Source: Craspedostauros australis
Lineage: Eukaryota > Bacillariophyta > Bacillariophyceae > Mastogloiales > Achnanthaceae
Length of the DNA: 64,000 nt
Direction: 5' to 3'
Assembly: GCA_026770025.1 (NCBI GenBank)
Contig: JAMXDE010000006.1
Coordinates: forward strand, 2,982,001-3,046,000
The notes below the pieces were generated by a model, which saw nothing but the letters and a program-made list of their open reading frames with translations, was not told the DNA's origin and searched no databases. Position 1 is the stretch's first letter; each line of letters opens with the position of its first letter. Below, in pieces: positions 1 to 64,000 of this stretch. A program made the translations under genes and the position numbers.

Positions 1-3000
1 AACGGGCAGTGGGTGGAACGGACTAGCAAGGAAGACATCGAGAAAGGGTGCATGGAAGAAAACAAGAGGCGATTTCGGCAAACTGAGAACACGCCGTTCA
101 TGCACGGCCAGCTGGCAAGAGAATTCGGGTATCTCGGGGTGACTGAAGCGGCGGAGCAAACGCTCAACGGAAGCTACGCACCACGACCATGGGTTGATGA
201 AGGCGCCGCGAAGCTCCTACAGGGACTGAAATCGGTGGCAAGCAGGAGCATCCCAGCAGGAATGACAACGAAGGAGTTCCAGCAAGGGTGGAAAAGAGCC
301 AAGGAGGACACGTCGGCAGGACCATCGGGGTTGCATTTTGGCCATTTCAAAGCTATAGCGCACCATCAGAAGAATTCGGAGTTCGAAGCAAGCATGACTT
401 CGATTGCGATGGTAAGCGGCTACTCGTACCGGCGATGGAGACAAGGCACAGACGTGGAGCTGATGAAGAAAGCTAACAGCTTCAGAGTCGACAAGCTGAG
501 GACCATCGTGCTCTTCGAAGCGGATTTCAATTTTGCGAACAAGGCCATCGGGCGCAAGGCTGCACATCAGGCGGAACAGCAAAACGGATTTGCTGAGGAA
601 CAGTATGGCAGCCGCAAACGACATCGAGCAATTGACCATGCGCTGAACAAACAACTCACGTTGGACTGGGCCAGACAGGTGCGAGTGCCAACAGTGCTTT
701 GCACCAATGATCTCAAGAGCTGCTACGATCGAATCGTGCACACGGTGGCATCATTGGGGTTGCAGAGGCAAGGAATAGCGCAATCGGAAGTGGTGTGTAT
801 GTTCAGCACACTCCAGCAACTTGAGCACTACATCAGAACTGCGTACGGCGAATCTCGACTCACGTACGGAGGCAAACGATGGGTGGTACCAATGCAAGGT
901 ATTTACCAAGGGAATGGAGCAGGGCCGGTGATATGGGCAGTAATCTCATCGCCAGTACTGGAAATCATGAAACGAGAAGGGCACACAGCCAGCTTCCGGA
1001 CGGCGGCGAGCGGAGAAGATGTGGAGATGGTGGGGTATGCATTTGTGGATGACACGGATTTAGTGGTAAACGCACGGGAAGGCGAGGACGTACAGCAAAC
1101 GATCCAGCGCATGCAGCGGAGTGTACAGTCGTGGGAGAGCCTGGCAAGAGCAACAGGAGGCGCCCTGGTGGTGGAAAAATGTATGTGGTGGGCGGTCGAT
1201 TTCAAGTGGAATAGCGACGGCACGTGGCGATATGCGACGGACGCAGAGACGCCAGCTAAGCTGATGATGAAGGGGACCACGGGAGTACCGCAAGCGATGC
1301 CAAGAAGCGGAAGCGAGCAAGCATTCGAAACATTAGGTGTGAAGCTCGCGCCCGATGGCAACGGGTCGGCGATAGAGGCTACCCTACGAAGCAAGGCGGC
1401 GAAGTGGGTTGAGAGCGTGAAATCGTGGCGTATGCGACAGGAAGATGCAGAGACGGCGATCCGGACAGTTCTGATGAAGAAGCTGGAATATGTGTTGCCA
1501 GTGGCGCAGCTATCGAGGGAACAATGCAACGGGATTATGAAGCCAGTCTGGAAGACGATGATGTCTAAGATTGGTCTCAACCGAGGGTTTCCAAGGGAGA
1601 TGGCCTATGCAACAGCCGAGTGGCTAGGGGCGAATCTTCACGAACTTCACACCACACAGGTGGTGGAGCACATGAAGATGGTACTCGAGCACGGCGACAG
1701 AGCGACTATGACAGGCAAACTACTACGGGGATGCATACAAGCGATGAAAACGGAGGTCGGGGCTGGAGCGTCCATGTTCGAAGTCCAGTACAACGAATGG
1801 GAATTCCTGGCTACGGAATGCTGGGTGAAAACGGTGTGGAAAGAGGCCAATGAATGCAATATTCGGATCCGAGAGAAGACAGCGACAGCAGCACTCGTCC
1901 ACGACAAAGATGAGTGGCTATCGGTGGCATTTCAAGCCGCAGGATATAGCCGAGCCCAACGATCTCGACTGAACAGATGCCGAATGATCATGAAAGTGGT
2001 CAGCGTGGCGGATGTGGTGGACGAGAGGCACGGTGGAGTCGTGGCGCACCAAAGAACCTGCGACGAAGGCACATGGCGAGGGCGGCAACATGTCAGCTGG
2101 CCAAGGCAGGGCAAGATTCCCAAGAAGGACTGGGCGCTGTGGAGGCAGGCACTACGAAAAGTGGTGCAGAAAGCACGGATGAGTACGGCATGGGACGTGG
2201 ACCAAGTCAGCGCCATGATGAGCGACAATCGCAAGGTGATATGGCTTCGGGAGAACGTGCGAGAATGGAGACAGTGGAACGCTAAAGCAGGAGCGGTGCC
2301 GGGCATGGAAGAGTACGCAGGCACGTCGAATGTGACGATGGACCCGCCGACAGATTGGAGAGGAGTCCATGTGCGAGAACGAGGAGGTTGCTTGCGAGTG
2401 GTAGGCATCGGGGGAAGAGTGCGGAAACGCAAGACGGAGCGCCGCACGAATTCAAGGCAGGCGGAGAAGTCGTGGCTGGAGGCAGTGGTACAAGGGAAGG
2501 CAGTAGTGAGCACCGACGGGTCGTTCAAGAATGGCAGGAGTACTGCGGCGTACTCGCTCAACGTGCGAGGGAGGCGGAAAGGCAAAGTGTCGGCGGCAGG
2601 ACCAGTTCCGGGCCGGGCAGAAGTGCAGAGCGCCTATCGCGCAGAACTTGGAGGCATTTTGCAAGCTCTCCGCACCGTGGAAGACATCATCCAACGCCAC
2701 GACATGAGGCACGCAACGAAAGGGAAAGTCGTCGTAGTCGCTTGCGACAATAAGATGGCTGGAATCCACGCGGTGCAGTACACGCGGGACGTCAGCACGG
2801 CTGTTCAGCACTTCGACGTCATTCGCGAGATACGACGAATCCAAAGGCGGCTGACGGTGACTCTGGAGTATCAGCATGTGTACGGTCATCAGCTGGAGCG
2901 AGATCGAGGAGTGGCGAGGGACGAGTTTGCAGAATGGAATGACGATGTTGACAAGGCGGCGGGGGCAGCACATTCGGCTGAAATAGAGTATGCCGACGAA

Positions 3001-4014
3001 GAGGGATACGAGGCTGAGTGGGCGATATGGCTCGACGGCAGGAAGGTCTGCACGAATGCCACGGCGACGATCCGCAAGTATGTCCAAGGACAAAGGACGG
3101 TGCAGTGGCAGTGCAAGGTGGGCCGGATCCAGAAGGGCGAGGCAAAGAAGGTGGATGTTACGGCGGCTGCGATCGCGATGGCTCTCCTGAAGCCGGCGCG
3201 CCGGAAATGGGTGGCGAAGCATGCATGCAGTTTCGGGCCAGTCGGGCGCAATATGCGAAAGTGGAAGTTCTGGAGCGGCGATAGGTGCCCAATATGCAAA
3301 GATCAGGAGGAGACCACGGAGCATGTCATGCAGTGCCAGCATCCGTTGGCAGTGTCAGTGCGGCGAGCGGCGATGAAGGAGTGGGAGACTGAGATGATGG
3401 CAGCGCGAGGAGACGGCCCGATGGTTAGAGCCATGGTGAGGCAAGTCTGGGCATGGAGTGAGGGACGGGAAGTCCAAATGGAGGTGGGTTATCAGTTGCA
3501 ACAGGCGATGATGGAACAGCAAGAAAAAGGGTGGGGTATGATGGTACGAGGACGATGGTCAGCGAGGTGGCAACGAATCCAGGAAAGCACGATGGAGATC
3601 AGTGGCCAACCAGGGCGTCCGGCCAATTGGATCGCAAGGGCAATGGTGGGTCTGTGGGAGGTGCGATGGAAGGCGTGGATGGCACGCAACAAGGTGCTCC
3701 ATGACAACGTGCAGGCAGCCACGGCAGCTACGATATGGCAGGAGGCCGCGATCGCAGTCCGAGAGGAGTGGCGACAAGGAGTGCAAGGGATCGGCGGCGA
3801 TGACGTTCGCCTGCTGACTCACACAACGGAGGCGGCGGTACGAGCGCAATCGGCGGAGAATCAGATGTTGTGGGTGCGGCATGTACGGGCGGCCAGGCAA
3901 GCAGGGTTGCGGCGGCGTACGCACGGCCAAGCCCAGCGACATCGCAAGCGGAAAGGCGGCGGAGCAAGGCAGGATGCGACAGGTTGCAGGGCCCGGCGAC
4001 GACGACTTTCGTGA
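1..4014 (+). mobile_element. LINE (non-LTR retrotransposon) ORF, 3' part: RT, RNase H, zinc finger; runs off the left edge
   Basis: The frame is open from base 1, so the true start lies outside the window; about 1337 codons are visible. The protein copies element RNA into DNA at the target. Residues below are counted from base 13. The reverse transcriptase has motif A (NDLKSCYDR, ~232), motif B (QGNGAGP) and the catalytic FVDD (~345). An RNase H domain follows, with STDGSF (~835), YRAELGG (~878), ACDNK (~912) and a late YGHQ. A cysteine/histidine finger, CPIC with H and C after TTE (CX2CX8HX3C), sits near 1092. RT then RNase H then finger is the order of LINEs of the I/Ambal type, not of LTR elements. 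No endonuclease is visible, as expected if it lies upstream. The visible frame is uninterrupted, so the copy may be young. Clade assignment is inference. Confidence 0.88.
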
Positions 4015-4245
4015 CAACAGAAAAATGAGTGTGAAGTGCATCACAGTGACAACTGGGTGCCCAGTGCGGTATGTTTTATGGCCCGTGGAGTTGGCAAGCC
4101 ATGGTAGACACGGATGTGAGAGGTCTAGGTAGGTCGTTCGAGCGCAGTCGGCCCGTGAGGGCTCGCTGTATGCCGGCGACGTTAAAGCTTTCGAGGCGAC
4201 CCTCGTGGGAGGGGATAATCAGTGCGTTATTATTATTATTATTAT

Positions 4246-4318
<73 letters not shown>

Positions 4319-4320
4319 CA
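4015..4320 (+). repeat. LINE 3' tail region and compound trinucleotide microsatellite
   Basis: About 200 bases of non-coding sequence follow the LINE stop. Then come (ATT)n, (AGT)n and (TGT)n runs of roughly 6, 10 and 14 units (about 4230-4318). Some LINEs of the I group end in short tandem repeats instead of poly(A), so part of this array may be the LINE tail. The runs are open in the frame of the next gene (poly-Ile, poly-Ser, poly-Cys), but are very unlikely to be translated. The boundary between the LINE and the next element cannot be set from one copy. Confidence 0.6.
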
Positions 4321-4432
4321 ACGAATGGTCCACCCATCATCGCATGCTCTCCTTTCGTCACTTCGTCCTCCACCTGTGCAGTTCATCACATCCATCTTGC
4401 AAGCAACACTACTCTACAGCAACAACTGCATC

Positions 4433-7400
4433 ATGCCTTTCTCTACCACTGCCAAGGCCCTCTCCAAGGATGGCAACCCCTCCCCCAGTAAGAAACCTCG
4501 CGCTCACCCTGTGTCTGCTCCTCCTGTCGATTCGAAGGGTGACTTGCTACCTACTGCTGAACAACTGTTGCCTGACAAGCCGTCCGCTGCGTTGAGGAAG
4601 CCGAGCACCATCACGCGAGTGATCGATGTGAAGCCGATGCATGCAGCGGATGGCAACCTCGTCCCGAACGGCATGCATGCGCACGCTCGTGAGCTGCACG
4701 TGTTCGTACACATCCTCGACAACAACGGAGGCGTCTACGACGACTCCCATGTCAGGGTGCGTTCGGAGGGACGAGGTGTCGGCGATGGTACGTTGGTGAG
4801 CGTGATTGTGAACGCGCCAACTCCGGTTGAGCCTCTTGTTGCGGCTGATGTTGCACCACCGGTCAAGCCGACCCCACCAGGGAGGCTTCTCCGGCGCTGC
4901 AACACGGTAGCTGCTGGGGGGTACGCAGATCCCTCAAATGAGAGCGACAGCACGTATGTTGACGAAAAGGAGGAACAGACACGCGCCGGCAGGGGCAGGA
5001 GGGGCGGGAAGTTTGGGCATGATCTGGAGGAGGAGAGCTGGAGGCGCGATGCTATCGTTCGTGTGATGGCGGAGCTTGGATCTAACCTAGATCCAAAACT
5101 GTTGCGGTCAATGCCGAAAAAAGGGTTCGTCCTCACAGGCAGACACAATCGAACCATCTGGAGTAACATCAAACAGATGTGGAGTGTCGTATCGTGTGCG
5201 CTTTGGACTGTCCTGCTTCCAGAAGAGGAGGTGCCAACTCGTCAGATGGAACAGGTGGTTGCATACGTGCGCGGTCAGGTTGAGCTTCCTCCGACAATGT
5301 TGGCATCTAACCTGTACACCCTCTGCTTGCTCGGAGAAACTACATCATCCTGCACGGTGAGAGCTGCTTTGGCCATGTCTGCGCCTCATGCACTGTGTAC
5401 TGCTATCTTGGACAAGCACGCACATGGATTATTGGAGGAACAGAAGGCGCGCATGCTTCCCAAACGCGACATCATCACACACAGCCAGGCCTGTACCTTG
5501 CGGGGTTACTACGACATCTTGAGCAACGGCAAAGTCATCCCATCCCGAGTTCTCCAGTATCGCGTGCGTGCCTGTGATCTCTCTGGTGTGGTGTCCTTCC
5601 TCATGACCACTACTACATACAAGGCGGGGCTGAGTCACACGGTACAGTATGGGGGGGTTGAATTCGAAAATGTCCCGGTGTTCGATCGAGGTGGCACGAC
5701 CATCCGAGAATTATTTGGCATGTACTCGTCCACTACAAACAGCCCAGTGGGAAGGCCCGCGTTCACCACCATTACTAACCTCCTCACACGCAAAAGCAAG
5801 ATCAAGACGGGGCTTTCTTCCTTTGAGAGTTACTTCTGGATGGCAACCGAAAAACTGAAACACGCAATTTTGCGCCTTCTAGACCTACTGAAGGCTAAGT
5901 ATGAAGCGAGCGGAGCGGAGAAAAACGATGCAGCTGTGGATGCCAATGACGGGATCCGCCACGACAACGATGACCCCCATGACGTCATCTCATCACATTT
6001 GCGCACAGCAGAGTCTCTGTTGCACGAACTTGAACTGCTTGTTGTGTTCGTCAAATGGGAATTCACCGCGTCACACATGCAGCTCGAGTGTGATGACCCC
6101 ATGCATTCCGCCGCGTTCGCTCTCACCACCGAAAAGGAGAAGAAGAAGGGAACAACCAACCAACGCAAACCACGCACCAACAAGCACAAATGCAAGAAGA
6201 ACACTGCTGTAACAAAGGACAGTCCAACCATCACAATTGACATTTCTTCCGCCACCGCAAACCAACAACCACGCAAAGTATGCAACCATTGTGGAGCAGC
6301 AATGCGATTTGTGGATGATCATTTTGTCCCATTCGTCACATTGCTTAAGGACAACGAACTCACGGAACACCAGGACGAATTGCAATCAATGCTTGCGGCG
6401 GCCCCGGGATTCGCCAATGAAATTGTTAACTACATGGCTCACAAAGTGCGTGCCAAAGTGCAATTCCGACAAATCGCCTTTTATCAATCCGAACTCAATG
6501 ATAAGCCTGAAAGAGCCTATGTGGTACTCGACCATAAGCAAAAAATTCTACCAACAGGCCAAGGCGAAGCCCAGCAAGAATATTGGGGGAAGAAGGGGAT
6601 GTCACTGCTTGGGGCAATGGTCATCACGTGTCGCAATGACATTTTTACTTATCGGTTCATCGACATTGTGGTCGATGAAAGACCAACACAAGACACACTT
6701 CAAGTTGGTGGACTGCTGGAGATTGTGCAAAAAAAGGTCAAAGACATTCTCCCATCCGTGACTGAAATCATCTTACAGAGCGATAATGCGTGTTGTTTCG
6801 CCAGTCACGAGCACATCGCGCTCATCACGTCCAAACTCAACAAGAACCTCAGGCAACGAAACGCGGCCAAAATCATCGCGTGGATCTACACAGAGGCCCA
6901 AACTGGTAAGAGCATGCTGGACACCCACTTCGCGTACATCACACGTGTACTGCGAAAATACGTGCAAAGCAGACGTGACATCAAGACCCCGCTCCAACTC
7001 TTCCACGCACTGGTAGCCGGTGACATCGCGGGAACAACAACAGTACTTGCCAACGCGGCGCTCCTGGCAGGCAACATCACGACGTTGCCAGGTGCACCAA
7101 AACGACGATTCCGCGCATCTGGACAACAGGTACGTATGACTCACGAGGTGAAGTACGACGATGACCAGGTGCGGTTGGTGGCTGCATCTGGCATCACCGA
7201 AGACGTCGTGGTGAAGAGCACCGAATGGGAGGGCTGGAGTATCAACGAGTTGGGTGTTGTCGAGGACGATTCGCACATGTCCGAGAAGCTGCCGATCACG
7301 TCCGAATCATTCAGGAAGACGGACAAGACGCGAAAACTCGGGCGCACAGCGGCAGAGAGCAAGGCGCTGGTGTTCGGCAAGGCCATCCAAGACGGACAAC

Positions 7401-7954
7401 AACACCTGCCATCCGATCACACCACGGCACTACGAGACCAGACCGCGGAAACAGAACACCCACCACTCGCAGTACAAGGCTGGGCAAGCAAAACAACGCG
7501 CAAACCCGCGGAACTACCAGACTACGTTGTGGCAAAATTGAAGGACATCTGTGAAGCGTCCGCGAAGGACCCGAAAAACAGACCGTCCGAACATGAAGCA
7601 CACGAGAAACTGACGAAGAACGAAAAAACGAAAACTGACTGGTACGTCCAACTGCACGCAAATCCCATGCGCGTAAAAGCGTCGCTGTTTGCAGCGTACA
7701 GTGCCAAACAACGCAAACAAAAGAAGGAGGCTGCTCTCATCAAGACAGCAACCAACACAACAAGCAAAGCAACAGCAACATCCAGAATCGTGGCGACCAA
7801 CAATGAATCAGCTGGAACAGAGGAGGAACAGAGGGAAGAGGAGTTGCAGAGAGAGGAAGAGCAACTGGACCATCAGATGTGGTGTGATGCTCACACCATG
7901 AAGGCGAACAGAGAAAGTGAGGCTGTGTTGGGTGATGAGACCGAAACTCCGTGA
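4433..7954 (+). mobile_element. DDE transposase-like protein, 1173 aa, probably a DNA transposon gene
   Basis: The frame is open from 4205, but its first part is microsatellite. ATG 4433 (MPFSTTAKAL) is the likely start; ATG 4325 is an alternative. A triad consistent with a DDE/RNase H-fold nuclease is visible: Asp 700 in VVLDHKQK, Asp 784 in LQSDNACC and Glu 821 in YTEAQTGK, spaced 84 and 37. The segment between (GKKGMSLLGAMV, then a cysteine pair after the second Asp) recalls large transposase-like proteins I know from oomycetes and algae, but I cannot name the family. A CNHCGAAM zinc-binding motif (~616) precedes the catalytic part. The N-terminal third is unlike anything I recognise. The C-terminal ~150 residues are charged (Glu, Gln, Lys, Thr). 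I see no terminal inverted repeats, so the ends are not set. It lies just after the LINE in the same orientation. Confidence 0.6.
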
Positions 7955-10900
7955 TGGGAGTGCATCACCGCGATAACACTAGTTGTGGAGTTTTGTGGGC
8001 GACAGATCATGCTACTATAACGAGTCTAGAGGCCACCCCAAAACCATCCAAACATCTGCTTATCATGCTATATCTCAACAACACATCGTTTGCAATTAAA
8101 TCTAAACATTGCATTCAGACGCCTGACTATAGGTTATACAGAATATCAAAGTTAAATTGACATAGAAATTGTTTTTATTGTCATGTTTGACCACCACACA
8201 GTTGTGTGGTGAATTCGAAAAATTCTGGATGGCACAATGTTGCCCTCCCCTCAGCACCCATGATCATCATCATCATCGTTGTATTTCTTCAAACTGCGCA
8301 CCACAATGGCTCTGTATGCTCCCCAGCTATCCACTCCATGAAGGACAGAACATTTCTGCCACATTGCACACCCCAAAGTGTCGATACACTGAAAAAGAGC
8401 GATTTCAAAAAACGAAGTGCAAGCTGGATGCGGTATGGATACGGATCCATATCTCATCCACAGGACCCTTTCAGCCCCTCCACGTGACCCTCGTGCATTC
8501 CCACACTACCTGGCGACATGCTGATGCATCCAGACTGGGCTGGGTGTGGAGGGTTCCGATGGTACGCCTCCATTTGGTGATGGCCCTGTTGGTTTTGGGT
8601 GCCCCACCAAAAATGACAGGTCTGCACTCATTCCATGCTGCAGCCTCTTCCAGACCGTTACAGCAGCTCGAACTTCGCGACGTGCATCTTCAGATGATGT
8701 CGCACGGACCTTGTATGGGTGACTTGGCGATTGGGCAGCTTGATGATGCTGCCCCCTCACTGCCAAAGTCACATGGCAGGTTCGCCACGATCCGCCCAAC
8801 AAAACTCTTGCCCTCCACTGATTCCTCCGCGCGGACACCTTCCCGGTCCTTCCCGAGCCTCAAACTTCGTGGGGACCTTGATGGTGACCTCCTGGATGTG
8901 TGTTGCCCATTCGTAGGCGTTGGTGTGGCCTGAGCATGGAATACACAGGCTACATCCAACGAGCCAATCTGCTGCAATTTTGAGACGTTTGCGCGGAGGC
9001 CTGCGGCGGCCCCAAATCAACCGCTCTCGCAGCCTCCGCTCGTCCACCCACCAAAGGTTGCATGGCAGTGACGTCGATGTGCTTGGATTTGTCATTGGGC
9101 CGCTGGTTGGTGCGGCGCTGACAATGCCGTTGGGTGGCCATTGTGATGTTTTTTTGGTGTTCCGCCATTGTCATCTTCTTGTGTCAGGTTTGGCGCTCTC
9201 GGCCAGTCGGGCATCCTGGGGGCTGAGGTAAATGTCAAACATTGCAACGCACGTACGAAAAATGCATGACACAAAACACTTCGAGAGTACCAACCTCACT
9301 CAACCATTCCACCACAACAAGGCATTGGTGAGAACCTATCACATCGTGCTGTGATTGGTGGTTCATGACGCAGCAGCCAGTTTGCTGACGTCGACGACGG
9401 ATTGGACACGCACAGAGTAGATTGGACGTAAACGCGCACCCGCCGCTTCTCCCAGAACTCTACAACTAGCGCTATCGTGGACAGGGTGTTGGATGCTCTG
9501 ATCGGAACGCCTGAAAAAGAGACTAAACAATTCAAAATGGGAACAACCTTGCTGAAACAAAGAACAGCAACGCGTTAACTTGGATCGATGTAGTCGTAGC
9601 CAAACAGCTGAAACCCGAAAGAGATCGAAAAATGCGCACATCCATCGGTCCATAAAACTTAAAATACGGCCAACCTCAGATCTGTAATGGATTGGTATAT
9701 GTTTTAGATCTACGAGGATTGGGAATATGTACTTAGTTTTGAAATCCGGGAAAAAAATATGGAATGTTGATTGCAAACAGTTGGTCGACTCGCTGATCGG
9801 GCTCTTATGTTCACGATGACAAGCCCAACCAATCCCCCACGATCAGTGCACATATTCGTGGTCTTCCGCTGTTGGATTCACGCAAGACGAACCCGCGACT
9901 ACGGCTGCGGATGGCGATTTCTTCGCGTTGTTGGTCGCTCGTTGGCTGGAGAAAAGGTGCAAGCTTTTTGCACGAGGATCTGGTGCGAGTACACACGTAC
10001 GGATATGCCCGCACCGCGCAAATGAGGTCGACACACCTTCATGAACGCTCCGGATTCACACGATGAATTCACAACTTGTGACATCTTCGTATAATAGAAT
10101 ACTCGTAGCTCGAATCCACGAGTATGGACCTCTGCTCTATCATGCCGAATACTGTATCATGGGCATCATACTCCACTCAAGCGTGCAGGCTTGGAGCGCA
10201 CCATCTGCGCTATTGTACTGATTGCGCAACTCGGACCATACCAGACTGAATTGAGTATTGTAATAGCAGCAGAAGTCGAGTATGGGTATCTGAATACTAC
10301 ACTCTCAACCAATAGAGAGGTATTTCACCGGCGTTCATCGAGTACAGAAAACGAGAAAACAGAACAACACAATGCTGGGTGCGATTGAGCAGTGCGTGTG
10401 GAGAATAATTGTTCGTGGGCTTGTGCGATCTCTTTCACGTTTCTCCCTGATGTGTTTTGCTTCTCCGGAGAGAGGAATCAGCGTTAGCGACAGAAAGGCA
10501 GACAGAGAGATACAGAGAGACAGCGGGAAACGCGCGCATGCGACGGCTGGTCCTGCCGATGATGGCTCCTTTGCGATCCTCCGCTCTCCGTGTGTGGAAG
10601 TGCCAACAACCATGCCACGACAACAAGGGTTCGAAATGACCACGATCACAAGCGCTGCTATGGCAACGACGGGTAAACATGTTCTGATCGTGGTTGGTGC
10701 GACGCTGATTTTTATTGGCACAGCGGACATGGGCGCCAGAGCGATTCCTCACGGACGGATTCACCCTCCTCGTGGTTGCAACGTGGGCCACACCAGCTCA
10801 AGTCGACGACTCGTGCAGTATGGTATGGTGCACTGCACTGGAACTCCACCCACGTAGATAACCAATTGCTCTCGTGCAATATAATGTAATACTTCGCATG

Positions 10901-12183
10901 TCGTCGCCCGGCCACTATGACGAATCATAACACAGAGACAACCTCAATATCCATCTGCAAAAGGACAGGCACCAACGAGTCGCGTACTAGTACGGAGTCA
11001 CATGAATACCTACGAGTACGATTAGAAAGATAGAGTTTGTCCCACGCCTCTGTTCTTTAGATGGGGCGCTCCGAAGGAGCAGAGACGGCACCAAGTATCA
11101 TCCTCGTATTCGATTTTGGTGACTTCTTGTATTTTGCTCTTGCTTTGTGTACTTGTGGAGGGATAGACGAACATGCAGCATCCCAGCGGAGGATGATAGG
11201 AGCGGGCGCCTCGGTTGGAGTGGCCTACATTCCTCTACGCGAACTTGAATGCATAATCACAGAGTGACATGGAGAGGAAGCAAGATCAGAGACGAGATGG
11301 GGAATGAGGAAAGCATCCCAAACGCATGCTTCAATGCTATGACATCTCAAGATACTCGTATGTGTAATATAATAGGATGTATAATAGAGTGTATAATGCA
11401 ATCGGATGTCGGAAGATCAAGATGAAGTGATGGGCTCTGTTCTCATCAGTGCTGGAGAAAGCAAATGGATTTCCGCAAAAACGCTCTCCTCCGTAGCAGA
11501 GCAGAGTACTCGCTTTCCCTTATGAACGATGTGGGTCGTTGTGTGCCTCCTTGTTGAATGGTGAGTATTTGAGTATTGTATTATAATATTCTATAATAGA
11601 ATAGAATATAATAGAATAATATATAGCAATATAATGTAATGCAATACCATAACAGAGAAAGTATTATACTTTCAAGAGTTGAGGAGTGGATACTCGTATG
11701 CAGAGGTATGCTGAGGTATAGATGCACACCCGCACCTCTATAGTACGGTGGTACAGAGTACATTCGGGTAGAACCGACACACTGTTGAATTTGGGCAGTT
11801 GCGAAATGCTCAAAGCACATTCCTTGTTGCTGTTCGCTTGTCGCATGCGACACGCGCGAGTTTGCTCACGCAGCAACCGCGTTGCCGAATGCCGGCTGCT
11901 GATGCGAACAAACTTTCCAACAACAAACAGACGAGATGTTGCAGACGCTGTTGGCGACAGCAACGCGCCTCGTACTCGCACTCGCACGTTGTAGGCATGG
12001 AGTTCCTGCAAACTTGTGTGGTGCGAGTACCATGCAGAAATTCCATAGTTGAAAGTACTCCACTCTGCACAACACCACACTCGTTCTCTGACCCGTGTTC
12101 GTGCTAATACTCTTGTTCTTTCTCGTACCATGCTCGCACACACCCACACGAGCACCATCCATTCCAAACGATAGCAGCAAGCG
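7955..12183. other. Intergenic, 4.2 kb; no gene supported
   Basis: The first few hundred bases are probably the 3' flank of the transposase-like gene and include a hairpin at 8192-8211. Between 8220 and 9540 the minus strand has several short frames with protein-like composition, but none runs long or is recognisable. This may be a decayed coding sequence. An AT-rich stretch built on ATAATAGAATA lies at about 11575-11660. The octamer TACTCGTA (either strand) occurs at 10100, 11011, 11353 and 11691. The last ~200 bases should hold the promoter and leader of the next gene. Confidence 0.6.
8192..8211. repeat. Perfect 9-bp inverted repeat with a 2-base loop
   Basis: CACCACACA, then GT, then TGTGTGGTG forms a short hairpin about 240 bases downstream of the transposase-like stop codon. 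It could belong to the 3' end of that element or act in RNA 3'-end formation, but nothing else supports either. Confidence 0.4.
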
Positions 12184-15100
12184 ATGAGAGACTTCCCTCC
12201 GGGTCCTCGTACCAGTATTGGGAGGAGCATCCAAACCAAACCAGCCTCGGGCAAAGCTGCACCAACGCGGCGAGCCATGCCCAAGCTACCGCTGCATCCG
12301 GCTCTGCCGGCAACTCCGACACTTTCTGCAGCCAAAGCACCACCAAAGTCAAAGCCAACAGCAACAAGAGCAATAGGAACAACAAGAGCAACAGCAGGGC
12401 AATCAGTATCACCAGAACCACCCACGCTGCCCGTATCAACCTCGAAGGCTGGCATTGCCCCGAGATTGTTGTCGATGCTGGCGCCGCAAGCGGCGAAGCC
12501 GCTCGGTGCCCCCCCAAAAGCATCATCAACGGCAGTGCCAGTGGCAAAAGCATCAGCGATGATGGCAACGGCAGCATCAATAGGACTGACAATGTTATCG
12601 AAGAGCCAAACAGGATCAAACCCACTTCCTAATCCCAAATGTACGAGTAGTCAGGCGAGGCTGCAACTACCGCAAAAGTCAAAAGCCCCTCCAACAGCAC
12701 AAGCCAACACCACGGATCTGCGCAAGCCGCCTCCTTTGGCTGATCCTTCGGGCAATCCTTCCGCTCCCAAGCTTTCCGAAACAACACAGACAACAGCAAC
12801 AACAACAACAACAACAACAACAAAACCAGCAGCGAAGGCAAAAGCCAAAGCCAAAGGTCTGGCAAAAGCACAGGTCAAGTCCAAGGCAAAACCCACAGCA
12901 AAATCCAAAGTGAAAGGTCAGATAAAGGGCAAGGCAAAACGACAGGCCAAATCCAACGCAAAAAGGCAGGCGAAAGAGGCGAAAGAGAGTGAGAAAGGAC
13001 CGGCTAAGGGGCAGCAAGAGGGAGCAGCAAAAGGAAAGGAAACAGGACAGGAACAGACAACAGCAAAGTTACAGGACTCCAATTCAACGACATATGAGCC
13101 GGGAATTGGGGAAGCCGTGGCTGGGCCAGGCAAAAGAAATTGGGACAAGAGAATACCAAAGCTATCAGGACCTGCGATTGAGCCTGAGCCTCTTGACGTT
13201 CTGTTCGGGCGTGGCAAACCTTACCAGAAGCATCCAGGCAATTTCAAGCTTCACATGTACACCAACCGTTTCAAATCACAATACGTGAACTTCAAAGAGA
13301 CTGTCAGCGAAAAGAACAAGGCGGCATGCGCTGAACAAGCCGAAAAGAGCAAGGAAACACGCACCGAACAGACCGACACCGACACCGATACTGGGGACAC
13401 AAAGGGCTTCCATTCCAAACAGGCCATCGTCGACGAAATCATTCGTCTCGTAAGGGCGACTGGAGGACGCTTTTTGAAGTACAACGAAGAGGGGCAGATC
13501 TGGCAGGCGGTGACGAAGACAGAGGCAAGGATGAAGGTGGCGCATGTGCTCCGTGGCAAGCCTCGAAAGTTGCCTGACATCGACCCGATGTCTTTGGAAT
13601 CACCGTTTGTGAAGTCTTCCCGAGCAATCGCCATAACCAGAGACGCTGCCATACTTGACATGCAAAGGCGTATCACCAAGTCATCGCAACGAGAGAATGA
13701 GCATCCGCCAGTACCGGTAAACCCTGATCCAAATCAACTTCGTCGACCTCAGCCACAGCAAACCTCGTTCATATACCCAAACAGCAATCGCGGTGCAGCT
13801 GTGCGTGCTGGGCAACCTGTTCTTCAGAATAATATGGCCACACGAAGAACCTCCGGAGTCGCAACAACTGCACAACGACAAGAGACAGGACGGCAGCCTC
13901 TTGCAGCATCTATACGCGCTAGTGCACCTTTGGCGGCTGCTGGAACTCATGGTGCCCATGTTGCTCATGTTGCCCAACCTTCACCGTATCGCGCCCATCC
14001 ACAATCTCATCCACATGCACACCCGCTTCTGCAACCACATCCACATCCGCACTCGCATCCTCTTGTACAGCAACATCCGCATCATCATCTTCTACATCCG
14101 CACCCGCATCCTTACGCCGCCCACATTCCAAATGGTACAGTGGGACAGCCACACGCATACTACATAATGCAGCAGGCCAGGGCGCATCATCCAGTCGGTC
14201 AAGTGCCAGTACAGAACGTGGCTCGGTCATCCCATCGTCAGCCACAAGCCGCAGCCAGCCAGGTCGGGCAGAAAGTCAATCAATCCGAACCACGGAATGC
14301 AACACTGCATCCAACACACGTGGTGGCAAAAACAACGGCAGGAGCAGGAACGGGAAAAGGGATGGGAGTGTCATGTGCATCCGCAGGAAAGTTGACGGCA
14401 CAATCGGTCTCACCTGGCGCCCAGCGTTTTATGCACAATGCAAGCGCAAATGCGCATCAACACGCGCTCAGAACCAGCGCCCGACTTGCTCAACCATCTA
14501 CTTTCCCAACGGCAGCGGCGACGGCAACAGCGACTGCGCGCCCGGTCACTCGCGAAGTCAGACAGGAGGCCGAATCCTCGCCTGCGGTGCCTGTAGCGCG
14601 AGGAAGCGGCCAGCCACTGAAGGAGCCTGCCACTGGAACCGCGAGAGCACCAGCTTCGACTATGAGTGCCAGTGGACGAGCACAGCTAGAATCAGCAAAG
14701 ACATCAAACCAAGTCAAGGCTGGAAAAGCGGCCGTGCCTCCAGATGATCCATCGCAAGCTGAGCTTATCCATCGGAGTAGCACGAGCGCCCAGCCGCAGA
14801 GAAGAGCTGATGGTAACGATCGCCCGCAAACAGCAGTCGCAAGAGTGCCACCAACACTAGCCGCAACAACGGCAACTCCAGCAATGCCAAAAAGAACCTC
14901 ACCACCAACATCAGCATCCAAGGATGAAAGAGGAAGCTCGAGCTTGCTGCCTGCACCTGGAGCTGGAGGTGCTGGAAGTGCTGGAGCCGGAGCCAGCAAA
15001 CTCAGCAACGCTGCAAGCGGCACGATGGGTGTGCAAAGAGGCAGCGCTGTGAGCGCTCAGACCAGTTCTCGAACGGCCGCAACAGCGACAAATGCGACAA

Positions 15101-16047
15101 TTCCAGCGGCGCAATCATATGCCGCACGAGGCAAAGCAATAGCGCCACCAACGGCCATAATGCCACGAACTGCCACCGCGACACCGCCACTCCCACTAAT
15201 GCATCCCATGGGTATGCACCCAGGCGCCCTACCAGAGCATGCGCGCTACCTCCATCCCTCATATCCTCATGCTCCAATGCATCCTGGCATGTACAACCTG
15301 CCAGATGCGGCCGCTGGTGCTGCCATGTACGATCCTGTCTTGTTTCCTCATTTGCACAACCCCGCCATAGTAGCGGCTACGATCGACGCATTCCATCGCA
15401 GCCGTGAGCACGATGGCCATATCATCGCAGCGCTGCTCAAGGAACGGGACGAACTTATTGAGAAGCTTCGGGTAGCCGAAAGCCGGATTCCGGCGGCTAA
15501 TGCCACATCAAACGGATATGCCTTGTTGGACACCCAGGCAATGGGGGACACCGCACTCCCTGATGTCCCACCCAGCAGCGCCGCGGTCTTCCAGGGCGGG
15601 TACGAGAGTAGCAGCTCCCGAAGCTGCGATGGCGAAAGCGACAGAGAGGACGAAAGCAGCCGTGGTAGTCACAGCAGCAGCAACAGTAGTTGCAGCAGCA
15701 GTCGCAAAAGTAGTCACAGTTGGAGTAGTAGAAGCCGCAGCAGCAGTCTTGGCGTTCCTACAAATGGCGCAAACATGAAGCAAAGTGCTTCCGAAGATGG
15801 CAACGAAGCCAGCACAGGCACAAAGAGGACCATTGCGGATATTGGGACCATTGCCTGCCGCACCAGAGGCAAGCAACAAGCGAACGTGCATGGTGGCAAG
15901 AAGAGGCCTCGTGTCACGAAACAGAATGATGCGAGCGGCAGTGTCAGCAGAAATGGTAATGACAATGGGAGTGACGATGGGAGTGACGATGGCAATGGCA
16001 ATGACAATGGAGGTGAGACAATCGATGAAACAAACAGCAGTGAATGA
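12184..16047 (+). CDS. DUF6824-domain protein, 1287 aa, probable diatom nuclear regulator
   Basis: The signature is DVLFGRGKPYQKHPGN at about residue 336. It is followed by a conserved stretch to about 460 with SKQAIVDEIIRLVRATGGRF and RMKVAHVLRGKPRK. This is the DUF6824 domain, abundant in diatoms and of unknown biochemical role. Around it are low-complexity regions: Ala/Thr/Pro-rich (1-210), Lys/Ala-rich (~220-275), a His/Pro run (~610-660), long Ala/Thr/Ser/Gln-rich stretches, a possible short coiled coil with IIAALLKERDELIEKL (~1079), a Ser/Arg tract (~1140-1195) and Asn/Asp/Gly repeats at the end. Basic clusters such as KKRPR suggest nuclear location. The domain plus disordered flanks fits a regulatory or chromatin protein, but no direct DNA-binding evidence exists here. 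No intron is needed. ATG 12184 is the first in frame. The very uneven composition makes introns or an alternative start possible. Confidence 0.85.
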   Translation: MRDFPPGPRTSIGRSIQTKPASGKAAPTRRAMPKLPLHPALPATPTLSAAKAPPKSKPTATRAIGTTRATAGQSVSPEPPTLPVSTSKAGIAPRLLSMLAPQAAKPLGAPPKASSTAVPVAKASAMMATAASIGLTMLSKSQTGSNPLPNPKCTSSQARLQLPQKSKAPPTAQANTTDLRKPPPLADPSGNPSAPKLSETTQTTATTTTTTTTKPAAKAKAKAKGLAKAQVKSKAKPTAKSKVKGQIKGKAKRQAKSNAKRQAKEAKESEKGPAKGQQEGAAKGKETGQEQTTAKLQDSNSTTYEPGIGEAVAGPGKRNWDKRIPKLSGPAIEPEPLDVLFGRGKPYQKHPGNFKLHMYTNRFKSQYVNFKETVSEKNKAACAEQAEKSKETRTEQTDTDTDTGDTKGFHSKQAIVDEIIRLVRATGGRFLKYNEEGQIWQAVTKTEARMKVAHVLRGKPRKLPDIDPMSLESPFVKSSRAIAITRDAAILDMQRRITKSSQRENEHPPVPVNPDPNQLRRPQPQQTSFIYPNSNRGAAVRAGQPVLQNNMATRRTSGVATTAQRQETGRQPLAASIRASAPLAAAGTHGAHVAHVAQPSPYRAHPQSHPHAHPLLQPHPHPHSHPLVQQHPHHHLLHPHPHPYAAHIPNGTVGQPHAYYIMQQARAHHPVGQVPVQNVARSSHRQPQAAASQVGQKVNQSEPRNATLHPTHVVAKTTAGAGTGKGMGVSCASAGKLTAQSVSPGAQRFMHNASANAHQHALRTSARLAQPSTFPTAAATATATARPVTREVRQEAESSPAVPVARGSGQPLKEPATGTARAPASTMSASGRAQLESAKTSNQVKAGKAAVPPDDPSQAELIHRSSTSAQPQRRADGNDRPQTAVARVPPTLAATTATPAMPKRTSPPTSASKDERGSSSLLPAPGAGGAGSAGAGASKLSNAASGTMGVQRGSAVSAQTSSRTAATATNATIPAAQSYAARGKAIAPPTAIMPRTATATPPLPLMHPMGMHPGALPEHARYLHPSYPHAPMHPGMYNLPDAAAGAAMYDPVLFPHLHNPAIVAATIDAFHRSREHDGHIIAALLKERDELIEKLRVAESRIPAANATSNGYALLDTQAMGDTALPDVPPSSAAVFQGGYESSSSRSCDGESDREDESSRGSHSSSNSSCSSSRKSSHSWSSRSRSSSLGVPTNGANMKQSASEDGNEASTGTKRTIADIGTIACRTRGKQQANVHGGKKRPRVTKQNDASGSVSRNGNDNGSDDGSDDGNGNDNGGETIDETNSSE

Positions 16048-17019
16048 CATGATCGCGCAGATGCCTCTCAATCGAACTGAGCAACACCATGAGCACGAGC
16101 ATGCACGAGGATGTAGAATCATCCTGCACTCAGACAGACGAGGTGGGCACGGATTGGGCAACATAAAGAGATAGAGAAGAGAACGACGCAGCATCAGCTT
16201 GCGGTAGGCCTTCGCATCATCTTTTGGAATGCATTAGTTTACCGTTACTCTCGAATATGTGAGTGCTCGAACGCCATGGTCGATGTGACGCTGATGTCTG
16301 GTAGTGGCGAATGATTGCTTCTTCGGTGGATGGTCGGCTTACTCGACCGAAGTCGGCCATGGCGGTAGCGACGCCGATGTAAGCTGAGTATGGGACGTTG
16401 CAAATCGCACCAGCAACAGTAATGTGCATGTGGGATCATCGGCATGAGCAATGACAGCAAGATGAGATTCACGAGGTTCTCAGCTTGCAAGTTTTGTTGT
16501 CGCCTTGCTCATTTCGTCGTATAGGTCGTGCGTATTGGTATAGTAGGTCGCACATCAATCAGTCGCATCTGATCCGATCTGCCAGATCTGCTTCGCAATA
16601 GTTGTAGAATACGTGTGCTCGTGCACAAGGAACCACAATGACGATCTCCCTCTCCAAGTCGACGGACTTGCAATGACTGATGCATCAAAACTCAGTGCAG
16701 ACCAGCAAAGTGATGTATAATGGACTGGAACGGTTGGATCGAATTCAGGCATGACATGCAGAGCAAGTGTAGATCGTATTAATATCATGGACCGGCGCAA
16801 GTGGTTCCTGGGGATATCTCGCAGAGAGGGAGAGAGGTTCTCACGGCAGAGCAGATGCGAAAGAGAGACAGCGTGTCAGAAGTTGCGATCATCGTGCTGT
16901 TGTGAGTTGCGTTGCAACCAAGGCCAGCGGTGAAGTTGAAGTTGACACTGGCACTGACAACACTGCCGGTCATGACCAACCCTTGCTGATCCTTGCCATC
17001 GCTGTTGTGATCTTTACTG

Positions 17020-17095
17020 CTGGGGTCTTCACTGCTGGGGTTTTCACTGCTGGGGTTTTCACTGCTGGGGTTTTCACTGCTGGGATGTTCACCGC
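17020..17095. repeat. 15-bp minisatellite, about five units
   Basis: The unit is close to TTCACTGCTGGGGTT. Its length is a multiple of three, so it stays open in both directions: plus reads VFTAG repeats, minus reads SSENP repeats. Units differ at one or two bases at the edges, suggesting growth from the centre. The acidic Ser/Pro minus reading looks more protein-like, but this does not prove translation. Confidence 0.8.
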
Positions 17096-17734
17096 AGTGG
17101 TCTTGAATGTTGCCGTCATCAGTCACACCAGCAGGTGCACCCTCATCCTCCCACCTGTAATACGATCTACGATCTACTCGCACCACACCAAGACCCGATG
17201 CTTGGACTGCAGAGAAGGGAGTTGACACCAGCAGCATCGGTTGTGACCTTCGGTGCGGCCTTAACCGAAGCAGAGCTTTCGCAGCTGTCATCCACTGACT
17301 CGTATGGATCTTCCGAGACCGGAAAAAGGATCGCAATTGCGGAAGACCGATTGGCGCTGACTACACGGGCTGCCGATGGCATGGTGCAAACCAACGTGCG
17401 ACAGTGCAACGCGTCATGCGAGCCTCTCCCACCTGCTTGGCGCTAGCGACTTCACGGCCGCGTTCTGTCGCTGCGCTTCATGGAGGTCTCTGTGATTCCT
17501 GAGGAGTGCTGGGATGTTGGGCATCGTGCTGGTCGTGGCATTGGAAAGCACAGCCAACGCATCAACCTTGCTCGAGCGAACGATCAGCGCGATGGAGGCT
17601 TCATGCGACGCCCCAACTCATCAGAGCAGCCTCATCATGAAACAGAAACACCAGCAGCGCAGCTGGCTGCGCAAAGACTTGAACGATAAAGTGAAGCCTG
17701 GTGCTCTCCTCTACTCTGCTTCATACTCTGCTGC

Positions 17735-17785
17735 ATACTCATACTCATACTCATACTCATACTCGTACTCGTACTCGTACTCGTT
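17735..17785. repeat. Hexanucleotide array (TACTCA)n then (TACTCG)n
   Basis: About five TACTCA units are followed by about four TACTCG units. The second half contains overlapping copies of TACTCGTA, which also recurs singly through the noncoding DNA of the window. Confidence 0.85.
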
Positions 17786-18809
17786 CTTCGATGCTCACAT
17801 TTGAGCAGAGCGGGGCAGACAAAGCAGCACAGAGGACCTTGCTTGCATTTCTGATCTTGTTGGGTCCACACGTGCTTGTTGGAGAACTCCGCGGAAGGAA
17901 TGCTGCCGAAGCAACCGCTCGCTATTGGCCATGGCGGAATGCGCCTTGGTGGGAAGAGCACCATCCTGGTACACGCCCCACACAAGTCACAAGCAGATCA
18001 TGCTCCGCCGGATTCGTTGGTCTAGTCGGAGCTCGCGGTCGTGGTTGCCTCGAACGCACTAGTTCGATTACACAATGGACATCTACGGACTGTCCGTCAT
18101 GGTATCTTCCTGGCTATGGGAATCTTGGGAGTACCAACATTTCAGCGAACACGTTCTGTTGTTTTGGGCTGGCTTCCAGGACATACATCCAGGTGCTACA
18201 GGACGCTGCTGTCTCCCCAGACGAAACCAGCTCCAATCTCTTACCACCCAACAGCCATATCGCAGATGGACGCTGTCGTGCGCCTGCGCGATGTTCTCTG
18301 TTCTCATTCGTGACAACCTGATAAGCCCAACAATGTCTTCACAATAGCCACACAAAGGTTCGCGTTCGCGCATTCGGTCCTCATCCAAATAATGGCCGTG
18401 TCTCACACATGCCCTTGTTCGGAGATATATGCTCGATCGGATGGACTTGGATCGGATGATTCGAATACGTCAGTTTCTTCACTCTAGTAAGTCCTTATTC
18501 ATCAATCTAACAGTGTATTTGCACACATTGTTCGAGATCGTCTATGATTGTGTTCGATACTTGGTTCGTTCAACAGATTAAACGGACAATAATGACGTCC
18601 GTATAAAACGTCCGAATATTGCAAACGAACACGATACTATGTGGTACCAACAAATGAGATACAGTGCAAACAAGTATTCAACAATCAAAGTACCAACTCC
18701 GAATCAACGGGAGAAATATCAATGGTATCTGCGGTTAAATATCAATTCATTGAGTAATTGTTCGAAATGGTATGTCTGGTTTGTAGATGAGACTAGAGGG
18801 TGATGCATC

Positions 18810-19307
18810 ATGTTCCCAGCATGTTGGTTTGCGTACGACTACGTTTTATTATACGAGCTGCATACGCTATCTGCAAGATTCTCGTATGTCAGGCCATGGT
18901 TCATCGGGATGAAGGAACATCCATGCCCCACGCCTTCCGTGCACTGCTGGATGCTCCACACCGTCCGAGTGATCGAGGAGGAGTGGTCAAGATGGAGCAA
19001 GCCGTACACGTTGGTGTGCCTTGGTTCGACGGCGGTTAGCAAGAGTATGTGGTTGTGGGGATGGAAGCTGCGAGTGGAGCAAGCGAGTGAGGCATTGGCG
19101 GATGAAGCGTTGCGCAATGGATCACATGAAGAGCAGAACGCGCCATTGGCCAACAGAGGCCCGAACCATTATACGAACAGAGACGTGGAGCCACTCGAAC
19201 TCGCACGGCACGAGGCGTCGCACTGCATCCGAATGGTCTCTGTTGGAGAGTATCGTTTCGTATTGTACAATACAAAGGAAGAGCTGAGCAACATCGGTAG
19301 CAATTGA
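18810..19307 (+). CDS. Doubtful 165-aa ORF, unknown
   Basis: The ORF opens with MFPACWFAYD and ends with EELSNIGSN. The C-terminal half (KLRVEQASEALADEAL onward) has an amphipathic, charged composition consistent with a real protein. The minus strand is also open over part of it, and no domain is recognised. It could be a chance ORF or an exon. Confidence 0.2.
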   Translation: MFPACWFAYDYVLLYELHTLSARFSYVRPWFIGMKEHPCPTPSVHCWMLHTVRVIEEEWSRWSKPYTLVCLGSTAVSKSMWLWGWKLRVEQASEALADEALRNGSHEEQNAPLANRGPNHYTNRDVEPLELARHEASHCIRMVSVGEYRFVLYNTKEELSNIGSN

Positions 19308-19495
19308 TACACTCAGCTTTTGTTATGTATGGGTTACATAACGTCGCATTCGTTTTCGCTACTTCTATTGTATAATTGTTGCCTCGTCGGTGCAAATCCA
19401 TCGTCTCTCTATCTCTTGCTGGCTTCCTGTTGGTTGTCTCTATTGCGCCGACCGTTCACCCCCCGGAACCGACTACTCGTAGTTGCCTGGGAGCT

Positions 19496-20320
19496 CTATC
19501 TCTTGGCTGCATCGCGCTGATCCATTCGGCCCATGCGGAAGGCTGCCATCTGCGACTCTCTCGTAATGTGCTTGTACTTCATGGCGAGGCGCTCCATTCG
19601 ATCGAGGCTCGTGTCCTTGGCATCGCCATCGTCGCTTTGCCGCCTGCCGACGGGCTTGGCGGACGGCTGCGCTGGCACAGAGAGCGGCTGCTGGTGGTCG
19701 CCATGCTGCTGCTCTTGAAGGACGACCTGGCGGGCCATCTTGCGGCGCTGATAGCGCTGCTTGACGACCCTTGGGAGCCGGCACTCCAGGCCTCTTGTGC
19801 ACAGGTCCTCCTTCTGAGCGATCGCCGCAGCGCCCCCGCTCTGCATCTCCCCGACGATGGCCTTGTTCTCCGTCTTGATGACCTCGAGCTCGTTGGCGCC
19901 GTACCAGGACTGCTGGCGTTCCTTTGGCGTGTAGTCCGACAGCAGCAGCGACTTGCGGACCTTGACCGATGGGGAGAAGGAGACCGATCGCCGGCTGCCG
20001 GTGGAGGACAGGCTTTGGTTGCTGCTGTTGTGGAAGGATTGATTTGACAGGAGAGACGGCCGCCGCTGCCTCCTTCCTTCATGCGAAGACAGCGAAAGCG
20101 AAAGCGAGGAGGACCGTCTCATGAGCGGCTTCGATTTGGTGGAATGGGTCGAGCTGATGGTGAAGTCATCGCATTCGAGCATCTGCTGGCCGTTCGCGGT
20201 GGAGTATTGGTAGGCTTCCGTCGCGGAGCCGCTCGGGCAGGCGTCGTTGTTCCGCGCCGCGCTCTTGATGGCGATGGTGCGAGGAGGCGACGAGCTCGGG
20301 GGGATGGAGCAGGGTGGCAT
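19496..20320 (-). CDS. Conserved diatom-type protein of unknown function, 274 aa
   Basis: The frame is open from 20626, but the stretch before 20320 is Thr/His-rich and looks like leader. The methionine at 20318-20320 (MPPCSIPPSS) is the likelier start. The N-terminal half is Ser-rich, with SSSLSLSLSSHEGR and clusters of basic residues. The core is RSVSFSPSVKVRKSLLLSDY, followed by KERQQSWYGANELEVIKTEN and then CTRGLECRLPRVVKQRYQRR. A VSF-P-V-V start, an ERQ-WY step and a CTRGLE box is an arrangement I associate with a widespread family of short diatom proteins of unknown role. The C-terminus is Gln-rich, then helical and charged (SLDRMERLAMKYKHITRESQ). It may be phosphorylated, given the Ser/Arg context, but no catalytic residue is apparent. 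Confidence 0.75.
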   Translation of the reverse strand: MPPCSIPPSSSPPRTIAIKSAARNNDACPSGSATEAYQYSTANGQQMLECDDFTISSTHSTKSKPLMRRSSSLSLSLSSHEGRRQRRPSLLSNQSFHNSSNQSLSSTGSRRSVSFSPSVKVRKSLLLSDYTPKERQQSWYGANELEVIKTENKAIVGEMQSGGAAAIAQKEDLCTRGLECRLPRVVKQRYQRRKMARQVVLQEQQHGDHQQPLSVPAQPSAKPVGRRQSDDGDAKDTSLDRMERLAMKYKHITRESQMAAFRMGRMDQRDAAKR

Positions 20321-23300
20321 GGTTGCTGTTGATATAGACAATGTACTCGTGCTGGCTGTGTGCTTGATTCGCGTGCGGGTGATGATCCGTTTTGTGATTT
20401 TGTGGGTCGTTGAGCTCCAATCCGATCTGATCCAAAACAACGTGGTGCGATGTGATGTAACGCGAAAGGCGTGTTTTGCGCGTTTTGTGTGTTGTGTTGT
20501 GTGGTGTAGCACCGTGTCGTGTTGTGAGATGATTCGCCGCACGGATTCGTGGTCTTGCGCGGTTGTCTGGGTCCTTTTTGTGACCATTGACGAACTTCGC
20601 GCGAATGCCCGTAGCGCCCTCGACACAAACCAGCTGTGACTTTCGATGGTGTCAAAGAAAACGAGAGGGGGGAGAAATGTGTTGCGGTGAGATGCGGCGA
20701 GATGCGGTACGATGGATTACGCGTATCCGTGGCGGGCAACGAAATGCTGCGATCCAAATCGGCACACGGTGTCTGGCGATGCTGATGCCAGTGTACTGGT
20801 TTGATAGTACAAAAAAGCACCTCGTGGATGCCAATCTGGGTGTCGACGTGGATGATGCTTTGAGAACCTCCAAGGGTTTCTCCCAGCAAAGCCTTCTTTC
20901 GCAGGTTTCTGATTCTCGGATGGGTTCTACTATAAGATGGATTGTGATCGTGAGCCTCTATACTTGTAGAGAGGCATTGGAACAGTATTATAGATCGTAC
21001 TTGTGTTGGTGCTCGATGCTTGGTTGACCCAGTGTCCAGAAATGCGTTGGGGGGCTTGTTCCCTTTTCTTTTCCCAGGTTACGAGCCATTCCTCTCTTGG
21101 TGGATTCGGCTCTCCGAAGTCCAATCTACCACTCCTCCACCGTGATTATCAGGATTGCACGATTAGCTCGTATGCATCGTTGTTTGGTAGTTCATGGCTC
21201 GTCTGTATGCAACAATGCGCTCATCTACTGTTCGCAGAAGACGGAAAGGAGAGTGAATCTGCCACGAGAGAGGTAATGGCGATCGCAGAATACCCCCGCC
21301 CGCTAACACCCCACGTCGACTGGTTCGCGCGCTGGGGGACGCGCAACCAATGCGGCGATCTCTTTTGATACTCGCGTCTTCATCTGTTTTAACGAAAGGC
21401 TGTGCCGGAGCAGTGGTTCCTCTGTTCTGGACGAAATGCCGGAACTCGCACCCATGCAGAAGAACAGGACAGAGTAGCCGTACGACTATTAGCGCACGTA
21501 TTCCACTTGTTGGCACACTCGTCCACGCCACAACACATCGCAATAACTGTGAGCGTGGAAGTGACGAAAAAACCGAAATTGTGGCAATGTGCACGTTGCG
21601 ACATCAAGTCGAGGCAACCAACTTGGCTGAACAAGTCCCGGTCATTGGACCATGTGGCATCTGTAGAAACATGACATGTATCCATTTAACAGCGATTTTC
21701 ATCGTCAGGGATTCAATCGCACGCTTTCCGTAAATTTGTGACTTGTTTCCATCGTTTTTCATCTTGGTTGTGCGTCACATCACAACACTTCCACTTACCA
21801 GATAGCGCATCAAATGTGCCCTTGACAGGAGACATGCTCACTGTCACAAGGCACAAGCGCACGTCCCATGACAAAGAACCGAGGACCTACGATTGGAACA
21901 ATTATTGCGCGAAACAAGATGCCATGCCACATGACCGAATCGTTTTGCCCAATCCCGATGCGAGGCCGACTTCGTCACAAGATGCCTCTTCTGTTGCGAT
22001 GTCATCACTGGGCGCGTTTACAACCTTTGAGATTCGTTGCCTCTGTTTCATCGTCTCCGCTCCCGATCCCACAGCATGGCCAAGGTCCTGCGTTTTCACG
22101 TTTAGCGTCTCAGAAACACAATCCAGAAACCGAACTTTGAATCTGTGTGCCGATGACAGGATTCATGGCCCATGACCTCCTCCGGTCAACCCAGCGCCGC
22201 TTGGACTGCCGACCATGAGCGTACCAGACAAACACTCTTGAGTATTGGTGTGTACCACCTATTCCGGGAAGTACGCAGCTCGTGTCACATCAGTGAATGT
22301 GCCATGCATAGTAGATCGTACTCTACCATGACAGGCATCCGTCATAACAGTGCGAGCTACGAGGAGGGCGAGTATGATCGCATCGCCAACACTACCACAG
22401 AGGAGCTTTCCTGCCGCAAGGACAAAAGCGCAGAATGCTCTCCTCGTATGCTGATTAAATGTCTCACCTGCGTGGCTCGAGAGGAAGGTCGATTCCGCCT
22501 TTCATCTGTTCCCATCTGCGTGCCCTCTTTCTTGCGGTTGCTTCTTCGATCAGGGCATCGCCATCGTGCGCGCATCCAGCCCCCTTGGATCAGACATGAC
22601 GATTTGCACATCGCCAAAGAATACGAGAGGGTGCTGATACACAAGGATGCAACGAACACAAACTCGGTAGAAACCTGGCGCAAGATGGACTCAGCCCCTT
22701 CGTATGAGCTACTCGCATCGTCTCGGGATGTGATCCACCGAGAGAAGACCTGATCGATTCCATAGCCCACCACAGAACCACTGAACCGCTGGACGGTCAG
22801 CGACGACACCCGCAACTAGCGGCGGAGCGACGGCGCACAAGTGCACTCTCAAGTTACCGCTGGTATCGTGTGATCTTCACGCTTTGGAAATGCTCGGCCG
22901 TGGTCTTGGCCAACCTCGAAAACAGCAACAACGACCACGTCGCCGATGGTCATGGCGGCAAAATTCGGCAAAATTCGGCAAAGCACTTGAACTTGTCCCC
23001 GCGAGCGTCTTTGCGAAAAGACATGAGCAGCGACGTGGAATTGCCCACGCACACACAAAACAGAGGTGGATCCCTCCACGGGCGGAGAATAAGAAAGGCA
23101 TCGTCGCTATGCGAGTACGGATAGAGAAGGATGCGCTTTGTTCCCTCTACCCATCAGTATCATGGGTACGCTTGTAGGCTACGAGGCCAAGAGTACACGC
23201 AGCAACTCAGCGACACCAGCACCCGCAGCAGAGTGCTGATTTCCCCACCCCTGCCGCTACGATTGAAGCACGCATCATGTTGACCGTCGTTCTTCTTTGC

Positions 23301-24032
23301 AGATGGCCTTGGGTCAGGCGATGATGGGTTTCAATGCTTCTTGTGATCCCTCTCTCTCTCTCTCTCTCTCTCTCGACGCGGCATTTCACCGAATGCCAGC
23401 CAGGGTTCGATCCGCGCAAGGTATCTTTACGCCTTGGTGTCACCATGTGAACACTGGCGGCCTCAAGATCCAGTTGAGCAAGCGGATCACATCAGGAATA
23501 CCCAAACCTGGCACAGACGAAATCCAGAGTTCCTGCGGTTCCAATTGGCGGCGTTCGTCCTCACACCATGCAGTAGCTCGTACGAGTGCATTCTCGTGTG
23601 TTACCACTTGCTACTACTACTCGTACGATGACCGGGACGTGGCGTCTCTCACCAGAGCGCACACGAATGCTGTCGCATGCGCTCCTCCTCCTCCACGCTT
23701 CTGCTCCGACTCGATCTTGGTCGGGTTGGCATGGGATTCGCCACGAGATATGCTCCGTCTTCTCTGTTTTGTTTTTGGTTCGGGCCCTTGCTTCTGCCCA
23801 GGAGTCGAAGGTGTGGGCCATTCCACTCGTACGGCCAGCGAATCAACCGGTTGGATCACGCCTGATGCACCACGGAATGTGTGTCTTTTACTTGTCGCCC
23901 CTGGCCGTGTGCACGCATCAATCTCGCGGAGCATCGGATTCCCACCATGACACCGCGCCCCGTACATCGGGCATGGGGGAAGACACTGTTTGACCTCCTG
24001 GCGCTACGCCGAACGCGCGCTGTCGGTCAGCT
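20321..24032. other. Intergenic, 3.7 kb; no gene supported
   Basis: The right side of the preceding gene (20321-20700) should hold its leader and promoter. ORFs of 143-217 codons occur on both strands (for example 22172-22753 plus and 23297-23950 plus), but they overlap opposing ORFs and show no motif I recognise. A (TC)n run lies at about 23350-23374 and TACTCGTA at 23618. Confidence 0.6.
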
Positions 24033-27000
24033 TCAATGAAGCAAGAAAAGGCAATCTTCCAGCTTGATGGCAGGATTCGGCCGCCGGTCTTGGGTGTCGC
24101 TCTCGCCTCCTGCCTGATCAACGACGCATCGAATGGCCTTCACAACCTCCGGATGACATCTACTGCTTTCTGGACTCGCCCCAGGCTTGGTGCTTCCGTA
24201 CTTGAGCAACAGCTTTGTCGAAATATCGGCCAGTCTCCGAGCTTCCTTCTTGTTTCTGTTCGCCCCTGATCCATGCAACACCACGGCTGCCGCAAGCAAA
24301 ATGCTGTGTAAAGAGGCAAAGATCAATGGTGATCTCGTAACGTGGAATGGGAACGATCCAGCAATTGGAGAGGATCCTGATGTTCCTTCGGTGTGCGACT
24401 GCTGGAGCTGCTGATCGCCCTGTTCCATCTGATCCATGCATTCCAAGCATTGCTGGACGGTCGTCAGGACATCGGCGCGAAGGGCTTCCAGATTGCCCAC
24501 GACGGAACTGCCTCTTTTGCCACTATCGATGTCAGCGTCATCACTGTTGCGCGCACAGTCCGCCCTGTCGCCCGCGTGGTCCTCGCCGGTATGGTTGTTC
24601 CACCACGACAGTACCTCCAGCTGGATTGCGAGGCATTTGTCATATGATTGGTTCGGTTCTTCCTTCTCGAAGATCTTGCGCGTCGTCGTTGAATTGTAGA
24701 TGTGCTCCAGAGTCTCCACCTCCTGCAGGTAGCTCGATTCCAGCATGTACGCCTTGAGTTTCGCCACAATGCCATCGCTGGTCTTCATCGCTGTAGCCAA
24801 GGCGATCGCTATGCTTGTGGAAACACCGCGACGTTCTGTTGCCACGCTACCATCGCGTTGTCCTCTTGTGAACACGTGCTGCAGCAACATCGAAGGTGTC
24901 ACGTCGTCCATGGCATCAATCTTTTCAACCTCGTGGAGATCGTCAGGCTTGGCGTGTGCTCGTACAAACACCGTTTGGGAGACTGCACGTGCGGCGGCCT
25001 CACGAACATCCTGATCATTATCCTGGAGCATCATCGTCAGCAGTGCAAATAATCGCTGTCTCGTTTTGGACATGGCATCGTCTGTGGGCGTTGCGGCCCT
25101 TCCCTCAGCTCCTGTCGATGATGCTCCATTCAAATCACCGATAGTCGCCAACAGTCCGGACATTTGGATTGCGATGACTACGCTGTGGCGACATCTCCAG
25201 TACGAGTCGCCGTTCACAAGCTCGGCACAGCGATCGACGAACGTGCTGAGCCTGGTGGTCTCGCTGTCGGCAGCAGTGGAGATAGTCTCATGGGCGGGAG
25301 GAAGGTCGTGTTCGGCAGCGGATAGAGCAATGGCCATCATTTCAACAGTATTTGCCAGCAAGCGGTAACCATCTGTGCTGCTGAATGCATCGGATGCACT
25401 TTTCCTCCGGCTTGGGACGGAGACTGAATTCTCCACATGTTCCATCGACCTTGCGACATTCCAGATGAGATCTTTGCTCTCGACTCGGCGAGGCTTGGCC
25501 ATCGCATCTTGAGGTCGTGGCTTTTCAGCACCCGAGGCATCCATGATCGCATAAATGCACTCCAGATAGCATCGCGATAAGCGTCGGACCGTTGGCGGAT
25601 GCGGCTGGGTGGATGCTTCATTCGTCACATCTGTACCAGCGCCAATCCCAGTCCCAGTAACATCGATGTTGCTGCTGCTGTTGCCAGCTCCGCGTTTTGA
25701 CTCGTTATGGAGGCACGTCAACAAGGTGCCGGCGATTCTTGATAGGGCGGCAACTCTGGTTTCTGAGGCTGAGAACAGGCTCTGGGCGTCTGCTATGCGT
25801 TGATCCATCGACTTCTTGAATGTCTTGACGGCTGAAAATCTCACATCCAGATCGTCATGTTCGAAGAGGGATCGCATGTGGGCGAGGTGGGCATCGAATG
25901 CGGCCTCTTCCACGATGGCATCAGTAGACCAAAGAACTCGCGAGAGCACTCTGGCATTGAGGGTGCCGACTGTAATTCTGAGCTTGGAGAATCCCACGGA
26001 GTTACCGCAGTCGCGCGCGAGCCATTTCTTTGCGGCTTGCAGTATCACTGGATGATGCTCAGCAGCAACCCTTTCCACCATGTCATCGAGGCAGGCGACA
26101 TATGTCTCCAAACAAGGCGGTGGAACCTCGCGTTCTTCGAAGATGTCAGAATGAAGCAGTCTTTGTCTGCACGACTCTCCATCGAGAAAGTCGGAGCTTA
26201 GCAAACCCCGAATGCCAAGGAGGCTGCCGTGGATATGATTGAAGTCGACCTGCTTTGGGCTGCAGGCTGCGGTACCGATCACATGATCGAGGCACTCGTT
26301 GAAAATGGTGGCGTGGTTGCCAGAGCAAATGTTGGCGAGAGCCCTAGCAGCGGCTGCTCTGACAGAAAAATCTCTATTCTGCAAGCACCGTTGGACCAAA
26401 GGGATGAACGAGCTGATGTGCCCAGATGCAAGCGTCCCAGACGCAGCTACAGATTGCACTCGCGACAGCAGCAGTAGAATAGGGTGAATCTGCTTCTCGA
26501 CGCTGTCAAATAGGTCCACCGTAGCTTGCGAACTTGATGCAACGCCCGAACGCAGCATGGATTTGAGGAATGGAAGCAGCGCGGGATAGCGACGGGCCAA
26601 TTCTGATACGGTGATGGCGTTGCTGCTGGTCGTGTCCTTGTTGGATGCGTTCTTGTCGGGGTCGATGGAACGGAGCATCGCGGCTGCGAACACCATGGTC
26701 GAGGAGTTGCGCACCGCCCAGGCCAGGTCGTTGTACCCCAACAGCGATGCAACGACGGCGTCACCGATCATGAGCCGCACTTCGTTCGCTAGCGGTGCAT
26801 CGAGGAGAATCAGCCTCAGCACGTTCATGGCGTGCACCCGCGTCTGTGCGCTGGAAGTCTCCTCGGAACGCCCCTCGTGAAACACATCGTCATGCTTCAG
26901 AAAGCTGAACGCGCCGTCCAGTTGCCCCACGTCGATGTCGAGCCGGGAGAGCGACAGCTTCACCGAATCGGGTGAGGGCAACGTGAACTTGAGGAGCTGC

Positions 27001-30000
27001 TTCAATGAAGTCTGGCAAAGACCCGCAGATGATGCGGGTGCTGAGAGTGACACGCTCGCCCGCATGATGGCAAGGAAGCCAAGGCCGTATCCTGTGCTGC
27101 GGCGCAAGGTCGAATCTCGAACTTTGTCCGATTCCGATATCTCGTCGAAGAGCCGGTCGATCCACTGCCTGAGGAGATCCTTTGCGTCATCGCCGAGCCG
27201 GCCTGATATGCATGCTGTCGCAATCTGCTGCAAGGCATCGTGCGCCGCAAAAGCTGCACCGGCATGCTTCAGCGACGCGAGTGTATTGATGAGCAGTATG
27301 CCAACGTCGTTGATGACCTTCGTGGATGCCACGTACTCTTCGACGGATATTGTAGCTGCCACCGCCGCGCAAGCCTCTTTCGTGAGCAACCACGACCCGA
27401 CGACGACCCGTTGAAATGCGAGCCTTCGGATCAACTCGGCATCATCGGAGATTTGGACGGATGTGAACGTTCCATTTGCCCCGATGGCGCCGGTGTTCAC
27501 ATTCAGAGGAGTACCTGCTGTCGCTCCTGATCCCGGCGGTGGCATGCCATCAAATGCCAAGTCGTCGTCATCATCAAGCCCTTCAAGGCTGGCACCTGCG
27601 TGAATGTCTGCTACGATGGACAGCGACATCTTCAGCGCCTTGCCCAGTTCCGTAAGGAGTCTGCTGTACGTATCATCGGAAATGACCTGAAGATCGGCAG
27701 CACCCCGTCTCGACTTTAATGACGGAATTTGTTCGATGCAAAGCCTGATGCCATGAATAACACCATGCGCGAGTGGGAGATCCCTTCCATCTCGATCCGC
27801 GGACCCACTGAACAGGGCATGCAGATGAGTCTTCGTTTCCGCCAGTCTCTGAGTCAGCAGACCAAGAAGCATGTCGAAGAATGAGGTCCTTTCGATGCCA
27901 GCGGGCCGCAATAAGAACAGAAATACCAACATCCTTGCACCTGTGTCCGCCTCTCTTTGCCTTGGGGATGATGCCAGGTAGATGGCTCGCTTTGCTATGA
28001 TTTGCCTTGATGCCGCTGACGCGTACTCGGCTGGAAATTCAATGCCGTGCTCATTGGCTGCATGGACCAATCTCGAAAGTGTTCGAAATGCCAGGGATCG
28101 AATTGCATCCCAGTCCGACTGCAGAAGTCCGAATGCAACAGCGATGGTCGAAGCATCGCCAACCACCACCTGCAAGATGCGATGGGCGGTCCTCGTCTCA
28201 ATTGCAGAGCGTCTGCGCTTGAAGATTGAGCTGTTCTTCGCGGCAGACTTCTCGTTGCTCAGGCTCTGATCCTGCGTCGCGAATCCAAGGATGCATGCAA
28301 GGAATGACAAGCAGGATGATTCCTTCTCCATGATGGTGCCTGGGTACGCGTGTTGACGGATCAAGAAGTCATGAATCAAATCATTGGTCACGAAGCCATA
28401 CAGTCCCTCGAGGATGCTCGTTTCGTCTTGGTCGGTGTTTGGGGTAGGAGCGGGAGGAGAAGGATTGGCAGCGGTAGTGGCGGAACGCGCTCCAGCAGAA
28501 ATGCACCGACCCTCATCTTGCATGTACCTCTCTAGAAAGCCACACAAGCATTGCAGGATGTTGTTGATGTAGTCCTTGCTTTCAGTCGATCGCAGTGAGC
28601 TGGGCAACGCCACTTTCCAAAGCCGCGCTTCATCTGCGATGGACAATCGCAAAGCCGGTAGCGCTTGGCAAGCGGCGATTCGGACAGCTTCGTTGCAATG
28701 CACCATCGCCATCTCGACCTGATTGTGTGATAAGTTCGCAGCGATGGATTGTGCAAAGACCTCATCCGCGGCTTTCTGCGCATGCACTTGCCGAATGGTC
28801 TCGAGCTTCGCCCACAGCAATCGATGTCGAAGTTCATCGTGGGATGTCCGTTGGACGTGATGATCGTTCGCTTCGATGGCCGAAAGCATGGACGCGAATG
28901 CTGCCGAAGTCCTCGGTCGCAGCACTTTGCTGCGCTTCATGTAATCCGCTAATCTCGGTATGCAAAAGGAAGAAACTTGCTTTCGTCGGCTGAGAATGGG
29001 ATCAAGCAGCGCTCGGACAAGTGATTCAATCCAGAATCCCGTCCATCGATGGAAGGCGTGATCGTCATTATCATTGGACTTGTCTGATTTAGTTGCAGCT
29101 TGCGTAGTGGCGTTCTTGATGCCTTGGTGGAGTTGGGTCCACAGATGGTTGAGGATGCTGATCCAAAGATCCGCTATCGCACCCGTATTGCCACCACGAT
29201 CGCCAATACCATCCAACAAGGTTTCGGGGTGAATCGTGAGGTCGTGCGACTGTGATGGCTCGACGACGTTGACCTTGGGCAGCAGGGCCTCCAACGCCAG
29301 GTAGCGCCCCTTGCGATGGGCCGGCTGTTCCACAACGCGCAGCGTCAGCGATTTGAGCGCAGCGTCGTCGAGATATGATATCAGCGCCGCGAAAAGTCCC
29401 GGCAGCATCGTGCCTATCTTCCGCATCGGCGGATTTTCCCATTCGTGCATGACGATGTCGAGAGTTTCATCGATCAACACTGGCGCTGCTGAGAATGCGA
29501 CCGATTGCGGGTCGGCAGGCGTTTTGGTGATCGACTTGTAGCGGTTCAGCACGCCTGACAATGCGCTGAGGGCACCGAAACGGACTGCGGGATCCGAAGC
29601 GCTGTGCTTGGTTGTGATGATGTGACGCCACACTTTTTCCAGGAGCGTGGTTCGAACATCCTGTTCGCCATGATGAACGGTGATTTGCGTGCACAGAACT
29701 TGCGACGTCAGGCTGCCCACGAGACCTTGAATGAGCGAAAGATGAGCCTGCAGCGGCAGGTGGTTGAAGTCCGATTCGATTGTTGAATCTCCGGAGGACC
29801 GATCCAGTTGGTCCAGCAGGTCCGTGGCGGTGCTGCAGGGGTCAGCTGATGATTTCAAAATGAGCTTGGCGTACGCAATGCCGACGATCTTGTGCTCAAA
29901 CTGGATCATGGGACAGGACATGAGCGAGAGCAAAAATCGCTTGATCTGTCCCAACAGCGATGGCTGTGGAAGGGACGAGCGATCCTGCTGTCCCATCTTC

Positions 30001-30869
30001 CCTTCCTTGCTGCCACCACTGCTGCTACTGCTGCTGCTGCCCGACAGCGAGATCTTGATCATCTCCGCTATCTTCAAACCATCCTTCATGAACGTTTGGT
30101 CACCATCGAGCTGCGCCTGGTCGAACTCTCCCAAGTACCGCCGCAGCTTGGCCGCGTGGAGGTATTGGAACAGGTCCTGCTGCCCTTGGGGTTTCTGCAG
30201 CATCTTTGCCATGGGCTCGTACGTGACGATGATCTCCAGCGCGTCCATCGGCGAATCCCAGCACGGACCAGTTTCGGCGGAGTTCCACAAGGAGCGAAGA
30301 ACGTCATTGCGGATGTTGAGATCTGTCATCCCGGTTCCGCCGCCCGCAATGAAATCGGCAAGCGTCGAAAGGTTCGTCTGGATGGCCCGGCGCAGCGGAA
30401 GCGGCGTCTGATGCGAGAAGGACCACTCCAGCTGCAAGCGGTAGATCGCGCACAAATCCTGATGCGTTGCGAAGTGCGACAGCGTCCCTCTCTTTTGATG
30501 CAGCAGGAGCTGATTCTTGAACTGCTGCAGATGCTTGAGCTGCTCCTTGATCGCCGCGGAATGCCTCAAGTTCCAGCAGAGCGTTGTGCAGGCCGATGTT
30601 GCAGGGATCTGCGACGGATCGCTGAGGCCCTCGATGGCAGACAGGATCCGCAGTGCGGCCGTCAAGCTCTCCTCATGCATCCAGTCGTCACTGACTTCCG
30701 CAGATCCATGCCGTTGATCCTGTTGATGCCGTTCTCCACCCTGCGCGTCATCGATCCTGCTGCTGCCGTCAAGCTGCCGTCGGAAGCAATGGTGGATCGG
30801 CCCATCATGAGGGAACGCAACCGGTTGCGACGATTTCAGAGACTTCGACTGCGTCTTTCCTTTGCCCAT
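24033..30869 (-). CDS. THADA/TRM732-like protein with DUF2428, 2278 aa
   Basis: This very long, intronless frame encodes an alpha-helical, HEAT/ARM-like repeat protein. The region about residues 1150-1450 matches the DUF2428 core of THADA and yeast Trm732. It has LRRSTGYGLGFLAIMRAS (~1240), then NDLAWAVRNSSTMVFAAAM (~1383), then a tyrosine/proline step (RYPALLPFLKSML). Trm732 partners the methyltransferase Trm7 (FTSJ1 in animals) for 2'-O-methylation of residue 32 in some tRNA anticodon loops; THADA is also linked to ER calcium handling in animals. Human THADA is a little under 2000 residues, so this protein is longer, with added Ser/Gly/Asp-rich linkers (near 285-300 and 1690-1720). The start MGKGKTQSKS is basic with no signal peptide, fitting the cytosol. 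It is transcribed divergently from the small heat shock gene. Confidence 0.85.
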   Translation of the reverse strand: MGKGKTQSKSLKSSQPVAFPHDGPIHHCFRRQLDGSSRIDDAQGGERHQQDQRHGSAEVSDDWMHEESLTAALRILSAIEGLSDPSQIPATSACTTLCWNLRHSAAIKEQLKHLQQFKNQLLLHQKRGTLSHFATHQDLCAIYRLQLEWSFSHQTPLPLRRAIQTNLSTLADFIAGGGTGMTDLNIRNDVLRSLWNSAETGPCWDSPMDALEIIVTYEPMAKMLQKPQGQQDLFQYLHAAKLRRYLGEFDQAQLDGDQTFMKDGLKIAEMIKISLSGSSSSSSSGGSKEGKMGQQDRSSLPQPSLLGQIKRFLLSLMSCPMIQFEHKIVGIAYAKLILKSSADPCSTATDLLDQLDRSSGDSTIESDFNHLPLQAHLSLIQGLVGSLTSQVLCTQITVHHGEQDVRTTLLEKVWRHIITTKHSASDPAVRFGALSALSGVLNRYKSITKTPADPQSVAFSAAPVLIDETLDIVMHEWENPPMRKIGTMLPGLFAALISYLDDAALKSLTLRVVEQPAHRKGRYLALEALLPKVNVVEPSQSHDLTIHPETLLDGIGDRGGNTGAIADLWISILNHLWTQLHQGIKNATTQAATKSDKSNDNDDHAFHRWTGFWIESLVRALLDPILSRRKQVSSFCIPRLADYMKRSKVLRPRTSAAFASMLSAIEANDHHVQRTSHDELRHRLLWAKLETIRQVHAQKAADEVFAQSIAANLSHNQVEMAMVHCNEAVRIAACQALPALRLSIADEARLWKVALPSSLRSTESKDYINNILQCLCGFLERYMQDEGRCISAGARSATTAANPSPPAPTPNTDQDETSILEGLYGFVTNDLIHDFLIRQHAYPGTIMEKESSCLSFLACILGFATQDQSLSNEKSAAKNSSIFKRRRSAIETRTAHRILQVVVGDASTIAVAFGLLQSDWDAIRSLAFRTLSRLVHAANEHGIEFPAEYASAASRQIIAKRAIYLASSPRQREADTGARMLVFLFLLRPAGIERTSFFDMLLGLLTQRLAETKTHLHALFSGSADRDGRDLPLAHGVIHGIRLCIEQIPSLKSRRGAADLQVISDDTYSRLLTELGKALKMSLSIVADIHAGASLEGLDDDDDLAFDGMPPPGSGATAGTPLNVNTGAIGANGTFTSVQISDDAELIRRLAFQRVVVGSWLLTKEACAAVAATISVEEYVASTKVINDVGILLINTLASLKHAGAAFAAHDALQQIATACISGRLGDDAKDLLRQWIDRLFDEISESDKVRDSTLRRSTGYGLGFLAIMRASVSLSAPASSAGLCQTSLKQLLKFTLPSPDSVKLSLSRLDIDVGQLDGAFSFLKHDDVFHEGRSEETSSAQTRVHAMNVLRLILLDAPLANEVRLMIGDAVVASLLGYNDLAWAVRNSSTMVFAAAMLRSIDPDKNASNKDTTSSNAITVSELARRYPALLPFLKSMLRSGVASSSQATVDLFDSVEKQIHPILLLLSRVQSVAASGTLASGHISSFIPLVQRCLQNRDFSVRAAAARALANICSGNHATIFNECLDHVIGTAACSPKQVDFNHIHGSLLGIRGLLSSDFLDGESCRQRLLHSDIFEEREVPPPCLETYVACLDDMVERVAAEHHPVILQAAKKWLARDCGNSVGFSKLRITVGTLNARVLSRVLWSTDAIVEEAAFDAHLAHMRSLFEHDDLDVRFSAVKTFKKSMDQRIADAQSLFSASETRVAALSRIAGTLLTCLHNESKRGAGNSSSNIDVTGTGIGAGTDVTNEASTQPHPPTVRRLSRCYLECIYAIMDASGAEKPRPQDAMAKPRRVESKDLIWNVARSMEHVENSVSVPSRRKSASDAFSSTDGYRLLANTVEMMAIALSAAEHDLPPAHETISTAADSETTRLSTFVDRCAELVNGDSYWRCRHSVVIAIQMSGLLATIGDLNGASSTGAEGRAATPTDDAMSKTRQRLFALLTMMLQDNDQDVREAAARAVSQTVFVRAHAKPDDLHEVEKIDAMDDVTPSMLLQHVFTRGQRDGSVATERRGVSTSIAIALATAMKTSDGIVAKLKAYMLESSYLQEVETLEHIYNSTTTRKIFEKEEPNQSYDKCLAIQLEVLSWWNNHTGEDHAGDRADCARNSDDADIDSGKRGSSVVGNLEALRADVLTTVQQCLECMDQMEQGDQQLQQSHTEGTSGSSPIAGSFPFHVTRSPLIFASLHSILLAAAVVLHGSGANRNKKEARRLADISTKLLLKYGSTKPGASPESSRCHPEVVKAIRCVVDQAGGESDTQDRRPNPAIKLEDCLFLLH

Positions 30870-31531
30870 CTTGATGCTTCTTTTGGGAGCGAATGCAAAC
30901 GCAAATGCAACTGATCGTGTTGGTATGCATTGCTTAGTGTTGAACTATGATACGAGTATAGCTCGTACCTGCCATCAGCAAGAGGACTCTGTGCCTCCGT
31001 TCGTCTCTTCCTCATTGGTTTGTTCGCTTCTCCTCAGTGTTGCGATCCTCCGATCCACGCTCACGTTCGCAGATTGCGTGAGAAGCGCGAGACACGATTT
31101 CTGTGTGATTTCCACAATTTCGGTGGACGTCCTCAGTTGACATTAACTAAGTACCATGCAACAACCACGATTCGTAATAGTCGATTGAGTCAAAGAGTCA
31201 ATTCATCGAAACTCTTCCATTCTCTTCTTTGGATCACCATCGATGCGAAAAGAAGATGAGGCGCATGTTTCACACATTTCTGTCCCTCACTTTTTGTGTG
31301 GAAAATGCCGTTGTTGTTGCTTGTTGTTTGGCAGGAGTACACCAGGCCCAGCGCACCAACACACCAACACACCAACACACCAACAAAGCAACGCAGAAGC
31401 GAAGATGCAATCGTCAACTCCTCCTTCCTCTCACAATTCCAAACTCAAACAATATTCACAACCACAACAGCAAACAACAAGCAGCAAGCAACAAATCGCA
31501 AACGCAAGCAAAAACAGAAAAGGAAACAACC
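30870..31531. promoter_or_regulatory. 662-bp divergent promoter region
   Basis: It lies between the start codons of the THADA-like gene (minus) and the small heat shock gene (plus), so it should hold both promoters and leaders. TACGAGTA, the complement of TACTCGTA, is at 30951-30958. A short CAACACAC tandem array (about 31355-31386) and a CAA-rich stretch make up the probable leader of the heat shock gene. I found no perfect heat shock element; TTC/GAA triplets near 31202-31225 are wrongly spaced. Confidence 0.55.
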
Positions 31532-32239
31532 ATGATTTTCGTGATGCACCAACACCCATCCCATCCCTTCCTCCGTCCACACTCGCCTTGCATGAAGGGA
31601 GCTCAACCATGCTCCTCCCCATGCACATCCAAGATCGATGTCCCTTCCATCAAGATCACCGATGGCGGTAGTGGCAGTGACAGCGATGGCAACTTCGTCA
31701 TCGCTCTTGATGTTCCTGGATACCATTTGAACAACATCGACATCTCATTGAAGCCGGATGACCATGTGGATGCGATGGTGCTGGAGATCAAAGGAAAGCG
31801 AGACAACCGTGTGTACTCTGCATCATTCGAGAAGAGATTCCGCCTGCGTGATTCTCGATTGGACATGGAGAAGGTGGACGCCGAGCTGTTGGATGGGCTG
31901 TTGACCATCACGCTGCCAAAGAAGCATCCGGGCAAAGATGGCGGTCGTCGTGTCATCCCCATTCGCGATGGTGCCTCCAGCAGTACTCCGAGCAGCGTCA
32001 CAGGTGATGGCTTGGCTGTCGCCGAAGCCGAAACGGCAAGAGAGACGCAAGCGGGACAGCTACATTTGGCGGCACACACCGACACAACCAAGGTCGAAGT
32101 GGAAGATGTGAACGAAGATGTGAACAAAGAAGAAGCAGATGAGGAGGATGTTGTTGATCGTGCCACCAACATGGATGACGATCACACCAGCGACGACAAT
32201 GGTACTGATGATTCCGAATGGGAGAAGTTCGAAGCTTAG
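31532..32239 (+). CDS. Small heat shock protein (HSP20/alpha-crystallin), 235 aa, acidic tail
   Basis: This is an ATP-independent holdase that binds unfolding proteins. The frame is open from 31229, but the preceding Thr/His/Asn-rich part is read from the CA-rich leader. ATG 31532 (MIFVMHQHPS) is the likely start. The alpha-crystallin domain spans about residues 50-130. Its strands include GNFVIALDVPGY, VLEIKGKR and SASFEKRFRLRD, and it ends in the diagnostic DAELLDGLLTITLP. The oligomer-anchoring motif VIPI sits at 141-144. Unusually, the protein continues for about 90 residues. The last ~50 are strongly acidic (VEDVNEDVNKEEADEED, then DDSEWEKFEA), whereas most HSP20 proteins stop soon after the IxI motif. 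There is no targeting signal; the Cys/His/Pro-rich start is of unknown role. Confidence 0.88.
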   Translation: MIFVMHQHPSHPFLRPHSPCMKGAQPCSSPCTSKIDVPSIKITDGGSGSDSDGNFVIALDVPGYHLNNIDISLKPDDHVDAMVLEIKGKRDNRVYSASFEKRFRLRDSRLDMEKVDAELLDGLLTITLPKKHPGKDGGRRVIPIRDGASSSTPSSVTGDGLAVAEAETARETQAGQLHLAAHTDTTKVEVEDVNEDVNKEEADEEDVVDRATNMDDDHTSDDNGTDDSEWEKFEA

Positions 32240-33381
32240 GAAACGGATCCAGAATGGACAGGCGCGGATCATACTCGTAGTTGCAGTCAGGAAGTATCGA
32301 ACCTTGGTGTCGTGACTGGCATGGAAAAGTAGAGATAATCACTCATGCCATTCCATTAGAAATATGATTGATTGCTCAACTAGAATGACGAGTCCTCTGC
32401 TCCCCTTGATACTGTAGATATTCAATGTGCGCATGATGCATCATCATGAATGTTCTGGAAATCGCAGGTACCAGCATCGTTGCGGTCGTCTTTGGCAGCG
32501 CCGATGCACTCCGATGAGACGGCGACAATACTGGCATGGTTGACGAGGCCAAGCAGTAGTGTCGAGAGGGTGCAACGGCCAGCTTGAGTCGTGTAGTGCT
32601 TCCAATCGATGCATTGAGGCAGGTCGTTACTACAGAATGATTTTCGTCGTCGTCGTCGTCGTTGTTGATGGCGATGTTTCTGTTTCCAGCAGGATACTTG
32701 CACTCGCATGCAACATCAACATCGTGTTGTGCACGTCCATCCATGCCAAAGGATTACGACGACGACGATAGCAACAACGGTGTTGACGACGACGATACTC
32801 CACTTTTGATGGTTCTGGGTACAAGTAGTCGTGCGATCTACTCGTATGTGCGTGCGAAGCGAAAGACTGGCGTGCCGCGTATAGCCTGCAGAGGATATCC
32901 CAACGTAGCTCGGAGTATACCGTAATAGTACGAGTGCACTTGCTGTTGAATTGCCACGCTGTTGAGCAATCTGCACGATCACAAGAGAGAGCAGTGGAGC
33001 ATGGGTAATGCAATGTTTTGGAGGGGTGAGGACCAACGGACGAATGTGTATCATGTGGGGATCAACGCTTCTTGGACAGGTCGATACTCTTGCACTGATG
33101 AAGAGACGTTGTGTCCTTGTGGAGCGCAAACAGCCAGCTCAAAGAGAAACGGAGAATTGCTGTTGATTGTTAACTTGCTCGTACACGTTGATTGCTATTC
33201 TACTTACACAAATATTACTGTTCGCATGCCCGTCTTTGGGTGATTCGTGCAGGGTGCATGGTATGCTACATGCTGGTATTGGTACATTGGAGAGCGTCGG
33301 TCGCATGGTCACGGACATTGCTGATGGGAAGAACGAGATTGTATCGTGCAACGTTGTGGCTGTTCCACGCGACTTGGCTCC
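32240..33381. other. Intergenic, 1.1 kb, between convergent genes
   Basis: It holds the 3' flanks of the small heat shock gene and the membrane protein gene. TACTCGTA occurs at 32272 and 32839. A GTCGTCGTC run near 32646 reads as coding in several frames, but no gene is supported. Confidence 0.6.
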
Positions 33382-35951
33382 TCACAGCGCCGCCGCCGCC
33401 GCGACAGGTGCCATGGTCTCATCGTTGATCCGGTCGTCCAAATTGGCATCCACGCCGTCGGACAGAGACTTCTTTAAAACCGGTACGATGGAACGCACCA
33501 TGAGGCTACCGCCGGCAGCAAAGACGGCCGCGAGGAAGGTCCAGGACGCTGACCAACCGAAGTTGCCGAGGATGTGGCTGTTGGCCGACAGGATCTGCGC
33601 CGTTCCGAGGTAGGCCACGGCATCGAAGAGGGACAAGGCGATGGGGCTGTTGGCCGGGAAGAGGGTCGACGCTGTGAGGTTGGGGAATTGGTAAAATTGG
33701 AAGGAGATGGCGGAAGCGGCCACACCGGAGAGGAGTGCGATGATCGCTGCCAGGAGCATGCGACCGCCAGCGCCAGCACCGAGCCCGATGGTGTTGAGTC
33801 CGCAGCAAAGCGCCAGGCCAGCCACGCTGACGGCGCCCTTGAAGTACTCCTGCTTGAGCATGCGTAGCTTGGCCCTGACGTTGTCCATGTTGGAGAACTT
33901 CTGGCCTTGGATGAGACCGAAGAACATTCCAGCCGTGACGGACGATGTCAGCGTTGCACAGATGTCGCCTGTGATTGAATGATTAAATGGTGAGTGATGC
34001 ATGAGAGTTGGAAAGTGTTTGGAGTATGTATGGGTATGTACGAGTAGAATGGTGGGAATGAGGATGAATAGATGTGTTGAAAAGGTGAGGATACTGTTTG
34101 GCAGGTTGAAATAGTACACGTACACAAAAGCGTACGTACACGCATGCATATGCTCGTATGCATTCGTTCTGATCCGTCCAAGCGCAAGATACAAGTGGAG
34201 GACTCTGCTCTACTTCGCAAAAACACATGAACACACGAATGCACAATCGCGGCTCTCTCCATGCTCATGAATTGCTTGACAAATGAGAACGTACCTGGCA
34301 AAGCCGTGGCATGCTCCAAGAAGGGTGCAAGCAACCGGTCGCTGCCGCGGATGAGGTATCCCACCGAATGCGCGATGCCCAGCTGCCAGAAGAGCGGATG
34401 ACCCAGGATGGATCGCAAGGAAGCCAATGCGTTGCCCTTCTTGGGTGGTGCCGTCGCAACGGGCTTGCTTTGTGGTGACGTTGGATGCGTGCGACAGCCC
34501 ACAAACATGGCGAGGGCACCAACGGCGGCCACACCGGAACCGAAGCGGCACAGCAGCCTCCAGTTGGAAGCGCGCAGGATGGCGGCACCGAATATCTTGG
34601 ACACCAACGCTCCCGTGACGCTGGCCATGCCCAGGGAGGCGATGCCCTTGGATATGAGGGCGGCATCGTTGCCGTGCTTGTTGCCGATGACCTGGCAGAT
34701 GGCGATCCACTGGATGCTGGATAGGAACTCGTAGCACAGCACGAGCGGCGCGATCCATCCGATGGTGGGAGCGAGGGACATGGCGAACGCCAGCACCGAG
34801 AGGACAGACATGTACATCCAGGAGGATCGGTGTCCACCGAGGGACTGGCAGACGAAGCCATTGACGATCTTGCCGATGAATCCGCCCAACGGTGATGCAG
34901 CCGCAGCCGTGGCAACGAAGGTCGCGCGGCTTGCAGCGGAGGCGGTGGACATGAATTCGACAGCGGCGGCCGGAACCACCACAACCGGGAGGCTGACCAC
35001 CAGGACGTTGCAGAAGTAGCTGAGAAAGACGGAGACGTCAAAGACCGAGAGTCTGGAGGATGCCTTGCCCGCATCCTTGGTTTCCGCCTGCGCCTGTTTC
35101 TGTCGATGCTTCTGCTGATCCGATTGCGCATCCACCGGCTGCAGAGGCGGAACGGGAACGCGGTGATGCTTGGGCTTGGACGCGTGCGACCATCTCTTCC
35201 TTGGATTGGAGATGGGGAACGGCACTCGCAAGGGCGATGCCGTGGGTGCCTGCGGCGACAGAACGGAGCTGTAGAGCTGCGTCTTGGGTCGCGAGTGGAC
35301 TTCGCTGCCGTGCGGGACGCCGGTGACCGCGAGGTACTGGCTGGCATGCTGCTGGGCGGATGCGGAGTAGAAGAGCATGGGAGAATGATGAGGCGCCGAT
35401 GGATTGGCGGGAACGCTGCTGCCGAGCCTGGCCTTGGCAGATCCGATGGAGACGCCTGCGTCTGCCGCCTTCGATGCTTGGCTGACGTCGTCGCGATCTG
35501 CCTGCTTCAGGAGGTTGAGGGAGGATGGCGAAGGAGAAGCGGTCGTCGCCTTGGGTGTGGCCGCCGTGGATGGAGACTGCGGATGCTGACCGGGTCGCCG
35601 GGAGGCCGAGTTGAAGCCACCGCCTCTCAGGCTCAGCGCGTGCACCACGGCCTTGGCGAGGCCATTGCTGTTGCCATCGTCGTTGCCATTGTCGCTGCTG
35701 GAAGCTGAGATTGCAACGACTGAGGATTCACCACGTGCGACTTTCTCATTTGCATTCGTATGGAGGTTGGAGACATGGGTGAGGGCAAATGCGCGCCAAG
35801 ATGCTTTCTTGGTTGAACCGCTTCTTTCTTGATTCTTGGTTCGCACGGTTGGCGCGAGAACTGAATCCGACGCGAGAAAGGATTCGCAAGGTGTCGCGTG
35901 GAGAGACACGACCAGCGCCGTGAGAGCGGCAGTTGCGGCGGAATGCCTCAT
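33382..35951 (-). CDS. Probable plastid-directed MFS-like membrane protein, 747 aa, two exons
   Basis: Exon 1 is 35951-34295 and exon 2 is 33968-33382. The join gives one frame of 748 codons including stop and restores Leu-Pro-Gly-Asp-Ile-Cys across the junction. The N-terminus has a hydrophobic segment ending CESFLAS. A phenylalanine after the likely cleavage site fits the ASAFAP rule for diatom plastid import. A Ser/Pro/Gly-rich linker of ~250 residues follows. From about residue 300 there are many hydrophobic spans: VSVFLSYFCNVLVVSLPVVV, then GGFIGKIVNGFVCQSLGGHR, which resembles the loop 2-3 motif of major facilitator transporters. Exon 2 adds further spans (GRMLLAAIIALLSGVAASAI and others). 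The substrate is unknown. Nearby, a Copia element sits 373 bp upstream of the start. Confidence 0.75.
33969..34294 (-). other. Spliceosomal intron of the membrane protein gene, 326 nt
   Basis: Read on the minus strand, the donor is CCAG|GTACGT and the acceptor is AATCACAG|GCGAC. Exon 1 leaves one base and exon 2 supplies two, making a glycine codon. Without splicing, exon 1 runs into a short unrelated frame, and exon 2 has no plausible start of its own. TACGAGTA occurs inside it at 34039. Confidence 0.85.
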
Positions 35952-36319
35952 GTTGCAATTATCTTTCTTTCGTTCTGCTTCCTTCTGCTTTGGTTTCTCT
36001 GTTGCTCAACTCTTTCTTGCTCTTGTGGTAGAGCTTGTCTTTGAGGGAATACACTGAGTTGATTGGTTAAGTGCAGTGGTTCAGTGCAGTGGTTGGGTCC
36101 AGTGGAGTGTTGCCGTTGCCAAGTGCTGCAAGGTGGTGATCACGGGAAGGAGGAAAATCAAACAAGGGAGGAATGAGGTGAGGAACGAAGTGGAAGGAGG
36201 AGAAATGGAAGAGAGAATCTTGGTGAGCCACCAGCGAGATTCCGCGTTGCATGTGGAGAAAGCGTTGCTTCCTTGGATGGGACGATGGTCACAAGGGCGA
36301 CAGTGGTGTGAAGATGGTA
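35952..36319. promoter_or_regulatory. 5' flank of the membrane protein gene, cut by a Copia insertion
   Basis: This 368-bp stretch between the start codon at 35951 and the target duplication of the Copia element should hold the leader and proximal promoter. No known motif is seen. Sequence beyond 41777 is the displaced upstream part. Confidence 0.5.
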
Positions 36320-36324
36320 ACGAC
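36320..36324. repeat. Target site duplication, left copy (ACGAC)
   Basis: ACGAC directly borders the left LTR and recurs directly after the right LTR (41772-41776). Five bases is the usual duplication size for Copia integrases. Confidence 0.9.
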
Positions 36325-36630
36325 TGTTGAAGCAATGGCTCCTGCACCGGCCTCTACCCGGCAATGAACCGAAGGGCAGGCCAGATGTGGAGCAATGAGA
36401 TTGTTGTTGTGGTGTAATCAGATATTTTAAACTGGATTTATGGCTGCTTGTTGCCGGTCGCCAGCTTGTTGCCGATGTCCGGCTTGTTGTTGTCTTTCTT
36501 GTGTTTGCTTGCTTGATGTTGGTGGTGGCTGCCAGCCGTTGATTCGCACCGACGAATGACGTCATTGGCATTCCCTGGTTTCTTTGGTTTCGCGCCATCT
36601 GTCAGCACAATTTGGGCATCTGCTCCAACA
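36325..36630 (-). repeat. LTR, 306 bp (3' LTR in element orientation)
   Basis: It begins TGTTGAAGC and ends GCTCCAACA, giving TG...CA ends. It matches the other LTR base for base by eye over its whole length. The end of the element's ORF lies inside it. A moderately purine-rich stretch (GAAGGAGTG on the minus strand) sits just before it and may be the polypurine tract. Confidence 0.93.
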
Positions 36631-39600
36631 CACTCCTTCGGTCCAAGCAGAGCTTGTTTGTATGTCTTACCTTTGCTGGGGCCGCTGATTGTTCGGTTGA
36701 GGATGATGTCGCGGAACTTGCGGAACTTCGTCCCTTGCAGCGGCTTGGTGAAGTAGTCTCCCACCATGTCATCCGTAGGACAGTATCGGACGGTGATTTC
36801 CCCCTTGTTGATTCGATCGCTGACGAAGAAGTACCGCATGTTTATGTGGCGCGTTTTCTTTCCGCTGGATCCACGCCCATTGTTTTCGAGCAGCATGGTG
36901 CTTTGGTTGTCTTGATGGATCACGGTGGCGTCTGGCTTGATCCCCTGCTCCTGTAGGAAGTACCGAGTCCATAGCACCTGTGGCATCACGTCATCCACAG
37001 CCACCAGCTCTGCCTCCGTTGAGCTTTTTGTGTTGAGTTTTTGTTTTGAGGAGACACCATATATGGTACCCCCGTCGGCAGACATGAACGCCCCAGTGTG
37101 ACTCCGCATGTCTCCGTGTACGCCGAACGAACCATCCACCCACCATTGGACATTCTGGAGTGATGAACCACCGAGTGTGAGTGTCATGTCTCGCGTTGCC
37201 CGTAGGTATTTGATGGCCCGACCGAGCTTTTTGTAGTCATCTGTGTCGGGGGATTTCACACGCGTGCACAGGAATGCTACCGCTGTCTGCAGGTCCGGTC
37301 TGGCTCGCTTGCACAGGAATAACAGCTTCGCGACCACATGGTGGTACATGTCGGCAGTATCCTGGTTCAGTTTGGTTGGATTGTCTTCGTTCACGGTGAA
37401 GAGGTGGTCCGCGGCGGGTGAGGTTGCCTTTCCGTGCATATCTGCAGGCACTCCTTCGAGGATGCCATCGATATAGTCACCCATGTCGATCTTCACTTTG
37501 TTGGGAGTGCTGTAATCCAATTGCATCCCAAGGTAATCGTGTACTTTCCCTCTGTTGATTGTCAGTGGACTGTGCTGCCCGTATGCGTGGTTGAGCATGC
37601 TGATGACGGAGTCGACGGCTGAGCTGTCTTTGTGGGATATTTTGAGGTCATCCACATGCCATACAACCGTGCACTGGTCCCCATTGATGTCCTTGTTCGC
37701 CACACACCAGTCATATGGATTGATCACAAACCCGTCGTTGACCAACGTGGTCGTGAGATCCTTCCACCATTGGAGGGCGGCCTTGAGTGTCCCATACAAT
37801 GCCTTGGTGAGTTGCACGTAGATTGATGATTGTCCTTTCTTCTTTCGCACATATTCATCGTACACATCAGGTGCAATCTTCGCAAGGAGCTCTGCCATTC
37901 GTCCCTCGATCAGGACATGCACGACTTCTCCTTCGTCGAAAGTGGTTTGCAGGAAGGCACCTGGCACATCCACTGTGGCCACATCACGGTTTTCGTGTGC
38001 GTCAATTGTGCATGTGAGCATGAGCCCGAGGAGGGAGACAGTCGGTGAACTCGTCTCTTCCTTCGTCATGTAGAGGCGTTGCTTCCGTCCGTCTGCGCAC
38101 CCACGTCCTTTGATAAGTCCAGTGCGCTTCTCCTTCAGATACATCAGGTACCGGAGCGATTGCGTTCTTTCCTCCTTTGACAGTTGGTGCCAGTGCTTCG
38201 GTTCGAAGCCTTCCATGTCGTGCACTTGCTTCAGCTCTTTGCTGATTGCGTGCTCGCCCCGCTCGCGGAACAATTTCAGTCCCTGCTTCCAGTTCATCTG
38301 TTCAGTCAGAAACACACAGGCGTGATTGGTGTCATGCGATTCGTTGCTATTTTCGGTAGAGAGCTCAGTCATGGTGACGTGAGCCTCGTCTCTACCTACA
38401 TGATGCAGCCGGTGATAGTCGACTCTCGGCTTGCGTCGTGGTCTGCCTGTTGGTGGCTCCACTGAATCCGCATCCTCATCCGACGGTGCATCGTGTTGTT
38501 CCTCTTCCGTCATAACTTCGAGGATCGGTTCGAGGACATTGCCTTCGTTGACATCACTGTCTTCGTCTGATGGGTGCGTGCTGTCGTCATCATCATCCGA
38601 TTCGTTGCTTTCAACTGCATCGGTGTCATGACTGTCGTCGTCGTCATCGGTGTCATCATCATCGGTATTGTCGTCGTCGTCAGAGTCATCATCGGGATCA
38701 TCGTCGGAATCATCCGCGTCCAGCGATTCCTCGCTTGCTTCGGACTCGTCGTCTGGGTCATAGTCGTCGTCGTTTGCATCGTCGTCTCCGGGGTCGGCGG
38801 TGATGGATACAATATCGTGGCCGTCTCTGTCTGTGAATACGATCTCCTTGTTGCCTCTGGCGTGTTTGGCCATTGCGTGCACTTGATCGATGACATCCTC
38901 TGGCATGGGTAACGGGGTCCAGCTTCGACGGTGCAGTCTGCGCCCTGTGGAAAGGCTGAAGAATAGGTATCCGCCTTGATCATTCCCTGACGGTCGAAGT
39001 GCCAATGCGCCCACTGTCCTGGGCAGCATCGAATTGTCATGTTGTTCGTGCGTTTGCACATAGGAGCCAAACTCGATCTTGCAGTGACTTGCAAAGTTCA
39101 GTTTCCGTCCCACCACGATCTCGGACGGGCTCATGCGCTTCGATATGCCATCTTGGTGTGGGAACATGTTGTTCCAGTACACGGAGTGGTATACCATTTC
39201 GACGACGAGCGCTGGAGGGTAGTGCTTGAACGGCATTGCATGATACGTGCTGCGCGTTCTCTCTTTGATCGTTCGGATGTATCGTTCGATCGCCGGCACG
39301 TGTTCATCTCTGGAGGTGACGTTGATTGCGACTCCTGATGCTGCGAGGTTTCCCCTGATGGATGCAAACTGATTGTCCGTCAGTATCATGTCCACCTTGA
39401 ATCCACGCTGTTTGTACAGTTTCACAACTTCACGGAATTGTTGTGTGATCACTTTGTCTGACTCGCTGTTGAGTTTCGTCACTGTCCCAAACTTGATGTG
39501 TTGAGAGATGGTGACGAGGAATGGAATTCGGTTCACCTTCATGATGTCAGCTGATAGGGTCACCTGCTGGTACTCTTTCATGATGTAGGCTGGTAGGTTG

Positions 39601-41432
39601 GTGATTGATGGAGCGACCACAGGCGACGGTTTGCGAGTGGTCTTGCCCTTCAGTGATCCGACGTCCGGCCCAAAGATGATCTCTGCGTTGCGGATATCTT
39701 TGGTGGTGACAGGACAGTTTGGGATCATGTTGTTCCGTACATACCGAATGTAGCTGCGTGTTGTCGGTCGACCAATACGCTGTTGCACAGAACGAGCTAG
39801 CTGAGCGCGAGAGTAGTCAATAGACGAGAATCTAGACTTGTTATCGGCTACGGTATTGACGAGAGCGTTTCCGTGGATGGTTGAGGTGTCCAGATAGTAG
39901 AGGCCGTTGTTGGATTCACGGAAGATCTGGGTGGTTCCGTCTGGTTTGTGTACGACGAACTGGTTGGTGTCGCTGCTGTCGTACGTGACACGGAACATGG
40001 ACTTCACCTTGCTCAGCGACAGGATGTTCGCCACTCCTTTGGGGTGATACCACACGAGGCCATAGCCGGGCAGGGTGCCTTTTTGGTTGGTCACTGCTGT
40101 ACCTGCGTTGCAGTGGATGGTCAGTGTGTTCTGGACAGTGTGAATGTCGCGAAGTAGGTGATGGTTGGAGAACACGTCGACTGTAGATTGGTTGTCGAGA
40201 AGCACCCACCTGTTGGGGATGGGTGTGGATGTTTGGTTGAATGCGTGGTCGGTGGTTTGGTTGGTGTCCGTCTGTAGGAACACAAACTCGTTGCCGTCGT
40301 ACTCGTAGTCGTCGTCGGCGTACGTGGTGGTGGCGTTCACGAGGACCGTTCCGTTCTCATGGAACTTTGCATAGCACTCCGCGGTGGCGTGGTTTGTCCT
40401 CCCACATCGCTCACACTTCTCTGCATCAGCCTTGGCCTGCGAGTTGACGAACGCCATGCCCATGTTGTGTGGCGTGCGGGATCCAGCCACGTTTCTTGGG
40501 TCATGCGACCAGTGGTTGAGGAGCATCAGCGCATTCGCCATGTCGGTGGGGTAGCTGTCTTTGCCGACGAGGAATTCGTTGTGAAGGTGCTCAAGCAGCC
40601 CTCCAAACCTGGTGACGTCGGCGCCAAGGACGAATGCCGTGGCCATGTACCTTCGGTGCGACTCGGTTTTGATCTCCTGGAGGCGGGCTGCGCCAACAGG
40701 TGAGATGTCTTCTGGAGTCATCAGCCATAGCATCACTCCGCGGTTTTCGGTGATCCCGGTCTGCAGTGTGTCATTCACGTCGGCGATGGCTGTGAATGTT
40801 TCGTAGTAGTCCTGGACGCTTTGTCGTTTGCTTTGTCGGGTGTTGATGAACGCCTTCTGCATCTCATGCGTGGCGACGATGGGGTGCTTGTGAGTGTTGT
40901 AGCTGAACGTGATGTTCTTGATCAGCACGATGAGCTCAATCATGTTCATGTCTCTCTTGACCGTCGCATACTCGCTTTCCTCCTGTAGGCGGGCGCGCAT
41001 TGCATCAGTGCATTGGCCCCACACAACGGAGTATAGCTTCTGCATGTCGTCTTCGAGCTTCTCCTTTCTGTCCTCAAACTTGCTGTACTGTTTCTTCCAT
41101 TTCTCCCTTTGGATGGTGGATGCAGTGGGTGGGTAGTCAGCCGGTTCTGCGATGGTTGGCGTTTCGAGGGTCTCCACAGCGTGTGCCACTCTGGGTCCGT
41201 ATGTGGTGCCAGCGAAGACGTGGATGGCGTCAATGGTTTGCTTGAAGTCTTCCGCTTGCTTGGTTCGGGAGGTCACACAGTCAAAGATCATTCCCTTGAG
41301 CTCGGGGCAGGCTCCCTCGAACTTGGGTGTCTTGACGAATGGGGAACGCCCCTTGTTGTTGTTGTTGTTGTTGTTGCCTTTGCCGCCTTCGCCTTTTGGC
41401 TTGGCCGGTTGGGTCTTGATGTCGGCGCTCAT
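36438..41432 (-). CDS. Copia Gag-Pol polyprotein, 1664 aa
   Basis: Parts in order, in approximate residues: a Gag-like region (1-330); a zinc knuckle CERCGRTNHATAEC (~337); a protease with LLDNQST (~410); integrase with Asp in SADIM (~627), Asp in LTDNQF (~686) and Glu in IERYIR (~718); a long Asp/Ser-rich spacer (~880-970); reverse transcriptase with TVDVPGAFLQ (~1155) and HVDDLK (~1262); and RNase H with VDGSFG (~1435) and TEAELVAVDD (~1473), ending in TRHINMRYFF and DYFTKPLQG. The last ~64 residues are encoded within the LTR. A single frame carries both Gag and Pol, as in many Copia elements. The frame looks whole. Confidence 0.93.
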   Translation of the reverse strand: MSADIKTQPAKPKGEGGKGNNNNNNNKGRSPFVKTPKFEGACPELKGMIFDCVTSRTKQAEDFKQTIDAIHVFAGTTYGPRVAHAVETLETPTIAEPADYPPTASTIQREKWKKQYSKFEDRKEKLEDDMQKLYSVVWGQCTDAMRARLQEESEYATVKRDMNMIELIVLIKNITFSYNTHKHPIVATHEMQKAFINTRQSKRQSVQDYYETFTAIADVNDTLQTGITENRGVMLWLMTPEDISPVGAARLQEIKTESHRRYMATAFVLGADVTRFGGLLEHLHNEFLVGKDSYPTDMANALMLLNHWSHDPRNVAGSRTPHNMGMAFVNSQAKADAEKCERCGRTNHATAECYAKFHENGTVLVNATTTYADDDYEYDGNEFVFLQTDTNQTTDHAFNQTSTPIPNRWVLLDNQSTVDVFSNHHLLRDIHTVQNTLTIHCNAGTAVTNQKGTLPGYGLVWYHPKGVANILSLSKVKSMFRVTYDSSDTNQFVVHKPDGTTQIFRESNNGLYYLDTSTIHGNALVNTVADNKSRFSSIDYSRAQLARSVQQRIGRPTTRSYIRYVRNNMIPNCPVTTKDIRNAEIIFGPDVGSLKGKTTRKPSPVVAPSITNLPAYIMKEYQQVTLSADIMKVNRIPFLVTISQHIKFGTVTKLNSESDKVITQQFREVVKLYKQRGFKVDMILTDNQFASIRGNLAASGVAINVTSRDEHVPAIERYIRTIKERTRSTYHAMPFKHYPPALVVEMVYHSVYWNNMFPHQDGISKRMSPSEIVVGRKLNFASHCKIEFGSYVQTHEQHDNSMLPRTVGALALRPSGNDQGGYLFFSLSTGRRLHRRSWTPLPMPEDVIDQVHAMAKHARGNKEIVFTDRDGHDIVSITADPGDDDANDDDYDPDDESEASEESLDADDSDDDPDDDSDDDDNTDDDDTDDDDDSHDTDAVESNESDDDDDSTHPSDEDSDVNEGNVLEPILEVMTEEEQHDAPSDEDADSVEPPTGRPRRKPRVDYHRLHHVGRDEAHVTMTELSTENSNESHDTNHACVFLTEQMNWKQGLKLFRERGEHAISKELKQVHDMEGFEPKHWHQLSKEERTQSLRYLMYLKEKRTGLIKGRGCADGRKQRLYMTKEETSSPTVSLLGLMLTCTIDAHENRDVATVDVPGAFLQTTFDEGEVVHVLIEGRMAELLAKIAPDVYDEYVRKKKGQSSIYVQLTKALYGTLKAALQWWKDLTTTLVNDGFVINPYDWCVANKDINGDQCTVVWHVDDLKISHKDSSAVDSVISMLNHAYGQHSPLTINRGKVHDYLGMQLDYSTPNKVKIDMGDYIDGILEGVPADMHGKATSPAADHLFTVNEDNPTKLNQDTADMYHHVVAKLLFLCKRARPDLQTAVAFLCTRVKSPDTDDYKKLGRAIKYLRATRDMTLTLGGSSLQNVQWWVDGSFGVHGDMRSHTGAFMSADGGTIYGVSSKQKLNTKSSTEAELVAVDDVMPQVLWTRYFLQEQGIKPDATVIHQDNQSTMLLENNGRGSSGKKTRHINMRYFFVSDRINKGEITVRYCPTDDMVGDYFTKPLQGTKFRKFRDIILNRTISGPSKGKTYKQALLGPKECVGADAQIVLTDGAKPKKPGNANDVIRRCESTAGSHHQHQASKHKKDNNKPDIGNKLATGNKQP

Positions 41433-41449
41433 TGTTACGATGAAGCAGC

Positions 41450-41466
41450 AATCCAGTTTAAAATAT
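41450..41466 (-). repeat. Inverted-repeat arm at the Copia primer-binding position
   Basis: These bases directly follow the 5' LTR in element orientation and include its last base. They are an exact inverted match of 17 bases to 41563-41579 inside the LTR. I see no obvious match to the usual initiator tRNA primer site, so self-priming from the RNA itself is possible, as known for Tf1. This is inference. Confidence 0.5.
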
Positions 41467-41771
41467 GTTGAAGCAATGGCTCCTGCACCGGCCTCTACCC
41501 GGCAATGAACCGAAGGGCAGGCCAGATGTGGAGCAATGAGATTGTTGTTGTGGTGTAATCAGATATTTTAAACTGGATTTATGGCTGCTTGTTGCCGGTC
41601 GCCAGCTTGTTGCCGATGTCCGGCTTGTTGTTGTCTTTCTTGTGTTTGCTTGCTTGATGTTGGTGGTGGCTGCCAGCCGTTGATTCGCACCGACGAATGA
41701 CGTCATTGGCATTCCCTGGTTTCTTTGGTTTCGCGCCATCTGTCAGCACAATTTGGGCATCTGCTCCAACA
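41466..41771 (-). repeat. LTR, 306 bp (5' LTR in element orientation)
   Basis: Same length and, by eye, same sequence as 36325-36630. It should carry the element's promoter on the minus strand. Confidence 0.93.
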
Positions 41772-41776
41772 ACGAC
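41772..41776. repeat. Target site duplication, right copy (ACGAC)
   Basis: ACGAC directly follows the CA end of the right LTR and matches 36320-36324. Confidence 0.9.
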
Positions 41777-44700
41777 AGCATGGCCTGCACCATGGTGCTG
41801 CTGCTCTTCAGTTGATCCAGTCTCTCCATCCACCAAGATGCACGAGCATATGCGTTCACGCGCGCCAAAAAAAACACGCAGAAACTTACAGAGAATGCTC
41901 TGCCTTGCGTTACTTCACAGGAATGTTGCGCGGGTCGTCAAGGACCTCAGCGGGACGGTTGATCGATCTTGCGATCGTCGGTTGGTGATGGTGGGTGGAG
42001 TTGTTGCGTTGCATCTGCTCTCTTGCTTTGATTGTGTGTCCTCTCAGTTTGGTGTCACTGTCAATGTCGATGTCAGTGGGTATGTGTATGTGTGTATGTG
42101 TGTGAGAGTAAGGGTGTGGGTGCTTTGATGGGGCTGCCTCCTGCAAACCAGACACACAGCCTGGTTTGCGCTTGACAACCTCTCTCCTCGTCGCCTACGC
42201 GACGTCTCGTTCATTTTTCTTCTTTCCGCAGTTGCTCGTTCGGCAATCGCATAACTTCCACACCCACAACCACCAACAGAATTGCACACACGTGAAGATT
42301 CACCAACCAACAACAGCAAACAACAACAGCAAACAGCAACAGGAGACAGCGATAGCAGTAACAACAAGGACCCCTTCGATCCGCACTCACACACTCGACA
42401 TCAACAACGACAACCACACACAACGGTGACAACCTCCTTCCGTTGATCTCAAAGGTGGAAGAAACTTGCGAGGCAACCAGACAAGCCGACAACACAACAC
42501 GAAAAACCGCGCAAGAAACAGGGGAACGAACGAGAACGGATACCTCTCCAAACACGAGAGTTCAGAGGGCAATGTTCTGGACCAATGAGAACTGTCGATT
42601 CCTTCGTGTGACGAGCTGGCATGAAGGTTCGACGGACGTGTTCTCATGAATGACGATAGTTGACATCGCTCTCTGCGGTGTCTGCGTGTTTTCGTCTGTG
42701 TGCGTTCCTGTTTTTTGTTCTTTCCGTGGAATGTTGATGCGCACAGACATGCTCTGCCAAGATTCCGTCTCATCCTAAGTGAGAACGTCTCACAACTTCT
42801 GACAACCACACAAACAAACAACATCCACCAATCAGATCGAAGACACGTCAAAAAATGAGACAGCGGTGATCAGCTATTTATGGTCACAACGGAAGGGAAC
42901 GTTAAATGGATCTCATTTCAATCGTGTGTAAAGTCATCAGATGTGGTCCACTTGGTCAGTATCGATATTGCATGTTCCACGTGGAAGCTGTGTCGGCCGC
43001 ACTTGCGATCACATTTTCTCGCCAACTGCAGCCGAGGGCACAGACACACACAAAGCCACAGACAATGCGATGGGCTGCTGCGCCACGCATCCGCGAACTT
43101 TGTTCCAAAACAGAACAAATGCATCAACGCCGAGATGTCAAAGAATTTTTTGCGATGCTGCCGGCGGCAGTCGGATCTTGGGAACCGAGCGCAGCAACTC
43201 GCTTGGGGGTTATCGTGTTGGTGTTGGCGATCACAACGCTGGTGACGTTGTTGTCCGTGCTGTCTGCGTGTTTGGGTTGCGTGTCACCGTTGTCTCCACA
43301 ATGCGTTTCCCTCTCTGTGTTGCCTGCCTTCGAATCCATTCCTTTTGGCTCCAATCCGCGCCTGTTGTGCGTGTCTGGTGTGGTGATGTCTCGTGATGTG
43401 TTGCGTTGTGTGGTTGGCTGTTGACATGGGTGTTTCGTTGGCGAATTGATCGGCACATCAGTTGGCTGTGTGGCTGCCGTGTGCATCCAGATGACAACCA
43501 CCATCACAAATTGTGAAGCCGACACATCAAGATGTCAGCTTGTGGAGGGAACGGGGCAGTGCAAAGTGATCAGCAACAGAGAGACGGAAGAGAGAGAGAG
43601 AGAAGAAGAAGAAAGACGTGAAGAAATCAGAACAGACATCCAATTGCCGACATGTTCTGATATCTCGTGTTTGTACATTAATATGTATGGTACCATGCTC
43701 CGTCATCTACTGTACTCGCAGCATGATCATGTGAGATTTGAAGTATTGTCGTGTGAAGAGTAGAGCGATAGCCACGCCCATCGAACGCAGTATGCCGATC
43801 ATTGGAGTGTCAGACATCTCTCCAACATCAACGCAGCGTGTGGCACACCAATAGAGGACTCGCAACACCGTCTCTCCAAGCCAAGCCAAGCCAAGCGAAC
43901 AGCCTCAATGACATCACATCACGTGGCATGACGGTTTGCGCCAACACAGGGATGAATAGTCCGCTGTTCCCGGCGTGTGGATGGTAATGGCACTCCACCG
44001 GGCAACTTCGCGGCGCTTTCGATCTTTCTGCTCCGTTGTCTCTCCCTGCTCGCACGCGTACGGGAGACGAGTGTCGAAGCGTGGGACCGAAGAACCAACC
44101 CCTTCTGTCTGGCCGAGCCCGGCGCTTTTGTGCGCAGCTTTTCATCCATACCGTGTTCCGCTTGGAGCCCTGCTTTCTCTTGATCTGCCACCACCTCTCT
44201 CCATAGATATCCGTCATACTCACAAGTACGAACACTGCCGTGACCATAATTACCTCTCGCGAAAGGCAAAGCAAGATAGTCTCTCCGGAGAAAGCGAGAG
44301 AGAGGGAGGGAGATAAGGAACCGAGTCGACGCGTCCGTGTCATTGTACAAGTTGCATCATAATCCCTCCATGTACAAGCCCGGATGATGTCCTTTGCTCC
44401 TTCGTCTCGTCCGTCCACATCAAAGCTGGTCTTCGATTTACGCACTCGTCTTGTGTGGAAGCAGAGAAGACGACCCAGCGCGGCGCGACAGCCGCGCATG
44501 GATACCTGTACGTATACAATGCTGCAACCGTGAAGATCGTGTGTTCGTAAGCAACCCCAGCAACGTCAGAATGAGACCGTGCCCGAGCACCCTCCCTTGT
44601 CTTGTTTTATGCTTCATGAGCTGTGAGTCATCAACACATTCATCTACTGTTCTCCAATCGATGGTACAAAGCATCATCCATTTGTCGTCGGATTCCAAGA

Positions 44701-46491
44701 CCTCTGGCGCGAAAACAAAGCGTCGAGATTGTCCATGAAGAACCAGGTGAGCGCCGCTTGGAAAGGTGGCGTTGTCTCATGTTAGCGCGGTTTTCTCATC
44801 GACCTCGTATTGGCGACGAAAGACAGCGCAACACCACGGCTTCGACGGTTCAGCACAACAAGTGTGAACCTCCGTAGACGACTTGGGTAAATATGCGGTG
44901 TTGGCATGCCTACCGTGCTACTCTATACGATATGACGATCACATGTACGAGTAGGATATATGGGTTTGGACGTATCTACTCGTATGTTGACGCGTGTGAG
45001 ACTACTCGCCGCTCCAATCGTAACATGCCATCCGCTCTCAAGCGTCGGCGCGAGAGCAGGCACTCTCGACGGAACCTGCATTAGTCGTTTCGTGTGCCAA
45101 TCCAAGACCGATGCGTGGACAACACTGTGGGTTCCACGTTCAGCAGGGCTCGGAAGAGGTGGTGTCGGGTTGGGACATGCAACCTGCAAGATCATCTTTG
45201 CGGTTGTTGTGTGGTGTTGTGCTGATGCAAGCGCGCGCAGGTTTGTCGATTCGTTCTAAAATCCGTCCATCCGCTCATCATCCAATCAATCCTCTGTCCG
45301 TGTGTTGGCGCTTCGGCTCTCCGTGTTTGTCGATCCAAAATGTCGACGGTCTTCTTCGCAACCACAAAAGACAAAATGACCTGTTGTGAATGTGCACGGT
45401 AATTTCATATTGACAAACTCGTCCGCTCCCAATGTGCAGTACCTGAGTGTCCATAGTAGGCATGTGCAAGTGATGGCGCTTCGCATTATCAGGGCTCAGC
45501 TCTAATCGTGTCGTGTGCACACACTGAAGTCGACATGCGAATACACTCTAACCATGATAGAGCGCGCTTGTATTCCACCCTCCGAACGCCTCTTTCTCAT
45601 TTGTTGTTGACGGTGACATGATCGAAACCGAACTTGCGAAAGGTCTTCACGAACAGCTTATCGGTCTTGGTTTGCGCTCCCTCGTGGTTATTTGTTGGAT
45701 ATGTCGTGCATTTCGCAAAACGGAGAGGAACTGAGGCCACACAATTTGCTCCAAACAATGAGCAATCACCGCCTCCGATCACAAGAGCGAGAATGCACAC
45801 AATCGTGCGCCGTCTCGCTCTGTTGGTTTCAGCATGTAGTTCCCATCTCTCTGGTGAGGGGATGCCCACCACTCACCCACACCGATCCACGCTCAGCGAC
45901 ACCCATTCGCTGACCACACCAGCAAACACCGTCAACCAGACGCAGCGAATGGCAAAGCGAAAATGCATAGCAAGCGACACAGACGTCAAGACATGCCAGT
46001 AATGTCTGACGAAGCGCACCGTTCGAGCAACACCAACTCCTCGTACCTCCGACGAACGGCTCCAAAGCGGAACGAGTGAACCATTTTCGATGGCAGTGCT
46101 TGGCAGCATAGTTGTTCTCGCAGGTCAGAGTGTCCAAAAGTCCGCCGCGCCTAACACGAACAACACCCGCTTTGTCGACGCAGCAACGCGTCCACTCCAT
46201 TCCGACTGACTCTCCCATCACTATCTCCCCCATAAAAAAGCAAAGGACCATCTCGCATGCAAACAACACAATTCATCCGTTTCTCGCTTCATCTACGCGT
46301 TCATACAAGCAGACATTCGCACCGTACATTCGAAGCCTGATCAGCTAGCTGCGAGCGCTTCACGACGCCATACCAAGCCATATCATATCAAGCCGCGCCA
46401 CACCATCCCAGCTCATCCACCAAAATACTCATAATCGCAGAAGACCGACCATCCAAACGTCTCCCGATCATCACACTTTCTCCATTCCACC
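41777..46491. other. Intergenic, 4.7 kb; no clear gene
   Basis: ORFs of 60-220 codons occur on both strands with no recognisable domain. The longest are 43828-44499 (minus) and 42906-43424 (plus, with one hydrophobic span). A CAA/ACA-rich stretch at 42270-42440 looks like a plus-strand leader. A GA-rich run is at 43586-43618. TACTCGTA (either strand) occurs at 44946 and 44977. The last ~250 bases are CA-rich and form the probable leader of the U-box gene. Confidence 0.55.
45597..45872 (-). CDS. Doubtful 91-aa ORF, unknown
   Basis: It has a hydrophobic stretch (TIVCILALVIGGG) and a C-terminal part (KTDKLFVKTFRKFGFDHV) whose codon pattern looks coding. It may be an exon of a longer minus-strand gene. 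The plus strand is also open here, so confidence is low. Confidence 0.25.
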   Translation of the reverse strand: MVGIPSPERWELHAETNRARRRTIVCILALVIGGGDCSLFGANCVASVPLRFAKCTTYPTNNHEGAQTKTDKLFVKTFRKFGFDHVTVNNK

Positions 46492-47208
46492 ATGAGCAGT
46501 CATCGATGCCCAGCCGAATTCCTGTGCGCTCTCACAGGATTCATCATGACGGACCCCGTCATGACCTCCCAAGGCATTCACTTCGAGCGAGCTGCGATCC
46601 TCACATGGCTCGGCGCCATCAACGCTCCTGCCGCCTCCGAGCATGGCGCATGCAACGCGAAACAAGGCAACCAAGACAACAAGGCAAGTCGGTGGGCAGG
46701 CCGTTTGTGCCCGATCACTTTGTTGCCGCTCCTCGAGAATGACCTGCGGCGGGACGAAGGTCTCAGACAGCAGATCGAGATGTGGCATCGCACCCAAGCA
46801 TCGACGAACAATGCCACGTCCGATGACAGTCTCGATTCAAGACATCAGCAGCAGCGACAGCGACAGCAACAACAGCAAACCCATCAGGCAATGTTGCTCA
46901 AGCCGATGGCTGCTGGCAGATCGCCATCGGACACTTCATCCATCGTGGATTCCAACCAAGCCACTGCCAAGCTCCGACAAGTTCAGGACAGGATGTCGAT
47001 GATCGAGCAGGACTCCTTGGAGTATCTGCCACCAACCAACCCAAACGACAGAGGCCATCCTGGCATGCTCAACATGCACACGATCTCGCTGCTTGAAAGC
47101 CGAGGCTTTTTGGACGGTTCATCGGACTACAGGATTTCATCGCTACAGACTCTGCACATCCTCGATGATGTGGCTGCAATTTTGGATCAACCTCTGATCC
47201 TCGATTGA
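46492..47208 (+). CDS. U-box domain protein (probable E3 ubiquitin ligase), 238 aa
   Basis: The U-box binds E2 enzymes to direct ubiquitin transfer. The first half reads CPAEFLCALTGFIMTDPVMT, then GIHFERAAILTWL (residues ~6-43). The second half resumes at CPITLLPLLENDLRRDEGL (~73-91) with LRQQIEMW. Between them is an insertion of about 28 residues rich in Ala, Asn and Gln, where most U-boxes have a short loop. A Gln/Arg tract (~118-132) follows, then a short helical part (KLRQVQDRMSMIEQD) and a C-terminal segment with no known domain. There are no ARM repeats or kinase, so substrate choice is unknown. The CA-rich leader just before ATG 46492 supports the start. Confidence 0.85.
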   Translation: MSSHRCPAEFLCALTGFIMTDPVMTSQGIHFERAAILTWLGAINAPAASEHGACNAKQGNQDNKASRWAGRLCPITLLPLLENDLRRDEGLRQQIEMWHRTQASTNNATSDDSLDSRHQQQRQRQQQQQTHQAMLLKPMAAGRSPSDTSSIVDSNQATAKLRQVQDRMSMIEQDSLEYLPPTNPNDRGHPGMLNMHTISLLESRGFLDGSSDYRISSLQTLHILDDVAAILDQPLILD

Positions 47209-47632
47209 TGAAGTCGCGTCACGCTTCCGCAGTTCGGTTCGAGGGCATCCAACCGCTCATCCATTTATCTACTCTAGTCGTTCTATTCTATATTTATCGG
47301 AAGTATGGCAGCATGTTAGTACTCGTAACATGGTGGTGTATATCTGCGCAACACGATTGCAACTTCTGCTGCAATGGCGGGCTCGTGATGTCTCTCCGAC
47401 TCCTCCATCCAATTCCGTGAGAACCATAATTGGGGTAGCTCGTAGGAGATACTCTTGCATGGAGCGAGAGGCTACAAGATTGTATTATACGAGCAATGCC
47501 ACGGTATCTTAACTAAAACTCATAACCACAGCCGACCACACGTTGACCTTACGCACGAACAACCAATAAAGCATCACCATGCGAGTAGAATTAGCCGCCT
47601 ACTCCCTCTTTGTCTTCGTAGTCGTGACTCTG
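47209..47632. other. Intergenic, 424 bp, between convergent genes
   Basis: It contains the 3' ends of the U-box and monooxygenase genes, with one TACTCGTA at 47320. No gene seen. Confidence 0.7.
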
Positions 47633-50020
47633 TTACGGGCCATCCGGTTCCGTTGCGTCTGGTATTCCCGTCACGGGCGTATCAATGCCAAAGTAGCGTG
47701 CCGCGAGCTGCAACGCCAGGAAACGCGAATAGTGCCGGCTCTGTGCCAGATTACCACCTTGGAACCAAAGGCCATCCACATTGGTCGGCTTCCACATGTT
47801 CCGCAACTCGCCCTGCCACGGCCCGGGGTCCTTGTGAGGCCGTCTGCCCCAGCCTAGCCCCCACGTGCGTCCGACAGATTTGGCGACATCGTTGCCGCAG
47901 ATCTCTGCCACCCACTGATCCAGCGTGTCGTAGCCAGTGGCGAAGACGATGACGTCCGCAGGGATTGACTTCGTTTCATGTTCGCGTTCACTGTTGCTGC
48001 TGCTGTTGCTGCCGCTGCTGCTGCTGTTGCTGTCGCTGGTACCACCATCTTCTTCACCTACCGCATCGGCAGAATCGACGGCAACGACAACTTCTTCCTC
48101 GCCGATGGAATGGACCGTGCCATGGACGATCTGGATTTCACCATCCGTGACGAGCTCGGCGGCGCCCATGTTGATGTAAAAGCCACCCCCTTCGGTCGCG
48201 CTCTTGGCGAACAGACCCGTCCCATCAGGACCGAAGTCTAGCCTGTATCCAGCCGCGATCAGTCCATCGTGCAGTTCCTTGTCCAGCTCCCTCATTTGAT
48301 TCGTGACGGCCGTCCATCGTGTGAGGAGCTGCTTGAACGGCACGGTGGTGGCAACCAGATCGGCATCTTCGTGATCCAAGGGCGGGTGCTCGTTGTACAG
48401 CGGTCCCAATCCGTGCTTCAACACGGCGTCGGTAGACACGATCAGCGACGGCGATCGCTGTATCATCGTCACGGATTCGGCACCCTGCTCCCACACATCC
48501 TGGCAGATATCCAACGCGGAGTTGTTAGCGCCCACGACAACGACCCGCTTGCCCTTGAAGCGCTTGCCACCAACGTACTTGGACGAATGCAGCATGGTTC
48601 CGCGGAAGGTATCGGCCCCTGGGAAGCTGGGCGTGCGTGGATGCGACGAATTGCCCGTTGCAAAGACTACGTGTCGCGCTCGCAACGTGCTGCGGACGCT
48701 GCCTGGCAAGGGACGGTTGTCCTCGTCGACTGGGCGAGTTTCGATCGCGATTTCCCATACGGGAGCTGCGTCATCGCCAGCTGCGCCGTTGGTGCCATCA
48801 TCAGTACCTGGGACTTGGGTCGCCGACACCACCTTCGTGTTTGTTCGCACGTTGATGTCCATGGTCTTGGCGTACTGCTCCATCCAATCGGCGATCTTAT
48901 CTCTGGGGCAAAAGATGGGCCACGAGGGTGGAAATGGCATGTACGGCATGTGATTGTACCACACCGGGTCATGAAGATGCAGGCTGGGGTATCGCCGACG
49001 CCATGCGGCGCCTGGCTTGTCAGCCGCCTCCAAGACCGCGTAGTCAACACCCAGCAGCTCCAAGCGAGCGCCGAGCCCCAGCCCGCCCTGACCGCCACCA
49101 ATGACGACCACGAAATGGTCCAGACCGTCGTTGTTCTTGAGATCGTTCTGAACAGCGACGCCATCTGAAGCGCTTGTTGATGTTGCGGAACTTTTCGCCG
49201 ACACCTTGCCATTGCGCCGCCGATCCGGCCAATAAACTCGATCCGGCATGGGACCATGGATCGCACCGCGGATCCTGTGATCGCGAACTCGAAACGGATG
49301 ATCGTTGAGATCCATCAGCACGGTCAGCAATCGCTGGGCCTTCCATCCATCGTTGTTGGCATTGCCCGTCAACGGCTTTTCGAGACGAACAAAGGCCTTG
49401 CCCGTGCCAACGCTCGTCGTCAGATCGCACCACACGTCGATGGATGCAATTGCAAGTCCGTTCTTGGCGTTCGACGTGCCTTGTGCTCGCGCTACTGCCG
49501 TTGCTGCTGGCGCTGTTGCTGTTATTGTATCGACTGCGTACTTCGGTGGTAAAGGCGACGCAGCGGCTTCCAACATGAAATCCGCCGGCATGGACGGGGA
49601 TGTCATCAGCTGCGAGATCGATGCCTTGCCTTCCATCGTGACGATATTCCACGAGCAAGCCACCATGTCTCTCCAGAAGGGAGTTTCGTGCGAGATGAAC
49701 AGGTCGTCCACCATCTCGCTTATTTCATCGCTGTCGCCCACATTTCCTTTCCTTTTCGCCTTGACTTTGGCCGTCGCAGCTGTGAATCGATTGATCCAAT
49801 CGTCCACAACCTCGTTCACCGCTTCGGATGAGATTTGTGCGGATGCCGATTCCGCTGCTGCTGTGCTGCTGGAGGCAAGTGATGTCCTGTGATGCGTCGC
49901 TGCGCTGCTGACATGTGATGATGGCGCAAACGCTTTGCATCGCTGTTGCAGCACAAGTAGACACAGCACAGCGAGCAGCGTCTGCAGCCACATCCTGTCT
50001 CCGCACTTCCTCCTCATCAC
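47633..50020 (-). CDS. Flavin-containing monooxygenase, plastid-directed, NTF2-like N-terminal region, 795 aa
   Basis: It is an FAD- and NADPH-dependent oxygenase that would add one oxygen atom to a small substrate. After a signal peptide (WLQTLLAVLCLLVLQQ) comes KAFAPS, an ASAFAP-type site for plastid import. Residues ~65-270 resemble the NTF2/SnoaL-like fold seen before the FMO part in bacterial and fungal YUCCA-like enzymes (DDWINRF, then ETPFWRDMVACSWNIVTMEG). The FAD motif is GGGQGGLGLG (~305). The FMO fingerprint FRGTMLHSSKY sits near 480. The NADPH motif is VVVVGANNSALD (~495), and FATGYDTLDQWV comes near 695. A Ser/Asn/Gly-rich linker lies near 670. The substrate is unknown: YUCCA enzymes make auxin in plants, but that role should not be assumed here. 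Confidence 0.88.
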   Translation of the reverse strand: MMRRKCGDRMWLQTLLAVLCLLVLQQRCKAFAPSSHVSSAATHHRTSLASSSTAAAESASAQISSEAVNEVVDDWINRFTAATAKVKAKRKGNVGDSDEISEMVDDLFISHETPFWRDMVACSWNIVTMEGKASISQLMTSPSMPADFMLEAAASPLPPKYAVDTITATAPAATAVARAQGTSNAKNGLAIASIDVWCDLTTSVGTGKAFVRLEKPLTGNANNDGWKAQRLLTVLMDLNDHPFRVRDHRIRGAIHGPMPDRVYWPDRRRNGKVSAKSSATSTSASDGVAVQNDLKNNDGLDHFVVVIGGGQGGLGLGARLELLGVDYAVLEAADKPGAAWRRRYPSLHLHDPVWYNHMPYMPFPPSWPIFCPRDKIADWMEQYAKTMDINVRTNTKVVSATQVPGTDDGTNGAAGDDAAPVWEIAIETRPVDEDNRPLPGSVRSTLRARHVVFATGNSSHPRTPSFPGADTFRGTMLHSSKYVGGKRFKGKRVVVVGANNSALDICQDVWEQGAESVTMIQRSPSLIVSTDAVLKHGLGPLYNEHPPLDHEDADLVATTVPFKQLLTRWTAVTNQMRELDKELHDGLIAAGYRLDFGPDGTGLFAKSATEGGGFYINMGAAELVTDGEIQIVHGTVHSIGEEEVVVAVDSADAVGEEDGGTSDSNSSSSGSNSSSNSEREHETKSIPADVIVFATGYDTLDQWVAEICGNDVAKSVGRTWGLGWGRRPHKDPGPWQGELRNMWKPTNVDGLWFQGGNLAQSRHYSRFLALQLAARYFGIDTPVTGIPDATEPDGP

Positions 50021-50716
50021 CGCAGCAGATCAGCGTCGCGTCGCGTCACGGTAGCTTCAATGCAGGTGCTGGCAGCAGCATGGAAGGTGGTCGGAGGCAG
50101 GATTGTGCGGAGCCTTGGTATTGGTATTGGTGCAAGCCCAGACACCACCTTCTGCTTTGGTGTTTTGTGGTGTTTGGATCTTGTCATGGGGGTTCGGAAC
50201 CAATCACCACAACGTGTCCAGATACCTTGGAATGATGTAAATCAGTCCTGTTTCCAAGATGTTGGTCACGATTCTGTAGTCTATCTTTAATGGAAGTCTA
50301 TGTCGAAACGTCTTTCGCTCTGTGTCCGTTGTTTGGTTCTGGACGTTGCAACGGACGATTGTTCAAGTCTACGCTACGTGCATCACTCTAGAGAGTCCAC
50401 AGTCCAGCAGAGTAGGGTGATGGGTATGAACAAGTATGAGCCCGCTATTATCTCATGTACGTACTCTACCACTAATGCATCGTATGAAGTTGTGTCTTGA
50501 TTTCCTGTGCTTCTCTTCATCCGCCCAACACACGCTCATGGATGTGCGTGTGTTGATCCTGTTGTTGATGCTGGTGCCACGAGAGTTGCAGATCCTGTAG
50601 CCCAACAGCAAATGAAATGAAATGAAAATGGATAGGGTGATGATCTGCGCATCTACCAAAATGGGGCGACCACGAGCGTCGCTGCATGCAAGAGCAAGTC
50701 ACGCAGTTTGAAGTAT
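50021..50716. other. Intergenic, 696 bp
   Basis: It lies between two minus-strand genes. It should hold the promoter of the monooxygenase (near 50021-50300) and the 3' end of the next gene. No ORF of note. Confidence 0.6.
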
Positions 50717-53248
50717 TCATCGTGCGCTCATGGCGATCGATTTGTTCTTGTGGGCGTTGTACTGATGCGACTTCACGCCCAGTGCGACGCCCTTCTGGCC
50801 AAAGTCGTACTCCATCCGGATGGGCGACACGACGCGGCAGTCGGGGCACAGGATGTACTTGGCATCATCGAGCGACATCAGCTCGAGGTTGCAGGCGAAG
50901 CAGCTGGTGGGCATCACGTTGCCTGTTGTCATCGCCCTGTACATTTCGTCGGCGGGTCGGAGCGGTTCCATCACGCCGGGTGCCACTTCGATGGAAGGGA
51001 TGGGCGCCAACGCTGTCGCCGTTGTTGTCGTTGTTGCCGACGTCGTCGCAGTTGCACTCGCTGTTCGCTGTGGCTGGATGGACCTCGATGGCGGTGTCAG
51101 CGATCGCGTTGCGCTTGGGCGCGGGCTGACCGTTCGTTGCCGTTGCTGTATCGCAACTATGCTAGGCATGCGGCGGTCATGGACGTTGCAGCTGTTGGAG
51201 CGTCTCCTTCTCTGCGGCATCGGCGATGTAGGGGCGCTTGTGGTTGGCCCCGAAATCAAGTCGTCCTGAATGCTGGGCGTGCGACAAGCGCCCACTGTCG
51301 TTCGCGGTCTGGATCGCGGTGAGATGATTCGTTCCGTCGCTCTCATCGTGGCTGTTCTGGTGCCAGCGACGTCGCTGCCGGAGTTGACACTGTCGGCCAC
51401 GGAGCCGTCCGTGTTCGAACTTTCGTCGCGCGCATTGCCTGTGACATGGGTTTGTTGGCGATTGGCAATCTGCATGCTCCTGCGCACGGATGCAGGTGGC
51501 AGGATCCGCTCGGTGATAACGCGGCCCGTGTCTTCTGATCCAAAGCTCGACGGGGAATGTACCAGTCGGCGCTTTTGGGAAAGGGATGGCGTTTGCCGGG
51601 CAATGAGTGGACGGTAGACGCTGGGGGCCTCAATACCGGCATACAACGAATGGCGGCGTGGTGCGGTGAGGTTTTCGACTTCCACAGTCTCGTGATGTTG
51701 CGGGGCAGTGTGCATTTGATGCAGATTCGGAGCCACTGACGGAAGTGGGGATCGTGGCGGCAGTGACATGGTCGGTTTGGACTTGTTGCTGGTTGGAGTG
51801 GACGGTTCCGAACCCGTGGGAGAGGGCATCGGTTTCCCTGAAGATCGCTGTTGATTCGAGGCTGGCCGTCCCTGTGAATGCGCCTGCGAATGTGACGATG
51901 ATGCTGACGCAGACGTTGCTGAAAGCGCTTCTGCTGGGCTTGAATGATCCACAAGATATTCGTCTTCGGCCACCAGTGTTCTATCAGTCTCGTCAGTATA
52001 TCCGGCATCCGGACCATCGTAATCATCCGCATCGTGCGCAAACACGGACTCCTCGCAGATGCGATCAGATCCGGAGGACGTTTCTGAGTCGCGATGCGCA
52101 ACGCGCCCGCCTCTGCCAGGATACTCCTGCTGCCGCTGCTGTTGCGGACGAGAGCGATGGAATTGCACCGGTTGCTCGTTGCCACTATCCGTGTGTTGTT
52201 TGAACGGAGCGCGCGTTGTTGTGGTGTGAGCATTGCGCATGCTGTTAACGTCATGGCGCTTGATTGGGGAGATGGGCACTAACTCGGAGTGATTGGACAT
52301 GGAGACGTGCCTCTCTTTGAGCGCCGCATCTTCATGCAGCAGGCTCGTTGAGAAGAAGGGGCGCGACATGGCCTCAAAGAGCGAGAGCTGCGCTTCCGTC
52401 GCATCGAACTGGTCACTCTGGTTGTGATGCTGCTGCTGCGAGTGATGGTTGTGGTTGTCCTGTTGTTGTTCCTCCTCATCATCATCTTCACGAACGGGCA
52501 GCACCCTGCTATGGTGGCTCGTGGCGATATCGACGGCGTACCTTTGTGGTTGCCCTCCGGTTCTGAGAGCGCCGCTGCGCGTTGAGCTCGTCCTGTAAGA
52601 TCGACGGCTGCCGTTGCCCTCTTCGTTCACATTGCGACGGCCGCCATGGGTGGATTCCCACCCGATGGAACCGAACAGAGCGACTGTGTTGATGCTCTGC
52701 GTACCGATGCTGTGATTCGACACCTGGCGTCGGAAAGCAGGCCGCTCGGTGGCGTACATGGGAGGGAAGTTCACGGGATCTTCAACCTCCATGGCACGCT
52801 CCATGAAGGTTCTGTTTTCGGTTGAGAAGATGATGGGAGTTGTGATCTCGCTCACGTCTCCCAGACTGGTGCCGCTGTAGCATCGCCGCATGGTCGTCTG
52901 CTCTGCCTCATCGTCGTTGGTGCTGTACTGCTCTTCGTACTGAATCATTGTGGGGACGAAGTTGATATCATCGACGGATCTGCTGTGGTTCCTGCTTTTC
53001 TGACGTCGTCGGTGAAGCTGTGATCGCTTCTTGGAATGCTGCTGCTTCTGCTGCGATTGCGGCTGCTGCTGCTGCGACTGCTGCTTGTTCCGATTGCCGT
53101 TTGGAAAGGCGCCCAGGATCATGTTGCGAAAGCGAGCCTTCGTTGTACCGCCGCCGTTCTTCTTCATCTTTGGTGACCGTTGTGGCTGCGATTGAGGCTG
53201 TTGCCGAAGTTGTGGGGATGGCAATGATGTGGGTTGGGAATGCATCAT
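50717..53248 (-). CDS. Large disordered protein with C-terminal four-cysteine module, 843 aa
   Basis: Most of the protein is low complexity: Gln/Pro/Ser at the start, a Gln run with basic residues (~50-90), Asp/Glu/Gln/His in the middle, and Ser/Arg/Pro later. The last ~90 residues are ordered. PSIEVAPGVMEPLRPADEMY leads into MPTSCFACNLELMSLDDAKY and ILCPDCRVVSPI, giving CX2C-X16-CX2C, which should bind one zinc ion. This end module, with its APGV-EPLR lead-in and CPDCRVVSP finish, resembles one I recall from diatom proteins of unknown function. KKNGGGTTKARFRNMILGAF near residue 30 is another short ordered patch. Nothing suggests an enzyme; an adaptor role is a guess. ATG 53248 is the first in frame. 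Confidence 0.8.
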   Translation of the reverse strand: MMHSQPTSLPSPQLRQQPQSQPQRSPKMKKNGGGTTKARFRNMILGAFPNGNRNKQQSQQQQPQSQQKQQHSKKRSQLHRRRQKSRNHSRSVDDINFVPTMIQYEEQYSTNDDEAEQTTMRRCYSGTSLGDVSEITTPIIFSTENRTFMERAMEVEDPVNFPPMYATERPAFRRQVSNHSIGTQSINTVALFGSIGWESTHGGRRNVNEEGNGSRRSYRTSSTRSGALRTGGQPQRYAVDIATSHHSRVLPVREDDDEEEQQQDNHNHHSQQQHHNQSDQFDATEAQLSLFEAMSRPFFSTSLLHEDAALKERHVSMSNHSELVPISPIKRHDVNSMRNAHTTTTRAPFKQHTDSGNEQPVQFHRSRPQQQRQQEYPGRGGRVAHRDSETSSGSDRICEESVFAHDADDYDGPDAGYTDETDRTLVAEDEYLVDHSSPAEALSATSASASSSHSQAHSQGRPASNQQRSSGKPMPSPTGSEPSTPTSNKSKPTMSLPPRSPLPSVAPNLHQMHTAPQHHETVEVENLTAPRRHSLYAGIEAPSVYRPLIARQTPSLSQKRRLVHSPSSFGSEDTGRVITERILPPASVRRSMQIANRQQTHVTGNARDESSNTDGSVADSVNSGSDVAGTRTATMRATERIISPRSRPRTTVGACRTPSIQDDLISGPTTSAPTSPMPQRRRRSNSCNVHDRRMPSIVAIQQRQRTVSPRPSATRSLTPPSRSIQPQRTASATATTSATTTTTATALAPIPSIEVAPGVMEPLRPADEMYRAMTTGNVMPTSCFACNLELMSLDDAKYILCPDCRVVSPIRMEYDFGQKGVALGVKSHQYNAHKNKSIAMSAR

Positions 53249-53509
53249 GATTCTTTGAATGACTGGGAGGCAGGGCTGTTGAGGAGCTGCGAGGTTCGTT
53301 GAAGTCTCTCTTTTGGGGCAGAGTATGGGACGATTATAATAATCGTGCTCTTGTGCGTATCTGTGGAACTACCCGTTGCACGAGTGGGGGTATCCGATAC
53401 TTGGATTGAAGATGCGAGTGAAGTGCTCGGCTGGTGTGGTAAAGAACAAAGAGAAGCGGAATAGGATAGCAGTGAAGACGCTGACGACGATGAGGACAGC
53501 GTCACCAGT

Positions 53510-53965
53510 CTATTTGTAATTGTGTGGGCACCTGTTGATGAGTGGGTGGGGCTGTGGAGTTGGAACGGAAGTAGTTTTATGTTGCTTCAACCCGCCACTG
53601 ATGTTACTGTTGTCGCTGTTGCTGCTGTTGCTGCTGTTGTTGCTGTTGTTGCTTCTGGTGGTATTAGGAGTTGCTGGTTCTGATGCTTGCGGGACCGTGC
53701 TGGCTGGTCTGCTTCCATGTGATGTGTGAGTTGGAGACTTGACCTCCTTTGGCTGTCCGAAGAGAGGTACTACAGTCTCACTGTTCTGCTCGTACTTGAC
53801 ACGAGTATTCCAATGCTGGTACTGTGGCTCGTTTGTGAACGCCTCGGAGTGAGCCGAGAAGGAGATTTGGGTGAGAAAGCGATTTTGTTCTGCCCCTGTT
53901 GAGCTTTTATGTGTTCTCCCAGACAACGGAACTCCCAACAAGGAGTCTCTCTTTGCATTGTTCAC
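53510..53965 (-). CDS. Possible small protein, 151 aa, unknown
   Basis: It starts MNNAKRDSLLGVPLSGRTHK and ends with an Asn/Ser run and a Pro-rich tail. The middle (FSAHSEAFTNEPQYQHWNTR) is polar with aromatic residues, like a real but disordered protein. It lies upstream of, and in the same direction as, the four-cysteine gene. It could be a separate gene or an upstream exon. Confidence 0.4.
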   Translation of the reverse strand: MNNAKRDSLLGVPLSGRTHKSSTGAEQNRFLTQISFSAHSEAFTNEPQYQHWNTRVKYEQNSETVVPLFGQPKEVKSPTHTSHGSRPASTVPQASEPATPNTTRSNNSNNSSNSSNSDNSNISGGLKQHKTTSVPTPQPHPLINRCPHNYK

Positions 53966-55831
53966 ATGACGTGTGGGCGTCTTTGGGTTGTGATGTTGTC
54001 CCTTTTCCGCGCATCACACGCAGCGTTTCTGCTCCCCCTTGATGTTGGGGGATGTGAATTCAGCGATTTCCGAGCGCACGGCTTGTTGCGGTTTTGGACG
54101 AGTTTGTGTGGGAGAGAGTCGCACTCGTGGTTGGGCCCGATTGTCGTAAGTTGTGGGTGGTGCTGGACAGGTTGGGTCTTGACACACACGGTATTCTGAT
54201 CACGCTTGAAGCCTTGTAGCAAAGCTACGTATGCCCTCGACATAAGCAACCCAAGACCAAACCTTTTTCCACCGTGATTAAATGAACGCAACTTATTAAC
54301 GAGAGACATTACTCAGTGTTCGTCAATTCGGTCATTCCCCCGTGTTGTTGGTCGATCTCCTGTACTATTTATCTCACAAAATACTCGCACATCCATACGT
54401 GCGGACAACAGGGAGATTTCTCCACTTGTTCTGTTGGTTGGAGTTCCACCTCCCGCAACAGCAACAGCACACCAACGCAGACGCAAGGGAACAGCAATGC
54501 GAACATGGGCAGCGGTGTGGGATGGAAAGATAAAACCACGCCGCGAGGATCACCCGCACTTTTTGTCCGACGTATCTTCGCCCTTCGGGGCGTTTGGAGG
54601 TGGCGATTACTGGGAGCACCATGACAGGAACAACAAGAACAACAACAACGGCATCACCAACTTCCGCAGCGACACTCCGGTGGTGAGAACGTCAAGGATT
54701 TCACCAGCCGCAACAACAATACCCGTGGCAATAATGCTCTGGATTGCGGCAGGTGTGTGACGATGATGGCGACGATGATGATTTTGCGTCATGGCAACGG
54801 TCTGGATCAACCATGTTTCACGTCATTGTGGAAGTTAATTTCTTGTGTGGTGCTCTGTCTGTTCCTTGAAACGGTTTTGGAGCGTGAAACGATGGAATTG
54901 AATTACGTGTTTCTCCAAAGGTTTGGTTTTCGCTCTCCTCACACATGATACTGGAGGGAACGGCAAGAAAAGAAGCAGAAACGGAAGAGGAAGTGGAAGT
55001 GTATGTGGAAGTGTGTGTGGATGCGGGGGCAGAGGTAGAGGCACAAGGAGAATTGATGATGGTCGGAACTCACAGAACGAAGGCACATGGGATTTGACGA
55101 TCCTCGCACCCCTTCGGCGCACGCTTTGTGCAAGCAGAAACCAACGACTTTCGCCCACGTTGATGTTGCCAAAGCCGACTTTGTTGCCTCAGTGCACGAC
55201 ACACCAGCGACGGACGGAGTTGCCGACTCTACTTGCATCGATTCGCCTTGACCGTGGGAATGGAGACGGGGATGATGCTGCCGTCAGCAGCTTGCTACTA
55301 ATAGATAGGTACAGATGTTCGCACATATTCGCACATGTTCGCACTTGTTTGTTTGTGTGGCGCCATCGCGTACCATCCAGCCGCGATGCACCAGAGAGCG
55401 CGATTGCCTTGTCTCCTGGTTTGGTGAGAGAACGTGGCGCCTCGATGCGAAGCCCGAAACGCGGTCGGACAACCCATGCCCGTGGCTATCGTTCCAACAA
55501 GGCAACAATCACCAACACAACCAACAATTGACACAGATGCGCGATCAACACAGGCGCTGTTTGTGCCGTCGTCTCTCTTTTGTTCCCAAGGACATCCATC
55601 TGCCTTGGTTAGTTCTGACTCGCACACCATGCCAACTCCGACTGCGGGTCGTGGGTAGGAGTATTTTGTGAGCATCGCGCAGCACATCGTGGTGGCGCCC
55701 TCTGCATTTACTTCGGCGATAGTGCTCTGTCGAGAGAGACACCGTCGCCATTACCACGCAGCTGATAGTACGTCAATGTTCGTGCCACCTCCCTCGACTC
55801 GCGCCATAGTAGTAGTGATGTAGGAGTCGTG

Positions 55832-55858
55832 CGTTGTACGTTGTACGTTGTACGTTGT
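55832..55858. repeat. Heptamer tandem repeat CGTTGTA, about four units
   Basis: CGTTGTA is repeated head to tail with no gene nearby on either side that it would clearly control. Confidence 0.8.
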
Positions 55859-56908
55859 GATTTCTCCCATCCGCGCGCCGGAGGATGAAACAGCCCTCAT
55901 CCTTGGGACTACTCACTCTGTGGGCCATAGCAAGGATCCTAAGAGCAGAAGGGCGCCATGACAAGGTGGCGGCGGCCTTTCCAACCTGCGAGTATCGCCG
56001 AAGAGTCCTTTCTTCTCACTGCCCCACTCACATCTTGCGACCGCAGCATCTGAATCGCCACAAATCCAACGCAGATGACAAGGGACGAGAAGAGAAATTC
56101 ACACTGGCAACTCCGTTGTTGTTGGCGAACGAATACAGAAGAGAACCCTGGCCTTTCACTCATTCTGCACAATGGTATCCGTCGAACTTTCTTCATTCGT
56201 GTTGCATCACATTGAGCGTGTGGAGGTTGGAGTTGCTCATGCAAACGTTTGTCCAGATTCCTCCATGGATCCATGATCCTCTCGTGCTTTCTGCCAGATG
56301 GAGGAGTTGGATTCACTATCGTGTCTGTCTGTCTGAATGTTCCGTCAGTCTGATGCTTCTGTCTCTGTCTGTATTCAGCAAGACGAAGTCACGCTTTGGC
56401 TAAGCAGACATTCACACTTGTCCGTTTGCGTGTCTGTTTCAATCGAATCTCTCCGATTCCAATTCGTCCGTCCGGAGGTCTGTCTCCAAACATGCATCCA
56501 ACACGAAGTGGACGAGATCAGCAGATGCCACACAACGAGCTGAAGATGTGGACAAGGAGTGGAGGGGCGCCTTTGGAGCACTGAGCAATAGGTCGTATAA
56601 TAACAATCCTTGGACGATTACAAACAGTAGGACGTCACATCGCATCACCACACTGGAGCGACGATGGCGTGAAGCAAGAAAATGGAAGCAACGGAGGCGA
56701 TGGAGTTGTGTTGAATGAATGATTTGAAAAATCTAACTGTTCAGTTTCTATTGTGTTTGTTGTTTGGTGACTGCTTCGGCTTTGTTTGGTTGCGTTGTAT
56801 TTCATTTGGCTTGGTTTGATGGAGATTGCTTGGTGGGCGAAACTTCAATCCAAGCCAAGAATTGTTTTCTCGGGTTGCGATTGTGAATTGCGATGAAAGG
56901 GTGGGGCC

Positions 56909-57418
56909 TTACAAGAAGAGCTGACGCGCAATGCGCTTGTGCGACGCCGCTGGAGATGGACGCATCTTGAGGGAGATGGATCTGGGCAGGCCGAACATGT
57001 GATCGTCATATGTTGGTGTGCTTGCCATTGTGGATCCTCCTGGTGCCAGCATGCTCACGGAGTCATCAATGTCGACATCCTCCAGATCGGGAACCATCAG
57101 CTTCTGGTGCGAATCCAGCACCGAGGAGAGGAAGCTGACGCATTCGCATCCACCCTGCTGCTTCCAAAGGCGCATGCGCTTCTTTGGGTTGGGTGGGGAG
57201 TGGAAGAGCTGGCGGACGGGAGGCAAAGTTGCATCCACTTCTGGCGACATTGGTGGCATGTCTGATGATGCTGTTGTTGCGATTGTGGAATACGGAGACG
57301 ACGGTGGTGATGACAGGGAGATAGATGATACTCTTCGCATGATGGGAGTGATGGTTGAGGAGGTGTTGCAGCTCTGGGTGCTGAAGTTCATGTTCATCAT
57401 TGCGTTGGTGGTGTTCAT
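56909..57418 (-). CDS. Ser/Pro-rich small protein, 169 aa, unknown
   Basis: It starts MNTTNAMMNMNF and is Ser/Pro-rich to about residue 60 (RRVSSISLSSPPSSPYST). It then has RQLFHSPPNPKKRMRLWK, a basic patch that could be a nuclear signal or a docking site. After that comes a more ordered part (CVSFLSSVLDSHQ, then PDLEDVDIDDSVSMLAPGGS) and a C-terminus with FGLPRSISLKMRPSP. The Arg-Xaa-Ser motifs look like kinase sites. No domain is recognised. The minus-strand upstream sequence is CAA-rich and suits a leader. Confidence 0.6.
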   Translation of the reverse strand: MNTTNAMMNMNFSTQSCNTSSTITPIMRRVSSISLSSPPSSPYSTIATTASSDMPPMSPEVDATLPPVRQLFHSPPNPKKRMRLWKQQGGCECVSFLSSVLDSHQKLMVPDLEDVDIDDSVSMLAPGGSTMASTPTYDDHMFGLPRSISLKMRPSPAASHKRIARQLFL

Positions 57419-59488
57419 TTTGATGTTGTCGTTGCTGCTTTTGATTTTCGACGTTGTTTATGTGAGGAAGACTTGTGTTTGTTTTGGTCTGCTTGGTTGA
57501 GAAATGAGAACGATGATGATCTGAAATGAGAGAGAGAGGAAGGATGGAGGAGCTGCGCGTGGGCAAGTGTGTTGGTTGCGTATCGGCTTGGTGTGTGGTG
57601 GGATGTTGTGACCATCACGAGAGTCCTCGGCCAGGATGGTCAGCCGCCACCGTGTGCAACCAAAGTTGCAGCCGATGAAGGCGCAACCCATGGATGCACG
57701 CAACCACCAAAACGCGAACTTGATGCCATCGCCCCAGCCAATGCACGACAGACAACGAGGCTTGACACAAGACTGGCGAGTGTCCTCTCTCCGAGCCTCT
57801 TCGTCGCCCTTTCGGTTTCTTTGCTCTCCATTCGCTTCCTCCAAGCAATCAAAAGTTCGTTCCTCCTCCGATGTTCCTCGTCCGCACTGGCGCACGTTGC
57901 AGCTGCTGTTGGCGTTGCTGTTGCTGTTGTGATCATTTTGCTCGTTGCTGTTCGTCGCCAGAACTTCGTGCCGTTCGTCACATGTCTTCTTGTCCACGTT
58001 TCGGAATTCAAAACGGATGATCGACTCCGTGCAGTCAATGGATGACTGATTCGATCAAACTGGCAGCATCTGACGTGTCATTCAACCATCGATCTATTCG
58101 ACCAACGAGTTGATCACTCAGCGCGGTGTCCGTCCGTTGAAATTCCGCAGGCGAAACTGTTCTTGCATGTTGCTCTCGTTGTTCCCGGATTCATCTTCCA
58201 ATGCCGGGATTAATATGCGTATCTCGTGAGATGATTGGCCAGTGTCAAATACGGTTCTTACGTTGAAAAGACTGTTTGCGTTAAGTGATATCGTGCGTAG
58301 AGCCATGCTGACTTGGGTGGACTGAGTTTACTTGGGCAGATCAATCCGTTAGATAACCGTCAATTGCATCGAAACGTATCACATTCACGGCGCGTCGTCT
58401 CACATAACGCAAACAGAAATTTCCGTACCACATGGAGCGCATGAACTTTTCTGTACGTGGACTGACGAAAAATGCATAATAGTAAAACGCACGATAACAC
58501 ATGTCACATCACAGCATCTCCCCTTGTTTGCTCTCTTTCTCACTGCGGATGATGGCACTGCTGTTCAATGAGAAAATTTTGGATACGCTGTCATGCTTGA
58601 CCGTATTCGCATCATCAACAGGAGCACCGAAAGCACCAAAGAAAAAGGGTCGCCAGAAGGTGTTGCTCAGTGTTATTCCCGTGAGAATGCTGTGAGTATG
58701 GTGAAGTTGATGGCGCACCTCCTGCGGAAACCCGACCCTGGACACAGACTCAACGGAAAGTCAACATCATGGACACCCCCAGCACTAACGGATGGCGAGT
58801 GGAAGCAACCTCGAGCGTTTGTGGCATCTCCTCTCTCCAAAACATCTGGACAACACAGGCGGGAACGAAACAGCAAGCCCCACTCTCCCATTATCATCAT
58901 CCGCATCCGTATCGTCGGTGTCATCGGTATCGTTGTTGTTGTTGTTCTCGCTATCATCCATCGTTGCCAACCACATTGTCTGTGCCATCCATTCTCAGCA
59001 ACAGCGAACAGTAGCGTGAACAGCAACGTTAACAAGAACATCACCCGAGTATCGTACTTCGCTCTCCTTCACGATTTGTGTCGATCGCTTCAGCGACATC
59101 GTTGCGCGGACAAGCACCAATCCATCCATTGCTACGCGAGGACTCTTCCCCCTCCACCAAAGTTAGGACATCATCCATCGGCATCCAACCAACAAACCAA
59201 CAAGCAAAGAACCACAACAACGGCAGCAACTACGGCAGCAATAACGACAGTGACGAGCCAGAAGCAACGGCCACAACTATCATTCTCACCACGAACGACG
59301 ACATTTCTTCGGCGACCATTACATTGACACCCACAGCCACAGTCACATTCTCATTCAGTTCCCAACTCCCACCAAGCAACTGATCCGCGCAAGACGGCTC
59401 TGTTGGAAGACTCCCACAAGACCAAACGATTGCATAAAAACTCCAGTCAAACCGCGCTGCGCTCGATAGCACAGTACGCGTATCCGCA
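57419..59488. other. Intergenic, 2.1 kb
   Basis: Overlapping ORFs on both strands at 57458-58045 have no recognisable motif. 58593-59327 (plus) is open but Thr/Asn/His-rich, and looks like the leader region of the gene that starts at 59489. Confidence 0.5.
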
Positions 59489-60475
59489 TTGACTGCGATG
59501 AAGCGTGTCATTGCGCCGGAAAGTGATCCGTTCGACGCGAGCGGCGAAGACGATTACAGCTCCTACCTGCTGCAGCAGCTGTCCGCCGAAGAGTCCGTAT
59601 TCGGCACCATCGCCGGCAGCAAGCACAAAGGCATTGCGCCGCCCATCGACGACGACAAGTTGGATGACAATCAACGAACCGTCGAACAACAACAGCAACC
59701 GAACGAGCAGAAAGAGGAACAGCCCGAGGCGGACGGCGACGCATCCTTGCGACAACAGGACAGCGACGCATCGTTGGTGGCGCTGAGCAGCAAGAGGCAC
59801 GCCAGACGGAGGAGGCGGGCACGCAGAGGCAGAAGGGCCCGCAGCGGCGACAAGACCGGAAAGACCGTGACGTTGGTGAAGCTGGTGCCGGAGAGCGAGA
59901 CAGCCGAAGAGGAGAAACCGGTCGCGGAGCAAGTGCAGCGGCGCGACGATCTGGAGGATACCAAAGTCGTCGATCTCAATCGCCATCCGAAGACCGGGTA
60001 CGTGAAGCTGAAGGAGCCGGCCGCCGCCGACATCGCCATCAATATTGGACACGAAGAAGAAGAGGAGAAGCCGCAGAAGGTCGACGAGCCCGCACGCAAC
60101 AGCAGGAAGGCGCGCGACGACACGACGCAGGTCACCGAAGAGAAGACCATGGACGAGGATTTCAGCGTGTCGACGATGCGGACGTACGGCACGTATGGGA
60201 CCTACGGAACCTTGCGCACCGCCGGACTGGATGAGGACCAGACCGTGCTGCTGGAGGAGATGATGAAGGAAAAGAAACGGAGGAACAAGGGCGCCGGCGT
60301 GCTGGCGAGGGCCTCATCGTGCGTGCAGGATCTCAAGGAGGAGATCACGGGGACGTACCAGGATACCGTGGCGAGCATGTCGCAAGTGTGCTGCGCCTTC
60401 ACGCTGACGGATAAGGATCTGCGCGTGGTGTCGGGGCACATCCGTCGTTCGCGACGCGAATTCTCGAAAGTGTGA
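59489..60475 (+). CDS. Charged protein ending in a DTV-SM-QV-AFTLTD module, 328 aa
   Basis: The first ~260 residues are mostly charged and disordered: acidic patches, a Gln run, a very basic cluster (KRHARRRRRARRGRRARSG, ~100-118), then Glu/Lys-rich sequence and a YGT repeat (~225). The last ~60 residues are ordered, with LARASSCVQDLKEEITGTYQ, then DTVASMSQVCCAFTLTDKDL and HIRRSRREF at the end. The same module closes the convergent neighbour at 61254-62750. The basic cluster could target the nucleus or bind nucleic acid. ATG 59489 has another methionine at codon 4. No function can be assigned. Confidence 0.75.
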   Translation: MTAMKRVIAPESDPFDASGEDDYSSYLLQQLSAEESVFGTIAGSKHKGIAPPIDDDKLDDNQRTVEQQQQPNEQKEEQPEADGDASLRQQDSDASLVALSSKRHARRRRRARRGRRARSGDKTGKTVTLVKLVPESETAEEEKPVAEQVQRRDDLEDTKVVDLNRHPKTGYVKLKEPAAADIAINIGHEEEEEKPQKVDEPARNSRKARDDTTQVTEEKTMDEDFSVSTMRTYGTYGTYGTLRTAGLDEDQTVLLEEMMKEKKRRNKGAGVLARASSCVQDLKEEITGTYQDTVASMSQVCCAFTLTDKDLRVVSGHIRRSRREFSKV

Positions 60476-61253
60476 GACAACGAGCGATGGGCTCTTGAGA
60501 GAAGCAACGAGATGAGAAAGGGAAAAGCAAGCGATATGATGTGATATGATACGATATGGCATGGTATTGTATTGCACATATGTGCATCCTGGTACCCATG
60601 GAGAAAGGCCATGGAGGAGCAAGAGAAAGGAGTGAGCTTTCGCGTACGCATAGGAGGTGCTACAGCATGTTGTGATAATAATGAATGTGGATGATCGACA
60701 TGAGGCAATAGAAACAGTAAAAGCAAAGATGGTTGGAAGACAACGAACAGGGAATTATATTATACAAGAGTGCTCCACTCTAATATCCCAGCTGGTTGGA
60801 ACGTGAATTGTTGTCGCCACACGATTGGCGAGTGCTTGGTTGTCTCATTATTTGCAGTGCTCTATGGTACTGTCCGTCACTACGTACACGCTCAATGTTG
60901 TGGTGGTTCAAGTAGAGCGCGACAGCACGGGCAACGGTGATGTGGAACTAATGTATTAGGTATGTATGCCATGCTTCCTTTTCACATGGAATGTTCATAC
61001 GGTACTATTATTATACATACTTTCATTCATAGTATAGATCGTTCTCGTGCTGTTGTATTTTTCTCTGCGTCTGTCTGTCTATCTGTAGCACTATCATTAT
61101 ATAATACCACACATGTAAGTACTTGGCTATCGTTGCGCATGCAGGACGTAATGAATCACAACACATTCCAGTCCAGTCCGTATACCAATAGAGTGAAGTG
61201 CCCCGCTCAGTGTCCAGCTCAGTGTCCAGCTGAGTACCCTCCTCTAATACGAG
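60476..61253. other. Intergenic, 778 bp, between convergent related genes
   Basis: It holds both 3' ends. A small tandem repeat (GCTCAGTGTCCA, about 2.5 units) lies at about 61204-61235. No gene seen. Confidence 0.7.
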
Positions 61254-62750
61254 CTACGCATCGAAATGCGTCTTGGCTCTGTCGATCTTCTTGGTGACGG
61301 CCCGGATGTCGTGGTCCGTGAGGGTGAAGGCGTTGAATACCTGATCCATGCTGACGACGGTATCTTCGAAGGCGCCCGAGACCTCCTCCCCGATCTTGCG
61401 GATGAAGCGGGCCCCCGAGGCGCAGTTGAGGATGGAGCCAGCGCCCGCGGGGTCCTCCTGTTCGTACGCGGCTGTGAGGACGGTGGCCGTGCCGTCATCG
61501 TCGAAGGTCGCCGTGTCGTTGGCCGTGCTGCTGACCGTGCGGTCGTTGTCCGTGTCGGTCTCTTCACCGGAGGGCAGGGTGTCAGGAGTGTAGGTGGTGG
61601 TGCCGGAGCGCTTCTTGGAAGGCTTTTCCTTGGAGGACTTGTCCTTGGATTTTGACTTGATGCCGAGGAATCCCCTATCGTTGCGGCTCTTGGTGAGGTT
61701 CTTGAAGAAGCCCCTGCTCTTGCGCTTGTTCTTTCGTGGCGAGCCCTCGCCCTCGTTGTCCGCCTCCTCGTCCGTCATGCTTTCCGTGGTCTGGGTGTCC
61801 TTTGAGTTGGTGCTGAGCGATGGATCGTGGGGTTTGGTGGCTGGAGATTTTGGAGTGGAGCTGGGCCGGTTTTCCGTCACACGGATGATGGGTGAACCGG
61901 CCGGAGAGCGGGGCGTGGAAGCAGCCGGAGACACAGTCGAAGAGGCACGGGTGGTTCTGCTGGGCGTGCGATGCGGGTTGGCGTCGAAGGTGGCGTCGCC
62001 GATGCTCTGGAGAGCCATTGTGGCCGAGGCTGTGGCAGCTGTGGTTGCGCTGTGATCAAGGCTGACGTCGTTGGGATTGGTGCTGCCGCTGGTGGTGCTG
62101 GTAGTATGGCTGGTATGGCTCGTGTTGAGAGCCTTTGAGGCTGATTTGTGACGAGATCTCCGCCTGGCAGAGTTGACGGCTTTGGTCGCTTTGGGTGATC
62201 TGGACTTGGACGTTGGCGTTGCGGTGGACGCCCTCGTTGGTGAAGCCGCACCTGAGGACGCAGCAGCCGCAGCAGGCGAAGACTCAGCAGGTGGAGCCTC
62301 CATGGGTGAAGCAGACTTGGGCAGGGGCTGCATGCCATCCAGCTGGCCCCTGTAGGCTCTGCGACGATTGAGCAACCTCTGCTGCCGCTGAGCATCGTAC
62401 TGCGCCCGCTGCGGCGGATCTGCCAGCACCCTGACAGCCAGCACGACCGCATCCAGCCTCTGCTCCGTGGTGGTGCGCTGGGCATCGACAACATCCTCGC
62501 TGGTCTGCGAAGTGTCGTTGCCCAGGTCCGCCAGGATGCCAAAGAGCTCGCTCCTGCGCTCGAAGTACGCCAGCTGGATCTGCTCGGGCGTTGCCGCCAC
62601 AGAAACGCGCAGCACGTCGCTGTACAGATCAGCGAAGTCGCCGAACGCGCGGTCGATCAATCCGAGGTCTTGCAAGTCCATTGTCTCTGCTGTTGTCGTT
62701 GCTGCTGCTGCTGATGGCTGGTGCAGTGAGGGTGCTGTCGCTGAAGCCAT
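61254..62750 (-). CDS. J-like domain protein with the shared C-terminal module, 498 aa
   Basis: Residues ~35-125 look like a degenerate J domain: DLYSDVLRVSVAATPEQIQL, AYFERRSELFGIL, then VVLAVRVLADPPQRAQYDAQ. The HPD tripeptide that J proteins need to stimulate HSP70 ATPase is absent (ERR stands near that place), so it is probably a J-like scaffold, not a working co-chaperone. The middle is Ser/Thr/Pro/Ala-rich. A basic section follows (KNKRKSRGFFKNLTKSRNDR, ~330), then an acidic, Thr-rich one. The last 60 residues (RFIRKIGEEVSGAFEDTVVS, then MDQVFNAFTLTDHDIRAV) match the end of the convergent gene. A short upstream exon is possible (see findings). Confidence 0.78.
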   Translation of the reverse strand: MASATAPSLHQPSAAAATTTAETMDLQDLGLIDRAFGDFADLYSDVLRVSVAATPEQIQLAYFERRSELFGILADLGNDTSQTSEDVVDAQRTTTEQRLDAVVLAVRVLADPPQRAQYDAQRQQRLLNRRRAYRGQLDGMQPLPKSASPMEAPPAESSPAAAAASSGAASPTRASTATPTSKSRSPKATKAVNSARRRSRHKSASKALNTSHTSHTTSTTSGSTNPNDVSLDHSATTAATASATMALQSIGDATFDANPHRTPSRTTRASSTVSPAASTPRSPAGSPIIRVTENRPSSTPKSPATKPHDPSLSTNSKDTQTTESMTDEEADNEGEGSPRKNKRKSRGFFKNLTKSRNDRGFLGIKSKSKDKSSKEKPSKKRSGTTTYTPDTLPSGEETDTDNDRTVSSTANDTATFDDDGTATVLTAAYEQEDPAGAGSILNCASGARFIRKIGEEVSGAFEDTVVSMDQVFNAFTLTDHDIRAVTKKIDRAKTHFDA

Positions 62751-64000
62751 GCCTGCCCTCCCCCTGATTTGCGAGGTCCTGTCGGTGTCAAGTTGGCGCC
62801 AAGTTGTTGTGAATCTCGGCTCTGTGTGCTTGCGACAACTGCGTTGCTATGGACGTGAGGTGAATCAGGTCCTTCGTTAGAACTCAGCTCAATCCAATCC
62901 AATCCAATCCAATTCTGCGATGCGCTTCAATGATGGCAATGATGGAGGTATCGTCCTATTGTGCTCTGTTCAATCTCTGGTCAACTCTTGGATGTGTTCG
63001 TGGATGTGTTCGTTGATTCTTTGTTTGGCTGTGCTCATCGAAAAAGGAGAGCTGCTGAGGTGCTGCTGGTATTATTTGTGCACGTGCCCATGCGCATTCG
63101 CCTCAACAGGAATCGTCTCCACTCTTGCGATTCGACTTGGTGGGTTGCCACGATGGTGATGTTGATGTTGATGCTGATGGATAAGAGTGTGTTGCTTGTC
63201 CTCCGTCTTCCTGTCTCTTGTCGTCTCTTGCGGCTGCTGCTGCCAGTGTATAGTATAGTACCTGTTTGTGGCAGTATCCGTGGCTGTACTCCCACTCGTA
63301 ACTCGTACTATTCGCACGAAGAGTGTCAAACAGTCTGTGTTCTGTTCGTGTCTCTTCTTGTTTTGTGTCGCCTTCCCTGGCGTTGTTCATCCGCCGCTCT
63401 CTCTTTGTCACAGTTTGCCGTTGCTGCCTTGCGATCGTCGTTGCGGGATGCAATTTTGGGTTTTGCTTGGCGGCATCCGCATTGCACATGGAAAACCACC
63501 GTCGCAACGGAAATACTTACAATGGCGTCGGTGATGGCCACGACATGTCGTTCTGTAATTAACCCCAATTTATCATTCAGGTGTGAATAAACAATAATGA
63601 TCCCACACTTATGACTCGGACTTGCCTCACATTTTTTTGAATTGCCACAAACCATTTCGCGGGATGGAACAAGATGCGCATGTCCGCCACCAACCCGCCA
63701 ATGATGTGTGCTGCCGCCTCCCACAAATCCAACACAGAATGACTCCCTCTCATCTCGTCCCACCCTGCTTCACTTCACTTCATCAGATTTCAATTCATTC
63801 TGTGGACAAATAAATCCCTCCTCGCTTGCGTGCGTGTGCCTCTCGTCTTGTTTGGTTTGAATACATAGTAGCACAATCTTGAAGCTTGATTCAATTTACT
63901 CTCTCTCTACTCTCTCGATGAATATAGTATTATATTAGACAACAGGACAGAGCTCCGACAACATAGAATACCATAATAGCGTTTCATGTGCACACCATCT
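62751..64000. other. 5' flank of the J-like gene and unassigned sequence to the window edge
   Basis: A CCAAT-type pentamer repeat (AATCC units) is at about 62888-62913. A short minus-strand stretch at 63552-63521 is framed by good splice signals. ORFs at 62961-63590 (plus) and 63326-63763 (minus) have no known domain. The right end is AT-rich. Confidence 0.5.

Follow-up and report, generated by a model that had tools for sequence, protein, structure and literature searches.

Two neighbouring open reading frames of the window, the 64,000-nucleotide stretch of DNA analysed here, probably from a single-celled alga, converge on one another and encode proteins, P1 and P2, that look unrelated over most of their length and yet end alike. 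This arrangement raises the question of whether the common ending reflects shared descent and, if it does, whether it arose where it now lies or was acquired separately by each gene. An earlier sequence-only reading of the locus had left open two origins, namely a tail-to-tail duplication followed by divergence of the N-terminal parts, or repeated use of a short interaction module in otherwise different proteins.

Two convergent genes with homologous C-termini

The stop codons of the two intact frames are 778 bases apart (Table 1). The description of one product as highly charged is right for residues 1-245 of P1, which consist of 37% K, R, D and E, a composition from which this N-terminal part is probably disordered; for P1 no Pfam match is listed at E<=10. 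Between its J-like domain and its tail, P2 is rich in Ser, Thr, Asn and Gln and poor in hydrophobic residues.

Table 1. Positions of the genes, domains and repeats discussed in the text; coordinates are those of the window except in the last row.
Feature	Position	Strand	Description
P1	59498-60475	+	intact ORF, 325 aa/codons; charged, probably disordered N-terminal part and shared C-terminal tail
P2	61254-62750	-	intact ORF, 498 aa/codons; J-like domain, Ser/Thr/Ala-rich middle, shared C-terminal tail
Shared tail in P1, last 60 residues	60293-60472	+	from alignments and controls
Shared tail in P2, last 63 residues	61257-61445	-	from alignments and controls
HPD-less J-like domain of P2, residues 22-140	62331-62687	-	from a profile with the C5 paralogue, compared with the PDB
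Inverted repeat, left arm	60337-60411		75 nt, inside the P1 tail
Inverted repeat, right arm	61315-61389		75 nt, inside the P2 tail
C5 paralogue, ORF of 796 aa	L007:4444-6834 (G000:C5:1200243-1202633)		J-like domain, then long disordered-type middle

When the tails are aligned over 58 C-terminal residues, 26 are identical, and these include every element of the pattern first noticed by eye (DTV, SM, QV, AFTLTD, D, R, V, I, R, F), at matching spacing. Aligned locally, the 70 C-terminal residues of the two proteins give a score of 120, whereas 5000 shuffles average 22.1 (s.d. 4.3) and never exceed 47, and BLASTP of full P1 against full P2 returns 58.2 bits with 31 of 84 columns identical (E 1e-13, the value for one single pairwise comparison). 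The concern that the tails might match each other no better than random helical C-termini is not borne out by the controls, which were taken from 84 ORFs of at least 200 aa in the rest of the window, in 20 fixed 10-kb stretches and in loci L007 and L016. None of the 84 control C-termini exceeds 47 with P1 or 38 with P2, and for the 414 helix-prone 70-aa stretches of the same ORFs the highest scores are 38 and 57, respectively. A scan of all frames of the control sources finds, at a score of at least 50, the two tails and a single frame in L028 (57), presumably belonging to a Copia-type retrotransposon, and nothing more. Among the 3486 control pairs the top three reach 356, 114 and 110, and the C-termini behind them look retrotransposon-like; the next pairs score 68 and 59. 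Taken with the shuffles and the BLASTP value, the 84 C-termini and 414 helix-prone stretches speak against chance or convergence of helical C-termini as the source of the likeness, leaving it a negligible probability, and by these alignments the C-terminal ~58 residues of P1 and P2 are homologous.

The detectable similarity is confined to this end of the proteins, as the sequence-only reading had maintained. For the 63 residues that precede the final 62 the resemblance is not significant, 162 of 2000 shuffles scoring as well, and the same holds for the parts ahead of the final 89 and 87 residues, where 777 of 1000 shuffles do so. Alignments do reach past the 58 residues, to 84 columns in BLASTP and to P1 residues 201-323 in the genome search, and from the BLASTP columns the shared segment may be slightly longer.

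At the nucleotide level, the tails agree at 32, 41 and 24 of 58 first, second and third codon positions, as expected of coding conservation. Fourteen of the 26 identical residues share a codon, close to the 12.2 predicted when the codon usage of each gene is taken into account; thus the synonymous sites look saturated, and the event that produced the two tails would be old. The two tails also contain an inverted repeat of 75 nt, 72% complementary, by far the longest among the 20 inverted pairs listed, for which the protein similarity of the tails alone could suffice as an explanation.

Local duplication or a reused module

Where else the tail occurs bears directly on its origin. The assembly, 74.8 Mb in 90 contigs, was searched with four queries, each a single sequence: the tail of P2, that of P1, the complete P1 protein and a blend made by hand. 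These queries matched the two tails, about 0.8 kb apart and inverted, and no third copy with E below 2, although divergent third copies may escape a search that uses single proteins and scores only the best candidates. Matches on contigs C13 and C16, equal in score and frame length (E 2.06), were taken as chance; the C13 locus reads as a polyprotein that we take to be of Copia type. Full P1 gave a weak match on C2 (E 6.83). In the window, positions 17532-17621 (E 0.34) were rejected as a tail copy, there being no tail in the two overlapping translated stretches, and further weak matches lie at E 0.36-0.86.

Since the only two copies found are adjacent and inverted, a local tail-to-tail duplication is favoured over a widely reused module, and this adjacency is the main argument for it. 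The tails are homologous, neighbouring and opposite in orientation, as a local inverted duplication would leave them, for the tail only, and the 75-nt inverted repeat points the same way, so that the first of the two proposed origins gains support. The second, a tail that serves as a mobile interaction module of several diatom proteins and whose two bearers are neighbours here by chance or co-regulation, would account for the lack of anything detectable in common before the P1 and P2 tails. It is nonetheless unlikely: within this genome it finds no support, given the missing third copy (very divergent ones aside) and a J-like paralogue of P2 on contig C5 without a demonstrable tail, and it would presumably be a rare coincidence for the sole two copies found to lie side by side.

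The account that we consider probable is therefore that of an old local inverted duplication that gave rise to two convergent genes, with the tail as the shared helical anchor of mostly disordered, fast-evolving products. The tail would be the sole part of the two products under common constraint, imposed most likely by binding of the same partner or of each other, and would form a small helical element of roughly two helices, N-capped at TLTD, that stays fixed while the rest of each protein evolves fast. P1 would have lost the J-like domain or never received it.

The J-like domain of P2 and its paralogue

The assignment of a J-like domain to P2, made originally from the letters alone, holds up in profile comparisons. 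A single clear paralogue of the domain occurs in the genome; it lies on contig C5 and aligns with the P2 domain at a score of 122 (0 of 3000 shuffles as good), and a two-sequence profile of P2 and the C5 protein reaches J domains in the PDB, the best being Ydj1 (E 5.4e-5). The Ydj1 match consists of two separate stretches flanking the HPD region, and the spacer between the matched halves is longer in P2, 32 profile positions against 15 residues in Ydj1. The HPD motif itself is absent from P1, P2 and the C5 paralogue. Against the Pfam DnaJ family (PF00226), P2 scores 15.1 bits and the C5 paralogue 20 bits, both under the cut-off of 27.8, and neither place is among the 72 matches listed in a DnaJ search of the genome. 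The best structural model of the domain is all-helical with a pLDDT of 90 (one of the five models has 56). Foldseek finds no match to it at E<=0.001, and the best 50 of 310 matches (best E 0.49) include no J domain, so that the J-like assignment rests on sequence, on which basis the N-terminal domain of P2 is J-like without HPD. Such a domain would probably act as a binding scaffold and not as an Hsp70 activator.

Pam16/Tim16 lacks the HPD motif as well. P2 differs from proteins of the Pam16/Tim16 type in its long Ser/Thr-rich middle and orphan tail, and nothing in its sequence points to a mitochondrial role. Among known proteins, J-like J-domain proteins such as Pam16/Tim16 (PMC3806816) come closest to P2, in which a region similar in sequence to J domains lacks HPD.

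The C5 paralogue also bears on the origin of the pair. The order of its parts is similar to that of P2, with a J-like N-terminal region, a long disordered-type middle and a short hydrophobic C-terminal stretch, and this order, together with the homology of the J-like domains, would fit a duplication of a whole gene for a J-like plus tail protein, P1 having lost its J-like domain and the C5 protein being an older member of the family. The C5 C-terminus, however, has no demonstrable match to the tail, 114 of 3000 shuffles being as good against P2 and 2586 of 3000 against P1, and the first 245 residues of P1 show no detectable match to the J-like domain, their score being equalled by 1103 of 3000 shuffles. 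We accordingly give whole-gene duplication only a minor share of the probability, somewhat above that of a mobile module. No J-like remnant is found near P1; in the window, the P2 and C5 J-like queries match only the P2 domain at E below 0.4.

Other matches to the C5 protein are weak. Its J-like query gives matches on C3 (E 1.82 and 2.8), which fall on what is, by its score, an ordinary DnaJ domain (C3:1861772-1861948). Its C-terminus gives a weak match at G000:C4:1226880-1227062 (L015, L016; E 0.007), which covers the end of a long frame whose product resembles a helical-repeat protein; the C5 and C4 C-termini score 59 among the control pairs. The ORF adjoining the C5 paralogue (L007:7171-9585, minus strand) has near its start the motif CGRGGGTNNHIGN, presumably the one known from DUF6824 proteins.

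Nature of the tail and its setting

The tail is an orphan, with no convincing relative in the Pfam, PDB, viral or prokaryote collections as searched by profile and pattern. Pfam lists nothing for it at E<=10. The tail alignment gave 96 pattern matches in viral and 124 in prokaryote contigs, and the J-like alignment 45 and 42, with no confirmed relatives in any of these sets; such scans depend on short patterns, drawn from two sequences, being matched exactly and hence have a small reach. The lack of a confirmed viral or prokaryote relative of either tail or J-like domain is as expected for an algal gene. A search of the literature turned up no title on this gene pair among the papers listed.

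A profile of the two tails did match four annexin sequences in the PDB (best E 0.057), three of them shown in full, with each stretch alone at E above 5. The annexin-like region covers window positions 61257-61517 in P2 and 60206-60472 in P1; the tail stretch around DLKEEITG weakly resembles annexin repeats (PF00191), and the DED-to-TG spacing in P1, counted by eye, is one that we assume to be a feature of such repeats. The resemblance extends to a single copy, whereas annexins have four annexin repeats with calcium sites, which P1 and P2 do not; nor is an annexin among the Pfam matches of either protein at E<=10. With the individual stretches at E above 5 and no Pfam annexin, the resemblance is probably chance.

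The predicted structure of the tail is poor, with a pLDDT of 49 and a pTM of 0.25. Its last helix is amphipathic in both proteins, with a moment of 0.46-0.61 in the last windows, and the moment of the first helix reaches 0.67 in P2 and 0.38 in P1, so that this helix is weakly amphipathic in P1. The tail may be a helical anchor or docking element, although the poor model and the weak first helix of P1 count against such a role. A bolder proposal makes it a new small pairing domain that joins P2, as a J-like scaffold lacking HPD, to P1, as its charged and disordered partner, in a dedicated complex encoded by convergent neighbours; we regard this as a long shot.

Should the tail turn out to be a conserved domain, two orphan algal proteins would become more approachable, and the pair would be a clear example of inverted duplicates that keep only a short C-terminal element. 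As it stands, the pair looks like one more old local inverted pair with an orphan tail, real but modest and mostly ordinary.

A domain scan of eight other ORFs of the window found THADA/Trm732, HSP20, U-box, flavin monooxygenase-like and DUF6824 domains in some and no match in three, and from these domains the genome was taken as eukaryotic. The DUF6824 domain (E 3.4e-16), which we take as a pointer to a diatom, belongs to an ORF at window positions 12184-16047. The ORF with the HSP20 domain, at 31256-32239, has an acidic C-terminus.
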